Assembly: GCA_902385255.1 (NCBI GenBank)
Contig: CABMEV010000003.1
Span: 128,813-192,812 of the forward strand
Direction: 5' to 3'
From: Candidatus Tiddalikarchaeum anstoanum
GTDB lineage: Archaea > Nanobdellota > Nanobdellia > Tiddalikarchaeales > Tiddalikarchaeaceae
Length of the DNA: 64,000 nucleotides
Shown piece after piece: positions 1 to 64,000 of the stretch (positions are counted from its first letter, which is position 1; every line of letters begins with the position of its first letter). The translations under genes were made by a program, and so were the position numbers. The notes under the pieces were generated by a model. It had not been told where the DNA came from. It ran no database searches and worked only from the letters and a program-made list of their open reading frames with translations.

Positions 1-559
1 TTGCAAAACTCCTCCATGCTAAAGGAGGTATTTTGAGTAAAGGATATCTTTTATAATCCCATCCCATTTCCGGGAATATTATCCAGCCGTTAGCGCTTAC
101 CATTATCTGATAATGGGCGTGTGCGGGCTGTGAAGCATATTTTGACCCGTAATTCTGCAGCTTCTTTGCCTGGCCGCAGTACTGTTCTTCTATAAAATTG
201 TCAATTCTTCTGTTTACTATTAATGATAACAGGCTTTTGTTGAACTTATAATTATTTATGTGTTTTTTTGGGAAAGCTATTACAACATCATCAGTGTAAG
301 GTTTTACTGTGTTAATTATTGTCACAAAACGGTCATTATACCTTACTATCTCCTCTTTTCCATCCTTGAATGTATATTTTGTGCCTGTAAGGTCTAATTT
401 CTTAGTCTTATAATTACCCTGCTCATCTTTTTCATTTAAATAAATGTATAATTCTTGTTTCCAAGGCTCCGACTTTACAGCTGTTTTAAGGTCAGGGAAA
501 TTACAGAATATATCATCGCCTTTATTCTTTAACTTTTGATACAGCCTGCTGAATATCAT
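1..559 (-). CDS. Hypothetical protein, C-terminus cut by window edge
   Basis: An open frame of 186 codons reads leftward from ATG at 559 and runs off the left edge. An in-frame TAG lies eight codons before the ATG, so this start is the only reasonable one. The visible protein begins MIFSRLYQKLKNKGDDIF and is soluble, rich in Lys, Tyr and Asn, with no signal peptide or membrane segment. I recognise no family. Codon use matches the neighbours, which supports a real gene. The next gene on the same strand ends 48 bp upstream of this start, so the two could share a transcript. Confidence 0.6.
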   Translation of the reverse strand, partial: MIFSRLYQKLKNKGDDIFCNFPDLKTAVKSEPWKQELYIYLNEKDEQGNYKTKKLDLTGTKYTFKDGKEEIVRYNDRFVTIINTVKPYTDDVVIAFPKKHINNYKFNKSLLSLIVNRRIDNFIEEQYCGQAKKLQNYGSKYASQPAHAHYQIMVSANGWIIFPEMGWDYKRYPLLKIPPLAWRSFA

Positions 560-606
560 AATTCTTAAAATGTTAAAATTCTATGCTTTTAATCCTTTCC
601 ACACCA

Positions 607-1272
607 TTACTTTTTCTGCAATAAAACAAGATTGAAAGCTAATTTTCGGCCCTCTTCCTTTATCAGTTCATAATTTAATATGTTAAATTCTTTTGAGAAA
701 ATCTTTGTTATCTCTTCCTTTGAAAAGTAATGGTATATGTGGCCGTTAAATAAGGCCCAGTTTCTTTTACCACTCTCGTATCTGCTTGTTTTTTCCGACT
801 CAGTGCTGAAACAGTACAATAGGTAATAACCTCTGCATTTTAACACCCTAATCACATTCTTGATGTATTTCTCATATTGAGACTTCCTTAAATGGTGGAA
901 TAATCCGAAATCTAAAACTGCATCAAAATAATCATTGTCATATCTTAATTTTAAAGCGTCACCGATTCCGAACGTCACAGCTACACCCTGCTCTTTTGCA
1001 TTAATCTTTGCCAGGCAAACTGCTTTCTCAGAGAAGTCAATGCCAAAAACCGTAAAGCCCGCCTTTGCAAACAACACTGAATTTCTCCCGCCTCCGCATC
1101 CAATGTCGAGAACAACGCCATGACTAATATGATTTTTAATGAGTTCTAATCCTCTTCTTCCTTCAACTCCAGCCTCCTTCTTCAGGTAGGGTTTCTTCTC
1201 CTTCTTCCATGATGGAAAAACCAGCCCCCACTTATTCTCATAAAATTCGTGTTCTCTTTTTACGTAATCCAT
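607..1272 (-). CDS. Class I SAM-dependent methyltransferase
   Basis: This 221-residue soluble protein has the Rossmann-fold methyltransferase core. Motif I is LDIGCGGGRN at residues 55-64, the acidic ribose-binding end of strand 2 is FGIDFS near 76-81, and the motif-4 region reads DAVLDFGLFHHLRKS, the usual post-SAM loop of ubiquinone/UbiE-like and tellurite-resistance-like methyltransferases. The substrate cannot be told from sequence: small molecule is more likely than nucleic acid because no RNA-binding domain or NPPY motif is present. The start MDYVKREHEFYENKWG has no alternative nearby. It is divergent from the transglutaminase-like gene at 1336, with about 60 bp for both promoters. Confidence 0.8.
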   Translation of the reverse strand: MDYVKREHEFYENKWGLVFPSWKKEKKPYLKKEAGVEGRRGLELIKNHISHGVVLDIGCGGGRNSVLFAKAGFTVFGIDFSEKAVCLAKINAKEQGVAVTFGIGDALKLRYDNDYFDAVLDFGLFHHLRKSQYEKYIKNVIRVLKCRGYYLLYCFSTESEKTSRYESGKRNWALFNGHIYHYFSKEEITKIFSKEFNILNYELIKEEGRKLAFNLVLLQKK

Positions 1273-1335
1273 AACTAAATATAATATTGTGACAAAGTTT
1301 TAAAACATTCAATAAGATACAGAATTAGTAAAAAA

Positions 1336-3354
1336 ATGAAAAGATTACTGCTATTATTATTGTTCATCCCTATAGTTTTCGCTCTTGACTGTTCAGACCT
1401 TGACCCAAGCTATATAGGTTCTTCAACAATATCTTACTCGGCAACAGGCAGCATAACTTTCGATTTCCAGAATGACCGTGCAATAGTCGAATATGTGAAT
1501 ACTGATATTCGTGCAATACCCCAGGCACAGGTTGTAAATCCACAGTACTCCGGCACCATAAGAACAGACGAGTTTGGAAACAGCATGATATATTATCAGA
1601 GGACTAATATTACCAGAAGCAGCGTTTTAACAAATCCTCTGGAATGGTCTTACCAAGCATTGGTTCATCTTAATAAGAGCCTGGTTTTAGCAAACAGCAA
1701 CCCAAGTTATCCTTATCCTGCAGACAGTTTCCCATCTGATGTCAAGGAGTATTTAGACTTCACTAGAGTCGCGGATAATAGCCCGGCGATTCAGGAGAAA
1801 GTGACAGAATTAATATCTGGAGTTACTGGCTACTTGGATGTTGTTTCAAAATTATCAAAATTCGTCGCTTACTTTCTTCAGTATAACCTTAATTATGCAC
1901 CCTCTTCAATACCTGCAAGCCAAGTATACTACCAGCAATCCGGGGTGTGCGATGAGTTCTCATCATTATTAATAAGCATGCTAAGGAATGCAGGCATACC
2001 TGCCAGGTTCGTAAGCGGTTTTGCTTTCACTAATGTTGGAGTAATAAGCTGCACTAATTTCGGACCCCACTCTTGGGTAGAGTTCTACCTGCCTGGCACA
2101 GGATGGGTGTCTATAGACCCAACTTATAAGGAGTTCTTCTTCGTTGATGCAGGCCACGTCCCATTATATGTGAGCAGCGACTCCAGCACTAACATAATAA
2201 ATGCGTCATACTTGTCATCAATGAACATCTCCGTAAACATACAGACTCCCCAGTTTAATTTTGATTTATCAGGCTACGATTTCACGCACCAAGTGTTGAA
2301 TTTGTCAACAAGATTATCCAATAATACTCTCGGCGAGAATGATTATCTACTGTTAAACGCCAGCATTAGGAACCCGACTAATAAGTGGGCTCTTGACACT
2401 TTAGTATTCGAAACAACCCAGGAGTTAACATTATTATATAATAACGGGACCATACCTTTAGTCATACCTCCAAACAGTGCGATAAGCGCGTATTTTATAC
2501 TGCTTACACCAGGAGGTTTGGAGCAGGGATTTTCATACGTTCACCCCATGATAGTGCGGTTATTAAGCGGAGGCTACGACTTATTTAATATAACAATTAA
2601 TCCTTCGCTCAATATTGCAACGTCTTATAATGATTTCATAAACATGATAGGCAACGAGTCTAGAAATTACGTATCAAACCTTAATGTGTACAATAATGCC
2701 ATAACTCCTACCATGGTGACATCTTCAGACGAGCCTGTTATGCGTTTTGATATTAAGAATGCAGGTAACAGTGTGTTGGAAAATGTGACAGTAAATGTCA
2801 ATTATGCAGGAGTGAACTATAATGAAAATATAGGCAGCGTATTAATAGGTGAAGTAATACATTACTCAAAAACTTTAGAACTGCCATCACGTTCAGGATT
2901 AATAACTGTAACTGCAACAGTCAGTTCTGGAACCATTACAAATTCAGTAAATAGCAGTTTCACTCTAATCTCGCCTCCTCCTTTCAATTTTAACATATCA
3001 GGAAGCTCGACGTATACTGGAGTTGGTGATTACCAGCTGAGTGTTCATACTTCGTCAATACCTGGAAATTTCGTAAGTGCTAATCTGAAGATTTCAGTAA
3101 ACGGCAATGCAGTTATTGATAAGCCGTTCTACTTCTCTCAATCAGTGATAATCCTTCCCCAGACAGCATTCACCCAGGATTCAAATTCTATAATTGCAGA
3201 ACTAACTTACTCTGATACTGAAGGGAATTATTATGCAGCAAGAAGCAGCACTAATGTTGGCAAAGTAGCGGCGCCGATAACCAACCCTTTTGAGGCTATA
3301 GGCTTATTCTTCAAAGCACTGCTTGACGTTTTCAAGCTGCTCCTTGGGCTTTAA
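1336..3354 (+). CDS. Secreted transglutaminase-like (cysteine peptidase fold) protein
   Basis: The 672-residue protein opens with a signal peptide (MKRLLLLLLFIPIVFALDC) and is therefore likely exported. Residues about 160-270 form a transglutaminase core: the nucleophile C205 in GVCDEF, H245 in GPHSWVEF and D261 in SIDPTY are in the expected order and spacing. The rest (about 290-640) is beta-rich, with CARDB-like stretches such as PVMRFDIKNAGNSVLENVTV, as in surface proteins. The end (NPFEAIGLFFKALLDVFKLLLGL region) is a hydrophobic or amphipathic helix that may hold it at the membrane. Archaeal proteins of this type are usually inferred to be peptidases or amide hydrolases at the cell surface; the substrate is unknown. 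The 3' end overlaps the convergent TrmB gene by 4 bp. Confidence 0.85.
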   Translation: MKRLLLLLLFIPIVFALDCSDLDPSYIGSSTISYSATGSITFDFQNDRAIVEYVNTDIRAIPQAQVVNPQYSGTIRTDEFGNSMIYYQRTNITRSSVLTNPLEWSYQALVHLNKSLVLANSNPSYPYPADSFPSDVKEYLDFTRVADNSPAIQEKVTELISGVTGYLDVVSKLSKFVAYFLQYNLNYAPSSIPASQVYYQQSGVCDEFSSLLISMLRNAGIPARFVSGFAFTNVGVISCTNFGPHSWVEFYLPGTGWVSIDPTYKEFFFVDAGHVPLYVSSDSSTNIINASYLSSMNISVNIQTPQFNFDLSGYDFTHQVLNLSTRLSNNTLGENDYLLLNASIRNPTNKWALDTLVFETTQELTLLYNNGTIPLVIPPNSAISAYFILLTPGGLEQGFSYVHPMIVRLLSGGYDLFNITINPSLNIATSYNDFINMIGNESRNYVSNLNVYNNAITPTMVTSSDEPVMRFDIKNAGNSVLENVTVNVNYAGVNYNENIGSVLIGEVIHYSKTLELPSRSGLITVTATVSSGTITNSVNSSFTLISPPPFNFNISGSSTYTGVGDYQLSVHTSSIPGNFVSANLKISVNGNAVIDKPFYFSQSVIILPQTAFTQDSNSIIAELTYSDTEGNYYAARSSTNVGKVAAPITNPFEAIGLFFKALLDVFKLLLGL

Positions 3355-4091
3355 ATATTATCCCAGATTATGCTGAAATAATATTTCATAGACTCGCTTA
3401 ATGATTTGTTTTCAATAACCACTGCTTCGGGAGGCTCAGTCCACACTATTATCGCTAACTTGTCGCCGAAGATGTCAATGCTGGCTTCGGATTTCTCATT
3501 CTTATCGATGAACTTAACCTCTGTAGTTTTGCTAGGCTTAACATCATGGCCTCTTCTTACTATGTGTTTTACATTAATATTATAATCCTCTAATTGTTTT
3601 ATGAAATGAGGCGCGAAAAAAGGCATCCTCTCCGCGAACTGGCCTTCAGAATCCATAACTAAATTGGTGCCGTTCCTGCCGAGAGTCCTGATAATATCCT
3701 GAAATACGGACTTGATTCCGTTATACCCCTGGTATAGTGATACGTTATTCTTGGAGTCCGGTTTTGAATAAATGCTTTTTAACTTAGGGAGCGCTTTCTC
3801 GACATACATTTCTTTCTCCTTAATAAAATCAAACAGCCTGTCTGGTTCGACGCCTTTGAAATATTTATTGCTGGATTTTATGACATAATTCGCAAGGCCC
3901 TTATCAACCAATCCCTTCAATGCATCATACGTTGTTGTCCTGTTAATGCCTGCATTCTTGCTTATACCACCTGCCTTGCTTTCCCCATTCTTAAGCAGGG
4001 TATAATAAACCTTAGCTTCGTTGCCTGTCAAGCCTATGCGTTTCAGCGAGTTTAACACATCCTGCATCATAATAGTGCCAAACACATGCAT
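3351..4091 (-). CDS. TrmB-family transcriptional regulator
   Basis: This 246-residue protein has an N-terminal winged helix (about 10-80; LTGNEAKVYYTLLKNGE, then NRTTTYDALKGLVDKGL) typical of TrmB, followed by a short coiled linker (about 88-110) and a C-terminal sensor domain (YQGYNGIKSVFQDIIRTL onward) of the phospholipase-D-like type. TrmB proteins are sugar- or metabolite-responsive regulators in archaea. M1 and M8/M9 are possible starts; the annotated one begins at ATG 4091. A perfect 8+8 bp inverted repeat lies 13 bp before the ATG, so self-regulation is plausible. A divergent gene pair starts at 4161, which may be another target. Effector unknown. Confidence 0.85.
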   Translation of the reverse strand: MHVFGTIMMQDVLNSLKRIGLTGNEAKVYYTLLKNGESKAGGISKNAGINRTTTYDALKGLVDKGLANYVIKSSNKYFKGVEPDRLFDFIKEKEMYVEKALPKLKSIYSKPDSKNNVSLYQGYNGIKSVFQDIIRTLGRNGTNLVMDSEGQFAERMPFFAPHFIKQLEDYNINVKHIVRRGHDVKPSKTTEVKFIDKNEKSEASIDIFGDKLAIIVWTEPPEAVVIENKSLSESMKYYFSIIWDNI

Positions 4092-4103
4092 AATTAAATA
4101 GTT

Positions 4104-4123
4104 GTTGTTAGAAAACTAACAAC
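4104..4123. promoter_or_regulatory. Palindromic operator candidate between trmB-like gene and 4161 gene
   Basis: GTTGTTAG-AAAA-CTAACAAC is a perfect inverted repeat with 8-bp arms. It lies 13 bp upstream of the TrmB start and about 38 bp upstream of the divergent start at 4161. Position and symmetry fit a regulator-binding site; the binding protein is inferred. Confidence 0.5.
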
Positions 4124-4160
4124 ACTACTTCATATATGGGCAAAGAGGTATTATGAAATT

Positions 4161-4715
4161 ATGGAAGAATTGGAGCAGAAATTAAAACAAGTAAGATGTG
4201 AAATAGAATCATACAAATCAAGCGAATACATTAATAACTTGAACAAAGAGGAAAAATGTTTAAAATTACAATTAGGACTCTTAAAACAAAATGAATTTTA
4301 TAAAAGAAGACAGAACTCTTTCGGCGAAAAATATTCCAAGTATGAGATGCTTGGCGATTTCTTAAGATGCGGAAGAAAAGTCTTAATTGATGATGTTGAA
4401 ACATTTGTCGAAGCAAACATACCTGGTTATGAAAAAGAAGTTTTAGATATGAAACTGCTTCTTGATTTGGTGAAGAATGATGAGATAACATTAAGTGATT
4501 CGAATAACGCTTTCAAGAAACTGCCGCGCTACGGATTTCACATATACTTTTGGAAAAGCGACAACGAGACGTACGAGAAAGTGCTTGTTTTAGAGCTCGA
4601 CCATGATGAGGGTGACGCTTTAAGCCACGGTTACACTGAGAGGCGCACTGTAAACATTTTGAAAAAAGGGGTGGAAAAAAAATGTCAGTCGAAGATGAAT
4701 CAAAATTCTATATAA
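4161..4715 (+). CDS. Hypothetical protein with N-terminal coiled coil
   Basis: A 184-residue soluble protein that I do not recognise. Residues 1-50 (MEELEQKLKQVRCEIESY and following) are charged and heptad-like, suggesting a coiled coil. The C-terminal half has the pattern KVLVLELDHDEGD followed by an arginine-rich strand, which looks like a beta domain. Its 3' end overlaps the start of the CYTH gene by 34 bp in another frame, so both are probably expressed together and may act together. It is transcribed away from the TrmB gene, with a shared palindrome in between. Confidence 0.6.
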   Translation: MEELEQKLKQVRCEIESYKSSEYINNLNKEEKCLKLQLGLLKQNEFYKRRQNSFGEKYSKYEMLGDFLRCGRKVLIDDVETFVEANIPGYEKEVLDMKLLLDLVKNDEITLSDSNNAFKKLPRYGFHIYFWKSDNETYEKVLVLELDHDEGDALSHGYTERRTVNILKKGVEKKCQSKMNQNSI

Positions 4716-5242
4716 GGGAGGGCAAGCAAGTGATAACTGAGCTTGAGAGGGTGCTTGGAACCGAAGGGGAGTACATTAACATATCGGACACTTACTTCAA
4801 ATATCCGAACATGCCTAAGGGTTCGACTTTAAGGATAAGGGAGTGCGAAGGGTCTTATACGCCAACATTGAAGATACAGATGGATAAGAACAAGAAGAGG
4901 CTTGAGCTTGAGGATTTGGTTGCGATAGGCAAAGAGCTTGGCGTAACATTGAACAGCATAGGTGATATTAGCAGGAATTACGAGAGGATGCTCACCATAG
5001 AACAGAGAAGGTATGTTTTAAAGTATAATGGGGTGGAATTTGCTGTGGACAATGTGCAGTACCTTGATAACAAAGGCAATAACTTCTTTGAGGTTAACAT
5101 ATTTGAAGCAGAGCTTAAGGATACAACAGGTGACATAACGAGGCGCGGCGTTCAGGAACTACTATCCAAGAAGAAACTGTTAATAAAACCCTGCAAGCAA
5201 AATAAGTACGAGTTAGGCATGCAGAAAATAAACGCAAACTAA
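4682..5242 (+). CDS. CYTH-domain (triphosphate tunnel) protein
   Basis: The 186-residue protein fits the CYTH fold: an acidic/basic first strand (VEDESKFYI), STLRIREC, TLKIQMD, RLELEDL, RYVLKYNGVEFAVDNVQYL and FFEVNIFEAEL. These alternating charged strands line the triphosphate-binding tunnel in this superfamily. Members hydrolyse inorganic or organic triphosphates or make cAMP (class IV cyclase); which applies here is unknown. The first strand is a weaker ExExK match than that of the second CYTH protein at 18408. It overlaps the previous gene by 34 bp and has only weak translation signals of its own, so it may depend on translational coupling. Confidence 0.65.
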   Translation: MSVEDESKFYIREGKQVITELERVLGTEGEYINISDTYFKYPNMPKGSTLRIRECEGSYTPTLKIQMDKNKKRLELEDLVAIGKELGVTLNSIGDISRNYERMLTIEQRRYVLKYNGVEFAVDNVQYLDNKGNNFFEVNIFEAELKDTTGDITRRGVQELLSKKKLLIKPCKQNKYELGMQKINAN

Positions 5243-5262
5243 AAATTGAGAGGTTGTAGAAA

Positions 5263-5273
5263 CTTTTAAAAAG
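5263..5273 (+). promoter_or_regulatory. TATA-like promoter of eL40 gene
   Basis: CTTTTAAAAAG lies 23 nt before the ATG at 5297. This spacing is what an archaeal TATA box gives for a leaderless mRNA, and no ribosome-binding site is present. Confidence 0.5.
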
Positions 5274-5296
5274 CGACTTCTCTTTTCTTTTTCTTT

Positions 5297-5458
5297 ATGA
5301 CTAAGATTCCAGAAGCAAATAGCCGAATGTTTATCGGCGTATTTGTATGCAAGAACTGCAAAGCAAAAATTAGGACAGACTCTCGTAGAATAAAGCTTGG
5401 AGCTGTAAAATGCAGAAATTGCGGTTGTAAGATAATGCGACCAAAAAGAGTTAAGTAG
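5297..5458 (+). CDS. rpl40e: 50S ribosomal protein eL40
   Basis: A 53-codon gene. The product MTKIPEANSRMFIGVFVCKN... carries a zinc-binding C4 motif (C18-x2-C21 and C39-x2-C42) and ends with IMRPKRVK, as in archaeal and eukaryotic L40e/ubiquitin-fusion-tail proteins. It is a basic protein of the large ribosomal subunit near the stalk base. The extra Cys44 is unusual but harmless to the call. A TATA-like box sits 23 nt upstream. lysS follows after 23 bp with an AGGTGA site, so the two translation genes probably form one operon. Confidence 0.85.
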   Translation: MTKIPEANSRMFIGVFVCKNCKAKIRTDSRRIKLGAVKCRNCGCKIMRPKRVK

Positions 5459-5481
5459 ACTTTTTAGGTGATTCTTAAAAA

Positions 5482-6993
5482 ATGGCAGAAGAAGATTATA
5501 ACGAGTATTTTAAAGAGCGACTGAAGAAGCTGCAGAAAATTGAATCATTATACATTAATCCTTACCCTCAGGATAATCTGACAACTAAATCAATGTCAGC
5601 TGACATACTCAAAAAGTATGCGAGTATATCTGAGGAAGGTTCAAAAGATTTAGTTATCATAGCCGGACGATTAATGACTATTAGAAGGATGGGAAAAATA
5701 GCATTCTCCCACTTATTGGACGACGCAGGTAAAATACAAGTAGTATTCCAGAAAGATTTGCTGAAAGATTTTGACTTATTAGACCTTATAGAGACAGGCG
5801 ATATAATAAGCGTCAAGGGCCACCCATTCAAGACAAGCAGAGGAGAACTAAGTGTTAGAGTATCAGAGTTTAAACTGCTTGCCAAAGCGCTAAGGCAGCT
5901 GCCTGAAAAATTCCACGGGCTGAAAGATGATGATATCAGGCTTAGAAAAAGATACCTTGATTTGATAATGGACCCTGAAGTCAAAAAATTCTTTGTAAAC
6001 AAGACCAGGTTAATAAAAGAGATTCGCAATTTCATGGACAAGAACGGATTCCTTGAAGTTCAGACGCCGATACTGCAGGAAGTATATGGGGGAGCAAGCG
6101 CTGAACCGTTCACAACGCATTATAACACTTTAGACTGCGACTTTTATTTAAGAATCTCAACAGAATTGCACTTGAAAAGATTAATCGTCGGAGGATTCGA
6201 GAAAATATACGAAATTGGACCTGTATTCAGGAACGAAGGAATGGACGCGTCACATCTTCAGGAAATACCCAACCATTTCGAGTTCTACTGGGCTTACCAG
6301 GATTATAAAGGATTAATGAAGTACACTGAGGAAATGATTGCATCAGTTCTTAAAAACACGATAGGGACTTTGAAAATAAAATATGGAGACAAGGAAATCA
6401 ACTTCACACCTCCATACCCAGTCATCACTTTCAAGGATTTGATACTAAAACAGACAGGAATAGACATTGACAAGTTCAAGGACTATGAATCGTTAAAGGC
6501 TGAAATAAAAAAGAGAAATATAAAAGATGTAAAAGTTGATTCAGCCAAACATTATGGAGCACTCCTTGACGAGTTCTACAAAAGAGCATGCAGGCCAAGC
6601 ATTATACAGCCAACATTCCTGATACAATACCCAACAGAGATGATCCCTCTCGCAAAAAGAAATGAGAAAGACCCTTCAAAGATAAACAGCGTGCAATTAT
6701 TAGTTGACGGATGGGAATTAGTTAAAGCATATGATGAACTGAACAACCCGATTGACCAAAAATTACGCTTCATAGAACAGCAGGAATTCTTAAAAGAAGG
6801 AGATAAAGAAGCACACCCTTACGATAAAGACTTTGTTGAAGCATTAGAGTATGGGATGCCGCCGACTGCTGGTTTCGGACTGGGGATTGACCGCTTCTGC
6901 GCCTTAGTATTCGACAGGCAGAATATCAGAGAAACATTATTCTTCCCAACAATGAAACCTGAATCCTTAATCAAAAAGGATGAAGAGAAATGA
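5482..6993 (+). CDS. lysS: Lysyl-tRNA synthetase, class II
   Basis: The 503-residue protein charges tRNA-Lys in the cytoplasm. Residues about 55-140 are the OB-fold anticodon-binding domain (GRLMTIRRMGKIAFSHLLDD). The class II catalytic domain follows, with motif 2 around VFRNEGMDASHLQEIPNHFEFYWAY and motif 3 as AGFGLGIDRFCALVFDRQ near 460-480, and RETLFFPTMKPE close to the end. These are LysRS-type rather than AspRS-type, which would read differently around motif 2 and the C-terminus. Many archaea use the unrelated class I LysRS, so the class II enzyme is informative about lineage. An AGGTGA site 10 nt before the ATG supports the start. It overlaps the next gene by 4 bp (ATGA). Confidence 0.93.
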   Translation: MAEEDYNEYFKERLKKLQKIESLYINPYPQDNLTTKSMSADILKKYASISEEGSKDLVIIAGRLMTIRRMGKIAFSHLLDDAGKIQVVFQKDLLKDFDLLDLIETGDIISVKGHPFKTSRGELSVRVSEFKLLAKALRQLPEKFHGLKDDDIRLRKRYLDLIMDPEVKKFFVNKTRLIKEIRNFMDKNGFLEVQTPILQEVYGGASAEPFTTHYNTLDCDFYLRISTELHLKRLIVGGFEKIYEIGPVFRNEGMDASHLQEIPNHFEFYWAYQDYKGLMKYTEEMIASVLKNTIGTLKIKYGDKEINFTPPYPVITFKDLILKQTGIDIDKFKDYESLKAEIKKRNIKDVKVDSAKHYGALLDEFYKRACRPSIIQPTFLIQYPTEMIPLAKRNEKDPSKINSVQLLVDGWELVKAYDELNNPIDQKLRFIEQQEFLKEGDKEAHPYDKDFVEALEYGMPPTAGFGLGIDRFCALVFDRQNIRETLFFPTMKPESLIKKDEEK

Positions 6994-8165
6994 ACTGGGA
7001 ATTAATAACTGCTTTAATTTTCTACATAGCATTAGGGTTAATAATTTACTTTAACAGGAGGAAAGTGCAGATACTTGACAAGATATTCATAACTTACAGG
7101 TGGGAGAAGGGAGTAAAATACATCAAGAAGATAGCAGGTTTTGGAACAATAATATTCAGGATAATAAGCGCGATAAGCATCCCAGTCGCAGTATTCTTCA
7201 TGTTTTTCGGAGTACAAATGTTATTCCAGAGCGCGATGACTATAGCAGCATCCCCTGTTCCAAAGGCAGGAATATCAGTAGTTATTCCAGGAGTAAGGCT
7301 GCCTGGTTCAGATTTATACGTTCCTTTCTGGTATGGAATAATATCAATAATAATAATCGCAATAGTTCACGAGTTAAGCCATGGCATAGTGAGCGTAGCA
7401 GAAGGTGTGAAACTAAAAAGTACAGGAGTTGGTCTTCTCTTGATCTTCCCTGTGGCATTCGTAGAGCCTGACAATGACAGCCTGAAAAAGTCATCAAGGC
7501 TTTCAAGAATCAAAGTGTACTGTGCAGGGAGTTTTGCAAACATACTCGTTGCAGTCCTTATGGGGTATTTGGCAATAAACATTGTCGGACCAATAATTGA
7601 CAGCCAAGTTGATTACACTAACGTTATCATCCAGTCAGCAATGCCTGACCTTCCTGCAGCACTTGCAGGAGTGCCGAATAACAGCTACCTGGAAAAGATT
7701 AACAATGAGACAATAACTAATGTTACAGAATTCTATAATGCACTGACTCGGATAAATCCAGGAGAGAATATAACACTTGTTGCTAACGGGACAAATTATT
7801 ATCTCACTGCTACGCAAAATCCAGATAATGCATCAATGCCATACTTGGGTGTGTTTGTAGAGCAGGGATGGAAGTATAAGGATTCTTTCAAAAACGTGCC
7901 GGAACTATTGTTAATGATACCTTTCTTCCTGTATAACTTATTCATATGGGTTAGCAACCTGAACTTTTCAGTCGGAATATTCAACCTGATACCTATATGG
8001 ATAACTGACGGAGGAAAAGTGTTATCCGAAATATTGTCAATATTCCTGAAAGACAAACTGCTGTTTTACGTGATAAACTATATATTCTTAGCTGTTTTAA
8101 GCCTGATATTATTCAACTTCTTCGGTCCGCAAATAATGAGTCTAGTAAATTTTGCATTAACCTAA
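6990..8165 (+). CDS. M50 site-2-protease-family membrane metallopeptidase
   Basis: The 391-residue membrane protein has the zinc-binding HELSH motif at residues 127-131 inside a hydrophobic segment, and the partner motif FNLIPIWITDGGKVL near 330-345 (the usual NxxPxxxxDGG form). A PDZ-like region lies between them (about 205-285; AALAGVPNNSYLEKINNETI). It should cleave membrane-embedded substrates in regulated intramembrane proteolysis; the substrate is unknown. About six membrane segments are visible. It overlaps lysS by 4 bp, so it is probably cotranscribed and translationally coupled, though no functional link is evident. Confidence 0.88.
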   Translation: MNWELITALIFYIALGLIIYFNRRKVQILDKIFITYRWEKGVKYIKKIAGFGTIIFRIISAISIPVAVFFMFFGVQMLFQSAMTIAASPVPKAGISVVIPGVRLPGSDLYVPFWYGIISIIIIAIVHELSHGIVSVAEGVKLKSTGVGLLLIFPVAFVEPDNDSLKKSSRLSRIKVYCAGSFANILVAVLMGYLAINIVGPIIDSQVDYTNVIIQSAMPDLPAALAGVPNNSYLEKINNETITNVTEFYNALTRINPGENITLVANGTNYYLTATQNPDNASMPYLGVFVEQGWKYKDSFKNVPELLLMIPFFLYNLFIWVSNLNFSVGIFNLIPIWITDGGKVLSEILSIFLKDKLLFYVINYIFLAVLSLILFNFFGPQIMSLVNFALT

Positions 8166-8290
8166 CAAAAACATAACGTTTATTAATATCAAACTTTAAG
8201 AAATGGGGACTAAAAAACTATTTCACCTTAAAATACAAAAAACTAAACCCTACTTCCAATAAGTGACAACGAAGGTTTTTAAAGAAAATA

Positions 8291-8313
8291 TTTTTATATT
8301 AGCGGTGCTAATA
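8291..8313 (+). promoter_or_regulatory. tfe promoter with overlapping inverted repeat
   Basis: The TATA-like TTTTTATAT (8291-8299) runs into a perfect inverted repeat, TATTAGC-GGT-GCTAATA (8297-8313). The tfe ATG is 35 bp downstream. A protein bound at this site would compete with TBP or polymerase, so this is an operator candidate; which protein binds is unknown. Confidence 0.45.
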
Positions 8314-8348
8314 AAAAAGAACAAATCGAGGGGTCCGAGCAAAATATC

Positions 8349-8903
8349 ATGAAAGATGCTACTAAACAAACTATTCTTGAAACAGATCCGGAAGTCTTCG
8401 GACTCGTAAAATCAATTATTGGCAATGAAGGATTGCATATAATACACCACTTATTAACAGTCGATAAAGCTGACGAGTTCGAGATAGCTAAATCATTAAA
8501 AGAAGATGTTAATTTTGTAAGAAGTGTAATGTACAAAATGTATACTCATAAATTAGTATCATATACCCGAAGAAGGGATGCGGAGAAAGGATGGTATATT
8601 TATACATGGAAGTTGCTCCCTGACAGGATATATGACAGGATATTGAACATTAAGCAGAAGAATATGGACAGGTTGTACTGCCAGTTGGAGGGTGAGAAGA
8701 ATAAAGAACAAGGCTTCCACTGCAAAAAATGCGCCATAGACCTGGAATTCCAGAAAGCATTAGAGTTATCCTTTACTTGCTTTGCCTGCGGAGGAATGCT
8801 GGAACCATTGAATAATAACGAAACCATCAAGAAAATAGACAAAGACATAGACGTATTAAACAATGAAATTGGCTTAATAAGATCAAAATTAAACGCGCAA
8901 TAA
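8349..8903 (+). CDS. tfe: Transcription initiation factor E, alpha subunit
   Basis: The 184-residue protein matches archaeal TFE-alpha. Residues about 13-95 form the winged helix that touches the RNA polymerase clamp (LHIIHHLLTVDKADEFEIAK, then VRSVMYKMYTHKLVSYTRRR). Residues 125-147 are the zinc ribbon, with C125-x2-C128 and C144-x2-C147. A coiled-coil tail follows (IKKIDKDIDVLNNEIGLIR). It stabilises the open complex during archaeal transcription initiation. A purine-rich GAGGGG (8328-8333) lies 15 nt upstream of the ATG, rather far for a ribosome-binding site. The promoter carries an inverted repeat. Nothing is missing compared with the family. Confidence 0.93.
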   Translation: MKDATKQTILETDPEVFGLVKSIIGNEGLHIIHHLLTVDKADEFEIAKSLKEDVNFVRSVMYKMYTHKLVSYTRRRDAEKGWYIYTWKLLPDRIYDRILNIKQKNMDRLYCQLEGEKNKEQGFHCKKCAIDLEFQKALELSFTCFACGGMLEPLNNNETIKKIDKDIDVLNNEIGLIRSKLNAQ

Positions 8904-8916
8904 AAAAACTTTTTTT

Positions 8917-10041
8917 TTAGAACATTTTAGGCAAAAACCTTGCATACTTTAACAAGTACGGTTTACTCTTTACTAATTCCAAAGCTAGTTTCAACAAGTT
9001 ATCCCTGTTTTGTCTTGAAATAATATATCTTACTCTTTTGTCGTCAAAGTCTTTAATCAGCATGTCCCATTCAGAATCTGACAACTTAGTCATGACTCTT
9101 CTGATAATTAGATGAGACAGTAATTCCCTTCTCGTTTTTGGAAGTTTTGGATATTCTCCATGAATAATATTTTTATAGCATTCAGTTATTGCAGAAAAGC
9201 TTGGAATTACTCCTCCTCCGCTTGTTGCTTTGACGAAACCTGCAGCATCACCCATTAAGTACACATTGAATCGGCCAATCTTTTTGTAAATCTCTCTGTA
9301 CGGGTTGTATATAGGAATAAGTCCTGCATTAACTTCAACAACTTTCCCTTTAATGTTCAAACTTTTTCGAATACTTCGCAGCTTCTTATTGACCAAAGAG
9401 TGAATTGTTGACCCAACGCCAATCTTAATATGAGTATTATCTACAGGAACAATCCATCCGAAAAAGTCTGATAATTCTCCTCCAAAGAATACTCCGTAAC
9501 AACTTATTTTTTTAATACTTGTCTTAATCAAGAATTGTTTGCCTAGATAAAACTCCCCTTTCGGATTCATATTGAATAATTCATTGACTTTTGATAACGG
9601 GCCGTCGCAGCCAATTATAGTGCTGCAGTCAAATTTTTCCACCCCGTTAGGCGTTTCGAACACTAACTGCAGACTACTGCCTCTTTTTTCGTAACTGCTG
9701 AGTTTATGATTGAAATAATATTTAACCCCTAAACTTTCAGCCTCTTTATGCAGGTACTCGTCAAATTTTGCCCTGTTTACAACATACTCATTGCTTTTTA
9801 ATAACACTTTGCTGTTTTGTGTATGGATTTCAACACTGCTTAATGTATTAACCAAGAATTCATCGCTTAAATTAACATAATCTTTAATTTTTTCAGTAAA
9901 TAGTCCTGTACAGTGGACCGGGAGCCCTGCACTTTCGTGTTCTTCAAAGACTAAGACTTTACATCCGGCCTTTGCCAAATTATAAGCTAGAAAGGAACCT
10001 GCAGGCCCTGCTCCTATTACTATAAAAGTTTCACTAGCCAC
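8917..10041 (-). CDS. Geranylgeranyl reductase family FAD protein
   Basis: This 374-residue flavoprotein starts with a dinucleotide-binding fold (VIGAGPAGSFLAYNLAKAG), followed by the PxxxxCxG-type motif LPVHCTGLFTEKI seen in the geranylgeranyl reductase family, and the second FAD motif VYLMGDAAGFVKATSGGG near 265-280. In archaea such enzymes saturate the isoprenoid chains of membrane lipids (digeranylgeranylglycerophospholipid reductase); that substrate is the best inference here. Length is slightly short compared with the roughly 390-400 residues common in the family. It is convergent with tfe and ends 13 bp from it. Confidence 0.85.
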   Translation of the reverse strand: MASETFIVIGAGPAGSFLAYNLAKAGCKVLVFEEHESAGLPVHCTGLFTEKIKDYVNLSDEFLVNTLSSVEIHTQNSKVLLKSNEYVVNRAKFDEYLHKEAESLGVKYYFNHKLSSYEKRGSSLQLVFETPNGVEKFDCSTIIGCDGPLSKVNELFNMNPKGEFYLGKQFLIKTSIKKISCYGVFFGGELSDFFGWIVPVDNTHIKIGVGSTIHSLVNKKLRSIRKSLNIKGKVVEVNAGLIPIYNPYREIYKKIGRFNVYLMGDAAGFVKATSGGGVIPSFSAITECYKNIIHGEYPKLPKTRRELLSHLIIRRVMTKLSDSEWDMLIKDFDDKRVRYIISRQNRDNLLKLALELVKSKPYLLKYARFLPKMF

Positions 10042-10073
10042 GAATTTCTAAGTTGTTATTCCTTTTAAAAACT

Positions 10074-10772
10074 TTATTTTATTAATTCTTCAAAATCCGG
10101 TCTTTTTATCAGAATTATTTCCTTTAATGGCGCGTATTTTTCAAGTGTATCTTTGATGAAGTTCTTGATTTCGCCAACGACTTTGCGGATTTTATTTTCA
10201 TCTTTCTTGTTTTGCGCGGCTGCGAGGCTGTCTGCTAAGAATGCATAGCTTTCTATCTGAGTTTTTAATTTTGTAAATTCTGTTCCGAGTTTTTTCTCAA
10301 GGTCTGTTTTTATTTTATCATCCCAGAAGCTGTCTAGTACGAGTTTTGAGGAATCAATTATTTCCTGCATTTTTTTGTCATCGAGTTGTTTTATCCTGTT
10401 ATGTGCTGCGTAGAGGGCTATTGAGGCGAGGTCTTGTTCTGCTTTTTCTGTGTATTTTACTATCTTGTTATTCTCGTACTTTAATGTTTCAAGTATTTTT
10501 CCCTGGTATGCTTTCAGGTAAGCGTCCCATTCTAGGTGGTATGTGTTTAGGAAGTATTCCTGTAATTCCCTGAATAGTATTGTTCTGTGCATTGGTTTTA
10601 GTTTTGTTTCAACATTATTCTTGTATTCTATTAGGTTTTTGAAATGGATGTCTAGGTTTCCTGGCATGTCATCGTTGCCCATTGCTAAGTATTTTATGTC
10701 TATTACTAGTCTTATGGCTCCAGGTATTGTTGAATGCGTAATATCATTATTTATCTTATCTTCGAGGCCCAT
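10074..10772 (-). CDS. Hypothetical helical protein
   Basis: A 232-residue soluble, mostly helical protein, rich in Lys, Glu and Asp, that I do not recognise. No signal peptide, membrane segment or catalytic motif is visible. It ends 32 bp upstream of the geranylgeranyl reductase gene on the same strand, so the two may be cotranscribed. An inverted repeat sits about 38 bp before its ATG. Confidence 0.6.
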   Translation of the reverse strand: MGLEDKINNDITHSTIPGAIRLVIDIKYLAMGNDDMPGNLDIHFKNLIEYKNNVETKLKPMHRTILFRELQEYFLNTYHLEWDAYLKAYQGKILETLKYENNKIVKYTEKAEQDLASIALYAAHNRIKQLDDKKMQEIIDSSKLVLDSFWDDKIKTDLEKKLGTEFTKLKTQIESYAFLADSLAAAQNKKDENKIRKVVGEIKNFIKDTLEKYAPLKEIILIKRPDFEELIK

Positions 10773-10809
10773 CGGGTAAGAATGAGAAAGTCTATTCTTA
10801 TAAAAATAT

Positions 10810-10828
10810 ACTACTCAAACAGAGTAGT
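10810..10828. promoter_or_regulatory. Inverted repeat upstream of the 10772 gene
   Basis: ACTACTC-AAACA-GAGTAGT is a perfect 7-bp-arm inverted repeat, 38 bp upstream of the ATG at 10772. It lies where a promoter operator would be. Binding protein unknown. Confidence 0.35.
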
Positions 10829-10861
10829 GAAAAGTAGGGGTTAAAATTAGGTATTAGGTGA

Positions 10862-10999
10862 CAAATCTTACAGACAACAAACAAAGAAGCCAAAATCAAA
10901 GGAGTATCAAAATCGACACTATTTGAACTAAAACAAAGACTAAGAAAAAATCCGAACAGATTCAATTGGAAGACAAAAAGAGTACAGGCTATACTTTAG
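10862..10999 (+). pseudogene. Orphan C-terminal helix-turn-helix fragment
   Basis: A 45-codon open stretch without a start codon, closed by TGA upstream and TAG at 10997. It reads like the tail of a protein: KEAKIKGVSKSTLFELKQRL is a good Hin-type helix-turn-helix (A-x-x-x-G-V-S-x-S-T-L), followed by a basic end. Similar tails occur at the C-termini of some archaeal Cas1 proteins and recombinases, but this assignment rests on memory of the pattern and is weak. It lies at the edge of the AT-rich patch next to tRNA-Gln and may be a leftover of a mobile element. The surrounding 10773-11040 holds no other gene. Confidence 0.35.
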
Positions 11000-11040
11000 G
11001 TTACATAAAGTCTAAATATTAGTACTTAATCTATAAAAAT

Positions 11041-11595
11041 ATGAATACATATGAAGATACTTATTTTTATAAGATAATTACACTTTTTATTATAGTTTTA
11101 ATAGGTTTTATATTAAATATTATTAGCGAATTAATGGATGATAATTATTTCTTTTGGTTTTTAATAGTTTTGTTAGTTTGTTTAATATACTCTGGATTTC
11201 GTGAAAATATAATTGAAAAAATAAAAAATATATATAGATTAAATAAAAAAAATATTAAGAATATATTTGCGTATTCACTAGTATTTACATTATCAGGGCT
11301 TATTTTATCTGATTCTATTAATCTACTTAATCTTGCTTTTAACGAAGTTTTTACTTCAACTATACGTTTAAATTTAATACTTTCTTTCTTAGTAGTTTCT
11401 ATTCTGGTTTGGATTACATTTAATTATATAATTACTAACAAAATGCTTGGAGAAAACTTTAACAATGTTATATATCAAGTTCTTATAATATTGGCATATA
11501 CTTTTTTGTTTTTTAAAATATTTAACCACCCTGAAAATTATTCTTTTTTTGTAGCTATATTCTACATTTTATTTTTAAATGTTTTTGGGAACTGA
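11041..11595 (+). CDS. Hypothetical polytopic membrane protein
   Basis: A 184-residue very hydrophobic protein with about six membrane segments. The first helix is YKIITLFIIVLIGFILNII and others follow at regular intervals; the loops are short and Asn/Lys-rich. No family is recognised. The gene is strikingly AT-rich even for this window (long runs of AAT, ATA, TTT codons), unlike the core genes on either side. With the next two small genes it forms an AT-rich patch ending at tRNA-Gln, which suggests acquisition from outside. Confidence 0.55.
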   Translation: MNTYEDTYFYKIITLFIIVLIGFILNIISELMDDNYFFWFLIVLLVCLIYSGFRENIIEKIKNIYRLNKKNIKNIFAYSLVFTLSGLILSDSINLLNLAFNEVFTSTIRLNLILSFLVVSILVWITFNYIITNKMLGENFNNVIYQVLIILAYTFLFFKIFNHPENYSFFVAIFYILFLNVFGN

Positions 11596-11609
11596 AATAA
11601 TTAAATTAG

Positions 11610-11825
11610 TTATTTCTTATTTTTTTCTTTTACATAAGTAATAAAAACTGAGAAAATACCTAATATAACTGAAACTATTCCAGATGAAGTGTTATCAAAT
11701 GGAAAAGTCGGATACAAACTTTTTGCTAAAAGAAGAGCTATATAAATTGAAAATGCAGATACAGCAAAAACTCTAAGTGCTCCAATAATATCATCAACTA
11801 TTTTATCAGACCAATGTCTTCCCAT
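11610..11825 (-). CDS. Small membrane protein
   Basis: A 71-residue protein with two predicted membrane helices (VFAVSAFSIYIALLLAKSLY and SGIVSVILGIFSVFITYV) and a charged C-terminus KEKNKK. I recognise no family. It starts 1 bp after the end of the zinc-ribbon gene on the same strand, so the two form a small operon. AT-rich like its neighbours. Confidence 0.5.
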   Translation of the reverse strand: MGRHWSDKIVDDIIGALRVFAVSAFSIYIALLLAKSLYPTFPFDNTSSGIVSVILGIFSVFITYVKEKNKK

Positions 11826-11826
11826 T

Positions 11827-12090
11827 TTAAACTAAACTCCATGAAAATTTCTTTTTTCTTGCCTTTTTAACTCTCTTCTTAGGGTATAATATACCATCAC
11901 CTATAGTTCTTGTTTTTGCTCCAGGCATAACCTTTCGTATAGGTGTAAGTATGCCATCTCCAGAAGTCCTAAACTTTTTACCTCTATGTTTATATGGTTT
12001 CCATGAATGCGAACAATCTTTACAAGACATAACACCGGGCGATTCTTTTTCAGTGTTTGTACTTTTGCATTTAGGACACTTTATTCCCAT
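11827..12090 (-). CDS. Small zinc-ribbon protein with internal repeat
   Basis: An 87-residue protein. Residues 5-26 form a zinc ribbon (C5-x2-C8 and C23-x2-C26; KCPKCKS and SCKDCSH). The rest contains two copies of a short motif, RTSGDGILTPIRKV and RTIGDGILYPKKRV, about 20 residues apart, and a very basic end (KKARKKKF). The function is unknown; the basic tail and zinc ribbon suggest nucleic-acid binding. It is the first gene of a pair with the small membrane protein. Confidence 0.55.
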   Translation of the reverse strand: MGIKCPKCKSTNTEKESPGVMSCKDCSHSWKPYKHRGKKFRTSGDGILTPIRKVMPGAKTRTIGDGILYPKKRVKKARKKKFSWSLV

Positions 12091-12177
12091 AATAATTTAG
12101 TACAATGAGATTTTTTATTCTTTACTATCTAAAGAGGGTTTCCTTTTTTGGATATATACTATACCCCAGAAGATAAT

Positions 12178-12202
12178 AGCCCTGCCGGGATTCGGACCTG
12201 AG
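12178..12202 (-). repeat. Decayed 3' fragment of tRNA-Gln (att-like repeat)
   Basis: The sequence matches the 3' end (T arm plus acceptor strand) of the intact tRNA-Gln at 12889-12961: over the 28 nt from 12175 only three positions differ. There is no D arm, anticodon arm or 5' acceptor strand. The T stem has an A-C mismatch, so it is not functional. It is in the same orientation as the tRNA and 712 bp away, as expected for one end of an element integrated into a tRNA gene. The surrounding gene-free stretch 12091-12397 holds nothing else recognisable. Confidence 0.7.
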
Positions 12203-12397
12203 ATACTTATTAACTTGCTCATCTTACTTTAAACTTATCTGGCTATATTGTGGATTTAACTTAAAATTCTTCTTAAATAAAATTAACTTTAAACTTGATT
12301 TAAAGCAGTAAAAGTTCTTAAAAAGATTTTTTCCTAATAATAGCAGGATAGACGATTTAAAACTACTTGAATGTTTTAAACAGTTGGTGACAAGATT

Positions 12398-12856
12398 ATG
12401 AATATGTTAAGAATTGACTGCAAGCAGCAAATTAGAGATAATATAGAAAATATTATCGAACCTATTATTTTAAACCCAAATATTAAAGAAATATATATTC
12501 AACAAAATAGAAATTTGGAAATGTTGGCAAAATATCAGACATTTATTTATGGAGGACAACTTTTTGGAAAAATAGAACTAAAAAGTAATACCCCAATTTA
12601 TACAAATCATGATATTGTACACCAAATCACTATAATTAATTATCCTAATAATCCAGTAATTACAGCTGCAAGCCATATCAGCACTGCAAAAGTCTGGCTA
12701 AAAGAAGACATAAACGCATTAGAACACACATCTTTTCAAGAACCGCCAAACAAGTTATGGATAAACCCAACATTAAGTTTTAACGATAAAATAATAATCG
12801 GCGAAGACCCAAAATACATAATAACACTAAAAGAAAACAAAATACAACCACTGTAA
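12398..12856 (+). CDS. Hypothetical protein inside tRNA-Gln-flanked segment
   Basis: A 152-residue soluble protein, rich in Ile and Asn, that I do not recognise. The start could be the first ATG or the second (MLRID), two codons later. It is the only gene between the tRNA-Gln fragment at 12178 and the intact tRNA-Gln, so it may be the sole cargo of a tiny integrated element or the survivor of a larger one. It carries no integrase motif. Base composition is AT-rich. Confidence 0.5.
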   Translation: MNMLRIDCKQQIRDNIENIIEPIILNPNIKEIYIQQNRNLEMLAKYQTFIYGGQLFGKIELKSNTPIYTNHDIVHQITIINYPNNPVITAASHISTAKVWLKEDINALEHTSFQEPPNKLWINPTLSFNDKIIIGEDPKYIITLKENKIQPL

Positions 12857-12888
12857 AAAAAAAGAATATTCTTTCTAAAATAATAGAA

Positions 12889-12961
12889 TAGCCCTGCCAG
12901 GATTCGAACCTGGGTTCGCAGGTCCAAAGCCTACTGTCCTTGACCGCTAGACTACAGGGCT
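12889..12961 (-). tRNA. tRNA-Gln (anticodon TTG)
   Basis: Read on the minus strand, a full cloverleaf forms: acceptor AGCCCTG/CAGGGCT, D stem GTCT/GGAC, anticodon stem GTAGG/CCTGC with loop CTTTGGA (anticodon TTG), T stem CCAGG/CCTGG with loop TTCGAAT, and discriminator A. All stems pair and there is no intron. GatDE, encoded further along, would convert Glu on this tRNA to Gln. The CCA end is not encoded. Confidence 0.95.
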
Positions 12962-13018
12962 ATAAAAAAAAATATAATTAATTAAATAAGAAGAGAAAAC
13001 TTTCTCTTTTAAACCTTT

Positions 13019-14107
13019 TTACTTTAACAATTGGCCTACAGTATCCAAGCAGTCTATTAAGGTTAGTATGGTGTCAAATCCGACCCTTTTAATGTTAATA
13101 GGCCCGCCGTCTTTGTTAACGTTAAGCGTCATTTCAACCTTGCCGTCTCCCTGGTCCTTATGCACCGCTTTCACATGCACTTTGACTTCCTGTATGGATT
13201 TCTGATACTTTGGCAGAATCCTTAAATTATTCTTTATCACGCTGATTATCTCCTGCTGAAGTATAGGGTTTAATTTTTCACCGCTTACACTTATTTTGAA
13301 CAATCCGACTTTGGATATCTCTTCTATCTTTTTCAGAATTGCCTGCCTGTCTATTACACCCATAGGCTCATTGTTATTATTGACTATCACAATTCCGACA
13401 ATGTGATTCTTCAACATTTCATCAATAGTGTCTTTTAACGTATCATTAGTGTTTACTTTAGCATCCGGCCTTATTAATCCCTGAATACTCACATCCATTG
13501 TTTTAGTAAGCTCCCTCGGTACGAATTCTTTCTTGCCAATCCTCTGAGCAGAGTTCGCGTAGAAAGTCCTAAGTATGTCAATGCTTAATATGGTGCCTGA
13601 GAATTTTCCCTTCTTATCTATTACAGGCAGCCTGTCTATCTTGTTGAAATGCATCAGTTTTCTCACTTCACCTATGTTTGCAGTCTCAATAACAGGCTCT
13701 ATATTCTTAATCGGCAGCTCGCTCACTTTCATATTCGCGATGGACTTGTCATTCTTGAAGAAGTTTAATATATCATAATCTGATACGAAACCAACAACTT
13801 TTTTCTGCTCGTTAATCACAGGAAGACCTGTGCTTCCGCTGTTAATCATTATTTTCAGCGCGCTAACTTCACTGTCATCTTCCTTTATTACAGGGCTTCT
13901 TGACATAAAATTTTCAATCTTGCTGTCACCGGTGAATTTTACACGGTCTAGAATATCAATATAGGATACTTGTCCTATTAATCGTTCATTATCATCAACT
14001 ATAGGGATTTCTTTATAGTCATACTTATCCATAGTTGCTACAACGTTTCTAAGTAATGCATCAGGCTTTACAGTTACAACTTTTTTACTCATTATATTAC
14101 TAATCAT
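13019..14107 (-). CDS. Protein with four CBS domains
   Basis: Starting at ATG 14107 the protein has 362 residues. It contains two CBS pairs: repeated units such as IMSKKVVTVKPDALLRNVVA, FMSRSPVIKEDDSEVSALK, ELPIKNIEPVIETANIGEV and GLIRPDAKVNTNDTLKDTI, each followed by a GxV/GxI strand. CBS pairs bind adenine nucleotides and act as energy sensors. The last 90 residues (ISVSGEKLNPILQQEIISVI onward) are an alpha/beta tail with no known match. A longer reading frame upstream overlaps elp3, but the start at 14107 fits a TATA-like box 25 nt before it and gives a normal CBS N-terminus; M at 14092 is a further option. Confidence 0.85.
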   Translation of the reverse strand: MISNIMSKKVVTVKPDALLRNVVATMDKYDYKEIPIVDDNERLIGQVSYIDILDRVKFTGDSKIENFMSRSPVIKEDDSEVSALKIMINSGSTGLPVINEQKKVVGFVSDYDILNFFKNDKSIANMKVSELPIKNIEPVIETANIGEVRKLMHFNKIDRLPVIDKKGKFSGTILSIDILRTFYANSAQRIGKKEFVPRELTKTMDVSIQGLIRPDAKVNTNDTLKDTIDEMLKNHIVGIVIVNNNNEPMGVIDRQAILKKIEEISKVGLFKISVSGEKLNPILQQEIISVIKNNLRILPKYQKSIQEVKVHVKAVHKDQGDGKVEMTLNVNKDGGPINIKRVGFDTILTLIDCLDTVGQLLK

Positions 14108-14130
14108 AATCTTAGAGTGAATTTTTGAAT

Positions 14131-14142
14131 AGTTATAAAAGT
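14131..14142 (-). promoter_or_regulatory. TATA-like promoter of CBS-domain gene
   Basis: On the minus strand CTTTTATAACT lies about 25 nt before ATG 14107, just after the elp3 stop. The spacing suggests a leaderless mRNA and supports the shorter start. Confidence 0.5.
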
Positions 14143-14144
14143 TT

Positions 14145-15659
14145 TCACAACTTTTTAACCATATAATTATTTTCCAGATAATATCCAAGTTTTCGGTAAT
14201 AACCCCTGACACCTACACCGCTTATTACATGCAGCTTTGACAGCTTGTTCTTTCTAACTATACCCTCAGCAGTGCTCATCAATAATCTCCCAATGCCGGT
14301 ATGCTGTATCACAGGCTCCCCTCCTACAGGGACTTGTTCGCCGTAAACATGCAATTCCCTGACAAAACATTTATCTTTCATAATCCTCAGCCTTAAAAAA
14401 CCGAACAATACCTCTTTTTCATCAACGTATTCTATAAAGTACTCAGTGCCAAGGCTGGCTTCATACTTTATTTTTTTAATATGCGCTTTTGCAATTTCAC
14501 CATTATTCCTCCCAGCCTCCCTGCACCTTATGCACCTGCAAAACCAGCCTTCCCTATTCATATAATCCTTCACAAGCTCCCTTAAATTGCTGTTCTTCAA
14601 ATCCTGCTCAATCAAATAGCTTGGAATATCCCTTTGTATTCTCATAACCCTGACGTAAGGAGGGATTAATCGCTTTATCCTAGCAATAATTTTAATAGTA
14701 TCATTAAGAGAGTAAGGCATCCACTCCTTTCTTAAGTACATGTCATAAAGCTTGGTGCCTTTGATTAAAAGAGTTGGATAAATCTTCACCATATCAGGCT
14801 TGAAGCGGTTATCCTCAAACACTGTAGTGAAAGACTCAAGGTCCTTCTTAATAGTGCTTCCCGGCATATTAGTCATCATGTGATAATTAATCTTGAAACC
14901 TGCATCCTTAAGCATCTTAGTCGCCCTGACCACGTCTCCCACTGTGTGACCCCTGTTGCTTTTTGAAAGAACATTATTATCCACGCTTTGGACGCCTAAT
15001 TCTACCCTAGTCACTCCAAGCTTAAGCAGCCTCGATACCGTCTTCTTGTTTATCTCATCAGGCCTGGTCTCAATTGTTAATCCAACGCATCTTGAAAATG
15101 CATGCTCATTTAATTCCTGCATCGCTTTCAAACCGCCGTTCTTTTTATTATTCAAAGCCCTCAAACAATCAGTTATGAACTTCTCCTGGTAAGAGTACGT
15201 CCTGTGCGTGAACGTTCCGCCCATGATGATGAGGTCAATCTTGCTTGGAGTCTGACCCAGACTCTTATACTGCGATAGCCTGCTCTTAACCTGGGAGTAA
15301 GCATCATAATCGTTCATTGCACCCCTTAATGCTGCAGGCTCCCTTCCAGTATAACTCTGAGGAGTCATGAACTCGACGCCGCCAGGACAGAATACGCATT
15401 TCCCATGAGGGCACTTAGCAGGACTGGTCATGACAGCGATTACGGTAACCCCGCTTAAACGCCTGCTTAACTTCCTCGAGAAGACCTGCATGCCGCTTTT
15501 TAAAACCAGTGCGGAATCGCTTATTATATTAGGAATATTATACTTCTGGCATACTTCCTTCTTGACATTATACAACTCGTTTTTATTGCTGATATTCCGC
15601 TCTTTTACGAGTTTTATAATCTCATCAACCGCTTCATCGTAATATTTATTAGTCTTCAT
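14145..15659 (-). CDS. elp3: Elp3-family tRNA uridine-34 modification enzyme (radical SAM + GNAT)
   Basis: A 504-residue protein. The radical SAM domain holds its iron-sulfur ligands as C83-x4-C88-x2-C91 (KCPHGKCVFCPGG); TRPDEINKKTVSRLLKLGVTR follows in the barrel. The last 130 residues are a GNAT acetyltransferase domain (ELHVYGEQVPVGG, QHTGIGRLLMSTAE). Elp3 makes the carboxymethyl group at tRNA wobble uridine from acetyl-CoA; archaeal Elp3 works alone without other Elongator subunits. A Cys cluster (CRCIRCREAG) around residue 380 is the extra zinc-binding site of the family. It is divergent from the RDD gene with only 19 bp between starts, so their promoters must overlap each other or the coding regions. 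Confidence 0.95.
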   Translation of the reverse strand: MKTNKYYDEAVDEIIKLVKERNISNKNELYNVKKEVCQKYNIPNIISDSALVLKSGMQVFSRKLSRRLSGVTVIAVMTSPAKCPHGKCVFCPGGVEFMTPQSYTGREPAALRGAMNDYDAYSQVKSRLSQYKSLGQTPSKIDLIIMGGTFTHRTYSYQEKFITDCLRALNNKKNGGLKAMQELNEHAFSRCVGLTIETRPDEINKKTVSRLLKLGVTRVELGVQSVDNNVLSKSNRGHTVGDVVRATKMLKDAGFKINYHMMTNMPGSTIKKDLESFTTVFEDNRFKPDMVKIYPTLLIKGTKLYDMYLRKEWMPYSLNDTIKIIARIKRLIPPYVRVMRIQRDIPSYLIEQDLKNSNLRELVKDYMNREGWFCRCIRCREAGRNNGEIAKAHIKKIKYEASLGTEYFIEYVDEKEVLFGFLRLRIMKDKCFVRELHVYGEQVPVGGEPVIQHTGIGRLLMSTAEGIVRKNKLSKLHVISGVGVRGYYRKLGYYLENNYMVKKL

Positions 15660-15678
15660 TAACAGTATTACTCATTAA

Positions 15679-16203
15679 ATGGATGAATATAAAATTGTTC
15701 TCCCTGAGCGGGAATTAAAAAGTGTAGCTTCCTTGCAAAAAAGAGGTCTTGCATTAATAGTTGACATTCTCATCTTTTTCTTCTTCTTCTTTTCGCCGTT
15801 CATTTCAATATTCTATTACTGTGCCAATCTACCTATTGATAAGGCAGATGTTGAATCCATAATGGCCAATGACAAGATTTTCAGCATAATACTAGTCTCT
15901 GACTTCGTCGCCCAATTCGCATTCTTCTTCTACCTCGTGAGTTTTGAATACGTATTAGGCTACACATTAGGAAAGAAATTATTAAACTTAAACGTCGAGT
16001 CAGCAAACAAAGGAAAGCCGTCCTTGCAGAGCATCATCATCCGCAACTTATCAAAGAGTATTTTCTGGACAGTATTAGTGTTCGATGTCATCCCTGCTTT
16101 CCTGGATGCGAGAAGAAGGCGTATTTCCGACTTCCTTGCACAAACCATCGTCGTAGAAAGTAGGAAAATTATAAAAAGATTCCCTGCGGTTGAGACGGTA
16201 TGA
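15679..16203 (+). CDS. RDD-family membrane protein
   Basis: A 174-residue membrane protein with the features of the RDD family: a first segment KRGLALIVDILIFFFFFFSP with R and D, a second hydrophobic segment around FVAQFAFFFYLVSFEYV, the motif GYTLGKKLLNLNVE, and a third segment ending LDARRRRISDFLAQTIVV. Function in archaea is unknown; RDD proteins are sometimes linked to transport or ion antiport. It overlaps sppA by 4 bp (ATGA), so the two are one operon and may act in the same membrane. Confidence 0.85.
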   Translation: MDEYKIVLPERELKSVASLQKRGLALIVDILIFFFFFFSPFISIFYYCANLPIDKADVESIMANDKIFSIILVSDFVAQFAFFFYLVSFEYVLGYTLGKKLLNLNVESANKGKPSLQSIIIRNLSKSIFWTVLVFDVIPAFLDARRRRISDFLAQTIVVESRKIIKRFPAVETV

Positions 16204-17048
16204 ATGACTTAGCCAAGATTATAATATTATTCGTACTGTTATCATTATTCGTAATCATTACAGGGTCTGTACTCGGACTCATTTATGCAATTCCTTCAGG
16301 CAACGTTGCAGAAATCAGGATTGAAGGAGACATTGTTTCAACCAGTGATTTATTATCAGGAGGAGTCAGCAGTGATGCAATAATAAGCCAGATTAAGACT
16401 GCATTATCAAACCCTAACGTTGAAGCCATACTTTTATCAATTAACAGTCCGGGCGGAATGGTTGTCGCAAGCAAAGAAGTTGCTGAATACGTGAAGAGCA
16501 TTAACAAAACTGTTGTTGCACAAATCAGGGAGATTGGAGCGAGCGGTGCATACCTTATCGCAGCAGCAGCTGATTATATCATCTGTGACAATCTTTCAAT
16601 CACTGGAAGCATAGGCGTAACCGACAGTTATCTGGAATTTGCCGGCACTATGACAAAATATGGAGTGGAGTATAACAGGTTAGTCACTGGCGAGCATAAG
16701 GACATAGGGTCGCAGTTCAGGAATATGACTGCTGAAGAGAGGGATATTATAATGGGATTAGTCAACGAGTCATTCTCTTATTTCTTAAACTTCGTAACTG
16801 AGAGGAGGAACCTTACAGAAGAAACAATTACTCTAATTAGCGACGGCAGAATAATAGGCGGAAGCCAAGCTTACAGCTTAGGATTAGTGGACGAGTTAGG
16901 AGGCATTAATGAAGTCAAAAGATACCTCTCATCAAAAGGAATTGAAGAAATAACAATTGACGATTACTCATCCAGTACAAACATAATCCCTGACATCAGG
17001 AACTTATTAGGTTTTAAGACAGATTTAAACATTCCAAGCTTTAATTAG
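16200..17048 (+). CDS. sppA: Signal peptide peptidase SppA (S49 family)
   Basis: The 282-residue protein has an N-terminal membrane anchor (about 5-30) and a ClpP-like S49 domain. INSPGGMVVASKE is the typical substrate-strand loop, S115 in IGASGAYLIA is the nucleophile and K167 (TGEHKD) lies 52 residues later, the same spacing as the Ser-Lys dyad of Bacillus SppA. DGRIIGGSQAYSLGLVDELGG is the closing motif. It degrades leftover signal peptides and small membrane peptides at the outer face of the membrane. The start overlaps the RDD gene stop, and no better start exists. Confidence 0.93.
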   Translation: MNDLAKIIILFVLLSLFVIITGSVLGLIYAIPSGNVAEIRIEGDIVSTSDLLSGGVSSDAIISQIKTALSNPNVEAILLSINSPGGMVVASKEVAEYVKSINKTVVAQIREIGASGAYLIAAAADYIICDNLSITGSIGVTDSYLEFAGTMTKYGVEYNRLVTGEHKDIGSQFRNMTAEERDIIMGLVNESFSYFLNFVTERRNLTEETITLISDGRIIGGSQAYSLGLVDELGGINEVKRYLSSKGIEEITIDDYSSSTNIIPDIRNLLGFKTDLNIPSFN

Positions 17049-17053
17049 TTAGA

Positions 17054-17404
17054 TTATTTTATGCAAACGCAAACTTTGCCATTTTCTTCAGTTAATCTTA
17101 TTTCTAATTCAGGTTTTGATAATTCTATTAAGTAATCGCTTAATTTCTTTTCATCCCATACTTCACCAAATATTTGATAAGGATCAGCTACTTTACCAAC
17201 TGGAGAAATTAAATAATCAGTAATTTTATTGCCTGTCCAAACCTCGCTTTTACAAAACATTGGCGTTCCGAACTTAAGTGTGAGAACGTTAACACTATCT
17301 GGAATTAAAAAATTAAGTTTTTCTGCATCACTAAAATAACTAAAATAATGGGTTTTTCCTCTGCCAGACGAATCTAATATTTGATTATCTTGGGCTTTAT
17401 CCAT
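17054..17404 (-). CDS. Hypothetical protein downstream of TrmB gene
   Basis: A small soluble protein of 116 residues if it starts at ATG 17404 (MDKAQDNQILDSSG), 11 bp after the TrmB stop. A GTG further upstream at 17434 would overlap the TrmB gene and is less likely. No family is recognised: one possible domain with repeated aromatic and Asp residues (SYFSDAEKLNFLIPD). Its position suggests it is cotranscribed with the TrmB regulator and could be a target or cofactor of it. Confidence 0.5.
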   Translation of the reverse strand: MDKAQDNQILDSSGRGKTHYFSYFSDAEKLNFLIPDSVNVLTLKFGTPMFCKSEVWTGNKITDYLISPVGKVADPYQIFGEVWDEKKLSDYLIELSKPELEIRLTEENGKVCVCIK

Positions 17405-17415
17405 GATGTCACTTC

Positions 17416-18216
17416 TTATTTCAGTCCTGCCCACATATAGTTGAACATGTTATTCAGGCTTTTTGCGAACGCTTCGCTCTTAACCCATAATCCTAGTTCG
17501 AATTTAGGGTGAACTTTCTCATCTTCAATTAACAGGAATAATGCTTCATTATTGTCAGTAATTATGAATCTTGAACCGTCATTTAACGCTCTGTGGGTTC
17601 CTACTTCGCTGCCTACTTCTTTAAGCGTCGACTTGACTTCATCATTCATCGGAGAAACCATTCTTACAGTGACGCCTCTTTTTTTTGCAGATACAAGCAA
17701 GTCCTTGAATGACTTTACTTCACGGACTAATCCTTCAGCGCTCGTGCTTAATATTATGTCTTTTTTTGCATTCTTGATTAATGACTCAAGTCTGTTGTAA
17801 ATATTAGTCCTTCCTTTGATTACCCCGCTGATGTCATGGGGTTCGATGTTTTTAGTGCCGCTTGAGTATAACAGGTTTAACTCTTTCATTATAGGGCCTT
17901 CGCCTACTTTCTCGACAGATCTTATGCTGTGCTGGGCTTCTTCGAATAAGCTCTTCTTATACGCGGATAATACATCGTCAGGTTTTACAGCCATATACTT
18001 TATTGGCTTTGATAATTTCATTATAACAAAATTTTTCTTCTCTAAACTTTCAAGAACATCATAAGTTCTGCTTCTAGGAACGTTTGCAATATCACTCAAT
18101 TCTCCTGCAGTACTAACTCCTTTTGATAATAGTGCTAGCCAGATTTTAACCTCATAAAGATTTAAATTGAAAAGGTTTCTAAGTTCATTTAATATTTCAG
18201 GATCATTGACGACCAT
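17416..18216 (-). CDS. TrmB-family transcriptional regulator (second copy)
   Basis: The 266-residue protein has the TrmB layout: a winged helix at about 10-80 (NLYEVKIWLALLSKGVSTAG, PRSRTYDVLESLEKKNFV), a helical linker, and a C-terminal phospholipase-D-like sensor domain (about 130-265; GRTNIYNRLESLIKNAKKDI, then RGVTVRMVSPMNDEV). It is only distantly like the copy at 3351. A GGAGG lies 13 nt before the ATG, a little far. Upstream 18217-18407 holds its promoter region and no gene. Its effector and targets are not evident; the small gene downstream is the nearest candidate. Confidence 0.85.
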   Translation of the reverse strand: MVVNDPEILNELRNLFNLNLYEVKIWLALLSKGVSTAGELSDIANVPRSRTYDVLESLEKKNFVIMKLSKPIKYMAVKPDDVLSAYKKSLFEEAQHSIRSVEKVGEGPIMKELNLLYSSGTKNIEPHDISGVIKGRTNIYNRLESLIKNAKKDIILSTSAEGLVREVKSFKDLLVSAKKRGVTVRMVSPMNDEVKSTLKEVGSEVGTHRALNDGSRFIITDNNEALFLLIEDEKVHPKFELGLWVKSEAFAKSLNNMFNYMWAGLK

Positions 18217-18407
18217 TTTGCATTCTTTTCCTCCAGTGACTTTTTACTACTATAAAGGGAAAAAATTCTATTTAAATAGTTTTCTTAATATTTCCGATAT
18301 ATTCTGGGTTTCCCTTGCGTTTTAACTTAATCTATTCTAAATTAACTTATTTATAAACATTTCCATCTTTTTACCACTGGGCGCTGACAAATTTTTTTTT
18401 AGAAAAC

Positions 18408-18965
18408 TTATTTTGCCAAATTCTTGTTCTTAAATGTTTTATCCGCTGTAATGTCTAATCCTAAAGGTTCAAAGTTTTTCGACTCTGTTAATGTCTTAAA
18501 TTCCACTTCTGCAACTATTAAGTTAGGCCTATCTGTGTAAAGGTCGAACTCTAACATATGCCTGCCCATTTTTTGTTTTAATCTCTTCTTTTCAACCCGG
18601 AGGCCTTTTGTATAATCCCAGTATAATCCGAATATTGACTTTTGAATAATCTTAGTCTTCTCAATTCGTTTATTATCCTCGTCAGTTTTGATGGTGAAAT
18701 AACAAGTAGTCCCTTCCTGCCTGATCCTGAATTCTGCAATTTTATTAGGGTCTAATTTATCGAGAGTCAGCCTTGATTTTAAAACAAGTTCTAATCCCTT
18801 CTCCTTAGGAAGATAACCTTGAATTATGACAATACCTTCTTCTGAAATCTTATATTCTAAGGCATGAACTGATTCGTAAATCTTTGACAAGAGAGGAGTA
18901 AAGTAAACTTTATTACCATTCTTGATCAAGTATTTATTTTCAATTTCTTCATATGATTTGGTCAT
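18408..18965 (-). CDS. CYTH-domain inorganic triphosphatase-like protein
   Basis: The 185-residue protein fits the bacterial-type CYTH (triphosphate tunnel metalloenzyme) family well. The diagnostic ExExK is EIENK near residue 8; QGYL follows at about 50; EFRIRQEG, CYFTIKTD, IEKTKIIQKS, RVEKKRLKQKM, LEFDLYTDRP and AEVEFKTL supply the tunnel strands, and the end (LDITADKTFKNKNLAK) resembles the bacterial VTGDxRYxNxxLA ending. Enzymes of this subgroup hydrolyse tripolyphosphate; that activity is inferred. It differs clearly from the other CYTH protein at 4682, so the two are not recent duplicates. Transfer from bacteria is possible. Confidence 0.8.
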   Translation of the reverse strand: MTKSYEEIENKYLIKNGNKVYFTPLLSKIYESVHALEYKISEEGIVIIQGYLPKEKGLELVLKSRLTLDKLDPNKIAEFRIRQEGTTCYFTIKTDEDNKRIEKTKIIQKSIFGLYWDYTKGLRVEKKRLKQKMGRHMLEFDLYTDRPNLIVAEVEFKTLTESKNFEPLGLDITADKTFKNKNLAK

Positions 18966-19029
18966 AACTTTTTATTTGAATTGTTTGTCATTATAAAAAT
19001 AGTAGTTACCACTAATTTGTGATTATTTT

Positions 19030-19437
19030 TCAAATCTCATTTTTGTACTGCTTAACATCATCTTCAAATACTAGTTTGTCTTTGGTAATCTCATTAACCT
19101 CTTTAGGCAGATTTGAGATATCAAAAAACCTTATTGGCTTTCCTAATTTTTTAAACAACTGAATCTCTGCAAGAACTCCGTCGCTCACTTCCCCATAAAC
19201 CCATAACTCATCACACTTTTTCATAACATTATAATTCCCGTTCCTGACAACATCCCTGTCAACCAATTCGTATAAGTAGTAGCCAAAAGTGTTGAATGGG
19301 TTCACTGGGACAACACCTAAATTAAACGCGTGCCTGCAGATTAGCATCCTCTGGTGGAAGTTCCTGCAAGACTGCGCAGTGAACACTACTTTCTTTTCAA
19401 CATTAAGACTCTTAGCGGCATGACTCAACTTTTCCAT
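19030..19437 (-). CDS. Nucleoside 2-deoxyribosyltransferase-like (DUF4406-type) protein
   Basis: A 135-residue protein. RNFHQRMLICRHAFNLGVVP near residue 25-45, then NPFNTFGYYLYELV, and CDELWVYGEVSDGVLAEIQL around 80-100 form the pattern of a small Rossmann-like deoxyribosyltransferase fold (the E-x-x-x-A acidic segment and the GxxxE loop). In this superfamily members act on nucleosides or are of unknown function. I cannot say which applies here. It is 37 bp downstream of the Nudix gene on the same strand, so both may belong to nucleotide clean-up. Confidence 0.55.
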   Translation of the reverse strand: MEKLSHAAKSLNVEKKVVFTAQSCRNFHQRMLICRHAFNLGVVPVNPFNTFGYYLYELVDRDVVRNGNYNVMKKCDELWVYGEVSDGVLAEIQLFKKLGKPIRFFDISNLPKEVNEITKDKLVFEDDVKQYKNEI

Positions 19438-19474
19438 AAATAAATATCAATATCTGACTAGTTTATATAATATT

Positions 19475-19954
19475 TTATTCAAACTTTTTCAATAAATAAT
19501 TTTCTCCGATTTTTTCAAGATTGCAGTTATAATAACCTTTTTCATGATTTTTGACAATTTTTTCTATAATCAAGAAATCGCTGGGTATAATTTTATCTTT
19601 TATTATTTCAAGTTCATCAAACTTAAACCATTTCAGTTTGCCTTCTGAATCATTTAATATATCTGTAGTTTTCGGCTCTAATTCGCAGACATGAAGCAAG
19701 AAATGCTGAAGAATATTTCCCTTTTCGATTAAGTGTTCTGAAACGAAACCTAACAATTTTTTAAAATAAGATTCTATACCTGACTCTTCTAAAATCTCCC
19801 TAACTGCCGCATCGGATAAGTGCTCATTTTTTTCAATCTTTCCACCAGGAAGCCCCAACAGACCAACATAATCACCTTTAATTCTCTTAATTAGTAAAAT
19901 CTTATCATCTTTAACAAGTGCAGATATCACAATTGCTAACGGAGGCTCTTTCAT
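19475..19954 (-). CDS. Nudix hydrolase
   Basis: A 159-residue enzyme with an almost perfect Nudix box, G(x5)E(x7)REILEESG: GGKIEKNEHLSDAAVREI followed by LEESGI at about 38-60. It hydrolyses a nucleoside diphosphate linked to another group, with Mg2+ bound by the Nudix-box glutamates. The substrate is not apparent; LIKRIKGDYVGLLGLPGG just before the box resembles MutT-like house-cleaning enzymes. It probably shares a transcript with the nucleoside-deoxyribosyltransferase-like gene downstream. Confidence 0.9.
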   Translation of the reverse strand: MKEPPLAIVISALVKDDKILLIKRIKGDYVGLLGLPGGKIEKNEHLSDAAVREILEESGIESYFKKLLGFVSEHLIEKGNILQHFLLHVCELEPKTTDILNDSEGKLKWFKFDELEIIKDKIIPSDFLIIEKIVKNHEKGYYNCNLEKIGENYLLKKFE

Positions 19955-20048
19955 AACAAGTTTTTAATAATCAGTCTAATCATAAAAATCTTTACTGCAA
20001 TCGTTAGAAATACTTATAAATAAGAACTTAAGGATTTAACTTTTGAAC

Positions 20049-20558
20049 ATGACTACTACTTTGGATAATATAATTGCAGAACTCAATGAGTCTAAAACTG
20101 ATGTTTCTAATCGTCTGCCTCATTTTTTGCCGTTAAATAACGGAGGCTTTGTACTGCAGGCTAATCTTTGGCTGTACAACTTTGATAGACTGTTAAAGGT
20201 TCACGTTCGGGATGAATTCTTATACAGTGTATTAAAAAGGGAAGCTGACGTTTCAGGCTTTACAATTGTCACATATGACGGTTTTGTATTTCCAGAAAAA
20301 GGAAAAGAGGTAAATCTTGATTATTTCAAGACTCAGAAAGAAAAAAACAGTCTGGTTATTTACAGAACCTTGGCAAAGGAGCTGATGACAGTTGACCAAC
20401 TGCATGAAAATCTGCCAATAAATAAGGCTATAATAAACAATAATATCCTAAAATTAACCAGGGCAAATTACATATTTGAAGAGGAAGGCGTGCTTAAGTT
20501 GAATCCTAGGATTAAGGAAGCAATGATGCTGAAAGGATACTTAGATAATTTATGCTAA
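20049..20558 (+). CDS. Hypothetical protein with possible C-terminal winged helix
   Basis: The start is taken at ATG 20049 (MTTTLDNIIAEL); a TTG two codons earlier is possible but less likely. The protein has 169 residues. The first part is unrecognised; residues about 105-165 (SLVIYRTLAKELMTVDQLHE, then LTRANYIFEEEGVLKLNP) look like a winged-helix domain with a beta-hairpin wing, so DNA binding is possible. Its 3' end overlaps the convergent ligase gene by 9 bp. A TATA-like TACTTATAAATAAG lies about 30 bp upstream. Confidence 0.5.
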   Translation: MTTTLDNIIAELNESKTDVSNRLPHFLPLNNGGFVLQANLWLYNFDRLLKVHVRDEFLYSVLKREADVSGFTIVTYDGFVFPEKGKEVNLDYFKTQKEKNSLVIYRTLAKELMTVDQLHENLPINKAIINNNILKLTRANYIFEEEGVLKLNPRIKEAMMLKGYLDNLC

Positions 20559-22196
20559 TTCTTCCACGTCGCTTATAGTTGCTATCTCGTCAGGTTTTTT
20601 GTCATTCCTGAATCTTATGAGCCTTGGGAATCGCAAAGCAAAACCGCTATCGTAAGTCGGGCTTTTTTGAATCTCTTCATACTCGACTTCTACAACAACG
20701 CTTGGTGTTAATACAACTTTCTCATTATTCTCCTTCATAACCAAGGGTTTTAATTTCTTGGTTAATTCCTCAAACTGTTCATCAGAGAAACCGGTGCCTA
20801 ACTTTCCTATTGACAAATATTTTCCATCATCAGGGTCCAAGCATGATAGCGTGAAGCTTCCGAACCAGTCACGCCTTTTTCCTTTGCCATAATAAGCCTC
20901 GGTTATAACAAGGTCTAATTCAGTCATGTGAGATTTTAACTTGACACCGAAACCAACACGGCTGCCTGCCTGGTAAGGGGCTTTCAAATTTTTGAACATC
21001 ACGCCTTCCTGCTCTTTTATGCCTTCAGTGAATAATTTCTCCGCATCACTTTCACTGTCAGTCTTAATGCCTTTTGCAATCATTATATTAGGGTTTGGTT
21101 TTATAATCGAAACGAGTTTGTTATGCCTTTCTTCAAAATTATCATCAAGGAAGCTTTTTTTATCCAGCATTAATAGGTCGAAACAGAATATCTTAACAGG
21201 AAGGTCTTTTGATAACTTATCCACATCATATTTTCTTTTTATCCTCGTGCTTAACTGCTGGAAAGGTTCAGGCTTGTCAGTCTTTGGATTAAAACCCACC
21301 ATTTCAGCCTCAATTATGCATTCGTTGGCCTTTATGCTCTCCTTGATATATTTTACAGCGTCAGGAAATTGTCTTGTCACCTCATCAAGGTTTCTCGTAA
21401 ACATCCTGACCTCATTACCCAATTTGTGTATCTGGAGGCGCATGCCGTCATATTTGACTTCAATTATTGCAGGCTTCCCCACCTCTTCGAATCCTTCTTT
21501 CACGCTGCTCACTTTTTTGAACAGCATGACTTTAATCGGGCTGAAAAGCTTGAGCTTAATATTGCTTATATTTTTCGGATTTTTGCATAACGTTTCCGAT
21601 ACGTAAGAATAATCAGTGCATAAATTGTACGCTTTCTCAATATCATCTGATGTTACATTGAAGGCTTTGCCTAAAGCATCCCTGACAACTCCTTCGCCGA
21701 CCCCTGTTCTCATGCTGCCAAGTACTATCCTCGTAAGGTATAATGCTTCCTCAGGGTCTGCATTGCTTAATAACTCGCTCACTATTTTCAGCTTCTTTTC
21801 AACACTGCCCTTGCCTGTCATGTCAGGAATCTTGTACAAATTCTCCTTAACCTTATCCAGTGTCAAATCATTAGAGTATAATGTTACCTGCTTCTTCTTT
21901 CCAATAACGTACTTCGCAGTCTCCCCCAAGTCGCCGTGTATCTTCCATAATTTTTTAACATCTTCAACACTCACTCCTCCTGTTATTGCCAACGTTTCTA
22001 TCATCATATTATTCGCGATTCCAAGCTCTTTCGGATCATTTGCAGGAAAGACTTTACCCATGCATAATTGTACTACAAAACCTATATCCTCGCATTTTAA
22101 TTTTTTAAAAAAATCTTCAAGTATGGCGGTCATCTCTAAACGCTTGGTGGTTGAGGATAATTTGGTGAATACTTGGGATAACTCTTTGAACTTCAT
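20550..22196 (-). CDS. lig: ATP-dependent DNA ligase, archaeal type
   Basis: A 548-residue ligase with the archaeal/eukaryal replicative layout: an N-terminal DNA-binding domain (about 1-215), an adenylation domain with the nucleophilic lysine K248 in EVKYDGMRLQIHK, and an OB-fold domain ending SPTYDSGFALRFPRLIRFR (motif VI region, near 510-530). Motifs FMFKN-like (GVMFKNL) and VKLK are present. It seals Okazaki fragments and repair nicks, using ATP. Length is typical (about 550-600). The start MKFKELSQVF is 64 bp from the divergent gene at 22261. Confidence 0.95.
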   Translation of the reverse strand: MKFKELSQVFTKLSSTTKRLEMTAILEDFFKKLKCEDIGFVVQLCMGKVFPANDPKELGIANNMMIETLAITGGVSVEDVKKLWKIHGDLGETAKYVIGKKKQVTLYSNDLTLDKVKENLYKIPDMTGKGSVEKKLKIVSELLSNADPEEALYLTRIVLGSMRTGVGEGVVRDALGKAFNVTSDDIEKAYNLCTDYSYVSETLCKNPKNISNIKLKLFSPIKVMLFKKVSSVKEGFEEVGKPAIIEVKYDGMRLQIHKLGNEVRMFTRNLDEVTRQFPDAVKYIKESIKANECIIEAEMVGFNPKTDKPEPFQQLSTRIKRKYDVDKLSKDLPVKIFCFDLLMLDKKSFLDDNFEERHNKLVSIIKPNPNIMIAKGIKTDSESDAEKLFTEGIKEQEGVMFKNLKAPYQAGSRVGFGVKLKSHMTELDLVITEAYYGKGKRRDWFGSFTLSCLDPDDGKYLSIGKLGTGFSDEQFEELTKKLKPLVMKENNEKVVLTPSVVVEVEYEEIQKSPTYDSGFALRFPRLIRFRNDKKPDEIATISDVEELA

Positions 22197-22260
22197 AATT
22201 TCTTTAAACTCCTTTAAGCTATAAAAAGGTTAATAAATAAAGTATTTTTCCTTCAATTTC

Positions 22261-22602
22261 ATGTTCCCGCTTGAAAAAATACTCCTGATTTCAGCAAAAG
22301 ATTATTGTGATACTCTTTCAAAAAAGCTTGAAGATTATGAAATTAAAGAGCTAATAGTCAATGGGACGGCGAAAAAAGGAGCTTACAAGCATGATATATT
22401 AGTGGCTTACGCGCTTAAAGTCAGGGAGAATACTGAAGTAGTCACGGATTTTAATTATTATGAAGAACAATTGTCGGATGAGGCAATTAAGTATTCAGCG
22501 AAAGGCAACCAGCTCATCCTGAGGGATAAAATATTTACGAAGCCGATACAGGGTAAGACTGAGAAAAAGAAACAATTGATTGTTTTAGCGTATCATAAAT
22601 AA
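22261..22602 (+). CDS. Hypothetical protein
   Basis: A 113-residue soluble protein of no recognised family. It is charged throughout, with no signal peptide, membrane segment or metal-binding motif. It is divergent from the ligase and 30 bp upstream of the nitroreductase gene on the same strand, so it may share that transcript. Codon use is normal for the window, which supports it as real. Confidence 0.5.
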   Translation: MFPLEKILLISAKDYCDTLSKKLEDYEIKELIVNGTAKKGAYKHDILVAYALKVRENTEVVTDFNYYEEQLSDEAIKYSAKGNQLILRDKIFTKPIQGKTEKKKQLIVLAYHK

Positions 22603-22632
22603 TTTAAACTATGGTTAAGTAGTTCTGTCTTT

Positions 22633-23178
22633 ATGAATGACGCATTGGATCTCATAATGAGCCGCCGCAGTGTTCGGGAATACAAGGATAGCGAGGTTGA
22701 GAATGAGAAATTGTTCAAGATATTGGAAGCTGCAAGGTGGAGTCCTTCAAGCGGTAATGTTCAAAACTGGAGATTTGTAGTAATTAACGAGCCTAATCTT
22801 AAAATGCAGCTCGCAGAGGCATGCCTCGGCCAGTACTGGATAACTACGGTTCCCGTAATCATAGTCGTATTAAGCGATGACAGCAAGCTTCGCACATTAT
22901 TCGGCGAGAGGGGAGAGTCAACTTACTCCATTGAGAATTGCAGCATAGCAGTGCAGAATATGATGCTTGAAGCAAAAAGCATAGGGCTTGATACTTGCTG
23001 GCTTGGCGCTTTTGATGAGGATAAAGTGTTAAGGGTTGTCAAATCTGAAGATCCTAACGTTCATGTCCGAGGAGTAGTAGCATTAGGTTACGCTGCTCAG
23101 ATTCCTCCGCCGCCAAACAGGATAGCATTAAAAGAAATAGTATTCTTCAACGAGTACGGAAACAAAATGGTAAAATAA
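22633..23178 (+). CDS. Nitroreductase-family flavoprotein
   Basis: A 181-residue FMN enzyme. The N-terminus IMSRRSVREYKDSEVENEKL with R and S contacts to FMN, ARWSPSSGNVQNWRFVVI at about 35-52, and AVQNMMLEAKSIGLDTCWLG near 115-135 are hallmarks of the family. It would reduce a nitro-, quinone- or other substrate with NAD(P)H; the physiological substrate is not visible. Length is near the shorter end of the family. It is convergent with the LiaF-like gene at 23195. Confidence 0.88.
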   Translation: MNDALDLIMSRRSVREYKDSEVENEKLFKILEAARWSPSSGNVQNWRFVVINEPNLKMQLAEACLGQYWITTVPVIIVVLSDDSKLRTLFGERGESTYSIENCSIAVQNMMLEAKSIGLDTCWLGAFDEDKVLRVVKSEDPNVHVRGVVALGYAAQIPPPPNRIALKEIVFFNEYGNKMVK

Positions 23179-23194
23179 GAAATAACTTTTTTTA

Positions 23195-24010
23195 TTATTC
23201 TTTATACAAATTAATTGTTCCAAAAGCAGCATCTGTTACTATATGGACTCTGTTTGTTGCATTGTCAAAGTTTGCACTCTTTAACCCTATGAAGTTGCTC
23301 ACAGTTCCGAAAGCGCTGCTCGACTCGATTAAGTACTCTGCAGTGCTGTCAATGTACGCGTTAATAACTCCGAACTTGCTGTCTAACCTGATATTCGTAT
23401 CCCTGGTTATGACTCCTGTATGAATATCAATTTCCCCGAACTTATTATCAACGAAGATAGTCGAGAAACCATTCATGTTAAAGGCCTTCATGTTGCCGAA
23501 TGAGTTGTCAAGAGTTACTCCTCCGCTAATAGTGCTTAATCCTCCGAAATCATAACTTGACTCCCCGAACTTGTTATACAAAGTATAATCCTCAAGCAGA
23601 GTAGTATTCACTAACTCTCCATCATGCACTATGTTCAACATTCCATTATTCACGTTGGCAGATAAGTTGCAGAAAGAGCACTCAAAATTTGAACCATTAT
23701 AACCGAATATGGGCTCCTCATCATGAACAGTCATCATTGGAAAAGCATTGAACACTGATAATCTTAATATGAAAGTTGACAAGTTAAGAAGAAGTGTTAT
23801 CACAAGAATTATTCCGCCAATAGTCCTAAGCACTCTTCCAAAGTCCCCTGCGTTAAGCATCTTAGTGGCTAACTCAACAAAGCCGACTATGATTAAAACA
23901 GTCGGCAAAGCAAGCGGCTTTACAAGTATTGAAAGGCTAAGGTAGCCGTAATTATAAGCAAGGATTAATACTCCAAGCAGTATAAGCACATAAGCAGTAT
24001 AGTTGCCCAT
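23195..24010 (-). CDS. LiaF-like membrane protein with FG-repeat beta domain
   Basis: The 271-residue protein has three or four membrane helices in the first 95 residues (LiaI/LiaF-like; ILLGVLILAYNYGYLSLSIL), followed by an extracytoplasmic beta domain. The domain has at least six regularly spaced units with FG at the same position: NKFGESSYDF, NSFGNMKAF, NKFGEIDI, SKFGVINAYI, SAFGTVSNF, AAFGTINLY. This is the solenoid seen in LiaF and toast-rack proteins. It is divergent from the PspC gene at 24097, with shared promoters, so a joint envelope-stress role is inferred. Confidence 0.7.
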   Translation of the reverse strand: MGNYTAYVLILLGVLILAYNYGYLSLSILVKPLALPTVLIIVGFVELATKMLNAGDFGRVLRTIGGIILVITLLLNLSTFILRLSVFNAFPMMTVHDEEPIFGYNGSNFECSFCNLSANVNNGMLNIVHDGELVNTTLLEDYTLYNKFGESSYDFGGLSTISGGVTLDNSFGNMKAFNMNGFSTIFVDNKFGEIDIHTGVITRDTNIRLDSKFGVINAYIDSTAEYLIESSSAFGTVSNFIGLKSANFDNATNRVHIVTDAAFGTINLYKE

Positions 24011-24037
24011 ATACTAAACTATGAATAGGGTAGTATA
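24010..24037. promoter_or_regulatory. Inverted repeat in the divergent LiaF-like/PspC promoter region
   Basis: TATACTA and TAGTATA arms (7 bp) flank a 14-bp spacer between the two divergent genes. The right arm overlaps a TATA-like TAGTATAAAA. It could be a single operator for both genes. Confidence 0.4.
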
Positions 24038-24096
24038 AAAAACTTTACAAAAATTAAAAACTTTTATTAATAACCTTAACGTAATAGAACTTTATC

Positions 24097-24495
24097 ATGG
24101 CTAAGGCTGATATAAAAGAAAAAAAACTTTACCGCAGCAGAAAAGACAAAATCATATTCGGAGTATGCGGCGGAATAGCTGAATATTTAGGCATAGACTC
24201 AACACTCATACGAATACTTGCAGTAATACTATTATTATCCGGTTCATGGTTTGTAGTATTATACATACTGCTTGGAATAATAATACCTGAGAACCCTAAC
24301 GAGAAAGAACAACCGGCGAAAGGAGATATGAAAAACAAGTACTTAATACTTGGCGGAGCATTCGTAGCAATAGGCGTGATACTCTTACTGAATAATTATA
24401 ATATCATAAACTGGAATAATACGTGGCCAATACTGTTAATAGCACTTGGTGTTTACTTACTATGGCAAAATCAGATAAAAGAAAAGAAGAAATAA
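24097..24495 (+). CDS. PspC-domain membrane protein
   Basis: A 132-residue protein. The PspC domain spans about residues 10-68: KLYRSRKDKIIFGVCGGIAE, YLGIDSTLIRI and the membrane helix ending LLGIIIPENP. A second, LiaI-like pair of helices follows (YLILGGAFVAIGVILLL, TWPILLIALGVYLLW). In bacteria PspC senses or relays envelope stress; in archaea the role is inferred. It lies between the divergent LiaF-like gene and an overlapping gene of the same style, so the three are likely one module. The overlap is 34 bp in another frame. Confidence 0.85.
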   Translation: MAKADIKEKKLYRSRKDKIIFGVCGGIAEYLGIDSTLIRILAVILLLSGSWFVVLYILLGIIIPENPNEKEQPAKGDMKNKYLILGGAFVAIGVILLLNNYNIINWNNTWPILLIALGVYLLWQNQIKEKKK

Positions 24496-24953
24496 AAAAA
24501 GAGAAGATGGCGCCCTGTTGCGGCGGTGCAGGATTAATACCTGGCATAGCAGTGCTAACACTAGGTGTGCTTTTATTATTGTCAGACATGAAAATTATAT
24601 CCTTCGGAGCTGGATTCATACTCTTAACAATAGGATTCGTATTCCTTCTCGTTTATGCAACAAGCAGAGTCTGGGCATTCCTAATACCTGGAGTCATACT
24701 ATTTGGAATAGGTGTTCTAATCTACTTAAACCTTGAGGATTTGGGATACTTATACCCGTTAATTGTCGGCCTGTCATTCATAGCTGTATACATCACTAGG
24801 CAGGAACATACAGGATGGGCAATCATACCAGGCGGTATACTGCTGGCAGTATCAGTAATATCTGCTTTCGAGCAATATTCTAACATAGACTCGTGGCCGT
24901 TAATAGTAATAGGTATAGGAATATACTTATTATACAAGCATTACAAGAAATAA
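24462..24953 (+). CDS. LiaI-like polytopic membrane protein
   Basis: The start is taken at ATG 24462 (MAKSDKRKEEIKKEKM), giving 163 residues; the longer reading frame adds an unlikely stretch that lies deep inside the PspC gene. After a charged N-terminus, six membrane helices follow in three pairs (GLIPGIAVLTLGVLLLLSDM, FILLTIGFVFLLVYATSRVW, IPGVILFGIGVLIYLNL and so on). The helices resemble the LiaI-type segments of the neighbours. It is translationally coupled to the PspC gene by a 34-bp overlap. Confidence 0.7.
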   Translation: MAKSDKRKEEIKKEKMAPCCGGAGLIPGIAVLTLGVLLLLSDMKIISFGAGFILLTIGFVFLLVYATSRVWAFLIPGVILFGIGVLIYLNLEDLGYLYPLIVGLSFIAVYITRQEHTGWAIIPGGILLAVSVISAFEQYSNIDSWPLIVIGIGIYLLYKHYKK

Positions 24954-24995
24954 TTATTTTTTTAAATTCAGGTTTATCATTTTTAATCTGGAAAT

Positions 24996-25238
24996 TTAGT
25001 TGTATATCTGTGCTGTAACTCTTTTTGGAATAGGTGTTAGTGTGATATCCTTATATGATTGATTCTGGTTGTATCTTATTATTACAAGGTCCGCTATCAT
25101 TTCAGGCTTGAATGCGCTCCTGTAATCTGATGCGAAGTCGTGAAGTGTTATTTCTAATTCTGACAAGGGAATATTTACAGCCTTGCTTTTTCCTTTAAGG
25201 ATTTCATAGACTATTTCTTTATCGCTTAAACTCATCAT
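24996..25238 (-). CDS. Hypothetical small protein
   Basis: An 80-residue protein of no recognised family (MMSLSDKEIVYEILKGKSKA). It is likely helical at the start with a beta end. It lies downstream of ftsZ on the same strand, separated by 143 bp that include a hairpin, so it may have its own promoter. A start two codons later is equally possible. Confidence 0.45.
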   Translation of the reverse strand: MMSLSDKEIVYEILKGKSKAVNIPLSELEITLHDFASDYRSAFKPEMIADLVIIRYNQNQSYKDITLTPIPKRVTAQIYN

Positions 25239-25270
25239 TTTTTTTCTTTTTCACTCCTCTAAATAAAAAT

Positions 25271-25303
25271 GGGGGGGTGGCCCCTAAAAAATTCCTTTTT
25301 AGG
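25271..25303 (-). terminator. Hairpin-rich element downstream of ftsZ
   Basis: Two small hairpins stand side by side: CCTAAAAA-attcc-TTTTTAGG (25283-25303) and GGGG-tgg-CCCC (25274-25284), with a seven-G run. On the minus strand, after ftsZ, the structure is followed by ATTTTTATTT, compatible with a terminator. The stretch 25239-25381 holds no convincing gene. Confidence 0.35.
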
Positions 25304-25381
25304 AGCCGATTTTTCCTTTTTGTTTCTATTGTGGAAGGTACCACTTTTAAAAAAAAGAAGAGGGGTATAGATTCTTCTTTT

Positions 25382-26482
25382 TTATAACATGCGAATTCCA
25401 AGTTCAGCTTTCATTCCTGTCTTCTCAAATCTCTTATTAAGAGGTGTGTTGAAACTTGGAGCTACTTCTTTCTTCTGGGGACCGACTATGTAAGGGCTTT
25501 GCACTCCTGTAACTATTGTCATAACTCTTAATTTCCCGTTCATTGCCTCGTCTATCCTTGCACCCCAGATTACTGTGGCTTCTTTGCTGAGTCCCTGTGT
25601 GACTAGTTCTCCAATCTTATTAGCTTGGTCGAGAGTCATGTCTGTCCCGCCTGTTATGTGTATAAGTGCTCCTTCAGCACCAGTGTAACTCACATCTAAT
25701 AATGGGTGGTTCATCGCTTTATGCACTGCTTCTTCAACTCTCTTCTCGCTGTTGCTTTCACCTACTCCCATGACGCATAATCCTCCCATTTTCATTATGG
25801 TTCTGACGTCTGCGAAGTCCAGGTTTATCAGGCTTGGTAATGCTATTGTTTCAACTATTCCTTTAATCATAGTTGATATGAGTTCGTTCGCTACTGCGAA
25901 TGATTGTGTAATTGGCAGGTTGCCTGCGATTTCAACAAGTCTGTTGTTGTCAATGACTATTACTGAGTCGCAGCTTTCTCTAAGCAGTTGCAGTCCAAGT
26001 TCAGCTTTCTCTATTCTTGCCCTTTCAATATTGAAAGGCATGGTTACGACACCTATAATAATGCTTCCCATCTCTTTTGCCAGCTTAGCAACTACTGGGG
26101 CGCTTCCTGTTCCGGTTCCTCCGCCCATTCCTGCACAGATGAATAACAAATCTGTATCTTTTACTAATTGTTTAAGTTCGTGTTGTGACTCTTCAGCTGC
26201 CTGGGCTCCAACCTGCGGGAATCCTCCGGCGCCAAGTCCACGGGTTAATTCTTTTCCAATTAATAATTTCCTGTCAGCATTTCGTGCGTTTAGATGCGCA
26301 GAATCAGTGTTGATGATTATTGTTTCAGCACCTTCAATGCCTTTATTGTACAGCCATGAGACAGTATTATCTCCTGCTCCACCACAGCCGATAACTTTAA
26401 TGTTAGCCTGACCTTCCAGACCTGATTTTATATCCTTCATTGCTTCTTGATTCTTTAATGCACTTTCAACTAAAAACTCCAT
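25382..26482 (-). CDS. ftsZ: Cell division GTPase FtsZ
   Basis: From the ATG at 26482 (MEFLVESALKNQ) the protein has 366 residues. The N-terminal Rossmann-like GTP-binding domain has KVIGCGGAGDNTVSWL and the tubulin signature GAGMGGGTGTGSAPVVA; the T7 loop has NLDFADVRTIM. It polymerises with GTP at the division site. A GGGGG ribosome-binding site (26491-26495) lies 8 nt before this ATG, so the upstream in-frame Met codons are unlikely starts. Some archaea have two or three FtsZ; only one is seen here. The TATA-like box and two palindromes upstream point to regulated transcription. Confidence 0.95.
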   Translation of the reverse strand: MEFLVESALKNQEAMKDIKSGLEGQANIKVIGCGGAGDNTVSWLYNKGIEGAETIIINTDSAHLNARNADRKLLIGKELTRGLGAGGFPQVGAQAAEESQHELKQLVKDTDLLFICAGMGGGTGTGSAPVVAKLAKEMGSIIIGVVTMPFNIERARIEKAELGLQLLRESCDSVIVIDNNRLVEIAGNLPITQSFAVANELISTMIKGIVETIALPSLINLDFADVRTIMKMGGLCVMGVGESNSEKRVEEAVHKAMNHPLLDVSYTGAEGALIHITGGTDMTLDQANKIGELVTQGLSKEATVIWGARIDEAMNGKLRVMTIVTGVQSPYIVGPQKKEVAPSFNTPLNKRFEKTGMKAELGIRML

Positions 26483-26490
26483 TTCAATTA

Positions 26491-26544
26491 CCCCCATGTA
26501 ATTTTTTTTTGACGGAGAGATACCTACCAAAAACTATTTAAATT
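26491..26544 (-). promoter_or_regulatory. ftsZ promoter and ribosome-binding site
   Basis: On the minus strand AATTTAAATAG (26534-26544) is a TATA-like box; with a start site about 25 nt on, the leader is near 28 nt and contains GGGGG (26491-26495), 8 nt before ATG 26482. This fixes the ftsZ start. Confidence 0.5.
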
Positions 26545-26591
26545 CTCGAGCAGTCTATCTATCCTAAGAATTAGCCAAATATTTTCAACGT

Positions 26592-26613
26592 GTTGCGTTC
26601 GCCAAAACGTAAC
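26592..26613. repeat. Palindrome with shared core, copy 1 (upstream of ftsZ)
   Basis: GTTGCGTT-CGCCA-AAACGTAAC is a near-perfect inverted repeat (one unpaired position per arm). Its centre TTCGCCAAAA is the same as in the next palindrome, but the arms differ. It is 110-131 bp upstream of ftsZ. Confidence 0.55.
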
Positions 26614-26629
26614 AAGTCATTTAAGGTTA

Positions 26630-26649
26630 TTTCATTCGCCAAAATGAAA
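26630..26649. repeat. Palindrome with shared core, copy 2 (upstream of ftsZ)
   Basis: TTTCATT-CGCCAA-AATGAAA is a perfect 7-bp-arm inverted repeat around the same core TTCGCCAAAA as copy 1 (minus strand TTTTGGCGAA). The rest of 26531-26732 holds no gene. Confidence 0.55.
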
Positions 26650-26732
26650 AGACCTTTACAATTTATTTTAAATAGCTGCGCCTATTTAAAAAATTTTATG
26701 TCATCTATCACAATATATCGAATAAATCATTT

Positions 26733-27716
26733 TTAATGAGTTAATATCTCTATTACTGATTTCTTGCCAGATTCGATTCTGACGCTGCCCCCTATTGGGA
26801 ACGTAATGAGAGGATACGTATGCCCGAAATCCGCACCAACTATTACAGGAATTCCTCTTAACTCTTTCTTGCTACTAATAACATATTCCAAATTTTTCCT
26901 TTTGATAAACGCATTTCTCTGAAACCGCCCTATAACGATTCCCCTTATCTTGTCAGAGCCCTTCTGCTGCAACAAGGACTGAAGGCATCTTTCAAACATT
27001 TGGTCAGTGACGTCGGTTGTTTCGTCATCTTCCTCAAGAAATAGTATTGAACCCTTCAAACTAGGCATGTAAGATGTTCCCTGCAATAAATTTAATGTAC
27101 ATATGTTTCCCCCGATTAATCGGCCCGTTGCACTACCTTCATTTATTGCATAGTATCCTTTATTCTTGTGAAACTTGACCTCTTTAATCTTATACCATTT
27201 ATCATCAGTCCACTCTTTTGAAGCGTTAACAGTAAAATGTCCGCTCTCCATCATGCATTTTTTGAAATAATCATAAGTATACTTGAACATATTGTCTGGC
27301 TCTGCAAAAGTTGAAAAATTAGGCCCTGAGTAATTTACAAGGCCTGTTTTTGCAAATATCGCATTAGACAGTGCCGTAATATCTGAGTAGCCGCAAATTA
27401 TCTTCGGATTTCTTTTAATCAGGTTGTAATCCAATAAATTAAGAACTTGGTTTACGTTGAATCCTCCTGTAGCTGCGAGTATCATCTTCACTTTCTTGTC
27501 CTTGAATGCTTCATTAATGTCAATTGCCCGCGATTCCGGCTTTGAAGAATTAAATAAGTCATTCTCAAATGCATGAGCACCAAAGGTTAAATCGAATCCT
27601 AAGTCGTAAAATCTTTTTTTTGCCATCTTAACTACGACTGGCTTCATCTTCTTCATGTTCTTAGAAGCACAAATTACCCTTATTTCATCTCCAACTTTCA
27701 GTCTTGGAGGAATCAT
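26733..27716 (-). CDS. S66-family serine carboxypeptidase (LD-carboxypeptidase/MccF-like)
   Basis: The 327-residue protein fits family S66. The nucleophile Ser is in CGYSDITALS near residue 103, the Glu in ILFLEEDDE and the His in GADFGHTYPL near 295, giving the S-E-H triad. LKVGDEIRVICASKNM is the usual N-terminus. Family members cut the LD-bond of bacterial cell-wall peptides or inactivate microcin C-type peptide-nucleotides. Archaea lack murein, so the substrate is open: a foreign peptide or self-protection are options. It is a paralogue of the gene at 28993, and a broken RNase H gene overlaps its start by 4 bp, mirroring the other copy. Confidence 0.85.
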   Translation of the reverse strand: MIPPRLKVGDEIRVICASKNMKKMKPVVVKMAKKRFYDLGFDLTFGAHAFENDLFNSSKPESRAIDINEAFKDKKVKMILAATGGFNVNQVLNLLDYNLIKRNPKIICGYSDITALSNAIFAKTGLVNYSGPNFSTFAEPDNMFKYTYDYFKKCMMESGHFTVNASKEWTDDKWYKIKEVKFHKNKGYYAINEGSATGRLIGGNICTLNLLQGTSYMPSLKGSILFLEEDDETTDVTDQMFERCLQSLLQQKGSDKIRGIVIGRFQRNAFIKRKNLEYVISSKKELRGIPVIVGADFGHTYPLITFPIGGSVRIESGKKSVIEILTH

Positions 27717-27890
27717 TTCTTGTCACCTAAAGCATTGTTCACTAAAGTGTCAGCTTTAACCTTGTAAACATCTTTCCTGCCAACATTAGCGTAAACCACT
27801 TTATTATTTCGTACGACGATGCATATCGCCTCCAAGTCCAATGTTGCCTCTTACCTCTCCTTCTGCATTGGTTATTATGTTATTAAACAT
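27713..27890 (-). pseudogene. Ribonuclease HI pseudogene (deletion plus frameshift)
   Basis: On the minus strand from ATG 27890 the sequence reads MFNNIITNAEGEVRGNIG, a match to the RNase HI start at 30367 (MFKKVIINADGGARGNPG). It then loses the frame and stops. In the next frame it continues as AICIVVRNNKVVYANVG and GRKDVYKVKADTLVNNALGD, matching the middle and the end of the intact enzyme, and stops at 27713. About 80 residues of the centre, including two active-site positions, are missing, and the first active-site Asp has become Glu (NAEG versus NADG). It is a decayed duplicate. The gap 27891-28024 contains nothing else I can identify. Confidence 0.8.
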
Positions 27891-28024
27891 CTTCTAAACA
27901 AAGTAACTATTTATGTGTTAAATAAACTTGCTGCTTATTCTAATTTCCAAACAGAATAGTTATCTTATAATATTAGAGTAGTATTTGGCAGCCAAAACTA
28001 TCTCCTTTAGGAGATAAGATAAGG

Positions 28025-28957
28025 TTATAGTTGTATTTTAAACTTAAACCCCTTCCTTTTTGGAGCGGTAACAGAATATATGTCTGCCACGTTTTCAAAC
28101 TCTTTTGTTCTTCCATTATTATCAATTGATTGAATTGCTGAAGAAGGTATTAAGGGTTGTATTATTTTATCAGATATTTCATATACGCTGCCGTTTATGT
28201 TAATTATAGCATTATGCACAATCTTATACTCATCTCCATTAAGATTCTTTTCTGTTGTAAACGTTTCAGGTTTTATCACTTGTTCCGGACTTATTTGTTC
28301 AGGTATCTTTATACAGTTAGGTGATATTGCTGTATTATCAGCAGTTAAATAATATAATCTTGAATCATCATCTAAGTGGTAAGCAGAATCGCTATTAAGA
28401 TTAGGGGTTAATACAGTCAAATTTTTAGCGTCTTCTCCAATATAACAAGCCTTATTATTCTCGAATACTAATGTTGTATTATTGGAAGATTTTCCTATAC
28501 ATGTCCCTGTATTTCTTGTTTTAAAAAATATTTTTGAATCTTTGGCGTTTATACCCATGCATTCCCCGTTATAATCCTCTATTGTTAAATTCTTATTATT
28601 TAACTTGAAAGCAAAAAAGTCAATGTCTGACCCGTTTGCTTGAAGCTCGATTAGTTTCTCTTTTGTTTTATTTATTAAGACAGATAAGAATAATCCTGCC
28701 GGACTAAGCAAATATTTGTCATATTTAATGTGGTCTATACAATCCTGAATATCTTGTTGGGTGTAATATTTTACGCCTAACTTGTTTATTTTTCTTTCAA
28801 TCTTTGAGTACGCTCTCGCAGCGCCTCTGAAATTGCGCCAAAAAGCGAAATCGACGCTGTATCTTGCAGCGTTTTCACTCTTATGTATACCTCTTTCAAT
28901 TTTCCATGAAAGTTTTAAAACATTATCTAAACAATTTATGAGCTTTTCTGAAACCAT
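28025..28957 (-). CDS. Hypothetical protein with possible beta-solenoid repeats
   Basis: A 310-residue soluble protein of unknown family. The first 110 residues are helical and basic. Residues about 145-215 have a loose repeat of about 20 residues (CMGINAKDSKIFFKT, CIGKSSNNTTLVFEN, CYIGEDAKNLTVLTP), each with a Cys/Gly turn and a strand, like a right-handed beta-solenoid. It lies between the two S66/RNase H modules, so it was either inserted at or moved with the duplication. No catalytic motif or signal peptide is visible. Confidence 0.6.
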   Translation of the reverse strand: MVSEKLINCLDNVLKLSWKIERGIHKSENAARYSVDFAFWRNFRGAARAYSKIERKINKLGVKYYTQQDIQDCIDHIKYDKYLLSPAGLFLSVLINKTKEKLIELQANGSDIDFFAFKLNNKNLTIEDYNGECMGINAKDSKIFFKTRNTGTCIGKSSNNTTLVFENNKACYIGEDAKNLTVLTPNLNSDSAYHLDDDSRLYYLTADNTAISPNCIKIPEQISPEQVIKPETFTTEKNLNGDEYKIVHNAIININGSVYEISDKIIQPLIPSSAIQSIDNNGRTKEFENVADIYSVTAPKRKGFKFKIQL

Positions 28958-28992
28958 TTTTCCAATAAATTGGATTTTTTCTCTTTAAAAGT

Positions 28993-29970
28993 TTAATGTT
29001 TTAGAATTTCCAGTTCTGCTTTGCATTCTAAAGCTGTCACTCTGCACGTTCCGCCGATTGGATAAGTGAATCTTGGTATTGTATGTGCGAAGTCCAGCCC
29101 TGCTATGACAGGAATATCCCTTATTTCTTTTTTCGAGTTTATTATCTTCTTCAATTTCTCATCTGTTATCCCTGTTCTTTTTTGGAATCTCCCTATTACT
29201 ATCCCCTTTATCTTGTCGAATCCTCTCTGCTGGCATATCGATGTCAATTCCCTGTCAAACATGTAAACAGTGTCGGATGCGGATATATTCTCCTCTTCCA
29301 GGAAAAGAATCTTATTTTTCAAATTAGGCATGTATTTGGTGCCCTGCAATAAGTTAAACGTGCACGCGTTCTCGCCGATAATCTCTCCTTCTGATACTCC
29401 TTCTCTTATCACAAAATAACCTTTATTCTTGAAAGGCTTCTTTTCGCTGTACTCTTTGTAACTTTTTGAAGGTTTTACAATGTACGACTCTTTTTCAAAC
29501 AAGCACTTCTTGAAATACTCAATGTTATAATCCTGCATCTCTTTCTTCCTGAATGTTGAGAAGTTAAGGCCTGCATAAGTGACTATTCCGGTCATCTTGT
29601 TAATGCAGTTATTCAGCGCCGTAATATCCGAGTAGCCGCAGAATATCTTGGGATTCCTCCTGATAATATTATAATTCATGTATGGCAGAAGCTGGTTCGA
29701 GTTGAACCCTCCTCTCGCACATAATACAGCTTTGACATTCTTGTCAAGGAATGCTTCATGAATGTCATCAACTCTTTCTTTCACGCTTGACGAGTCGAAC
29801 TCATCCCTAATGAAACAATTGGAGGAGAAACTAATTTTTAATCCGATACTCTCCAGTTTTCTTAGAGCTAATTTTACCAGGCTGTCATCAATCGTGCTTA
29901 AGCTGTGAGAAGGTGAGATTATCCGCACTTCATTTCCTTTTTCTAACTTTTTTGGTATTATCATCTTCAT
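28993..29970 (-). CDS. S66-family serine carboxypeptidase (second copy)
   Basis: A 325-residue paralogue of the 26733 protein: CGYSDITALN (Ser), ILFLEEEN (Glu) and GLDFAHTIPR (His) give the same triad, and the N-terminal KLEKGNEVRIISPSHS matches. The start is MKMIIPKK at 29970 or, more like the other copy, MIIPKK at 29964. It overlaps the intact RNase HI gene (29930-30367) by about 40 bp, so the pair is translationally coupled. The substrate in a cell without murein is unknown. Confidence 0.85.
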   Translation of the reverse strand: MKMIIPKKLEKGNEVRIISPSHSLSTIDDSLVKLALRKLESIGLKISFSSNCFIRDEFDSSSVKERVDDIHEAFLDKNVKAVLCARGGFNSNQLLPYMNYNIIRRNPKIFCGYSDITALNNCINKMTGIVTYAGLNFSTFRKKEMQDYNIEYFKKCLFEKESYIVKPSKSYKEYSEKKPFKNKGYFVIREGVSEGEIIGENACTFNLLQGTKYMPNLKNKILFLEEENISASDTVYMFDRELTSICQQRGFDKIKGIVIGRFQKRTGITDEKLKKIINSKKEIRDIPVIAGLDFAHTIPRFTYPIGGTCRVTALECKAELEILKH

Positions 29971-30367
29971 CCAATGCCTTGTTCACTAAGATGTCAGCTT
30001 TCGACTGGAAAACATCAGTTCTTGGTACATGTTCAAACCTGACAATTTTAAATCTTTTCTCCTTGTCTTTAGCTTCCAAAAATAACTCGTTCAGGCGCAC
30101 CGAGTTGACTGCCCACTCTCCTCTCATCTGTTTTACTACAAGCAGCGAATCCATGAATACGTCAACTTCATTATTAGTATACTGGCATGCTTTTTCGAGA
30201 GCCATTAACAAAGACTTATACTCTGCCTCATTATTAGTCCCAACACCAATAGTTTCAGAATAAGAGCATAACACTTTATCTCCTTCCCTGATTACTCCAC
30301 CTATTGCTGAAGGCCCCGGGTTCCCCCTTGCTCCACCGTCAGCGTTGATTATGACTTTCTTAAACAT
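29930..30367 (-). CDS. rnhA: Ribonuclease HI
   Basis: A 145-residue RNase H with the four acidic catalytic residues in place: INADGGARGNPGP (Asp9), NNEAEYKSLL (Glu, about 48), FMDSLLVVKQM (Asp, about 71) and KADILVN (Asp, about 127). It cuts the RNA strand of RNA-DNA hybrids. Archaeal members of this short type are sometimes called RNase HI-like or Dom-fused; this one is a stand-alone enzyme. The C-terminal tail KKVRKRK is basic. A decayed copy at 27713 shows that the gene was duplicated with the S66 gene. Confidence 0.9.
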   Translation of the reverse strand: MFKKVIINADGGARGNPGPSAIGGVIREGDKVLCSYSETIGVGTNNEAEYKSLLMALEKACQYTNNEVDVFMDSLLVVKQMRGEWAVNSVRLNELFLEAKDKEKRFKIVRFEHVPRTDVFQSKADILVNKALDEDDNTKKVRKRK

Positions 30368-30493
30368 ATTCTTTACAAAGAATCCTCCGCGTTTTAAATA
30401 AACTCTCTATTACATAATTAAGAAAAAAAATTCATGTTTAAAGTTAACAGGTGCTATTCCTCTATATACTTTAAATTTTTTATAAACTGTTTT

Positions 30494-30523
30494 AACTTTA
30501 AAGTTGAATTGGGGCTATAAAAG
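30494..30523 (+). promoter_or_regulatory. Promoter region of the 30556 gene
   Basis: AACTTTAAAGTT (30494-30505) is a perfect 12-bp palindrome, and the TATA-like CTATAAAAG (30515-30523) follows, 32 bp before the ATG. Similar TTTAACTTTA and ACTTTAAAGT runs occur before the gene at 63200. Confidence 0.4.
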
Positions 30524-30555
30524 TTTTTAAGAAAGACATTCCCTAAATTCTTGAA

Positions 30556-31098
30556 ATGAACAATAAACTTGATGTATTAGACTTAGAAGACGTGGTTATT
30601 AAAAGTGATTGCAGACTTAACTTTATGAGCTTGCCGGCCATGATTCAGGCTGAAAAGAATATGTATAACAGCACTAACTATTTTATATTTCATAAAGTAG
30701 AAGAACTATTATATTTTAGTTCAGCAGGAATGCTTGCGCTGCCTAATTATATAAAATATAGAGAAGACGAAGGAAGAAATGAAGCCAGTCTAAATAATAT
30801 AATGGAATCACTGGGTGTTTCGGGATGCAGATTCGAAACAAGACTTGATGATGACAAATTTAGAAATGTACTTGTATTTGAATTTGATAACTACTCTCCG
30901 CAAAATTGTGAAAGCGGCAAAAAAGTTGTCAAACTAAATAGAAACCAGTTCAATTCTAATTTTAACGAAGTAGAACCTGTATCTTTAGTTATAGTAAATA
31001 CATATTACGCAACATTAGACTTCTCATACTTTAGAAATAGAAAGAGTTGCAAAGCCCACCATACAAAGACTGAAGAAGACGAGCCGTCAAGTTTATGA
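30556..31098 (+). CDS. Hypothetical protein
   Basis: A 180-residue soluble protein of no recognised family. The middle (VLVFEFDNYSPQ) resembles a strand of the 4161 protein (KVLVLELDHDEGD), a weak hint of a shared lineage-specific family. The tail KTEEDEPSSL is acidic. It has its own promoter with a palindrome. No signal peptide or membrane segment. Confidence 0.55.
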   Translation: MNNKLDVLDLEDVVIKSDCRLNFMSLPAMIQAEKNMYNSTNYFIFHKVEELLYFSSAGMLALPNYIKYREDEGRNEASLNNIMESLGVSGCRFETRLDDDKFRNVLVFEFDNYSPQNCESGKKVVKLNRNQFNSNFNEVEPVSLVIVNTYYATLDFSYFRNRKSCKAHHTKTEEDEPSSL

Positions 31099-31213
31099 AA
31101 AAGATAAAGAAATGGATTTAAGCATAATTTGAACTATGTGCTCAACAGCTCTTTTATAATCTCTATTTAATTTTTGATAATATTTATAATCTCTTATAGA
31201 TATAGCTACCTCT

Positions 31214-32902
31214 ATGAAAGAGTCTGATATTCTCAAACACGCTCTGCGCAATGCAGCTCTTCACGACGGAAAAGCAGTAGTCGGCGCTGTTATACCTAAA
31301 ATACTTGGAGAAGACCCGAAATTAAAATCTAAGATGAAAGAGTTAATGCCTGCTGTCTCAAAGATTGTAGAAGAAGTCAATAAGTTAAGTCTTGAAAAGC
31401 AGAAAGCAGAGCTCTTAACGCTCGACAAGCACGCACTGGACAAGAAGGAAGAGGAAGCGCCAAAGGAGCTCCCTGAACTTAAAAATATCAAGGTGGGTAA
31501 GTGCAGTTTCAGGATACCTCCAGGACCTGAGAAAGAACTCCACATAGGCCACGCATTAAGTTTCTTACTGAATTATTACTACGCGAAGAGGTATAAAGGA
31601 AAATTAATACTCAGATTTGAAGACACTAATCCTGAAAAATGCAGGCAGGAATTCGTTAACGGCATAAAACAGGACTTAACAGCGCTTGGCATAACTTGGG
31701 ATGAAGAGTATTATATGAGCGACCACCTTCCTGAGTATTACAAGCTTGCAGAGAAGATGATTAAGAAAGGCGACGTTTACATCTGCAACTGCGTTGAGGA
31801 TAAGATAAGCAAAGACAGGGAAAACCATGTAAGATGCGGCTGTGCAGAAAAAGACGTTAACGGAAACTTAAGGGAATGGAATAAGATGAAGTACGGCACT
31901 TACAAGGAAGGAACGTGCGTACTCCGGCTTAAAGGTGATTTGAAAAATAAGAACAGCGTCATGTGGGACCCGTCTCTATTCAGGATTAACAGGACTAAGC
32001 ATTACAGGCAGGGAAGCAAGTTCTTCGTCTGGCCTTTGTATGATTTCACAGCAGCAGTTGAGGATGCCAAAATAACTCACGTTCTCAGGGATTCTAACTG
32101 GACTCAAAGGGTGGAGTTGCAGGATTTCATACGCAAAAAATTAGGGATAAAAGGAAAACCAGTCAACGTATTATACTCGAGGTACCAGTTGGAAGGGGCA
32201 GTCACGCAGGGGCGCATCATAAGAAAACTGGTTGAGGATAAAGTAGTTGACGGATATGATGACATAAGACTCGCCACAGTAAAGGGATTATTAAGAAGAG
32301 GCTTTGTTCCTGAAACTTTTATGCAGATACTTATAGAGATGGGTATTTCAAAATCGCAGAGAACTATTCCTTTGGAGAAATTGTATTCAATCAACAGCAG
32401 GATACTTGACAAGAAAGTTGACAGGTACTTCTTCGTTGAAGACCCAGTATTGCTTACTGTTAATGACGCTCCAGGCGCTAATGTTGAACTCCCAATGACC
32501 CCTTATGATGCAAAGAGGACCAGAAAAGTTGATACTGAAGGAGAATTCTACATTCCAAAGCGCGATGCGAAAACAGGGCTTGTATTGTTAAAATACGCTT
32601 ACAATGTGAAGATAATAAAAGTAACACCTAATGGTGCAGTAGGAGAATACGTTATTGAGAAGACTATAAAGGACGTACCTATAATCCAGTGGATAGCAAA
32701 GAACAATGAGGTCCCTATAATAGTTAAAGAGCCGCTTCCAATGTTCAATGACAAGGAAGAACTAAATAAAGTCACAATGGCAGAGCATAAAGGATTTGCA
32801 GAAAGAATCGTCGAGGGGCTGCCTGTCGGGGCTCAAGTTCAGTTCGAGCGCTTCGCATTCTGCAAGAAAGACAAGGATTACTGGAACTTCACGCACAAAT
32901 AG
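31214..32902 (+). CDS. gltX: Glutamyl-tRNA synthetase, archaeal type
   Basis: The 562-residue class Ic synthetase has an N-terminal extension (1-95) typical of archaeal GluRS, the HIGH motif as LHIGHALS (H110-H113), FEDTNPEKCRQEF, and the archaeal/eukaryal beta-barrel anticodon domain in the last 150 residues. It attaches Glu to tRNA-Glu and, in archaea without GlnRS, to tRNA-Gln as well, after which GatDE makes Gln-tRNA. The KMSKS-equivalent loop, expected around residues 325-340, reads LEGAVTQGRIIRKLV and lacks the usual Ser-Lys, which is unusual (see findings). Length is normal for the family. Confidence 0.9.
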   Translation: MKESDILKHALRNAALHDGKAVVGAVIPKILGEDPKLKSKMKELMPAVSKIVEEVNKLSLEKQKAELLTLDKHALDKKEEEAPKELPELKNIKVGKCSFRIPPGPEKELHIGHALSFLLNYYYAKRYKGKLILRFEDTNPEKCRQEFVNGIKQDLTALGITWDEEYYMSDHLPEYYKLAEKMIKKGDVYICNCVEDKISKDRENHVRCGCAEKDVNGNLREWNKMKYGTYKEGTCVLRLKGDLKNKNSVMWDPSLFRINRTKHYRQGSKFFVWPLYDFTAAVEDAKITHVLRDSNWTQRVELQDFIRKKLGIKGKPVNVLYSRYQLEGAVTQGRIIRKLVEDKVVDGYDDIRLATVKGLLRRGFVPETFMQILIEMGISKSQRTIPLEKLYSINSRILDKKVDRYFFVEDPVLLTVNDAPGANVELPMTPYDAKRTRKVDTEGEFYIPKRDAKTGLVLLKYAYNVKIIKVTPNGAVGEYVIEKTIKDVPIIQWIAKNNEVPIIVKEPLPMFNDKEELNKVTMAEHKGFAERIVEGLPVGAQVQFERFAFCKKDKDYWNFTHK

Positions 32903-32910
32903 AATAATTT

Positions 32911-35211
32911 TTACTGCTTTTGTTTTTGTATATTTATCAGGTCAAAATAGTGGCCTTTTTCTTTCATTAATTCTTCATGCGTTCCGCTTTCTATTATTCT
33001 TCCGTTGCTCATGACGCATATTATATCCGCATCCATTATGGTTGACAATCTGTGCGCTATTATTATTGTAGTTCTTCCTTCGCTTATTTTCTTAATCGCA
33101 GCCTGTATTAGTTTCTCGCTGTAAGGGTCAATACTGCTTGTTGCTTCGTCCAATATTAATATTTTAGGGTTAATTAATAAGACTCTTGCAAAACATATTA
33201 GCTGCCTCTGCCCGAGGCTTAAGTTAGAACCCATCTCCCTGATTTCCGTGTTATATCCTTCAGGGAGTTCTTTTATGAAATCGTGCAGGCCTAAACTTTT
33301 TGTTATCTTTAAAAATTTCTCGTCTATTTCAGGTTTCTTGTTTAATCCATAATAAATATTTTCAAGTATTGTTCCTGTGAATAAGAAATTATCCTGAGGA
33401 ACCATTCCGATAATGCTTCTTAAATCCTTGATTTTAAAATCTTTAATATTAGTCTTGTCAAGGACTATTTCTCCAGAGTTCACATCATAGAATCGCGCAA
33501 TTAGCTTGGCAACAGTTGATTTTCCCGCCCCTGTTTCCCCTACGAAAGCGACAGTTTTACCTTTTGGTATTACTAAATTTATATTTTTTAAGACGTCGCC
33601 TTTCTTCTGCTCGTTTATCTTTCTGTATTCTTCAATCGCTTTTCTAACATCATTGCTGAACGAGTTTAAATATTTTTTAACATCTTTTTGGGTGCTTAAT
33701 AATTCCAAAATCTGAGTGTTTGATAAATCTTTTTCCTGAACGAAGATATCTATATTGTTAATGTCAAATTCGTTGTTTAAATAAACGGGCGTATACTGCC
33801 CTAATAATCTTTTGTCAAGTATGGATGCGAGTTTATTATAATTCAATTCTGTATTAAAGTTCTGTGCGAATTTAAGTATGACATCATGCTTTTCGGCTAA
33901 AGATTTGACTTTTTTTATAAAGTTTAATCTTTCATCATCTGATAATTCTATAAATCTTTGGACAAAAAGCAGTTTTTTATCATAGTTTAACTCTTTTATA
34001 GAATTATTTACGAAATTAGCCTCGAAAGGAAGCAGTTGTTTCAATATTAGACTAATATCTTTCTTAACATTCTTCTCTCTTGATTTATAGTTGAAACTTA
34101 CATTCTTAAACTCTATGTCTCCTTTTACATCATTAATGTTTTGCGGGTTCGTTGTTTCTGAAATACTGTTTTTCTCGTTTAAAATTCTGTATATTCTTTC
34201 AGAACTAGCCATTGCGCTGTCGCTTATTTGTTTAAACATCAAGATTCCTATTATTGGGAATAATAACTGCATAAGGTACGCGTTAAAAGCGCTTAATTCC
34301 CCTATGGATATACTGCTTCCAAATAAGGTGACGCCGTTGTTTAATAATCCGTATCCTGCGTATAAAATTATCAGGCTCATGAACACATAAACTATAAACG
34401 TAACCAGCGGGAAGAAGAAGCTGAATATTTTTCCAGTTGCAAACATTGCCTCCCTGTTTTCCCAGTTTACTTTGTCGAACTCTTCAAGACTTTCCTTTTC
34501 TCGGCCGTATGATTTGATAACCTTCATTCCGCTTATATTTTGCGAAATAACCTGAGTCACTAAGCTTACTTTCTGTCTCGTTTTTCTAAAAGCTGCTCGT
34601 AACAGGTTATTCAAATATAAAACAATAGTTGTTAACACCGGAACTATAAGCAATGAAAGCAAGGTCATCTCCCAGTTTGAGTTAATCATTAAAAATAGTA
34701 TAACGCCTGCTTTGAACAGGTTTGCAAGCATTATGGCTAATTGCCCGCCAAAAACCATGTTTAACTGGTCAATATCATTTGTTGCTGTGCTGATTATATC
34801 TCCGCTGTTATGCATTTCGAAATACTCCATGCTCATATTTTGAATATTCTTAAACAAATCAAGTCGGATATCCCGTATAATCTCCGCACCATACTTGCCA
34901 AGAAAATAACTTATTATTGACGACCCGAAAAAACTAATAAATAAAATTAACAAGAATTGCGTTGATAAGTTTACTGTTTCTGTTATCGAACCTTTTAATA
35001 TACCCTCATCTATCACTCTTTGCTGAAGATACGGCAGAAACGCACTTAGAACTGTAAACGCAAGCAGTAATACTAGCAGCACCAAAAAAGTGGTTTTATA
35101 AGTTTTAAGGTAATTAAAAAGCCAAAGCCATAATGTTTTATCAGAAATTTCCCCGCTTCTCACCCGGTTTCCGTGCGCTGCTATTCCGGGCCCATGGTCA
35201 TTAGGAGGCAT
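32911..35211 (-). CDS. ABC exporter half with insertion in nucleotide-binding domain
   Basis: A 766-residue half-transporter. Six membrane helices occupy about 40-345. The nucleotide-binding domain starts near 363 (GDIEFKNVSFNY), then a 155-residue helical insertion (about 378-535; LPFEANFVNNSIKELNYDKK) separates the A-loop from Walker A GETGAGKS (558-565). The signature is LSLGQ (664-668) rather than LSGGQ, while Walker B has the catalytic Glu (ILILDEATS, 684-692). The partner at 35212 has the opposite defects, so the two should form a heterodimer with one degenerate site. A GGAGGT 9 nt before the ATG fixes the start; the ATG directly follows the partner's stop. Export of a lipid, peptide or drug is inferred. 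Confidence 0.9.
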   Translation of the reverse strand: MPPNDHGPGIAAHGNRVRSGEISDKTLWLWLFNYLKTYKTTFLVLLVLLLAFTVLSAFLPYLQQRVIDEGILKGSITETVNLSTQFLLILFISFFGSSIISYFLGKYGAEIIRDIRLDLFKNIQNMSMEYFEMHNSGDIISTATNDIDQLNMVFGGQLAIMLANLFKAGVILFLMINSNWEMTLLSLLIVPVLTTIVLYLNNLLRAAFRKTRQKVSLVTQVISQNISGMKVIKSYGREKESLEEFDKVNWENREAMFATGKIFSFFFPLVTFIVYVFMSLIILYAGYGLLNNGVTLFGSSISIGELSAFNAYLMQLLFPIIGILMFKQISDSAMASSERIYRILNEKNSISETTNPQNINDVKGDIEFKNVSFNYKSREKNVKKDISLILKQLLPFEANFVNNSIKELNYDKKLLFVQRFIELSDDERLNFIKKVKSLAEKHDVILKFAQNFNTELNYNKLASILDKRLLGQYTPVYLNNEFDINNIDIFVQEKDLSNTQILELLSTQKDVKKYLNSFSNDVRKAIEEYRKINEQKKGDVLKNINLVIPKGKTVAFVGETGAGKSTVAKLIARFYDVNSGEIVLDKTNIKDFKIKDLRSIIGMVPQDNFLFTGTILENIYYGLNKKPEIDEKFLKITKSLGLHDFIKELPEGYNTEIREMGSNLSLGQRQLICFARVLLINPKILILDEATSSIDPYSEKLIQAAIKKISEGRTTIIIAHRLSTIMDADIICVMSNGRIIESGTHEELMKEKGHYFDLINIQKQKQ

Positions 35212-36978
35212 TTAAAGATTACCTCCTTTTTTTAATTCTAATTCGGCTTCTTTTTGCTTCTTAAATAATGTGTCATAAATATTCGTATACATGATGTTTT
35301 TATTGTATAATTCTTCGTGAATCCCTAATCCAATAATATAACCCTTATCCATGACTAATATCTTATTCGCTTTTTTGAGGTTGCCCACCCTCTGAGTTAT
35401 GATAAAACTAGTTCTGTTTTTCATCAAGTAATCCAGCGCTGTTTGTATTTTATACTCAGTTTCCGTATCCACTGCGCTCGTGCTGTCATCTAATATTAAT
35501 ATTTTTGGCTGCAATATTAATGCGCGGGCTATAGCGACTCTTTGTTTTTGTCCGCCGCTTAAGCTGCTTCCCCTCTCTCCAACAATTGTATCATAACCTT
35601 TTGGAAGCGTCATTATAAAATCATGAATGTTCGCGTGTTTTCCTGCATCTATTACTTCCTCCATGGTTGCATTTGGCCTCCCGAATCTTATATTGTCCGC
35701 TATGCTAATATTAAATAAGAATACTTCCTGGCTGCAGAAGCCAATCTGGCTTCTTAAATTGCTTATCTTATAATCTTTAACATTTACATTATCTATGTAA
35801 ACTGCACCTTTATCAACGTCGTAATATCGAGGTATTAGATTGATTAAAGACGTTTTTCCGCTTCCAGTTGTTCCAACTATTGCAACACGTTCGCCTTTTT
35901 TTATCTTAAAGTTTAAATTTTTCAGAACTAATGAATTACTTACGTATCCAAAACTAACATTTTTGAATTCAACATCGCCTTCAATGAATTTTGATACAGG
36001 ATTTGGTTTTTCCACTATTTCAGTTGTTGTTTCAATGATTTCATTTACTCTCTTTAAGCTCGCTCCAGCTTGGACAAAGTCTATTACAACATGGCCGAAA
36101 TTTCCAAGGGACATGCCAAGCATGCTCATGTAAGAGACGAATGCGAGAAGTGTACCTATATCAATGGATTGGTTTAAAACAAGCAGCCCTCCGAAAACTA
36201 ATGAGAAGACGATTAAAAGGTTTAGGATTATTAATCCTGAATTTGTAATAATTGTCTGATATTTTATTGTTTCAATTGTGTCAGTTCTGAATGCATTATT
36301 TTTGTTGTTAAATTTTTTTAATTCTTTGTTTTCCGCGCTGAATATTCTGACAACTGCTGCGCCGACCAAGTTTTCTTTTATAATAGTAGTCAAGTGGCCG
36401 AAATTATTCCTCGATTTTAAAAAAGCAGCGCTTATTTTATTGTAGCAAAAAAATATGACTGCTATGTATATTAAGACACCCATTAACACCGCCAAGACAG
36501 AGATTTTAACAGTTAAATAGCAGCCAATAGTAACTCCTATAAATGATAATATTGAAGTAATAAACTGGTTTGCACTTCTGGTAAAGATTAAGTTTGAATT
36601 TTCTATATCACTTGTTACCCTTGAAACTAAATCTCCTGATTCCGTGCTGTCAAAAAATCTGAAGCCCTGCCTGTTAATACTTTCATAAATATCTTTTCTT
36701 ATATAGTACTGCGATTTTGTTCCAACGCTTGATGTAAAATATCTCCCCAGCCCTTCTATTAAGCTGCCAAGTACTGCGCATACAACTGCTATAAAAAACC
36801 AGAAAAACAACCCGGATAGTGATAATGTTTTATTAATAATTGCATTAATAACTGTTTTGGCTACTAACGGTATGGCTATTACAAAGCAAGTGCTTACGAA
36901 CATTAAAAATACTGCCAGAAAAAATTCTTTCTTGCTGCGCAGCATGTATTTTGCAACTAAACTTAGGTTATTGCTCAT
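35212..36978 (-). CDS. ABC exporter half, partner subunit
   Basis: A half-transporter of 588 residues with six membrane helices (about 15-310) and a C-terminal nucleotide-binding domain: Walker A VGTTGSGKTS, canonical signature LSGGQKQR, and Walker B ILILDDSTS, where Asp replaces the catalytic Glu. This is the classic degenerate-site subunit of heterodimeric exporters. The start is ATG 36978 (MSNNLS), 7 nt after GAGGTG; the frame can be read two codons further upstream from TTG. It overlaps the AbrB-like gene by 11 bp, which makes the operon regulator-subunit-subunit. Confidence 0.9.
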   Translation of the reverse strand: MSNNLSLVAKYMLRSKKEFFLAVFLMFVSTCFVIAIPLVAKTVINAIINKTLSLSGLFFWFFIAVVCAVLGSLIEGLGRYFTSSVGTKSQYYIRKDIYESINRQGFRFFDSTESGDLVSRVTSDIENSNLIFTRSANQFITSILSFIGVTIGCYLTVKISVLAVLMGVLIYIAVIFFCYNKISAAFLKSRNNFGHLTTIIKENLVGAAVVRIFSAENKELKKFNNKNNAFRTDTIETIKYQTIITNSGLIILNLLIVFSLVFGGLLVLNQSIDIGTLLAFVSYMSMLGMSLGNFGHVVIDFVQAGASLKRVNEIIETTTEIVEKPNPVSKFIEGDVEFKNVSFGYVSNSLVLKNLNFKIKKGERVAIVGTTGSGKTSLINLIPRYYDVDKGAVYIDNVNVKDYKISNLRSQIGFCSQEVFLFNISIADNIRFGRPNATMEEVIDAGKHANIHDFIMTLPKGYDTIVGERGSSLSGGQKQRVAIARALILQPKILILDDSTSAVDTETEYKIQTALDYLMKNRTSFIITQRVGNLKKANKILVMDKGYIIGLGIHEELYNKNIMYTNIYDTLFKKQKEAELELKKGGNL

Positions 36979-37345
36979 TTTCAAGCACCTCGAATTTTTT
37001 AAGCAAAGTATTTAATTTTGTTTTTAAGCAGTTAAAGTCAAGAAGCAGCAGGCAGCTTCCTTTCTTTTTCATAACAAGGAATTTCATGCCTTCTTTTATG
37101 TTGTGTTCGTCTCTTAAAGTTTTAGGCAGTATTATCTGGCCGCTGTCCTGTACTTTATTATTTTCGAACAATACACCTATCTTCGGCGGGGTGTCTTTAG
37201 TTATTAATATCCCTGTCATTTTTTTTAAGAATACAATATTGACGAATTCTCCTGATTTTATGCCAAAATCCCTTCTCACATCTAAGGGGAGGCATATCTG
37301 GCCCCTGTTTCCGACGTTTACCAGTCCATAAAAATCAAAATTCAT
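36968..37345 (-). CDS. Double AbrB/SpoVT-type DNA-binding protein
   Basis: From ATG 37345 (MNFDFYGLVNVG) the protein has 125 residues with two swapped-hairpin domains in tandem: GLVNVGNRGQICLPLDVRRD (about 7-50) and NNKVQDSGQIILPKTLRDEH (about 65-105). A single polypeptide with both hairpins would mimic the AbrB dimer. The C-terminal tail is helical. It is the first gene of the ABC operon, and two palindromes lie at and just before its start, so it probably represses its own operon. An upstream TTG start is possible but would lie inside the second palindrome. Confidence 0.8.
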   Translation of the reverse strand: MNFDFYGLVNVGNRGQICLPLDVRRDFGIKSGEFVNIVFLKKMTGILITKDTPPKIGVLFENNKVQDSGQIILPKTLRDEHNIKEGMKFLVMKKKGSCLLLLDFNCLKTKLNTLLKKFEVLENEQ

Positions 37346-37355
37346 ATAGATATGA
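37342..37355. promoter_or_regulatory. Operator candidate at start of AbrB-like gene, copy 1
   Basis: TCATAT-AG-ATATGA, a perfect inverted repeat that includes the start codon of the AbrB-like gene. It shares the half-site TCATA with copy 2, 3 bp away. Confidence 0.5.
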
Positions 37356-37357
37356 AA

Positions 37358-37373
37358 ATCATACAAATATGAT
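37358..37373. promoter_or_regulatory. Operator candidate upstream of AbrB-like gene, copy 2
   Basis: ATCATA-CAAA-TATGAT, a perfect inverted repeat just upstream of the AbrB-like gene. With copy 1 it forms a paired site as expected for a dimer or two tandem hairpins. Confidence 0.5.
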
Positions 37374-37413
37374 TTAAAAAACTTATGAAATTTAATTGAA
37401 GTCTGGTATTTTT

Positions 37414-37698
37414 TTAATTAGTTCTTCTTTTGTTAAGTATGTGCGACTGAGCCCGGCAAAGGAGCTCTAGAGCTGTAGCATTGTTATCGAACTTAACTTC
37501 TTGTTGGGTAAGGTATTTCTTAACCTCTCTTTCTATATCTTCATTGTTGTAATTGCCTTCTATAAATTCATACCCTGCGGATTCTACGCCGTTAAATTCG
37601 TATTTTGTAAACATCTTAATTATCCCATTCTCCTGCATCCTAAGCCAGTCTGTTAAAAATGCTTCGCTGACGGGTTTATTTTCAATTTTCGTTGCCAT
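37414..37698 (-). CDS. Hypothetical small protein
   Basis: A 94-residue soluble protein with no recognised family; it starts MATKIENKPVSEAFLTDW and ends with a basic stretch. It is divergent from gatD; the 130 bp between them hold both promoters. No metal-binding or catalytic motif is visible. Confidence 0.5.
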   Translation of the reverse strand: MATKIENKPVSEAFLTDWLRMQENGIIKMFTKYEFNGVESAGYEFIEGNYNNEDIEREVKKYLTQQEVKFDNNATALELLCRAQSHILNKRRTN

Positions 37699-37829
37699 AC
37701 TAGATTATTAGAAAAAAATGGGTGTAAAAAGCTTGCGGTATTAGAAAAACATTTAAGCCTGTTTTTCCCTAATATATTATCTTTTTTAAGAAAAATTATT
37801 AAACGAGTTCGGTATTTTCTAACTAATTA

Positions 37830-39158
37830 ATGTACTCCAAGAAAGTTTTAGGATACTTGAAAAAGAAGAGAATCAGCGTGGGAGACACCGTTGAACTGCA
37901 GACAACTTATGATAAGGTTAAGGGATTACTTCTTGACAGGCCAAACTACCTGGATGAGGATACTCTGATAATAAAATTAGACAATGGTTATAATACTGGA
38001 ATAAACCTGAGAAATATTGACTCGGTTAACGTGGTAAAGAAGGCTGAGGTGGAGATTAAGAGCAATAAGGGCTCAGCTCAGAATGTTAAAAAACCTTTCA
38101 TAAGCATACTTCATACAGGGGGTACGATAGCAAGCAAGGTTGATTACAAAACAGGAGGAGTCATATCAAGATTTGAACCAAGCGAATTAATCAATATGTT
38201 TCCTGAATTGAAAAATTACGGGAACATTCACAGCTTATTCATGGGAAACATGTTCAGCGATGACATGCGATTTGCCCACTATGCCAAGATGGCAGATTAT
38301 GTGACTAAAGAGATCGAGAACGGGACTAGTGGTGTCATAATAACGCACGGCACGGATACTATGGCTTATACTTCTGCAGCGTTAAGTTTCATATTTGACA
38401 ATATTCCAATACCAGTACTTCTTGTCGGGGCGCAGCGAAGCAGCGACAGGGGAAGCAGTGATGCAGGAATGAATTTGGTATGCGCTGCGAAATTTATCAA
38501 GAATTCAGACTTTCGAGGTGTTGCTATATGCATGCACGGCTCATCAAGCGATGATTACTGCAACATAATGCGGGGTGTGAACGTGAGGAAGCTCCACTCA
38601 AGCAGGAGGGATGCGTTCAAACCTGTTAATGGAAATATTATCGCAAAGGTTGACTACTTGGGTGATGATATAACTTTTATTTCAGATTATCAGAGAAGAA
38701 GCGGTAAGGCTGGAATTTTTAGAGTGAATCCGAAGATGGAGGATAAAGTTGCAGTATTGAAAGTCCACACTAACATGCATGCAGAACAATTCGCGTTTTA
38801 CAGGACAGCCAAGTATAAAGGCTTAATCATTGAAGGTACAGGACTTGGCCATGCGCCGATAAATGAGATAGATATTCCGACAAAGGAGCATACAAGGATT
38901 CGAAACGAACTCGAAAAATTAGTCGAGTCCGGATGCACTGTTGTGATGTGCACTCAGACAATATTCGGAAGCGTTAATATGAACGTTTACAGCCCGGGCA
39001 GGGAGATGCAGCACTTTGGAATAATACCTGGATACAGCATGACTACTGAAACTGCATTCGTGAAACTTGCATGGCTGCTTGCCAATGACAAGAAAAATAT
39101 CCGAAAATTAATGATTGAGAATTTAAGAGGGGAGATAGTAAAGAGGTTGATAGTATGA
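37830..39158 (+). CDS. gatD: Glutamyl-tRNA(Gln) amidotransferase subunit D
   Basis: A 442-residue protein. Residues 1-80 are the small beta-barrel N-terminal domain (KKKRISVGDTVELQ). The asparaginase-type domain follows with the active-site threonine in HTGGTIAS (about 95-102), THGTDTMAY (about 170-178) and the lysine region TGLGHAP. It hydrolyses Gln to release ammonia, which GatE uses on Glu-tRNA-Gln. GatDE is specific to archaea. It overlaps gatE by 4 bp (ATGA), so the two subunits are made together. Confidence 0.97.
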   Translation: MYSKKVLGYLKKKRISVGDTVELQTTYDKVKGLLLDRPNYLDEDTLIIKLDNGYNTGINLRNIDSVNVVKKAEVEIKSNKGSAQNVKKPFISILHTGGTIASKVDYKTGGVISRFEPSELINMFPELKNYGNIHSLFMGNMFSDDMRFAHYAKMADYVTKEIENGTSGVIITHGTDTMAYTSAALSFIFDNIPIPVLLVGAQRSSDRGSSDAGMNLVCAAKFIKNSDFRGVAICMHGSSSDDYCNIMRGVNVRKLHSSRRDAFKPVNGNIIAKVDYLGDDITFISDYQRRSGKAGIFRVNPKMEDKVAVLKVHTNMHAEQFAFYRTAKYKGLIIEGTGLGHAPINEIDIPTKEHTRIRNELEKLVESGCTVVMCTQTIFGSVNMNVYSPGREMQHFGIIPGYSMTTETAFVKLAWLLANDKKNIRKLMIENLRGEIVKRLIV

Positions 39159-40966
39159 GATGCGGATTAGAGCTTCACATGCAGTTAGATACTGGAAAAC
39201 TTTACTGCAGGTGCCCTAACATTATTAAAATGGATGAGAAGCCGGACTATGTCATAAAAAGAAAATTGCGCGCTGTTGTCGGCGAAACAGGAGAACTTGA
39301 CATAGCCGCAAAAAGGGAAGAGGAGAAGCATAGGGTTATACATTATAATTGCTACAACGATTCAGTATGCCTCGTTGATACTGATGAAGAACCTCCAAAA
39401 GAAGTTGATGATAAAGCATTCAGGGCAGCTCTCGAGATAGCATTACTGCTTAATATGAAGCCTGTTGACGAGTTTCACATAATGAGGAAGTTAATAATAG
39501 ACGGAAGCGCCGTCGGAGGATTTCAAAGAACAGGGCTGCTTGCAAACAATGGTTATATACAAACCAGTCTTGGGAAAGTCAGGATTAAGACGTTAATGCT
39601 TGAAGAGGACAGCGCTAAGAGAGTGGATGATAACTCCTTCTCGCTTGACAGGTTAGGCATCCCTCTTGTTGAAGTCGGCACTGAAGCTGACATTACAGAC
39701 CCAAACCAGGCAAAGGAGGCTGCTGAAAAGATTGGGATGCTTTCAAAATTCACAGGAAAACTAATGAGAGGTATAGGGACTATACGCCAGGATGTTAATG
39801 TCTCAATAGAGGGAGGAGACCGTGTTGAAATAAAAGGCGTGCAGGACTTGAGGATGATGCCTGATTTCGTAAAATTAGAAGTTGAAAGGCAGCAAAAAAT
39901 ATTACTTATACGCGACGAATTGAACAAGAAAAAGGCAGTGTTGAAAAAATTTGAGGATTTGTCAAAACTATTTGAGCATACTAACTGCACTTTTATCAAG
40001 AAAGCGCTCATCGAAGGCGAGCACGTAATAGGTGCAAGGTTCACTAATGCTAAGGGAATCCTTGGAACTATAATCCAGGCTGATAAGAGGTTCGGCAAGG
40101 AAATAGCAGAGTACTTGAATGTTTATACCGGCGTGAAAGGGATACTTCACCTTGACGAATTGCCCAATTACGGGGTTACGAAGGAGGAAGTCGCTAAAGT
40201 ATTGAAGGAATTGAAATGCGATGATAATGATTCATTCATACTTGTTATGTGCGAGCAGACAGAGAGGTCAAATGTAGAATTCATAATTAAAGAAAGAGTA
40301 GAACAAGCATACAAGGGTGTTTTTAGGGAGGTTAGGGCTCCAAACCATACGAACGGAACTACCAGTTTCATGAGGCCTCTTCCTGGAAGCGCGAGAATGT
40401 ATCCTGAGACTGATATTCCTGTGGTCAGGGTGACTGGTGAACTTGTCGGCGAGATTATAACTCATTTAAGCCAGACTCCTGAGCAGAAGTACGACTTCCT
40501 TATAGGTTCAGGATTAAACAACGAATTGGCTCAGCAGCTACTTCATAACATTGACAAATTAGTGTTATTCGAGAAAGTGATTAATGAAACTGAGGTTGAT
40601 AATAAGATTGCTGCGTCATTAATACTTAACAACCCTGTTGAAGAATTAAAAGTTGACTCAGTAATTAACGTGTTCAAGCTTTTTGACAAAGGCGCTTTCA
40701 GCAAAGAGGCTGTTCCTTCAATTATTGAAAGATTGAAAAAAGAGGATTTTGAAAAAGTAGTGAATGATTATAGGTCAGTGTCAACCAAGACTGTGATGAA
40801 TCTCGTCTTGGAAAGGATTGACTATCACGCTTCTGAAATATTTGATGAGAGGGCGTTTGGTGTTATCATGAAGGAGTTAATGGCGGAGTTAAGAGGCAGA
40901 GTTGACGCTTCAGATTTGAGCAAGGTTTTAAAGGAAGAGCTTGAAAAAAAGAAACTGCTGAAATAA
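39155..40966 (+). CDS. gatE: Glutamyl-tRNA(Gln) amidotransferase subunit E
   Basis: A 603-residue protein. The N-terminal cradle domain starts GLELHMQLDTGKLYCRCP and includes the kinase site that activates Glu on tRNA. A GAD-type insertion related to AspRS lies at about 260-400, and the C-terminal YqeY-like helical tail (about 450-603) binds the tRNA elbow. It transfers ammonia from GatD. The tRNA-Gln(TTG) at 12889 is its likely substrate. No defect is visible; length is usual (about 620). Confidence 0.97.
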   Translation: MRCGLELHMQLDTGKLYCRCPNIIKMDEKPDYVIKRKLRAVVGETGELDIAAKREEEKHRVIHYNCYNDSVCLVDTDEEPPKEVDDKAFRAALEIALLLNMKPVDEFHIMRKLIIDGSAVGGFQRTGLLANNGYIQTSLGKVRIKTLMLEEDSAKRVDDNSFSLDRLGIPLVEVGTEADITDPNQAKEAAEKIGMLSKFTGKLMRGIGTIRQDVNVSIEGGDRVEIKGVQDLRMMPDFVKLEVERQQKILLIRDELNKKKAVLKKFEDLSKLFEHTNCTFIKKALIEGEHVIGARFTNAKGILGTIIQADKRFGKEIAEYLNVYTGVKGILHLDELPNYGVTKEEVAKVLKELKCDDNDSFILVMCEQTERSNVEFIIKERVEQAYKGVFREVRAPNHTNGTTSFMRPLPGSARMYPETDIPVVRVTGELVGEIITHLSQTPEQKYDFLIGSGLNNELAQQLLHNIDKLVLFEKVINETEVDNKIAASLILNNPVEELKVDSVINVFKLFDKGAFSKEAVPSIIERLKKEDFEKVVNDYRSVSTKTVMNLVLERIDYHASEIFDERAFGVIMKELMAELRGRVDASDLSKVLKEELEKKKLLK

Positions 40967-41004
40967 AAAAAAGTTTTTAAAACACTATATGTTTCAAACT
41001 AGTT

Positions 41005-41490
41005 ATGATATCCGTTAATAGTGAAGGAATCAGCGTTGACAGAGGATCTTCTGAGAATATCAGCAAACTTTTATGGGATTTTTTAAGCGTTACCGGCACC
41101 CGTTTTAACATGATAGTATTAGACTGCAGCGACGAGGTTGAATACGCTCATAATTTCAAATTTTTAAAACATAAGAATGCAAGAATAGGTGTGTTCTCGG
41201 TGACTAATGAGGATGAGTATCAGTCACTGATAAGCGCTTTCAGCGAGGCAACAATCAGCGATTTTTACATAACTGCCAATACATCATTTAATGTCATATT
41301 AGATACGTGCAACAATCCTGAATTCTACGACGATCAGGAAGGATTCCTGATTAAAGCATACTTATTGGAGTACCCGCAGACTATTCATATTGAAGAGACT
41401 GGATTCTTCATTGACTTTAACAATTTTAAGACTGTGAAATACCAGTTAACTAACGTTGCTAAAAAATATGAGGCAAAATCTAAAAAATGA
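41005..41490 (+). CDS. Hypothetical protein upstream of METTL5-like methyltransferase
   Basis: A 161-residue soluble protein of alternating strands and helices, with no family recognised. It is 38 bp after gatE, with ATG overlapping none, and its stop overlaps the methyltransferase start by 4 bp (ATGA), so the two are coupled. It could be a partner or activator of the enzyme, as Trmt112 is for METTL5 in eukaryotes; this comparison is inference only, and no zinc-binding Cys motif of Trmt112 is present. Confidence 0.55.
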   Translation: MISVNSEGISVDRGSSENISKLLWDFLSVTGTRFNMIVLDCSDEVEYAHNFKFLKHKNARIGVFSVTNEDEYQSLISAFSEATISDFYITANTSFNVILDTCNNPEFYDDQEGFLIKAYLLEYPQTIHIEETGFFIDFNNFKTVKYQLTNVAKKYEAKSKK

Positions 41491-42077
41491 CTTTGAAGAC
41501 TATTGCCATAGCTGTTTCTAAATTAAAGGATTATACGGGCAAGAAGCCCAGTCTTGAACAATATACTACTCCATCGGATATTGCTGCAAGATTGTCATGG
41601 CTTGCCTTCATGAATGGGGATATTGAAGATAAAGCAGTCTCCGACCTTGGCTGCGGAAATGGCATACTAGGAATAAGCGCTCTACTACTTGGAGCTAGAA
41701 GTGTAACTTTCGTGGACGTTGACGAGAGAGCTCTTGACATAACAGAGTCAAACTGCAAAAGCTTGAAGTTCGAGAATTATAAATTAGTGAATGAGAACGT
41801 TGCAGACTTCCATGAAAAATGCGACACTGTAATAATGAATCCTCCTTTCGGGGTGCAGACGCCAGGACTTGACATATTATTCCTGAAGCAGGCTGCACTG
41901 CTTGCGAAAAAAGTATACTTGGTGTATAAGGGTGACGGCCTTAAAATAATAGTAAAAAACCTGCCTAATCATAAGATTACTCTTTTAGACGAGGCGGAAT
42001 TAGCGTTAAAGAACCAGTTCTCGTTTCATACGAGAGAAAAGAGTAAGACTAAGATAATACTGGTAAAGATAGAGTAA
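41487..42077 (+). CDS. METTL5-like N6-adenine RNA methyltransferase
   Basis: The 196-residue enzyme has the SAM site DLGCGNGILGISALLLGA (about 50-67), FVDVDERAL (about 72-80) and the catalytic motif NPPFGVQ (about 113-119), which places it with adenine-N6 methyltransferases. The N-terminal LEQYTTPSDIAARLSW is the hallmark of the METTL5 group, which modifies an adenine in small-subunit rRNA in archaea and eukaryotes. The rRNA target is inferred. It is coupled to the gene before it by a 4-bp overlap. Confidence 0.88.
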   Translation: MTLKTIAIAVSKLKDYTGKKPSLEQYTTPSDIAARLSWLAFMNGDIEDKAVSDLGCGNGILGISALLLGARSVTFVDVDERALDITESNCKSLKFENYKLVNENVADFHEKCDTVIMNPPFGVQTPGLDILFLKQAALLAKKVYLVYKGDGLKIIVKNLPNHKITLLDEAELALKNQFSFHTREKSKTKIILVKIE

Positions 42078-42090
42078 CAAATTATTTTTT

Positions 42091-42420
42091 TTATACTCTT
42101 TTGTCGATTTTTAATTTCTCATAACAAGCGTTCGCTATCCGTTTGGCTTTGTTAAAAAGTAATATGTCCGATAACTGGCTGCCGAAATCTCCTTCGAATA
42201 ATCTTTTGTTCAATTCGTAAAATTCGTCAACGGCATTTCCTTTTGTTGCTTCCCCTTCGGTGAATAAGTACTCGGTGAATTTTTTGACGCTTACTCTCCC
42301 TGTTTTTAAATTACAGCCGTTAATTGCATAAGATTCTATTAGCTTATTCAGGTTAGGCTGTTCAAACGCGTTATTAAACACATCCTCTTTCTGGGATTCT
42401 CTTTCAAATACAGGTCTCAT
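42091..42420 (-). CDS. Hypothetical protein
   Basis: A 109-residue soluble helical protein of no known family. It is on the same strand as pyruvate kinase, 37 bp downstream of it on the minus strand, so it may be cotranscribed. Nothing in the sequence gives a function. Confidence 0.5.
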   Translation of the reverse strand: MRPVFERESQKEDVFNNAFEQPNLNKLIESYAINGCNLKTGRVSVKKFTEYLFTEGEATKGNAVDEFYELNKRLFEGDFGSQLSDILLFNKAKRIANACYEKLKIDKRV

Positions 42421-42456
42421 TAAGTTTGGACTATGATTATTTGCTTAAAAATATTT

Positions 42457-43860
42457 CTATTCCACTATGTGCACTTTCATGAAGTTCATGAGCCCTGGTA
42501 TTTTGAAGGGTATTCCTGCGGTTATTACGACAGTGTCCCCTTCGGATATCAGTCCTGTTTTTTTGACGGCGTTCACCGCATCTTTAATCAAGTCATCAGT
42601 GTCTAATGAGTTCTTTATCAATAAAGGGTAGACTCCCCATGACAGGTTTAAATGTTTAGTCTCAGTCAATGATGGTGTAACTGCGATTATCGGCTTCTTC
42701 GGCCTGTATTTAGATATTGTCCTTGCTGTATATCCTGATTTTGTGCAGGTGATTATTGCGGCTGCGTGAAGGTCGTGCGCGCTCTGGCATACAGACCTGC
42801 TTATTGCGTGCTCAATGCTTAAAGGCTCATTATAATTTTCAAGGATTAAGTTATTCATCGTCTTCTCGGTTTCTCTTATTATCTTGTTCATCATATCTAT
42901 TGCCCTGTGAGGGTATTTCCCGTTCGCAGTCTCTCCTGAGAGCATGACTGCGTCAGCGCCGTCAAGTATAGCGTTCGAGACGTCTGTCACTTCAGCCCTT
43001 GTTGGTCTTGGATTCTTAGTCATGGATTCTAACATTTGCGTGGCGACTATTACTGGTTTTCCTGCCTGGTTGCATTTTTTAATAATCATCTTTTGTATAT
43101 TCGGAACTTCTTCTATGGGAACTTGCACTCCTAAGTCTCCGCGCGCAACCATTATGCCGTCCGCGGCTTTTATTATCTCATCAATATTATTAACAGCCTG
43201 TATGCATTCTATCTTTGCAATAACGTCAGCTTCGGAATGATTTTTTTCCAATAATTCCTTAAGCTCCATTATATCCTTTGCTGTTTTAACGAATGATAAT
43301 CCTATAAAGTCAACTTTGTTTTCTGCGCCGAATCTTGCATCGTTCGCGTCTTTATCGCTTATTGCAGGAAGGTCCACTACTGCTCCGGGTATGTTAACGT
43401 TTTTTCTGCTGTTTACTTCACCGCCCACTACTACTTCGCAGATTACGTCCTGTCCTTTTATTTCCTTGACTTTTAATTCTATAGTGCCGTCTGCTATGTA
43501 CACGAAGCTTCCTTTGCTCACTGACTGGGGGAATTTTTTATAATCAATGCTAATTGTTTCAGCGTCTGATACTAATTCTTTTGTTGTTAACACTACTTGT
43601 TTTCCGTCTTCTAAGAAAGTTTTTTCCTTGAATAATCCGAGCCTTATGTCCGGGCCCTGCAGGTCTATGAGTATGGCTATAGGTACTTCAAGATGAGTGT
43701 TTAATTCGTTTATTTTTTTAATGTTGACCAAGTGGCTTGTATGGTCTCCGTGTGAGAAGTTTAATCTGGCTACGTTCATGCCTGACTTTGCAAGTTTATC
43801 GAGCATGTCAGGGGAATCGCATGCTGGTCCAATAGTGCATACTATTTTTGTCTTCTTCAT
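42457..43860 (-). CDS. pyk: Pyruvate kinase
   Basis: A 467-residue enzyme with the full family layout: N-terminal TIGPACDSPDML and RLNFSHGDH, the small B domain (about 70-160), the catalytic Lys in AKIECIQAV, MVARGDLGVQ, the substrate loop QMLESMTKNPRPTRAEVTDV and the C-terminal domain (about 340-467). It makes ATP and pyruvate from phosphoenolpyruvate at the end of glycolysis. It is the only central-carbon enzyme in this window. Start and length are normal. Confidence 0.97.
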   Translation of the reverse strand: MKKTKIVCTIGPACDSPDMLDKLAKSGMNVARLNFSHGDHTSHLVNIKKINELNTHLEVPIAILIDLQGPDIRLGLFKEKTFLEDGKQVVLTTKELVSDAETISIDYKKFPQSVSKGSFVYIADGTIELKVKEIKGQDVICEVVVGGEVNSRKNVNIPGAVVDLPAISDKDANDARFGAENKVDFIGLSFVKTAKDIMELKELLEKNHSEADVIAKIECIQAVNNIDEIIKAADGIMVARGDLGVQVPIEEVPNIQKMIIKKCNQAGKPVIVATQMLESMTKNPRPTRAEVTDVSNAILDGADAVMLSGETANGKYPHRAIDMMNKIIRETEKTMNNLILENYNEPLSIEHAISRSVCQSAHDLHAAAIITCTKSGYTARTISKYRPKKPIIAVTPSLTETKHLNLSWGVYPLLIKNSLDTDDLIKDAVNAVKKTGLISEGDTVVITAGIPFKIPGLMNFMKVHIVE

Positions 43861-43937
43861 GAGTACAAAACGTTCTAGAAATTTGAGTCATTTTTAAAGT
43901 TTATTGTTCCAAGATATATTGCTTGAAAAATTATATT

Positions 43938-44528
43938 TTATTTTTCCTGGATATTCTTGTAGATGTTGAATCCTGTCTTTTTCAGTATTAATGCAAGTTT
44001 CGTCATTGGGAGCCCTACGACGTTGGAGTATTCGCCGTTTATCTTCTCAACTATTAATGAGCTTATTAAGTCTATGGCGTAAGCTCCTGCGCATCTTGTA
44101 TAATCAAAACTGTTCAAGTAATCGTTTATTTCCTGATTGTCAAGTTTTCTGAAGGTTACTTTCGTCTCTCCAATGTCTACGTATTCTTCGCTTCCTTTAA
44201 TGACTGCGAGTCCTGTGAGTAATAAGTGGGTTCTTCCTGAAAGGAGTTTTACCTGCTCGTACGCATCAATTCTGTTCTTCGGTTTTCCAATCATTTTTCC
44301 GTCAATTAAGACCATTGAATCGGCGCCGATTATTATTGCATCGTCGCTGACTTTCTTGGATATATCCCTTGCCTTTCCTAATGCTAATATTTTCACTAAT
44401 TCGTAAGGGTCTTTGGATAGGAAGTGGTCTTCTTCGTAACTGCTTGGCATGGCTTCAAAAATTATACCTGCCTTTTTGAGGAGTTCAAACCTTCCTGCTG
44501 ACTGCGATGCTAGTATGATGCGGACCAT
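43938..44528 (-). CDS. Maf-family nucleotide pyrophosphatase
   Basis: A 196-residue enzyme of the Maf/YhdE type: ASQSAGRFELLKKAGI at the N-terminus (normally ASxSPRR, here SAGR), EEDHFLSKDP, GADSMVLIDGKMIGKP, the catalytic region KLLSGRTHLLLTG and TRCAGAYAIDL near 140. These hydrolyse dTTP, UTP or modified nucleotides and keep the nucleotide pool clean. The change in the first motif is an oddity that could affect substrate choice. The start is close to the pyruvate kinase gene but on a separate unit. Confidence 0.88.
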   Translation of the reverse strand: MVRIILASQSAGRFELLKKAGIIFEAMPSSYEEDHFLSKDPYELVKILALGKARDISKKVSDDAIIIGADSMVLIDGKMIGKPKNRIDAYEQVKLLSGRTHLLLTGLAVIKGSEEYVDIGETKVTFRKLDNQEINDYLNSFDYTRCAGAYAIDLISSLIVEKINGEYSNVVGLPMTKLALILKKTGFNIYKNIQEK

Positions 44529-44613
44529 TGAATGAACTATTATAGATTAAGATTAAAATATTTTGCTTAACTAGGAATGTTTTTAAATCAATTTTTTTCA
44601 ATCAATTTGAATA

Positions 44614-45252
44614 ATGACTGGAAAAATTACTAAGTTCGATTTCAATCCTGAACACCATATTGTTATGAGCAAGGTTGAGAAACATTTTGGTGCGTTGCCT
44701 GAGAAATATATATCTCCGGAAAAAATTCATGAGGTTACTGGCGCCCCGAATTATAGCTATGATGCGCTTATACCTGAAAGTTTTAAGTCGTACGTTCTTG
44801 GTTTGGGTCTTCCTTTAGGTTATCATGGTCTTAGCCCTAAAGGTTCTAACTACTATCACGGCGTATACGCGTACGATGATGACAGGACTCTTGAAGATAT
44901 GATATCACTAGTCTCGAATAATGGCTTAGGGGCTGGACATATCACTGCAGTATCGATAAAGGAATCTTGGCATAGTGATTCTGTGCATTATAATTGGCAC
45001 AAGTACTCCGAGAACGATTACTCATTTAATATAGTTGCTGTCAAGAATATGAGCATTGATGACTTAGTTGCTATGAGGTCGAATGTTGGCTTGTGGTGGC
45101 ACGCAGTTGTTAGGGAAGTAAAACCTGAAGACTTGCACATCTATTACTGCATAGTGCCAAAAAGTACAGCTCTAACAGGTAATGAAAGAATTAAGGTTGA
45201 ACACCAAGCTCTGGAATTAATAACAGACGACTTCGAAAACAAGACACTCTAA
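44614..45252 (+). CDS. Hypothetical protein
   Basis: A 212-residue soluble protein with many His and aromatic residues (GLGLPLGYHGLSPKGSNYYH, HYNWHKYSENDY); the family is unknown. The pattern resembles small RES/ADP-ribosyltransferase-like folds only loosely, so I do not claim one. It has a normal base composition, unlike the AT-rich segment that follows. Confidence 0.5.
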   Translation: MTGKITKFDFNPEHHIVMSKVEKHFGALPEKYISPEKIHEVTGAPNYSYDALIPESFKSYVLGLGLPLGYHGLSPKGSNYYHGVYAYDDDRTLEDMISLVSNNGLGAGHITAVSIKESWHSDSVHYNWHKYSENDYSFNIVAVKNMSIDDLVAMRSNVGLWWHAVVREVKPEDLHIYYCIVPKSTALTGNERIKVEHQALELITDDFENKTL

Positions 45253-45335
45253 ACTCTTAGAAAAATAGAAAATATTGCCTTTATATACCCAACCACTAAG
45301 GTAAGTCATGTAATTTGATAAATGTAATTCCATAA

Positions 45336-45761
45336 TTATTCACTCATTTTACTTTTAGATTTTAGTAAGAACCATCCTATAAAAGTCTTAATTAAGAATA
45401 TTACAGCATAAACGAAACATATAATACTACTTAAAAGTAAAATACTAATAATAAGTGAGTAATCAGGTAACTTATTCTGTACTTGCACATATGAATGAAT
45501 AATCAGCATAAAAACTCCACAGATTAAAAACAAAAAACTAGACTTCATAATATCTCTTTGAATTGGTTTATTCTTATCCTTCTCAAGAACGCTGGATAAA
45601 AATGTAAAACCAAACAAACTAAGCAATATTTGAGCATAAGTTATAAAAAAAGCACTATTAGTAATAGATTCTTGTAATAATCCACTTACCCATATTGGAA
45701 CAATTATAATTAAAGGGATTGCCCAAAGTATTAGTTTTATAATATCCATAATCTTTACCAT
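45336..45761 (-). CDS. Hypothetical polytopic membrane protein
   Basis: A 141-residue membrane protein with four hydrophobic helices (IIKLILWAIPLIIIVPIWV, FFITYAQILLSLFGFTFL, SFLFLICGVFMLIIHSYV and one more). A start four codons on (MDIIKLIL) is possible. The gene is AT-rich. It may belong to the same acquired segment as the giant gene that follows. Confidence 0.5.
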   Translation of the reverse strand: MVKIMDIIKLILWAIPLIIIVPIWVSGLLQESITNSAFFITYAQILLSLFGFTFLSSVLEKDKNKPIQRDIMKSSFLFLICGVFMLIIHSYVQVQNKLPDYSLIISILLLSSIICFVYAVIFLIKTFIGWFLLKSKSKMSE

Positions 45762-45943
45762 TATTTTTTTCTAAGAATTCTAATGTTTTAAACTTTCACA
45801 ATTTATATCCATCTTTTCTTTAATATGTGGGCTAGTGCTGGGCCAATAAGTATAAAGGATAATAAATGACGTTCTGCAATTGAGTGAAACTAATAAAACT
45901 ACAATAAAAAAGGTTTAAATTAAATAACTTATATTGTGTAATT

Positions 45944-48900
45944 ATGCAAAATAAACACATTTTGCTTTTAATTGTAATTCTTTTATCGTTCACATCTGTT
46001 TTTGCAGTTTTAATAAAAAATACAAATATTGGATTTACATCTGAACTAGTTGTGGATATTAACATTACTAGTATTAATGAAGAGATTCAAAATGAAGGTA
46101 AACAATGGATTGCTGGTGAGACACCTATGTTATTTCTATCAGATAATCAACGTAGAGGCATGTTAATATTACAAGTATCTGCAGATAATTATACTGACGT
46201 TTATACTATGTCAGTATTTTCAGCACCTGCTTCATATATTGATTGGAGAAATAATAGTGGTAATTATGTCACACCTATAAGAGATCAATCCACTTGTGGT
46301 TCATGTTGGGCTTTTGGTTCTGTAGCAATTATGGAATCTAGAATAAATATAGCATTAAATAATGCTAGTTATAATCTAGATTTATCAGAACAGGATTTAA
46401 TTTCATGTAGTGGTGCTGGTAATTGCAGTGGTTCAATTATAGGTACTGAGTCAAACATTTTTGATTATATGAAGAATACAGGTATTGTTCCTGAATCATG
46501 TTTTTCATATACTGCTAATAATAATGTTTGTTCAAATAAGTGTTCTGATTGGAATAATCAAGTAAAAAAAGTTTTAAGTTATGAAAAAATTGCAAGTAAT
46601 CTTAATTCAATAAAACAAGCAATAAATGATTATGGTCCTGTTACTGTTTATATGGAAGTTTATGATGATTTTTATGCATATACTTCAGGAATTTATGATA
46701 CTATATATTTTGCAGATAATGATCATTGGGATGGTTATCATTTTATATCTATAGTAGGTTATAATGATACTGGGCAGTATTGGATTTGTAAGAATAGTTG
46801 GGGTAGTGGATGGGGTGAAAGTGGTTTTTTTAAAATAAGTTATGATGCTCAGACTTTTCAGTTTGATCCTGACTATTTTAATAGTGATGGTACGTACTTT
46901 TTTCTTGACAAGAGTTATGTTATAACAAGTACTGATATTGATAATGATGGTGTTGCTGATCAATCAGATAATTGTCCATTTATACAAAATAGTAATCAAT
47001 CAGATAATGACTATGATGGAATAGGTGACTTATGTGACATGGATGATGATAATGATGGAATTCTAGATATTAATGATAATTGTCCTTTTGTTTCTGGAAT
47101 AAGTTATTATAATGGTTGTCCTGATACTTTTCCACCAAATATAACTTTAATTCATCCTATTATTGGAGATGTTGAAATTGGTGTAATTAATATAACTTGG
47201 AATGCATCAGATTATTGTAATCTTGATGGCAAAATAAGTTTAGAATTTTTTAATGGTTCTTGGAATATAATTGCACAAAATTTAGCAAATACTGGTTTTT
47301 ATAATTGGGATTCTGAAACCATTAATGAAGATTCTGCAAAGATACGAGTAAATGCAACAGATGATTATGGTAATTTAAATAGTTCCGAATCTGGTCTTTT
47401 TATAATAGGCAATAATCCTATTTCTTTAACAATATTAATCCCTGAAGATGATAATTCAACAAATTCAGCAATTAATAAATTTATTTTTATACCTACAGAT
47501 AGTATACATAATTCATTATCTTGTTCATTAATGATAAATACTGTTGAGTATAATAATACTATTGCAACTAGTAATGTTACTACAATTTTATCTTTTGCAT
47601 TACCAGAAGGTAACTATTACTGGAGTATTAATTGTTCAGATATTTCAGGTTTTACGAAAAATATATCAAGTCGTAGTATATTAGTTGATAGAACTTTACC
47701 TTTTATAGAAATATTATTTCCATTAGTTGATACATTAACTATTAATAATACATTTATTTTAACAACACGTACATGTGATAATAATCCTTATTCTTCAGAA
47801 TATACTTATAATTCAACTTGTTTGTATGTAAATGGTGTATGTTTTTATTCTGAGTCAATACCAATTTATAATTATGATGGTACTTGTGTTAAGTTAACTT
47901 TCAATGCTAATTTAAGTGATGGTGTTTATAATTATACTATAATATCAAGTGACGAAAGTGGTAATTATAATTATTCTCTTGTAAAAAGTTTAACAGTTGA
48001 TACTTTTCCACCAAATATATTTATTACGAGTCCAAGTAATATAACTTATTATTCTGAAAATATTACTATAAATTTATCTGCTAGCGATATTAACAGTCTT
48101 GATAAAATATGGTTTAATGTTGATGAAAATAATTTTTCATTTTATTCAGGTTTAAGTTATCAATTATTAACGGATGGTACACATACTATTTATGTTTATG
48201 CTAATGATAGTTTGGGAAATATTAAAAATATTAATACTACATTTTCATTAAATCTCTTTCCTCCAAAGATAAATATAATTTCACCATTTTTGAAATCATT
48301 AGAATTTTCTAATTTTGAAAATAATAATTTAGATGATTGGGTTATTGTATCTGGAAATGTTTCCTTATCTAATTCTCAAAAATATTCAGGAAGTTATAGT
48401 TTACTTGTAAAAGATGATGGTAATACAGGGGTAGCTGAGAAAGACTCTATTATAGATACAAATAGTAATATGAATTATTCAATTATGTTTTATAATCCAG
48501 GTAATTTCGGTAGTTGGGGTGGTTTTAGTATTAATTCTGTTAATTTAAATCAAAACATTGCTGCTATTTTTTGGGAAGATACTGTAGCTAAAGCAGGTAC
48601 AAGTAATAATAATAGTTTTACTACTGAGTTTAACTACACATTTTTATCTAATAAATGGTATAAATTTTTAATTAATATTCCAGGCAAAAATAATATAGCC
48701 AATTATTATATATATGATTCTGAAAATAATTTATTAGCTAGCATATTAAATAAGTCAGTACCAACAAAATACCCTATTTCACAATTTACAATTTATTCTT
48801 CAGGATCAGATATAGAAACTTTTTGGGATGATTTTACAATTTCAAGTTTAACGACAACCATCCCAACTTATAAAACTAAAAACGTTTGGTTTAATATTTC

Positions 48901-50992
48901 TTTGAATAAACCTGGAAACGTTTCAATAAGCATAAATAATGGAGAAAATATTACGCTCGCCAGGCTTAATGACACATTTTATTACAAAAATATTTCATTT
49001 GAAACGGAAGGTGATTATTATATAACAGTTTATACTACAGATATAATTAATCGTTTTAATTTTACAAATTTTAATATTAGCATACGATTAAATCCTATTA
49101 TTACTTATTTTAATATTAATAAACCATTATTATTAGCAAATGAGTCTATAAATTTTACAACTAATATATTAGAACAAAATTTTGAAAATGTTTGGATTAA
49201 AATATTACTCCCAAATAGTAACGAATTAATAATTAACTTAATTAATTCAACAAATTATAATTATATAATTGGAACTGAATGGTTTGATGAATTTAATCAA
49301 ACTTCACAGATAGGTACTTATTATATTACTCTTTTTGTTAACGATACTTTTAGTGATTATGCTGTTTCAAATCCTATTAATTTTACTGTTTCAGAACCTG
49401 CAAATGTATTTCTTAATATTTCCAGTCCATTTCAGTTGAACACGACATGGAATTTCTATTATAGCGGTTCTAATTCTCTAAGAGAAGAATATTCGAATGA
49501 TTCTTGCAATTTAGTATTACCTGAGGGTCTTTGGGATTTAAATATATCTACTAACGAAGTTTCTATTAAATTACTTAATATAAATCTTACTTCAGATATA
49601 TCTAATAATTTTTACTTAGATAATAATGTATCTTTAACAAATTCATTAAATAGTTCATATTATTTAAATAAAATTGTTGCATTTTATACAGGTAATTTTT
49701 CTTTCAGTAAAGCTACAGTTCTAACTATATTTTCATCAAATTTGCCAAGTGTTAAGAAAGTATTCAAGTGTTCAAATTGGAGTTTTACAAATTCTTCCTG
49801 TCTATCTGGCTGGTTTGATGTTACAGATAATACTACAATAGTTGATAATAATCTTTTCATAAATACTACTAGTTTTTCAGCTTTTTCTTTAATTGAAACA
49901 TGCACAGGCGTTTGTTCTGGTTGGAGTAGTTGTACTGGAACGCAAAGTAGAACTTGTTATACTACTAATTGTAATACTTATGCAGAATCACAATCTTGTA
50001 CTGTTTATACTCCACCTTCTAATTATAATCCTCCTTCAAGTCAACAAAGTAATACTCCTTCTGGAGGAAGTAATGGAGGTTCTAGTGTTTCTCATGAAGT
50101 TATAACTGAATTATCAAGACAAATCATGTCTAATTATTCTTTCGTTAATTCTGATTTAAATTTAATTAATAATTTGGAAAGTTTTAAACTTCCTGACAAT
50201 TTAGCTAGTTTACTTTCAAATTTAACTAGATTATTATCAAATCTTTTTAATGAATCCATGAATCTTAATATTAGGACTAATTTATTTTTAGAAGCACGTA
50301 ATATTTATAATCAAATTAATAGTTTAGTTCCTAATATTGAATCTGCTTTTGAATCTAAAAATGTTACAACTATGATTAATGACTCTGATGACTCTTTTAT
50401 TAATTTACTATCAGATGCAGGTATAACAAATTTAACTTATACTAATAACTTAACTTTATCTGAGAACGCTTATGTTTTTAGAATTGAGAATAAAAGTAAC
50501 GGTTTTATTAGTTATTTTTCTGTTGTTTTACAAAATGTAAGTAATCCGTTTGATTATCATTTAACAAATGTAACCATTGTTGAAGTTATTCCAAAAAATA
50601 TTGCTAACACAGTTAATGAACTATTTTTTTACGAAAATTCTAGTCTAATTATTTTGGCAGATGATCCAGTAGTTGCATGGTTCTTTAATGATTTCCCCCC
50701 AGGTAAAAATGTAACAATTGGATATGAAATTAAAAAAGATATTAGTAATAATTTAGACGGATCTCATATTGGTATTTTATTCAATTCAATAAATAATTAT
50801 GATACTTCAAATAGTAATACAATAAGCAATACTAATACAATGTCTAATGATAATAATATTAATCATTTAATATTTACATCTATATTGGTTGGAATAGTAA
50901 TTGTAGGTATATTATTTGGTATTAACAGGATAAAAATAATAAGAAATAAACATAAACATAACTTGTTAAATAGAAAAGAAAAATTGCCCTAG
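45944..50992 (+). CDS. Giant secreted papain-family protease with thrombospondin-type repeats
   Basis: A 1682-residue surface protein. Signal peptide at 1-22 ([20 protein letters not shown]). Papain (C1) domain at about 95-325, with the triad C121 (CGSCWAF), H266 and N284 (KNSWGSGWG). Thrombospondin type-3 calcium repeats at about 331-385 ([30 protein letters not shown]). A long stretch of Ig-like or cadherin-like domains follows ([27 protein letters not shown]), then a TSP1-like module around 1327 ([13 protein letters not shown]), a Ser/Gly/Pro linker and a C-terminal membrane helix (about 1642-1662) with a basic tail. The gene is extremely AT-rich and its codon use differs from the neighbours. 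The stop codon lies inside the convergent tRNA-Glu gene. Confidence 0.9.
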
Positions 50993-51059
50993 CCGGGATT
51001 TGAACCCGGGTTGCCGGCTTGAGAGGCTGACGTCCTTGACCGAACTAGACTACCAGGGC
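50985..51059 (-). tRNA. tRNA-Glu (anticodon CTC)
   Basis: On the minus strand: acceptor GCCCTGG/CTAGGGC (with one G-T), D stem GTCT/GGAC, loop CTCTCAA giving anticodon CTC, T stem CCGGG/CCCGG with loop TTCAAAT, discriminator A. The anticodon stem TCAGC/GCCGG has one A-C mismatch. No intron. The last 8 nt overlap the stop region of the giant gene, which runs the other way. Confidence 0.9.
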
Positions 51060-51184
51060 AGGGTTAACTATTAGAATAGGATTTTATCGTTTTTTAAAAC
51101 TTATGAAAAACCAAATTATTTGATATGCAAGTAGTTTTTTTTTATTTAAAAGTTTTTAAAATAGTAGCACCTTTTACTTAAATT

Positions 51185-52291
51185 GTGAACAGTAAAACAT
51201 CAATGCTGGTTGCCAGCGTTGCAACGCTGATTGGCATAATAATCGGCGCAGGATACTTAGGAATACCGAAAGCAATCACGATAGCAGGATTAATACCAAG
51301 CATTGCCATGATGATAGTTGTTTCCATAGTAATGTTTTTCATGTGCTTGTTCGCAACCGAGTTGGCATTAAACACGAAGAAAGTCTACCAGATGCCCGGA
51401 ATGATAGGAAAATACTGGAATAAGAAAGCAGGATGGGTTGCATCAATCACATTCGCACTAATAAGCTTCGGCGCCATGTGCGCTTACTTCATCGCATCAT
51501 CAGAAATTATCTCAACTTATACAGGACTCAGCCCCACAATCTCAATGACGGCATATTTCATATTCATATTCTTCCTGGTCTTAAACGGATTAAAACTCGT
51601 CGAAAAAGCAGAGATATACCTTGGCATCGCAAAAATATTATTCCTGATAATATTACTATTCATACTATCACCCAATATTAACACAGCAAATCTTACATCA
51701 TTAAGCACGACTAATCTACTCATACCTCTTGGAGTTTTCATATTCAGCTTCTCAGGCTATAACGTGATGGCGCAGATAGAAGAGATAACGAACGGCGACA
51801 AGAAGATAATGATACAAGCCAGCATCATCAGCCTCGTAATATCCCTGCTTTTCTTTGCAGCATTCGGATTATTAATGGTCGGAGTCTTTGGCGAAGGGGT
51901 AAAAAGCGTGGCAACCGAGAACTTGACAGGAATAATTGGAGTCATCGGAAACGCAATGGCATTATTCTCAATGACAGGGTCATGTATAATGAGCGGCTTA
52001 TTATGGCGCGACATGCTCGTTGACGATTACGGAGTAAAGAAATGGCTAAGTTCAATAATAGCAACACTGGTCCCTTTCTTGTTCACGCTGTTTATCTCGC
52101 CTTCCTTCATAGACACATTGGCATTTACAGGAGCAGTATTATCCGGGCTCTTTGCAATACTATTATGCATAACAGTTGTAATACAAAGGAAGAAGATAAG
52201 AACTGTCTACTATAAAACACCTGGAGGAATAATAACACCAATAATTGTTTCATTATTCTTCATAATAGGTATAATGGTATTGTTCGTCTAG
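51185..52291 (+). CDS. Amino-acid permease (APC superfamily)
   Basis: A 368-residue membrane protein with about eleven helices. The first, MLVASVATLIGIIIGAGYLG, has the GxGxxxxP region common to amino-acid permeases such as tyrosine/tryptophan-specific and SLC38-like transporters. The substrate is not known. The start is GTG 51185 (reading MNSKTSMLV), as no ATG is closer. It is next to tRNA-Glu but on the other strand. Confidence 0.85.
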   Translation: MNSKTSMLVASVATLIGIIIGAGYLGIPKAITIAGLIPSIAMMIVVSIVMFFMCLFATELALNTKKVYQMPGMIGKYWNKKAGWVASITFALISFGAMCAYFIASSEIISTYTGLSPTISMTAYFIFIFFLVLNGLKLVEKAEIYLGIAKILFLIILLFILSPNINTANLTSLSTTNLLIPLGVFIFSFSGYNVMAQIEEITNGDKKIMIQASIISLVISLLFFAAFGLLMVGVFGEGVKSVATENLTGIIGVIGNAMALFSMTGSCIMSGLLWRDMLVDDYGVKKWLSSIIATLVPFLFTLFISPSFIDTLAFTGAVLSGLFAILLCITVVIQRKKIRTVYYKTPGGIITPIIVSLFFIIGIMVLFV

Positions 52292-52340
52292 AAGCGTAGA
52301 GAAACATTTATAAATAATACGGGCCTCGATATATTTAAGT

Positions 52341-52355
52341 CCGATATATTATCGG
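52341..52355. promoter_or_regulatory. Palindrome upstream of the 52385 gene
   Basis: CCGATA-TAT-TATCGG, a perfect inverted repeat, with a direct repeat CGATATATT on its left (52327-52335 and 52342-52350). It is about 30 bp before the start codon. Candidate operator. Confidence 0.4.
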
Positions 52356-52384
52356 TTGCGAAAAAAATAAAGAGGTAAATGGCG

Positions 52385-53209
52385 ATGGTTAATAATTTAT
52401 CTACGAATAGTTACACTTCCTTGGATAAGGAATGCAAAAATTTTATTGAAATGTTATTATGCAGTAATTTGCAATTTGACCTGGAAAGGTACAACTTGGC
52501 TGTCAACACTGGAAATAGAGATTTAGCGCCAGAACTAGTTGAGTGCACAAAAAAAGAGTTGAGAAATTTGTTCACAACTTTTGTAAAATACTTTAGAGGT
52601 GTAGCTAGAAACAGTTACCCGAATGAATCAGCTTATCTTGAGGCAAAAAAGAAATATGACCACGATGTTGGTGCACACTTAGCCAGCAAGTTTAGGGACT
52701 ACTCGGGATTAAATGCTATATTCACGGATCCGAATCTTTGCACGATGCTTGCCAGTAAGTTGTCTAATGATTTAGAATTATATGCTAAATATGTAGAAAA
52801 CTTAGATGAGAAACAATTAGAACATCATAATTTAATAGGAGATCTTGAGAAGAGGCTGGAAACTGAAAATGTTAAGAAAAATATCTGGCAGTTAGTTGTA
52901 AAAAACATGTTGTCCTTCTTTGAAAAAAGTTCACCTGATGTTATTATGGACTTTATAGGGAGTTCACAAAACATGTACGAACATATTGAGAAGTTCGTGA
53001 ACGATCCGAAAAAATTCACTGCACTAAAAAGCTTTTGCGACTCATCGTTTGAGACGCTTCAGACTGATTTTCTTCCAAAAACTGAAGATGAAATATTTAA
53101 TGAAACATTGAACGATTCCCCTTTAACTGAGGATGAAAGAAGAATTGCAATGGACCCGTTAATTGCAGTGGTTAAAAGCTTTAACAAGAATAAAAAAATA
53201 GAATGCTAA
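52385..53209 (+). CDS. Hypothetical helical protein
   Basis: The start is the second ATG (52385; MVNNLSTNSYTS) because the GAGGT site at 52372-52376 is 8 nt upstream of it; the first ATG (52379) is only 2 nt away. The protein has about 274 residues, mostly helical and charged (SLDKECKNFIEMLLCSN), with no recognised family or membrane segment. It is convergent with the nucleotidyltransferase gene and overlaps it by 4 bp. Confidence 0.55.
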   Translation: MVNNLSTNSYTSLDKECKNFIEMLLCSNLQFDLERYNLAVNTGNRDLAPELVECTKKELRNLFTTFVKYFRGVARNSYPNESAYLEAKKKYDHDVGAHLASKFRDYSGLNAIFTDPNLCTMLASKLSNDLELYAKYVENLDEKQLEHHNLIGDLEKRLETENVKKNIWQLVVKNMLSFFEKSSPDVIMDFIGSSQNMYEHIEKFVNDPKKFTALKSFCDSSFETLQTDFLPKTEDEIFNETLNDSPLTEDERRIAMDPLIAVVKSFNKNKKIEC

Positions 53210-54483
53210 CTTGTAACAACATTCCTGCAAATCTTGGCTCCAGGAGGTATCCTGACATTTGAGCCAATAAGTATTCCCGGCTGTCCGAGACTTGCATTTA
53301 TTCCAATTTTTACATTATTCCCCATGAATACACCCAATTTTGCTTTGCCAGTATCCTCTAACACGCCTTTCTTTTCAATGAACATCTTAATGTTCTTTCT
53401 GTCATGCCTGGTGTTTGCGACTTTGCTGCCTGCACCGAAGTTGCAGTCTTCACCAATGTATGAATCTCCTATATAGTTAAAGTGCGGCGCATTAGTCCTG
53501 AGACCTAAAGTGCTGTCTTTAATCTCGCTGAAACTTACATTATTATCTCCCGATAATACACTGGTCTCCCTTAGCACGCTGTTTTTCACCTTGCAGTTTG
53601 GACCTATGTAAACATTTCCGAATATGAGGGTCGCGCCGAGAATTACGCTGCCTTCTTCTACAATGATTAATCCATTACCAGGGTAGCATTCGACGTTTTT
53701 GCTTATTGTGACATTCTTGTCTACATAAATTCCTTCAGCGTATTCTTTGTACTTTTTCATGTCATTAAATTTCCTGAAATTGTCAAAGAAGTATTTTGTT
53801 AAATCTAATATCTGGTAAGGTTTTCCCATATCAAACCAAGTCTTTAACTTATGAAGAACCAAGTCATCATCGTCTGCTAATTGGCTTATTGAATCAGTCA
53901 CGTAGAATTCGCCGTTCTCATGAGGCTTTAAATTGTTTAACATCTTGAAAATTCCAGGTTTTAACAGATATATCCCTGCATTTATGATATTGCTTGATGC
54001 TTTTTTCGGCTTCTCAACGAGGCTTTGGACTTTGCTGCCCTTGTGCTCTATCACTCCGTACGCTTCAGGATTAGTGACCTCAAAGCCGCCTATTACGCAC
54101 TTTTTGCATTCATTAAAAATTTCCAATATTTTTTTAATGTCTTCCCTGTCATAATGGTTGTCGCCCATAAGTCCAAGAAAAGGCTCGTTTATCAGGTTGC
54201 TTACTCTGTTAAACGCGTCGCCAGTCCCTAACGTGTCTGGCTGTATGGTATAGTTAAGATTAACATCATATTTTTCCTGCATTTCTTTTTTGAATTTTTC
54301 AAACAAGTCATCGAAAGATTTGCCTTTAACTATGATTATATCCTTAATGCCTGAATATACTAATTCAATAATCTGGTATTCCAGGAAGTATTTGTTTATT
54401 ATGCGGACTAATGGTTTTGGAGTATTCTCAGATAACGGCCAAAAACGTGTTCCTTCGCCTGCTGCTAAAATTACTGCTTTCAT
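53206..54483 (-). CDS. GlmU-like sugar-1-phosphate nucleotidyltransferase/acetyltransferase
   Basis: A 425-residue protein. The N-terminal domain (about 1-230) has the nucleotide-binding motif ILAAGEGTRFWPLSENTPKPL and DTLGTGDAF. The C-terminal half is a left-handed beta-helix of hexapeptide repeats (about 250-425; VDKNVTISKNVECYPG, IGPNCKVKNSVL, IGEDCNFGAGSKVANT). In archaea such enzymes make UDP-GlcNAc or dTDP/UDP-sugars for glycoconjugates. The sugar is inferred; the acetyltransferase activity depends on residues I cannot confirm. It serves envelope glycan synthesis. Confidence 0.88.
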   Translation of the reverse strand: MKAVILAAGEGTRFWPLSENTPKPLVRIINKYFLEYQIIELVYSGIKDIIIVKGKSFDDLFEKFKKEMQEKYDVNLNYTIQPDTLGTGDAFNRVSNLINEPFLGLMGDNHYDREDIKKILEIFNECKKCVIGGFEVTNPEAYGVIEHKGSKVQSLVEKPKKASSNIINAGIYLLKPGIFKMLNNLKPHENGEFYVTDSISQLADDDDLVLHKLKTWFDMGKPYQILDLTKYFFDNFRKFNDMKKYKEYAEGIYVDKNVTISKNVECYPGNGLIIVEEGSVILGATLIFGNVYIGPNCKVKNSVLRETSVLSGDNNVSFSEIKDSTLGLRTNAPHFNYIGDSYIGEDCNFGAGSKVANTRHDRKNIKMFIEKKGVLEDTGKAKLGVFMGNNVKIGINASLGQPGILIGSNVRIPPGAKICRNVVTS

Positions 54484-54638
54484 AAATATTAGTTTCCGAA
54501 CAACTTATTATTTAAAAACATGTTTTAAAACTAATTTTTAAGCCAAACTGCCATTTTAAGGCATTTAGACCCTGTTTCCAGCGGATATTAGCTTCTAGAA
54601 ATATTTAAAACTAAGAAACTGTTATAATTTTTTTTGTA

Positions 54639-55604
54639 ATGGTCTTGAGGAGGTTGCTTATAGAGAGCAAGGATTCTGTATGCATACGTGACGCGTTAAT
54701 ATTCGATACTCCTGAGAAGATAAAACCTCTTGTTTCAAAACTTGCATGGCGCATACTGACAGCGCTTCGTGAAAAACCATTATACCCTTTGCAGATTGCT
54801 AAGAAGCTTGAAGTTCACGAGCAGAAAGTTTACTATCACATAAACCGTTTGTTCAGGGCGGGTCTTGTTAAGATAGTCAAGTCTGAGGAGATTAAAGGCG
54901 CAGATGCCAAGTTTTACGCGCCGAGTAATCCTGTATTCGGAGTAGACTTAGGATATGGGGAGTACGTTTCAAAGAAGAACAGCGTCCAGATAAAGCCTTA
55001 CGTGCTTGACTTCTTTAAGGAGTTTAACAGGGAAGAATTCGACGGCCAGATAGTGGTAGGCAGCCCTGAAGCTCACGGCCCGTTAAACACTTGGGCTAAA
55101 GACGGGCACTACTCGAATTATATCTCATTTTTCCTTGGCAGTTTTATAAATTTTTCAAACAAGGATTTCATAACACTAGATATTAACGTTAAATCCAAAG
55201 AGAAATTTAATGAGAATTTCATACTGATTGGAGGGCCGGGTGTCAACGTCATGACTCTTGAATTCAACAAGTACTTGCCTATAACTTTTGATACTAAATT
55301 TGGAGGAGCTGCGCCGAGTGCCAGCTTTGGCAAAGGATTCATTTCAAAAAAGACCAATAAGGTTTACACTGATGAGAATGTCGGCGTTGTTGAAAAAATA
55401 AAGAATCCTTTGGACACTGAAAAAAGCATAATAGTCTGTGCAGGCATAACAAAGAGAGGCACTATGAGCGCTATCATAGCACTAACAAGGTATTACAACG
55501 AAGTCCTTAAGAATTACAAGTACGGCGAGGATTTTGGGTGTGTAGTGAAAGGTTCGGACATTAACGGCGACGGAGTAATAGACACAATTGAATTACTAGA
55601 GTGA
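54639..55604 (+). CDS. Winged-helix protein with S-layer-like C-terminal domain
   Basis: The 321-residue protein has a winged helix at about 30-95 (KLAWRILTALREKPLYPLQI, EQKVYYHINRLFRAGLV) and, after an extended linker, a domain reading ILIGGPGVNVMTLEF and IIVCAGITKRGTMSAIIAL, like the second domain of archaeal S-layer/glycoprotein families. DNA binding plus this domain is unusual. A role as regulator with a sensor domain is inferred. It overlaps the upstream region of pelota, so they share a transcript. Confidence 0.7.
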   Translation: MVLRRLLIESKDSVCIRDALIFDTPEKIKPLVSKLAWRILTALREKPLYPLQIAKKLEVHEQKVYYHINRLFRAGLVKIVKSEEIKGADAKFYAPSNPVFGVDLGYGEYVSKKNSVQIKPYVLDFFKEFNREEFDGQIVVGSPEAHGPLNTWAKDGHYSNYISFFLGSFINFSNKDFITLDINVKSKEKFNENFILIGGPGVNVMTLEFNKYLPITFDTKFGGAAPSASFGKGFISKKTNKVYTDENVGVVEKIKNPLDTEKSIIVCAGITKRGTMSAIIALTRYYNEVLKNYKYGEDFGCVVKGSDINGDGVIDTIELLE

Positions 55605-55612
55605 TTGAAATT

Positions 55613-56674
55613 ATGCGAGTATTAACTAATGATTCTAAACATGGGATTGTAAAAGTACATGTAGACAACAACAGCGACTTATGGTACTTAAGCCACATAT
55701 TGTCGAAAAATGATTTATTGTCAGGCTTCACTGAGAGAAGGATAGAAGTGAATGAGAAAGAGGGTGAGAGAAAAACATTATTTTTGAAGATAGAAGTTGA
55801 AAAAGTTGACTTTTTGGAATTCGCAGACGTCCTCAGGGTTAATGGCAAGGTAAGGGAGTCAGGGGATGATAGGGTGCCTCTTGGAAGCTACCACTCTTTC
55901 AGCATAGGAGCTGGAGATGAGGTAATAATAGAGAAGGAGTGGAAGACAATTGACCGCGAATACCTTGAACGAAGCCAGAGAAAGAGCAACGAAACTGACG
56001 TACTGCTCGTTTCATGCGACTTTGGTGATGCAACATTCGCAGTATACCACGATTACGGGATTGAGTACATAGGGAGTCTGAGCGAGGAGTTGGGAGGAAA
56101 GAAAGAATTAAAGAGTTACGAGACTAATCGTGAAAAATTCTTAAAAATGCTTCTTGAAAAAATAGAAACTGCCGCAATGAACAGGAAGATAAAGACAGTG
56201 CTTGTTGGCGGTGCCAGTATGATTACGGATAATTTGAAGAACATGCTAAAAGATTACGCGTACTTGAGGGATAAGACTACTTTTTCAAAGATAAGTTATT
56301 CGGAGAAGAACGGCATAAACGAGCTCGTCAGAAAAGGCGATGTTGAAAAAGTCATACAAGGAACGGTTTACTCAGAACAGGTTGTAATAGTCGACAAACT
56401 GCTTGAACAAATATCAAAAGAAGGGCTTGCAGTGTACGCTTATCCTGAAGTAAAAATGGCAGTATTATCAGGAGCGGTGTCTCATATAATAATAACGACT
56501 AATTTTTTAAAAAAGTCAAAAGAGGAAGAGACATATAATGAAGTCGACGAGCTCCTAAATAAGACTGAAGAGGCAGGAGGGAAGATACACATTATAGATT
56601 CAAACACTGAACACGGCGAGATGGTTGATAAATTATCAGGAATTGCCGCAATTATCAGATACAAGATAAACTAA
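55613..56674 (+). CDS. pelA: Pelota (ribosome rescue factor)
   Basis: From ATG 55613 (MRVLTNDSKHG) the protein has 353 residues; a GTG four codons upstream is possible. The three eRF1-like domains are visible: 1-125 (Sm-like; NDLLSGFTERRIEVNEKEG), 126-250 (TDVLLVSCDFGDATFAVYHD) and 251-353. Unlike aRF1 the GGQ motif is absent, as expected. It rescues stalled ribosomes with aEF1A/ABCE1 in archaea. The preceding winged-helix gene overlaps or abuts its start. Confidence 0.95.
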   Translation: MRVLTNDSKHGIVKVHVDNNSDLWYLSHILSKNDLLSGFTERRIEVNEKEGERKTLFLKIEVEKVDFLEFADVLRVNGKVRESGDDRVPLGSYHSFSIGAGDEVIIEKEWKTIDREYLERSQRKSNETDVLLVSCDFGDATFAVYHDYGIEYIGSLSEELGGKKELKSYETNREKFLKMLLEKIETAAMNRKIKTVLVGGASMITDNLKNMLKDYAYLRDKTTFSKISYSEKNGINELVRKGDVEKVIQGTVYSEQVVIVDKLLEQISKEGLAVYAYPEVKMAVLSGAVSHIIITTNFLKKSKEEETYNEVDELLNKTEEAGGKIHIIDSNTEHGEMVDKLSGIAAIIRYKIN

Positions 56675-56712
56675 AAAAGTTTTTTATACCCAGACATTTA
56701 AAAAAATATTAG

Positions 56713-57486
56713 ATGGATTCGCTTGAAGATTTTGTTAAAATAAAGGAATACTCCGTTAAGAATTCAAAGATCATACTCAATAATCTTCTGCCAGTAATTA
56801 CTGCGGAATTAGAGAGGATACCTCCTAACAGAAGAATAAGGCAGTTAAACTATTTGCACCCAGAACTTAGTATTATATCAACACCAAGCCTTTGTTACAT
56901 TTATTATAACATCAACAAGAAGATTAGCCTTAACCTCTGCGCTTATTTTGAAACCGACGATGCTTTAACTAATAAGTGCAGCCTTGGAAAGACTGCAGAA
57001 ACCACTTGTACAGGCATTTATTATAACACTTGTTCATGGCATAATCTCGGCGGATTTATCAAGGAATTAACTGATTTCGAACTTAATGTCTACTTTAACA
57101 TTTGGCTTCTTAAAATTGCAAAAAGGTACGAGCCAAGCCGCATGATTCAGCACTTGGAGAAACACTTATTGGAAGAAAAATCAGATTATCATAACTGGGT
57201 TTCAAGCGCTGAGAACCTTTTATTAATAAGCAAAAAAGTGCCTAACTTGGACTTGAATTTGGACTTAATTAAAAAATATGAATTAATAGTCTCGGAGTAC
57301 AAGTCTAAAAATAGTATAAGTGTCATGGATAAGATGAATCTTTTATTAAGGCATTACCAGAATCATTTTGATACGGCAACACCTCTTCCCTTAAGCAGGG
57401 AGTATATCAAGGATTTCAAAGCATTATGCGCCAAGATAGTTAAAGAAAATATTGATTTAGACAAATTCTTTCTTAGTGGCTTTTGA
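56713..57486 (+). CDS. Hypothetical protein
   Basis: A 257-residue soluble protein, probably alpha-helical at the ends and beta-rich in the middle, with five Cys (LCAYFETDDALTNKCSL, TTCTGIYYNTCSWHN). No family is recognised. The Cys cluster could hold metal. It lies between pelota and gatC, with its own weak promoter. Confidence 0.55.
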   Translation: MDSLEDFVKIKEYSVKNSKIILNNLLPVITAELERIPPNRRIRQLNYLHPELSIISTPSLCYIYYNINKKISLNLCAYFETDDALTNKCSLGKTAETTCTGIYYNTCSWHNLGGFIKELTDFELNVYFNIWLLKIAKRYEPSRMIQHLEKHLLEEKSDYHNWVSSAENLLLISKKVPNLDLNLDLIKKYELIVSEYKSKNSISVMDKMNLLLRHYQNHFDTATPLPLSREYIKDFKALCAKIVKENIDLDKFFLSGF

Positions 57487-57523
57487 TAACTTTTTTAAAC
57501 CCAGATAATTATCCTATTACTAA

Positions 57524-57805
57524 ATGATTGATAAGGATACTGTCAAACACGTTGCGGAAATAGCAAGGCTGAAGTTAAAGGATGAAGAACTTGAATTATT
57601 CGCCAAGCAGTTGAATGATATAGTTGATTATTTCAAAGTTTTGGACGAATTGAACGTTGAGAACGTAGAGCCTAGTTTTCATCCAGTAAGAACTGAGGAT
57701 GTGATGAGGGAAGACGGCGTTTCCGAATGCCTTGACAGGAAGAAAGTGCTCGAAATAGCATGTCATAAAGAAGGAGATTATTTCAAGGCTCCAAAGATTA
57801 TGTGA
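57524..57805 (+). CDS. gatC: Glutamyl/aspartyl-tRNA amidotransferase subunit C
   Basis: The 93-residue GatC has the family pattern: VKHVAEIARLKLKDEELELF at the start, LNDIVDYFKVLDELNVENVEP in the middle, PSFHPV and DVMREDGV, then APKIM at the end. GatC wraps around and stabilises the GatA-GatB pair. It opens a gatC-small ORF-gatA-gatB operon. In archaea that also have GatDE, GatCAB commonly serves Asn-tRNA formation; this is inferred. Confidence 0.95.
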   Translation: MIDKDTVKHVAEIARLKLKDEELELFAKQLNDIVDYFKVLDELNVENVEPSFHPVRTEDVMREDGVSECLDRKKVLEIACHKEGDYFKAPKIM

Positions 57806-57812
57806 AAAAAAT

Positions 57813-57983
57813 ATGGAATTCCTAAACAGCGTAACTGAACTAATGAATGATGAATTATCTCCAATGGAGGCTGATGATTCCGAAATCCCTTTCAACAATA
57901 TAGAAGATGAAGTGAGAATGGAAGTTGAGAAAGTTTTAAACTATTTCTTGCAGACTTATGGTGATTATAAAGTAGCGAGTTGA
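57813..57983 (+). CDS. Small acidic protein between gatC and gatA
   Basis: A 56-codon gene, ATG 57813 to TGA 57983: MEFLNSVTELMNDELSPMEA at the start, VRMEVEKVLNYFLQTYGDYK near the end. It is acidic and helical, with no family recognised. It starts 7 bp after the gatC stop and ends 11 bp before gatA, so it is probably a real, cotranscribed gene. Its two helices resemble a GatC half, so a fourth subunit or a decoy is conceivable; this is inference. Confidence 0.55.
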   Translation: MEFLNSVTELMNDELSPMEADDSEIPFNNIEDEVRMEVEKVLNYFLQTYGDYKVAS

Positions 57984-57994
57984 AGATATAAAAA

Positions 57995-59410
57995 ATGTTA
58001 AGCGTCCAAGAGCATGTAAATAATGTAAAAAAGAAAGATATCAAACTGGTTCCTTTTATCAGGGAAGTTTTAGAGAAGTGCAAAAAGTATAATTCTGATT
58101 ATAACTGTTTCGTAACAATAGATGACGAGGAGGCATTAAGGCAGGCGAAAATTGTTGAAGCAAACCCGAAAGGGCTACTTGCAGGCGTTCCGATAACTGT
58201 TAAGGATGCAATCTGCGTCAAGGACATCACGTGCACTGCAGGCAGTAAGATACTGCAGAATTACAAGCCTCCTTTCGACGCCACAGTCATAAAACGATTG
58301 AAGAATGAGGGTGCAATAATAATCGGGAAGACTACTCAGGACGAGTTCGGATTCGGCAGCTACTCGACTAATTCAGCGTACGGCATCCCGAAGAACCCTT
58401 TTGATAAGGCAAGAACTACAGGAGGAAGCAGCGGAGGAAGCGGATGCGTGACCCAGCTTGCTGATTTCCCCCACATAAGCATAGGAGAGTCGACAGGAGG
58501 AAGTATAAGCTGTCCTAGTTTCTTCTGCGGAGTTTTTGGACTAACACCAACCTACGGATTAGTGAGCCGTTACGGCCTCATAGATTACGCAAACAGTTTG
58601 GATAAGATTGGTCCAATTGCGAAGTCAACGATGGATGTAGCAACAGCATTGAACATAATATCAGGAAATGACAGTTTTGACCAGACATCCCTTAACCAGC
58701 CGAAGAAAGATTATACCAAGTTTAAAGATATCAAGAATTACAAGATAGGGCTGCCTAAGCAGTATTTTGAAAACATAAGCAAAAGCGTTGAAGTAAACGT
58801 CCGTAAAGCCATAGATACGCTGAAATCCTTGGGTGTTAAATTCGTAGACGTCAGCTTGGAGATGACTAAGTACGTAGTCCCTGCTTACTACTTGGTTGCT
58901 GTGAGCGAGGCTTCAACTAATCTTGCAAAACTTGACGGGTTAAGGTATGGTGCATCACTCCCTTTTGACGATTCTGAGAATTTCAATGATTATTACGGCA
59001 AGGTGAGAAGCACATTCTTCGGCGCTGAAGCGAAGAGGAGGATAATACTCGGAACTTTCACGCGTATGAGCGGTTACAGAAGCCAGTATTACTTGAAAGC
59101 TATGAAAGTTAGGACATTAATAATCAATGATTACAAGAAGGCTTTGAAGAACGTTGACTGCTTATTATCACCGACTATGATGTTCACAGCTCCAAGGTTT
59201 GATGAGATAACTAAGTTAGACCCATTGCAGGTTTACCAGAGCGACTTGTTAACTGTAGGACCTAACCTTGCAGGAATCCCTATGATTAACGTGCCTTGCG
59301 GCAAGGATGAGAAAGGACTCCCTGTCGGATTCCACGTGATGTCTGACCACTTGAATGAGGATAAGATATTGAATGTGAGCAGGGCGTATGAGGAGGCTGT
59401 TAAGAAGTGA
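57995..59410 (+). CDS. gatA: Glutamyl/aspartyl-tRNA amidotransferase subunit A
   Basis: The 471-residue amidase has the Ser-cisSer-Lys triad: K70 (PITVKDAI), the cis-Ser in TTGGSSGGSG (about 146) and the nucleophile in ESTGGSIS (about 170). The usual SDTGGSIR sequence here reads ESTGGSIS. It hydrolyses Gln and passes ammonia to GatB. The start M in MLSVQEHVNN is the only good one. It overlaps gatB by 4 bp (GTGA). Confidence 0.95.
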   Translation: MLSVQEHVNNVKKKDIKLVPFIREVLEKCKKYNSDYNCFVTIDDEEALRQAKIVEANPKGLLAGVPITVKDAICVKDITCTAGSKILQNYKPPFDATVIKRLKNEGAIIIGKTTQDEFGFGSYSTNSAYGIPKNPFDKARTTGGSSGGSGCVTQLADFPHISIGESTGGSISCPSFFCGVFGLTPTYGLVSRYGLIDYANSLDKIGPIAKSTMDVATALNIISGNDSFDQTSLNQPKKDYTKFKDIKNYKIGLPKQYFENISKSVEVNVRKAIDTLKSLGVKFVDVSLEMTKYVVPAYYLVAVSEASTNLAKLDGLRYGASLPFDDSENFNDYYGKVRSTFFGAEAKRRIILGTFTRMSGYRSQYYLKAMKVRTLIINDYKKALKNVDCLLSPTMMFTAPRFDEITKLDPLQVYQSDLLTVGPNLAGIPMINVPCGKDEKGLPVGFHVMSDHLNEDKILNVSRAYEEAVKK

Positions 59411-60822
59411 CTGACGACATTAAGTGCATAATAGGACTTGAGATTCACACTCAGATGAAGACTAAAAGCAAAATATTCTGCTCATGCCCTGTAACTGAAT
59501 CCGAGCCGAACACTAATGTATGCCCAATCTGTCTAGGCTACCCTGGCACTAAACCTATGCTTAACAAGAAAGTGCTCGAGAACGGCGTCAAGATTGCCAA
59601 GGCATTAAACTGCAATATCCCTCAGCACGTCTTCTTTTCCAGAAAGAGTTATTTCTACCCTGACATGACTAAGAATTTCCAGATAACACAGTACGAGATC
59701 CCAATAGGTTTAAACGGCAACTTAAGCATTCCATGGGAAGGGAAGAGTATTAAGATTAGAATTAAAAGGGCGCATATTGAGGAAGACCCAGGACGATTAG
59801 AGCACGTCGGAGGGGATATAACTAACAGCAAGTATACTTTGGTTGATTACAACCGTGCAGGTATCCCTCTTATTGAGATAGTTACGGAGCCTGACTTCAC
59901 TAATCCTGAACAAGCAGGAGTCTTCTTGAAAAAATTAAGGGCAATACTTGAGCACTTGGATGTTTACGATTCTGACATGATTATGAAAGCTGACGCTAAC
60001 ATCAGCATACAGGGAGGAGCCAGGGTTGAGGTGAAGAATATTACAGGATTCCACAACATTATGAAAGCCTTGGAGTACGAGTATAACAGGCAGAGAATCA
60101 TGGCAAAGCAGGGTAATTTTGTAAAATTACAGGAGACTAGGGCTTACAGTGAAGGAAGCAAGACTACGAAACAGCTTCGTCTGAAAGAGTCCGAGGCTGA
60201 TTACGGATACATATTCGAACCTGACTTGTCTTGGCAGAACATGAACACTGACAGGCTATCAATCATATTCAAAACCATGAATGAATTACCTGATGAAAGG
60301 ATTGAAAGATTCAGGAAAGAATATAATTTAACACCTGAGATTAGCACGGTTTTAATCTATACTGATAAGGCATTAGCTGACTTCTTCGAAACTTGTGCAA
60401 AGAAAGTCAAGGATAAAGTATTACTTGCGAACTGGGTCACTACTCACTTATTAAAATGCCTGAATTATAATGATGTCTCAATTTCAAAAAGCAAATTAAG
60501 TCCTGAGAATTTCTCAAAGTTCGTAATAATGCTTGAGAATGGCGAGCTTAACGAACGATTAGGCAAGGAATTAATCAAGGAATTAGTCAGTACAGGGAAA
60601 GACGTGAAGAAGTTAATGAGTGAGAAGAATATTAGTGTTATCAGCGACGCAGATATTGAATCAGGAATAGTTGAAGTTTTGAAGAAGAATGAGAAAGCAG
60701 TAGTTGATTACAAGGCTGGAAAAGTCGAGTCATTCACGTTCCTCCTAGGTGAAGTATTGAAGAAAATAAAATACCAGGCTGACGTTCAAAAAGTCAAGAA
60801 CTTATTAGAAAAGAAACTGTAA
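59407..60822 (+). CDS. gatB: Glutamyl/aspartyl-tRNA amidotransferase subunit B
   Basis: A 471-residue protein. The cradle domain has GLEIHTQMKTKSKIFCSCPV with the zinc-binding CxC...CPICLGYPG region, RKSYFYPDMTKNFQITQY (kinase site), HIEEDPGRLEH and DYNRAGIPLIEIVTEPD; the C-terminal YqeY-like tail (about 320-471) contacts tRNA. The start is GTG 59407, overlapping gatA by 4 bp. It phosphorylates and amidates the misacylated aminoacyl-tRNA. Confidence 0.96.
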   Translation: MTDDIKCIIGLEIHTQMKTKSKIFCSCPVTESEPNTNVCPICLGYPGTKPMLNKKVLENGVKIAKALNCNIPQHVFFSRKSYFYPDMTKNFQITQYEIPIGLNGNLSIPWEGKSIKIRIKRAHIEEDPGRLEHVGGDITNSKYTLVDYNRAGIPLIEIVTEPDFTNPEQAGVFLKKLRAILEHLDVYDSDMIMKADANISIQGGARVEVKNITGFHNIMKALEYEYNRQRIMAKQGNFVKLQETRAYSEGSKTTKQLRLKESEADYGYIFEPDLSWQNMNTDRLSIIFKTMNELPDERIERFRKEYNLTPEISTVLIYTDKALADFFETCAKKVKDKVLLANWVTTHLLKCLNYNDVSISKSKLSPENFSKFVIMLENGELNERLGKELIKELVSTGKDVKKLMSEKNISVISDADIESGIVEVLKKNEKAVVDYKAGKVESFTFLLGEVLKKIKYQADVQKVKNLLEKKL

Positions 60823-60827
60823 AAAAA

Positions 60828-63020
60828 TTAGTTTTTCTTTGCCTTAGGTTTATGCCATGCTTCATTTTCTTCATTAAGGGTTAAAAGAAATTGTTTATTG
60901 TCTATTATTGTGCTTATTCGAGTATTTAATTTTTCAATCTTTTCATAAATGCCAGACAGCTCATTTAATCCGTCTTTAACTTGGTTAACTGCTGTTTTTA
61001 CTTCTTTTATTCCTTCACTTTTTTCATTATCTAAATAAACATCCACTAAGTTAGCTGCACGTATTATTAGGTCTTCATCTTTTAGAATTAAGCTGTTTTT
61101 AAGCAGCGCTGCCAGTGAGCCTGCGTATTCTTTGAAGAATTCTCCGCTCCCTTCTTCATTGATTCTAATAATGAATGATAAATAGTTAATGTCTTCCAGT
61201 GTTTGCTCTCTTGTTTTATCAAGTTTCATTGAGTCGAGCAGGTATTTGTTTATTGAGGAATTAAGGTTGTCAACTGTTTCCCTGTTCATTGAGCCTTTCA
61301 GTTTTAATCCTGAATTTTTCGCTTTCTCTAATGTCTTGGTTAATTTATCTGTGAATTCTTTGGTTTTTTCAGGTGATTCGTACTTTATCTTTGAAAAGAT
61401 ATTATTAATCCAGTCTTTAACGTATACTAAAGAGCCGTTATTCACCCCTTTTTCTATTATAGGGTTTAGTACTTCGAAATTATCAACTTCGACAGCGTGG
61501 GGCATTAAACCTTCATGATACTGTGAATGTGAATATTTTGTATAAAATACTGCTAATTTTTTATTTGGAGCAGAGTAATAATTATTTACTGCAGGAAATT
61601 TTATTTTTTCTACCATTTTTACAAGTAGGTCTGCCTGTTGTGCGCTTAATGATTCTGGAAGAGAAGTTATTACTCCATTAATGTAGTCCCCTTTTAATTT
61701 GTGAAGTTTGCTTATTGATTCAGGTATTGTTGATGCGTTAATCATCAGTGTTTCCAGCTCTGTTAAATCGCCTATCCATTCAGGCATGTCAAATTCCACG
61801 TTTAATTCTTTTAGATGCTTCAGTCTGCGTATCGAGTCCGGAGCGGTTTTATACTTCCCGTTTATTCCCAGTTCTTCAAGGTTTTCTAATTCTCCTATCC
61901 ATTCAGGTATATTTTTTACTTCAACGCCCTGCCCGAAGTCCAAGATTGTGAATCTTCTCAGATTTTTTAAGTTCCTTACAAATCCTGGCACTTCATCTAA
62001 GTTAATGTCAAGGTATAATGTTTCAAGATTAGCCAGTTCTCCTATCTCATTAGGAAGGCTGCCTGTTTCGCCTCCGGCTTCATTTGTGATGTGTAAATAT
62101 TTAATACGCGTTAAATTGCGTATTGATGAAGGTATTTCCGCAATGAAATTATTGCGTATTGCTAAATGTTCAATGTTGGTTAAATTGTTAAATGCAGCTT
62201 CAAGAATTTTTGGCATGTCTGACTTTAGTTTGACAACTTTTTCATGGTTTATTTTATCATTATCCAAGAGTTCATCTGTATCTGTTGAAATGTCAAAAAA
62301 GTTGATTTCACCTTCATTATTTTTTGAGTAGCTGATTTTTACCCCATTACCTATCTGTAATTCGTATTTTTCAGGTTTATTATTAGAAATTGAGTAATCT
62401 TTTATGTTAACTCCTGAATTTTTTAATGAATGAATCAGGAATATTTCATCATTAGTTAAGCTTTTGCAATTAAGTATATTTACAATACCTTTTTTATGAA
62501 GATATATCTCTACCGAATTTCTTTTTTCGTTAGTAATTTCTAAATCAGCATCTTTGAAATCCCCATAAAAATGAATTTTTCTATCTTCTGGAACATCGTT
62601 TAATGTTTTAAATGACTCAATACATGACGAAGGCAGGTTAATAGTGCCGCAGTGGACTGATTCTATAAGTCTTTTTGGTATGATATCAAAGTGATTATTC
62701 TCCAAGTATAAATTATGGAAGGGTATAAAATGACTCTCAGAAAAGGTTAAACAGTTAACCACTTGTTCTATTTTATGATTAATATATTCTATTTTTGAAA
62801 TTTGGGATGAATTATCTTTTATTTGCACTTTGCAATAAGAAAAGCATCCCGTGTAATATTCTATAAAAAAATCTTTTGTTTCTAAACTTGCTATTTCGCC
62901 CTCTTTCTTGTATTTCAAATCGCTTGTTATTTTAGCAATATTTTTTAGTATGGTGGTTTCGTAACCATCTTTTCTTACTTCTTTCAAAATATTTTCTAAA
63001 CCATTGATAACATTGGGCAT
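60828..63020 (-). CDS. Large intracellular leucine-rich-repeat protein
   Basis: A 730-residue protein without a signal peptide or membrane segment. Residues about 270-460 hold leucine-rich repeats of the 23-residue bacterial/plant type (NLTNIEHLAIRNNFIAEIP, LANLETLYLDINLDEVPGF, LENLEELGINGKYKTAP, LTELETLMINASTIPES). The N-terminal 250 residues are beta-rich and contain some Cys; the last 270 are helical. LRRs mediate protein contact; the partner is unknown. LRR proteins of this size are rare in archaea. It is convergent with gatB. Confidence 0.8.
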   Translation of the reverse strand: MPNVINGLENILKEVRKDGYETTILKNIAKITSDLKYKKEGEIASLETKDFFIEYYTGCFSYCKVQIKDNSSQISKIEYINHKIEQVVNCLTFSESHFIPFHNLYLENNHFDIIPKRLIESVHCGTINLPSSCIESFKTLNDVPEDRKIHFYGDFKDADLEITNEKRNSVEIYLHKKGIVNILNCKSLTNDEIFLIHSLKNSGVNIKDYSISNNKPEKYELQIGNGVKISYSKNNEGEINFFDISTDTDELLDNDKINHEKVVKLKSDMPKILEAAFNNLTNIEHLAIRNNFIAEIPSSIRNLTRIKYLHITNEAGGETGSLPNEIGELANLETLYLDINLDEVPGFVRNLKNLRRFTILDFGQGVEVKNIPEWIGELENLEELGINGKYKTAPDSIRRLKHLKELNVEFDMPEWIGDLTELETLMINASTIPESISKLHKLKGDYINGVITSLPESLSAQQADLLVKMVEKIKFPAVNNYYSAPNKKLAVFYTKYSHSQYHEGLMPHAVEVDNFEVLNPIIEKGVNNGSLVYVKDWINNIFSKIKYESPEKTKEFTDKLTKTLEKAKNSGLKLKGSMNRETVDNLNSSINKYLLDSMKLDKTREQTLEDINYLSFIIRINEEGSGEFFKEYAGSLAALLKNSLILKDEDLIIRAANLVDVYLDNEKSEGIKEVKTAVNQVKDGLNELSGIYEKIEKLNTRISTIIDNKQFLLTLNEENEAWHKPKAKKN

Positions 63021-63146
63021 ACTCTTCTTCTGATTTTTTTCTTCTTAAAAGAGTTTTTAATAAACTTTATAAGTAACCTAACTAAAAATTTAGTTTTTTA
63101 CATATTTAACTTTAGTTTTTAATATGTCTGCCAGATAAGGCGTTTG

Positions 63147-63156
63147 ACTTTAAAGT
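63147..63156. promoter_or_regulatory. Palindrome in promoter region of the 63200 gene
   Basis: ACTTTAAAGT is a 10-bp palindrome 43 bp upstream of the ATG, matching the centre of the one at 30494-30505. A TATA-like ATTTATAA follows at about 63169. Rest of 63021-63199: promoters only, no gene. Confidence 0.35.
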
Positions 63157-63199
63157 TTAAAGAATAAGATTTATAACTGGTATAATTATAAATAAACTT

Positions 63200-63595
63200 A
63201 TGGAGCCTAAACCAACAAGCATTACAGGACTTGACTTTTTCACACGCCAAGTAATGGACCCTGACGGTTTCGCATTCATGTGGGTTTTCCGCCCTAAATG
63301 CCCTGCTTGTAAAAAAGGAGTACTATCAAAACTCAAGAAGAGGGATAAGTTTTACACATGCAGCGAGTGCGGCAAGCAGTCATCGCTTGAAGAGTATGGC
63401 AATTTATTAGTTGCTAATGTGGAGTACACTTGCCCGTTCTGCAAGAAGAAAGGAGAGTACTCAAACAAGTGGGAGAAGCCAGCAAGCAAAACTGCGCCTA
63501 TAATGGTAAAGTTTGAATGCATGAACTGCGGCGAGAAACTTAAAGTAATGCGTATGAAAAAAGAAAAGAAAAAGAAAACCAAAATACCAGAATAA
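63200..63595 (+). CDS. Protein with multiple zinc ribbons
   Basis: A 131-residue protein with three CxxC pairs and one more: CPACKKG (about 34-37), CSECGK (about 54-57), CPFCKK (about 78-81) and CMNCGE (about 105-108), i.e. two zinc ribbons. The N-terminus TGLDFFTRQVMDPDGFAFMW is unrecognised and the tail is basic (KEKKKKTKIPE). Nucleic-acid binding is the likeliest role. A shared palindrome lies in the promoter. Confidence 0.65.
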   Translation: MEPKPTSITGLDFFTRQVMDPDGFAFMWVFRPKCPACKKGVLSKLKKRDKFYTCSECGKQSSLEEYGNLLVANVEYTCPFCKKKGEYSNKWEKPASKTAPIMVKFECMNCGEKLKVMRMKKEKKKKTKIPE

Positions 63596-63645
63596 AAAAA
63601 CCAATTATTTTTTAAATTAAGTATTACTTCTTTTTGAACATTTAA

Positions 63646-64000
63646 ATGATTACCACTGTTATTTTCGACCTGGATGGGACGTTAGTGCATACGAATCCTG
63701 ACTATTATTGCAGGGTGGTTAATAATATACTATCCGAGTTTAACTTGTCTGCTTCTAAAAAAGACATAAATAAGTTCTGGTTTGAAACTAACAGGAATAA
63801 TATCATCAGGGAAAATTTCGGTTTGGATCCCAATCTTTTCTGGAGCAAGTACGACTTGTATGATACCCCAAAGGAGAGGATAAAGCACAGTAGCGTATAC
63901 TCTGATATTGGCTTTATTCGGGAATTAAAACATATGGGCATAAAGATGGGTATTGTCACAGGCGCAAGGCCTGAAATTCTCGCATTCGAAGTTGGCATGG
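63646..64000 (+). CDS. HAD-superfamily hydrolase, cut by right edge
   Basis: From ATG 63646 the frame stays open for 118 codons and runs off the window. VIFDLDGTLVHT at the N-terminus is HAD motif I (nucleophile Asp8 and Asp10); GIVTGARPE near residue 107 is the motif II Ser/Thr region (here T). Members are small-molecule phosphatases. The helical cap region lies between. Substrate unknown. Confidence 0.85.
   Translation, partial: MITTVIFDLDGTLVHTNPDYYCRVVNNILSEFNLSASKKDINKFWFETNRNNIIRENFGLDPNLFWSKYDLYDTPKERIKHSSVYSDIGFIRELKHMGIKMGIVTGARPEILAFEVGM

Follow-up and report, generated by a model that had tools for sequence, protein, structure and literature searches.

Site-specific integration targeted to tRNA genes is well known in archaea (PMC8371274). 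In Thermococcaceae, the DNA enclosed by a complete and a partial tRNA measures ~9-23 kb (PMC9897764), and the same source describes the PYG1 island of Pyrococcus yayanosii, which is located at a tRNA-Gln(TTG) and has ~21.4 kb and 44-bp repeats. The smallest cryptic integrated element of Thaumarchaeota measures 2.6 kb and encodes its own integrase (PMC6563490). Integron cassettes are also known in archaea, including Nanoarchaeota, mostly as integrase-less clusters (PMC9668308), and hitcher elements have been described as a general class (PMC11389934).

The locus examined here lies in a 64-kb window, by which we mean the whole stretch of DNA that was analysed (35.8% GC). The window comes from a genome of 1.16 Mb in 13 contigs that is 94% complete (G000). 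Its gene content is archaeal, as is the small-subunit rRNA of relatives, and the nearest relatives belong to other genera. The lineage is probably DPANN-like. G002 is from the same family as G000 and G005 from another family of the same class; G001 is 87% complete and G010 is a reduced 0.6-Mb genome. Integron cassettes carry toxin-antitoxin-like cargo, while tycheposons, which are bacterial and much larger, are tRNA-anchored accessory DNA of which some members lack the full machinery. The T-loop was reportedly described by Williams in 2002 as a sublocation of tRNA integration. Our search of open-licence papers found no report of the pattern presented below.

The tRNA-Gln Locus

The initial annotation placed an intact tRNA-Gln(TTG) at 12889-12961, which was confirmed by Infernal (63.4 bits) and ARAGORN. 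The features of the locus are as follows.

12889-12961, minus strand: intact tRNA-Gln(TTG), to which the insertion is anchored (Infernal, ARAGORN)
12889-12914, minus strand: proximal repeat copy, from the T-stem to the tRNA 3' end (sequence alignment)
12177-12202, minus strand: distal copy of the tRNA-Gln 3' end, 23/26 identical (sequence alignment)
12203-12888, no strand: inserted segment, 26.4% GC, one gene, no integrase (ORF and family searches)
12398-12856, plus strand: orphan gene, 152 aa, convergent with the tRNA (ORF and homology searches)
12203-12397, plus strand: upstream region of the orphan gene, with a TTAACTTTAAA-type motif at 12283; distal arm of the insertion
within 12203-12397, plus strand: archaeal TATA-like AAAAGTTCTTAAAAAG (TATA assigned by eye)
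13019-14212, minus strand: CBS-domain gene, conserved 5'-side neighbour of tRNA-Gln
8917-10041, minus strand: FAD-dependent (geranylgeranyl-reductase-like) gene, ancestral 3'-side neighbour (Pfam FAD_binding_3; the rest by eye)

Positions 12175-12202 align to 12887-12914, that is, to 26 tRNA bases plus two common flanking bases. A 28-nt repeat in the same orientation and with three mismatches had been proposed for this stretch; all of this holds, except that two flanking bases are shared and not three. The mismatches are all transitions, and the repeat period is 712 bp. None of 100 dinucleotide-shuffled versions of the window contained a match at the level of this repeat, and across 60 shuffles of 64 kb no 26-mer came closer than 8 mismatches. 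The distal copy is presumed to be what remains of the original chromosomal tRNA end; under a Campbell-type model, the proximal copy would be element-borne.

The TTAACTTTAAA-type motif has three exact copies in the window (12283, 30437 and 30492), compared to 0.4 expected, and sits in AT-rich intergenic or promoter regions. Stretches resembling it are also found in two other loci, L063 (~720-1070) and L005. It is possibly an operator common to several genes.

The Orphan Gene

The ORF at 12398-12856 is the only sizeable one in the insert. In 3000 runs of simulated sequence of the same composition the longest ORF was 110 aa, and a length of 152 aa was never reached; the GC content by codon position is 0.37/0.26/0.23. 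We therefore regard 12398-12856 as a real gene. Searches of Pfam, NCBIfam, PHROGs and PADLOC gave no family at a significant E-value, in agreement with the earlier description of a single unrecognised gene between the copies, and PDB sequences gave no convincing homologue. Among 93 relatives there was one marginal match, at 27%, and nothing else, and none was found in the genome or viral collections searched. Conservation of this gene in the same place in distant relatives, which the initial annotation had named as evidence against its proposal, was thus not observed in these searches. A single-sequence AlphaFold model of the protein was unusable (pLDDT 33). The protein was also compared with the 160-aa orphan encoded behind tRNA-Ala(CGC), and the two show zero similarity.

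The 3' Side of tRNA-Gln in Relatives

A tRNA-Gln gene lies beside the same CBS gene in G001, G002 and G003. The order in G002 is FAD-dependent reductase, tRNA-Gln and CBS gene, with ~35 bp separating the tRNA from the reductase. In G003 the same two neighbours flank ~5.6 kb of different genes, and in G001 yet another sequence extends 3' of tRNA-Gln up to the contig end. These layouts show that the 3' side of tRNA-Gln is variable and its 5' side stable. Relative to G002, the extra stretch in the window is 10042-12888 (2.8 kb), with the fragment at 12175 inside it. The element had initially been given a length of 712 bp; this stands as the repeat period, but not as the extent of DNA that G002 lacks. 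Of the 2.8 kb, the 712-bp unit lies nearest the tRNA and would be the youngest part if integration was sequential. The rest contains the following features.

10042-12176, no strand: further lineage-specific DNA from the fragment to the conserved neighbour gene (2.1 kb), absent in G002
10074-10772, minus strand: 232-aa protein, with no relatives in the family's four other genomes
11041-11595, plus strand: 184-aa hydrophobic, probably membrane protein (by eye), no family
11610-11825, minus strand: 71-aa hydrophobic ORF
11827-12090, minus strand: 87-aa protein with an N-terminal zinc ribbon

The stretch 10042-12176 may represent one or more older or separate insertions. A second tRNA-Gln fragment was searched for in 10042-12174 and none was recognisable. 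On the plus strand at 10872-10999 a short open stretch, TNKEAKIKGVSKSTLFELKQRLRKNPNRFNWKTKRVQAIL, runs into a stop and has no upstream gene. It looks like a gene remnant; a search with its peptide found no relatives.

The distal fragment was not found at the tRNA-Gln loci of the three relatives (in G001 over 646 bp only), so that an ancestral tRNA relic that predates the insertion, a reading against which the initial annotation had weighed its own proposal, is not what they display. An exact empty site, with tRNA-Gln running straight into what lies left of 12175, was found in no relative. G002 is without both fragment and insert, but it is also without the adjoining 2.1 kb. The exact junction is not seen because the left flank of 12175 is not the ancestral neighbour, the 2.1 kb intervening.

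Copies of tRNA 3' Ends behind Other tRNA Genes

For each tRNA gene we searched ~8 kb downstream, where the contig allowed, for its own 3'-end 20-mer with up to 4 mismatches. In G000, 8 of 40 tRNAs have their own 3' end repeated downstream in the same orientation, two of the eight matches (Arg-TCT and Arg-CCT) being one and the same copy. There were no antisense copies and none upstream, where the sequence available is short for many loci. When the ends of other tRNAs were used as a control, 5 of 1490 comparisons gave a match (binomial P ~1e-12). Own-end copies follow 7 of 31 tRNAs in G001 and 8 of 34 in G005; the single matches in G002 (1/35) and G004 (1/18) are not significant alone (P ~0.06), and none was found for the 36 tRNAs of G010. 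All these P values are indicative, since full independence does not hold for related tRNAs or stacked copies.

When 33 copies were aligned with their tRNAs, the last 15 nt were 91-100% identical and the 16th position 76%; identity dropped to ~50% at positions 17-23 and to background beyond. Identity thus ends ~15-16 nt from the tRNA end, which places the junction in the T-loop. The 15-16-nt core is partly forced by the search threshold, whereas the stop of identity beyond it is not. A tRNA body was sought upstream of the gene-bearing copies and none was found, which argues against whole tRNAs in decay. The data support the view that the tRNA-Gln locus belongs to a recurrent class of small recombinase-less inserts at tRNA T-loops, of which it is a clear if slightly worn case. 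The recurrence, both genome-wide and across genomes, also lends support to the original suggestion that a recombinase encoded outside the element carried out the integration at the tRNA 3' end.

The stretch between Arg(TCT) and Arg(CCT) was considered as a cassette and rejected: its genes are conserved in G002, and the module behind Arg(CCT) alone remains. For several contigs (C2, C4, C8, C9, C15 and C19 of G002 and C46 of G004) an end falls at a tRNA gene or shortly after it, as would happen if the assembly broke at variable inserts or repeats.

Gene-Bearing Inserts

In G000 itself, inserts with genes are found behind Gln (the orphan), Ala-TGC (an M16 peptidase), Ala-CGC (two orphans) and Pro-CGG (a HAD phosphatase). 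In members of the family, the insert at Thr encodes an MNT nucleotidyltransferase with HEPN, that at Asn an MNT, a HEPN and one more gene, that at His a NUDIX and a nucleotidyltransferase-like protein (by eye) followed by a BRO-N gene, and that at Leu-TAA a weak nucleotidyltransferase match. Inserts of G005 carry a ParE toxin with a putative antitoxin, and Fic. Weaker cases, with only ~14 nt matching, are Asp in G002 and Arg-GCG in G001, the latter with an NYN gene. The tRNA-linked inserts are low in GC, and those with genes mostly span 0.5-2.3 kb with one to three genes, a few segments being longer. No integrase was recognised in these small gene-bearing inserts.

Copies can be stacked. Those behind Arg-CCT in G005 lie at 90, 638 and 2126 bp and form an array. 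In this genome the Arg(CCT)-copy array (L206, ~15389-17596, minus strand) appears to enclose tRNA-Arg(TCG), as if that tRNA gene itself belonged to the stacked DNA. Two stacked segments are also seen behind tRNA-His in G001 (L130, 5640-8150), where the first repeat, which is longer than those of the other tRNAs, continues into the flank for 13 bp beyond the tRNA end.

A Candidate Recombinase

A whole-genome search of G000 with PF00589 detected one tyrosine recombinase, on another contig. It is 394 aa long, has a C-terminal zinc ribbon and is encoded directly 3' of tRNA-Asp(GTC).

contig C12, 97626-99600 (locus L024): tyrosine recombinase locus, followed by a Vsr-like endonuclease gene

Zinc-ribbon enzymes of the same type and of ~400 aa are found beside tRNA-Ser in G003, G025 and G011, and G004 has an orthologue behind tRNA-Asp, truncated by the contig end. 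With integrases of one type directly 3' of tRNAs, the tRNA-Asp-linked enzyme is a reasonable trans-acting candidate. That it acts on the cassettes in trans is the weakest link of our proposal. No distal tRNA-Asp copy for the integrase-bearing element is recognisable before the contig end, and no tyrosine recombinase was detected in G001 (at 87% completeness), though this genome is rich in inserts. Neither end of the Gln insert contains pieces of an integrase, as in SSV-type splits. A search of G000 for the integron integrase IntI gave none, although this is not required of a CALIN.

Gene-Less Hairpin Modules

Many of the gene-less cases are ~60-bp modules consisting of a T-rich spacer, a hairpin and a tRNA 3' end. 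The module type, TTTGGTnCAGC-TTTCTT-loop-AAGAAA-GnTGnnGTGGAATCC, occurs 10-100 nt 3' of many tRNA genes, and most modules then carry an exact or decayed copy of the last ~15 nt of their own tRNA.

G005: hairpin modules in L198, L201, L203, L206, L209 and L217
G000: hairpin modules in L067, L085 and L087
G001: hairpin modules in L120, L128 and L134

Run over the whole of both genomes, a sequence model of the hairpin gave 13 matches for G005 and 4 for G000; many of these belong to the model's training set, and seven of the G005 matches lie outside it. By coordinates, each match is on the same strand as a tRNA and at most ~100 nt 3' of it. Several hairpins keep an internal mismatch, and the outer pairs covary (CCA/TGG, GCA/TGC, ACA/TGT, CAA/TTG), which suggests that the folded form matters, as RNA or as single-stranded DNA. 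RNAalifold found no consensus pairs in the plain hairpin alignment, and Rfam gave no family match. Tandem duplications of the modules with tRNA 3' ends occur in G001 behind tRNA-Leu and tRNA-Glu. The conserved hairpin is not found at the ends of the Gln, Ala or Pro cassettes. Since the Gln copy is without it, we do not claim one mechanism for both kinds of insert, and the modules behind tRNAs are a separate puzzle.

Weak matches to the hairpin model in more distant families were not counted. At the loci checked their placement differs from that in G000 and G005: most have no tRNA, and others lie across a tRNA that is predicted, with an intron, on the opposite strand.

Origin of the Insert

The 712-bp segment is probably a non-autonomous one-gene cassette that entered the T-loop of tRNA-Gln(TTG) by site-specific recombination. 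The incoming DNA would have brought its own copy of the tRNA 3' part, restoring an intact tRNA, and the displaced original 3' end would have been left at the far side, at 12177-12202, to drift since. As the cassette has no integrase, a tyrosine recombinase would have acted in trans. We infer the recombination step, the enzyme and the movement of the cassette as a unit. Small one- or few-gene cassettes may be stacked in this way behind tRNA genes of this archaeal lineage.

Insertion by a recombinase acting in trans is the best supported explanation because the pattern recurs genome-wide and across genomes. The segment could instead be what is left of a larger integrative element, a provirus or plasmid, that lost its integrase and most of its genes. 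Integrase-bearing elements do exist beside tRNAs in the lineage, and the adjoining 2.1 kb, with its orphan genes and the apparent gene remnant at ~10872-10999, would suit such a history. However, an intact ORF sits neatly between both copies, most other gene-bearing inserts are similarly small with no integrase recognised, and it is less likely that many loci decayed independently to single genes than that small units were inserted; we consider such shrinkage possible but rather unlikely. A system resembling integrons, in which tRNA T-loops are fixed insertion sites where a recombinase in trans stacks gene-bearing and gene-less cassettes into growing arrays of toxin-antitoxin-like and orphan genes, is a tentative proposal of comparable standing. 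In such a system some cassettes might end in hairpin sites that mimic the T-loop.

We regard it as improbable that the fragment is the relic of a duplicated or decayed tRNA gene, or stems from tandem duplication of the tRNA 3' end on the spot, with the gene arriving independently. Gene-less duplication of tRNA 3' ends does happen in the lineage, as in the tRNA-Leu and tRNA-Glu modules of G001, but no trace of a tRNA body precedes the fragment, unrelated tRNAs share one T-loop position for the junction, and the hairpin module conserved elsewhere is absent at the Gln copy. The three mismatches are all that could be said for a chance resemblance to the tRNA end, which the lack of an equal match in shuffles and the strong enrichment for own-tRNA, same-orientation copies render hardly credible.

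If insertion of small cassettes in trans is true, it would explain how archaea with small genomes acquire accessory genes one at a time, and it would represent cassette capture that occurs in nature without integrons. Accessory genes could be listed directly, by collecting all that lies from a tRNA to the copy of its own 3' end.

Comparison with Known Systems

As in Campbell-type elements, an intact tRNA lies at one end and a same-orientation 3' fragment at the other, the junction is in the T-loop, the accessory genes are low in GC and several elements can be stacked at one tRNA. The Gln insert differs from them in having no integrase and in measuring 0.7 kb with one gene, whereas the published archaeal examples read for this comparison either encode an integrase or are much larger. 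Compared to PYG1, with its ~21.4 kb and 44-bp repeats, the insert in the window has 0.7 kb and an imperfect 26-nt repeat. The likeness to tycheposons and hitchers, which is one of description, lies in tRNA anchoring and incomplete machinery; the units described here are far smaller and archaeal.

With integron cassettes and CALINs the inserts share one- or two-gene units, site copies in one orientation and a recombinase that is absent or in trans. In some cases the hairpins of one genome resemble each other, and the cargo resembles that of integron cassettes. On the other hand, the inserts are anchored on tRNA genes, the sole tyrosine recombinase is of another type, and the hairpins behind many tRNAs, which the ends of the Gln, Ala and Pro cassettes lack, are at most candidate attC-like sites.
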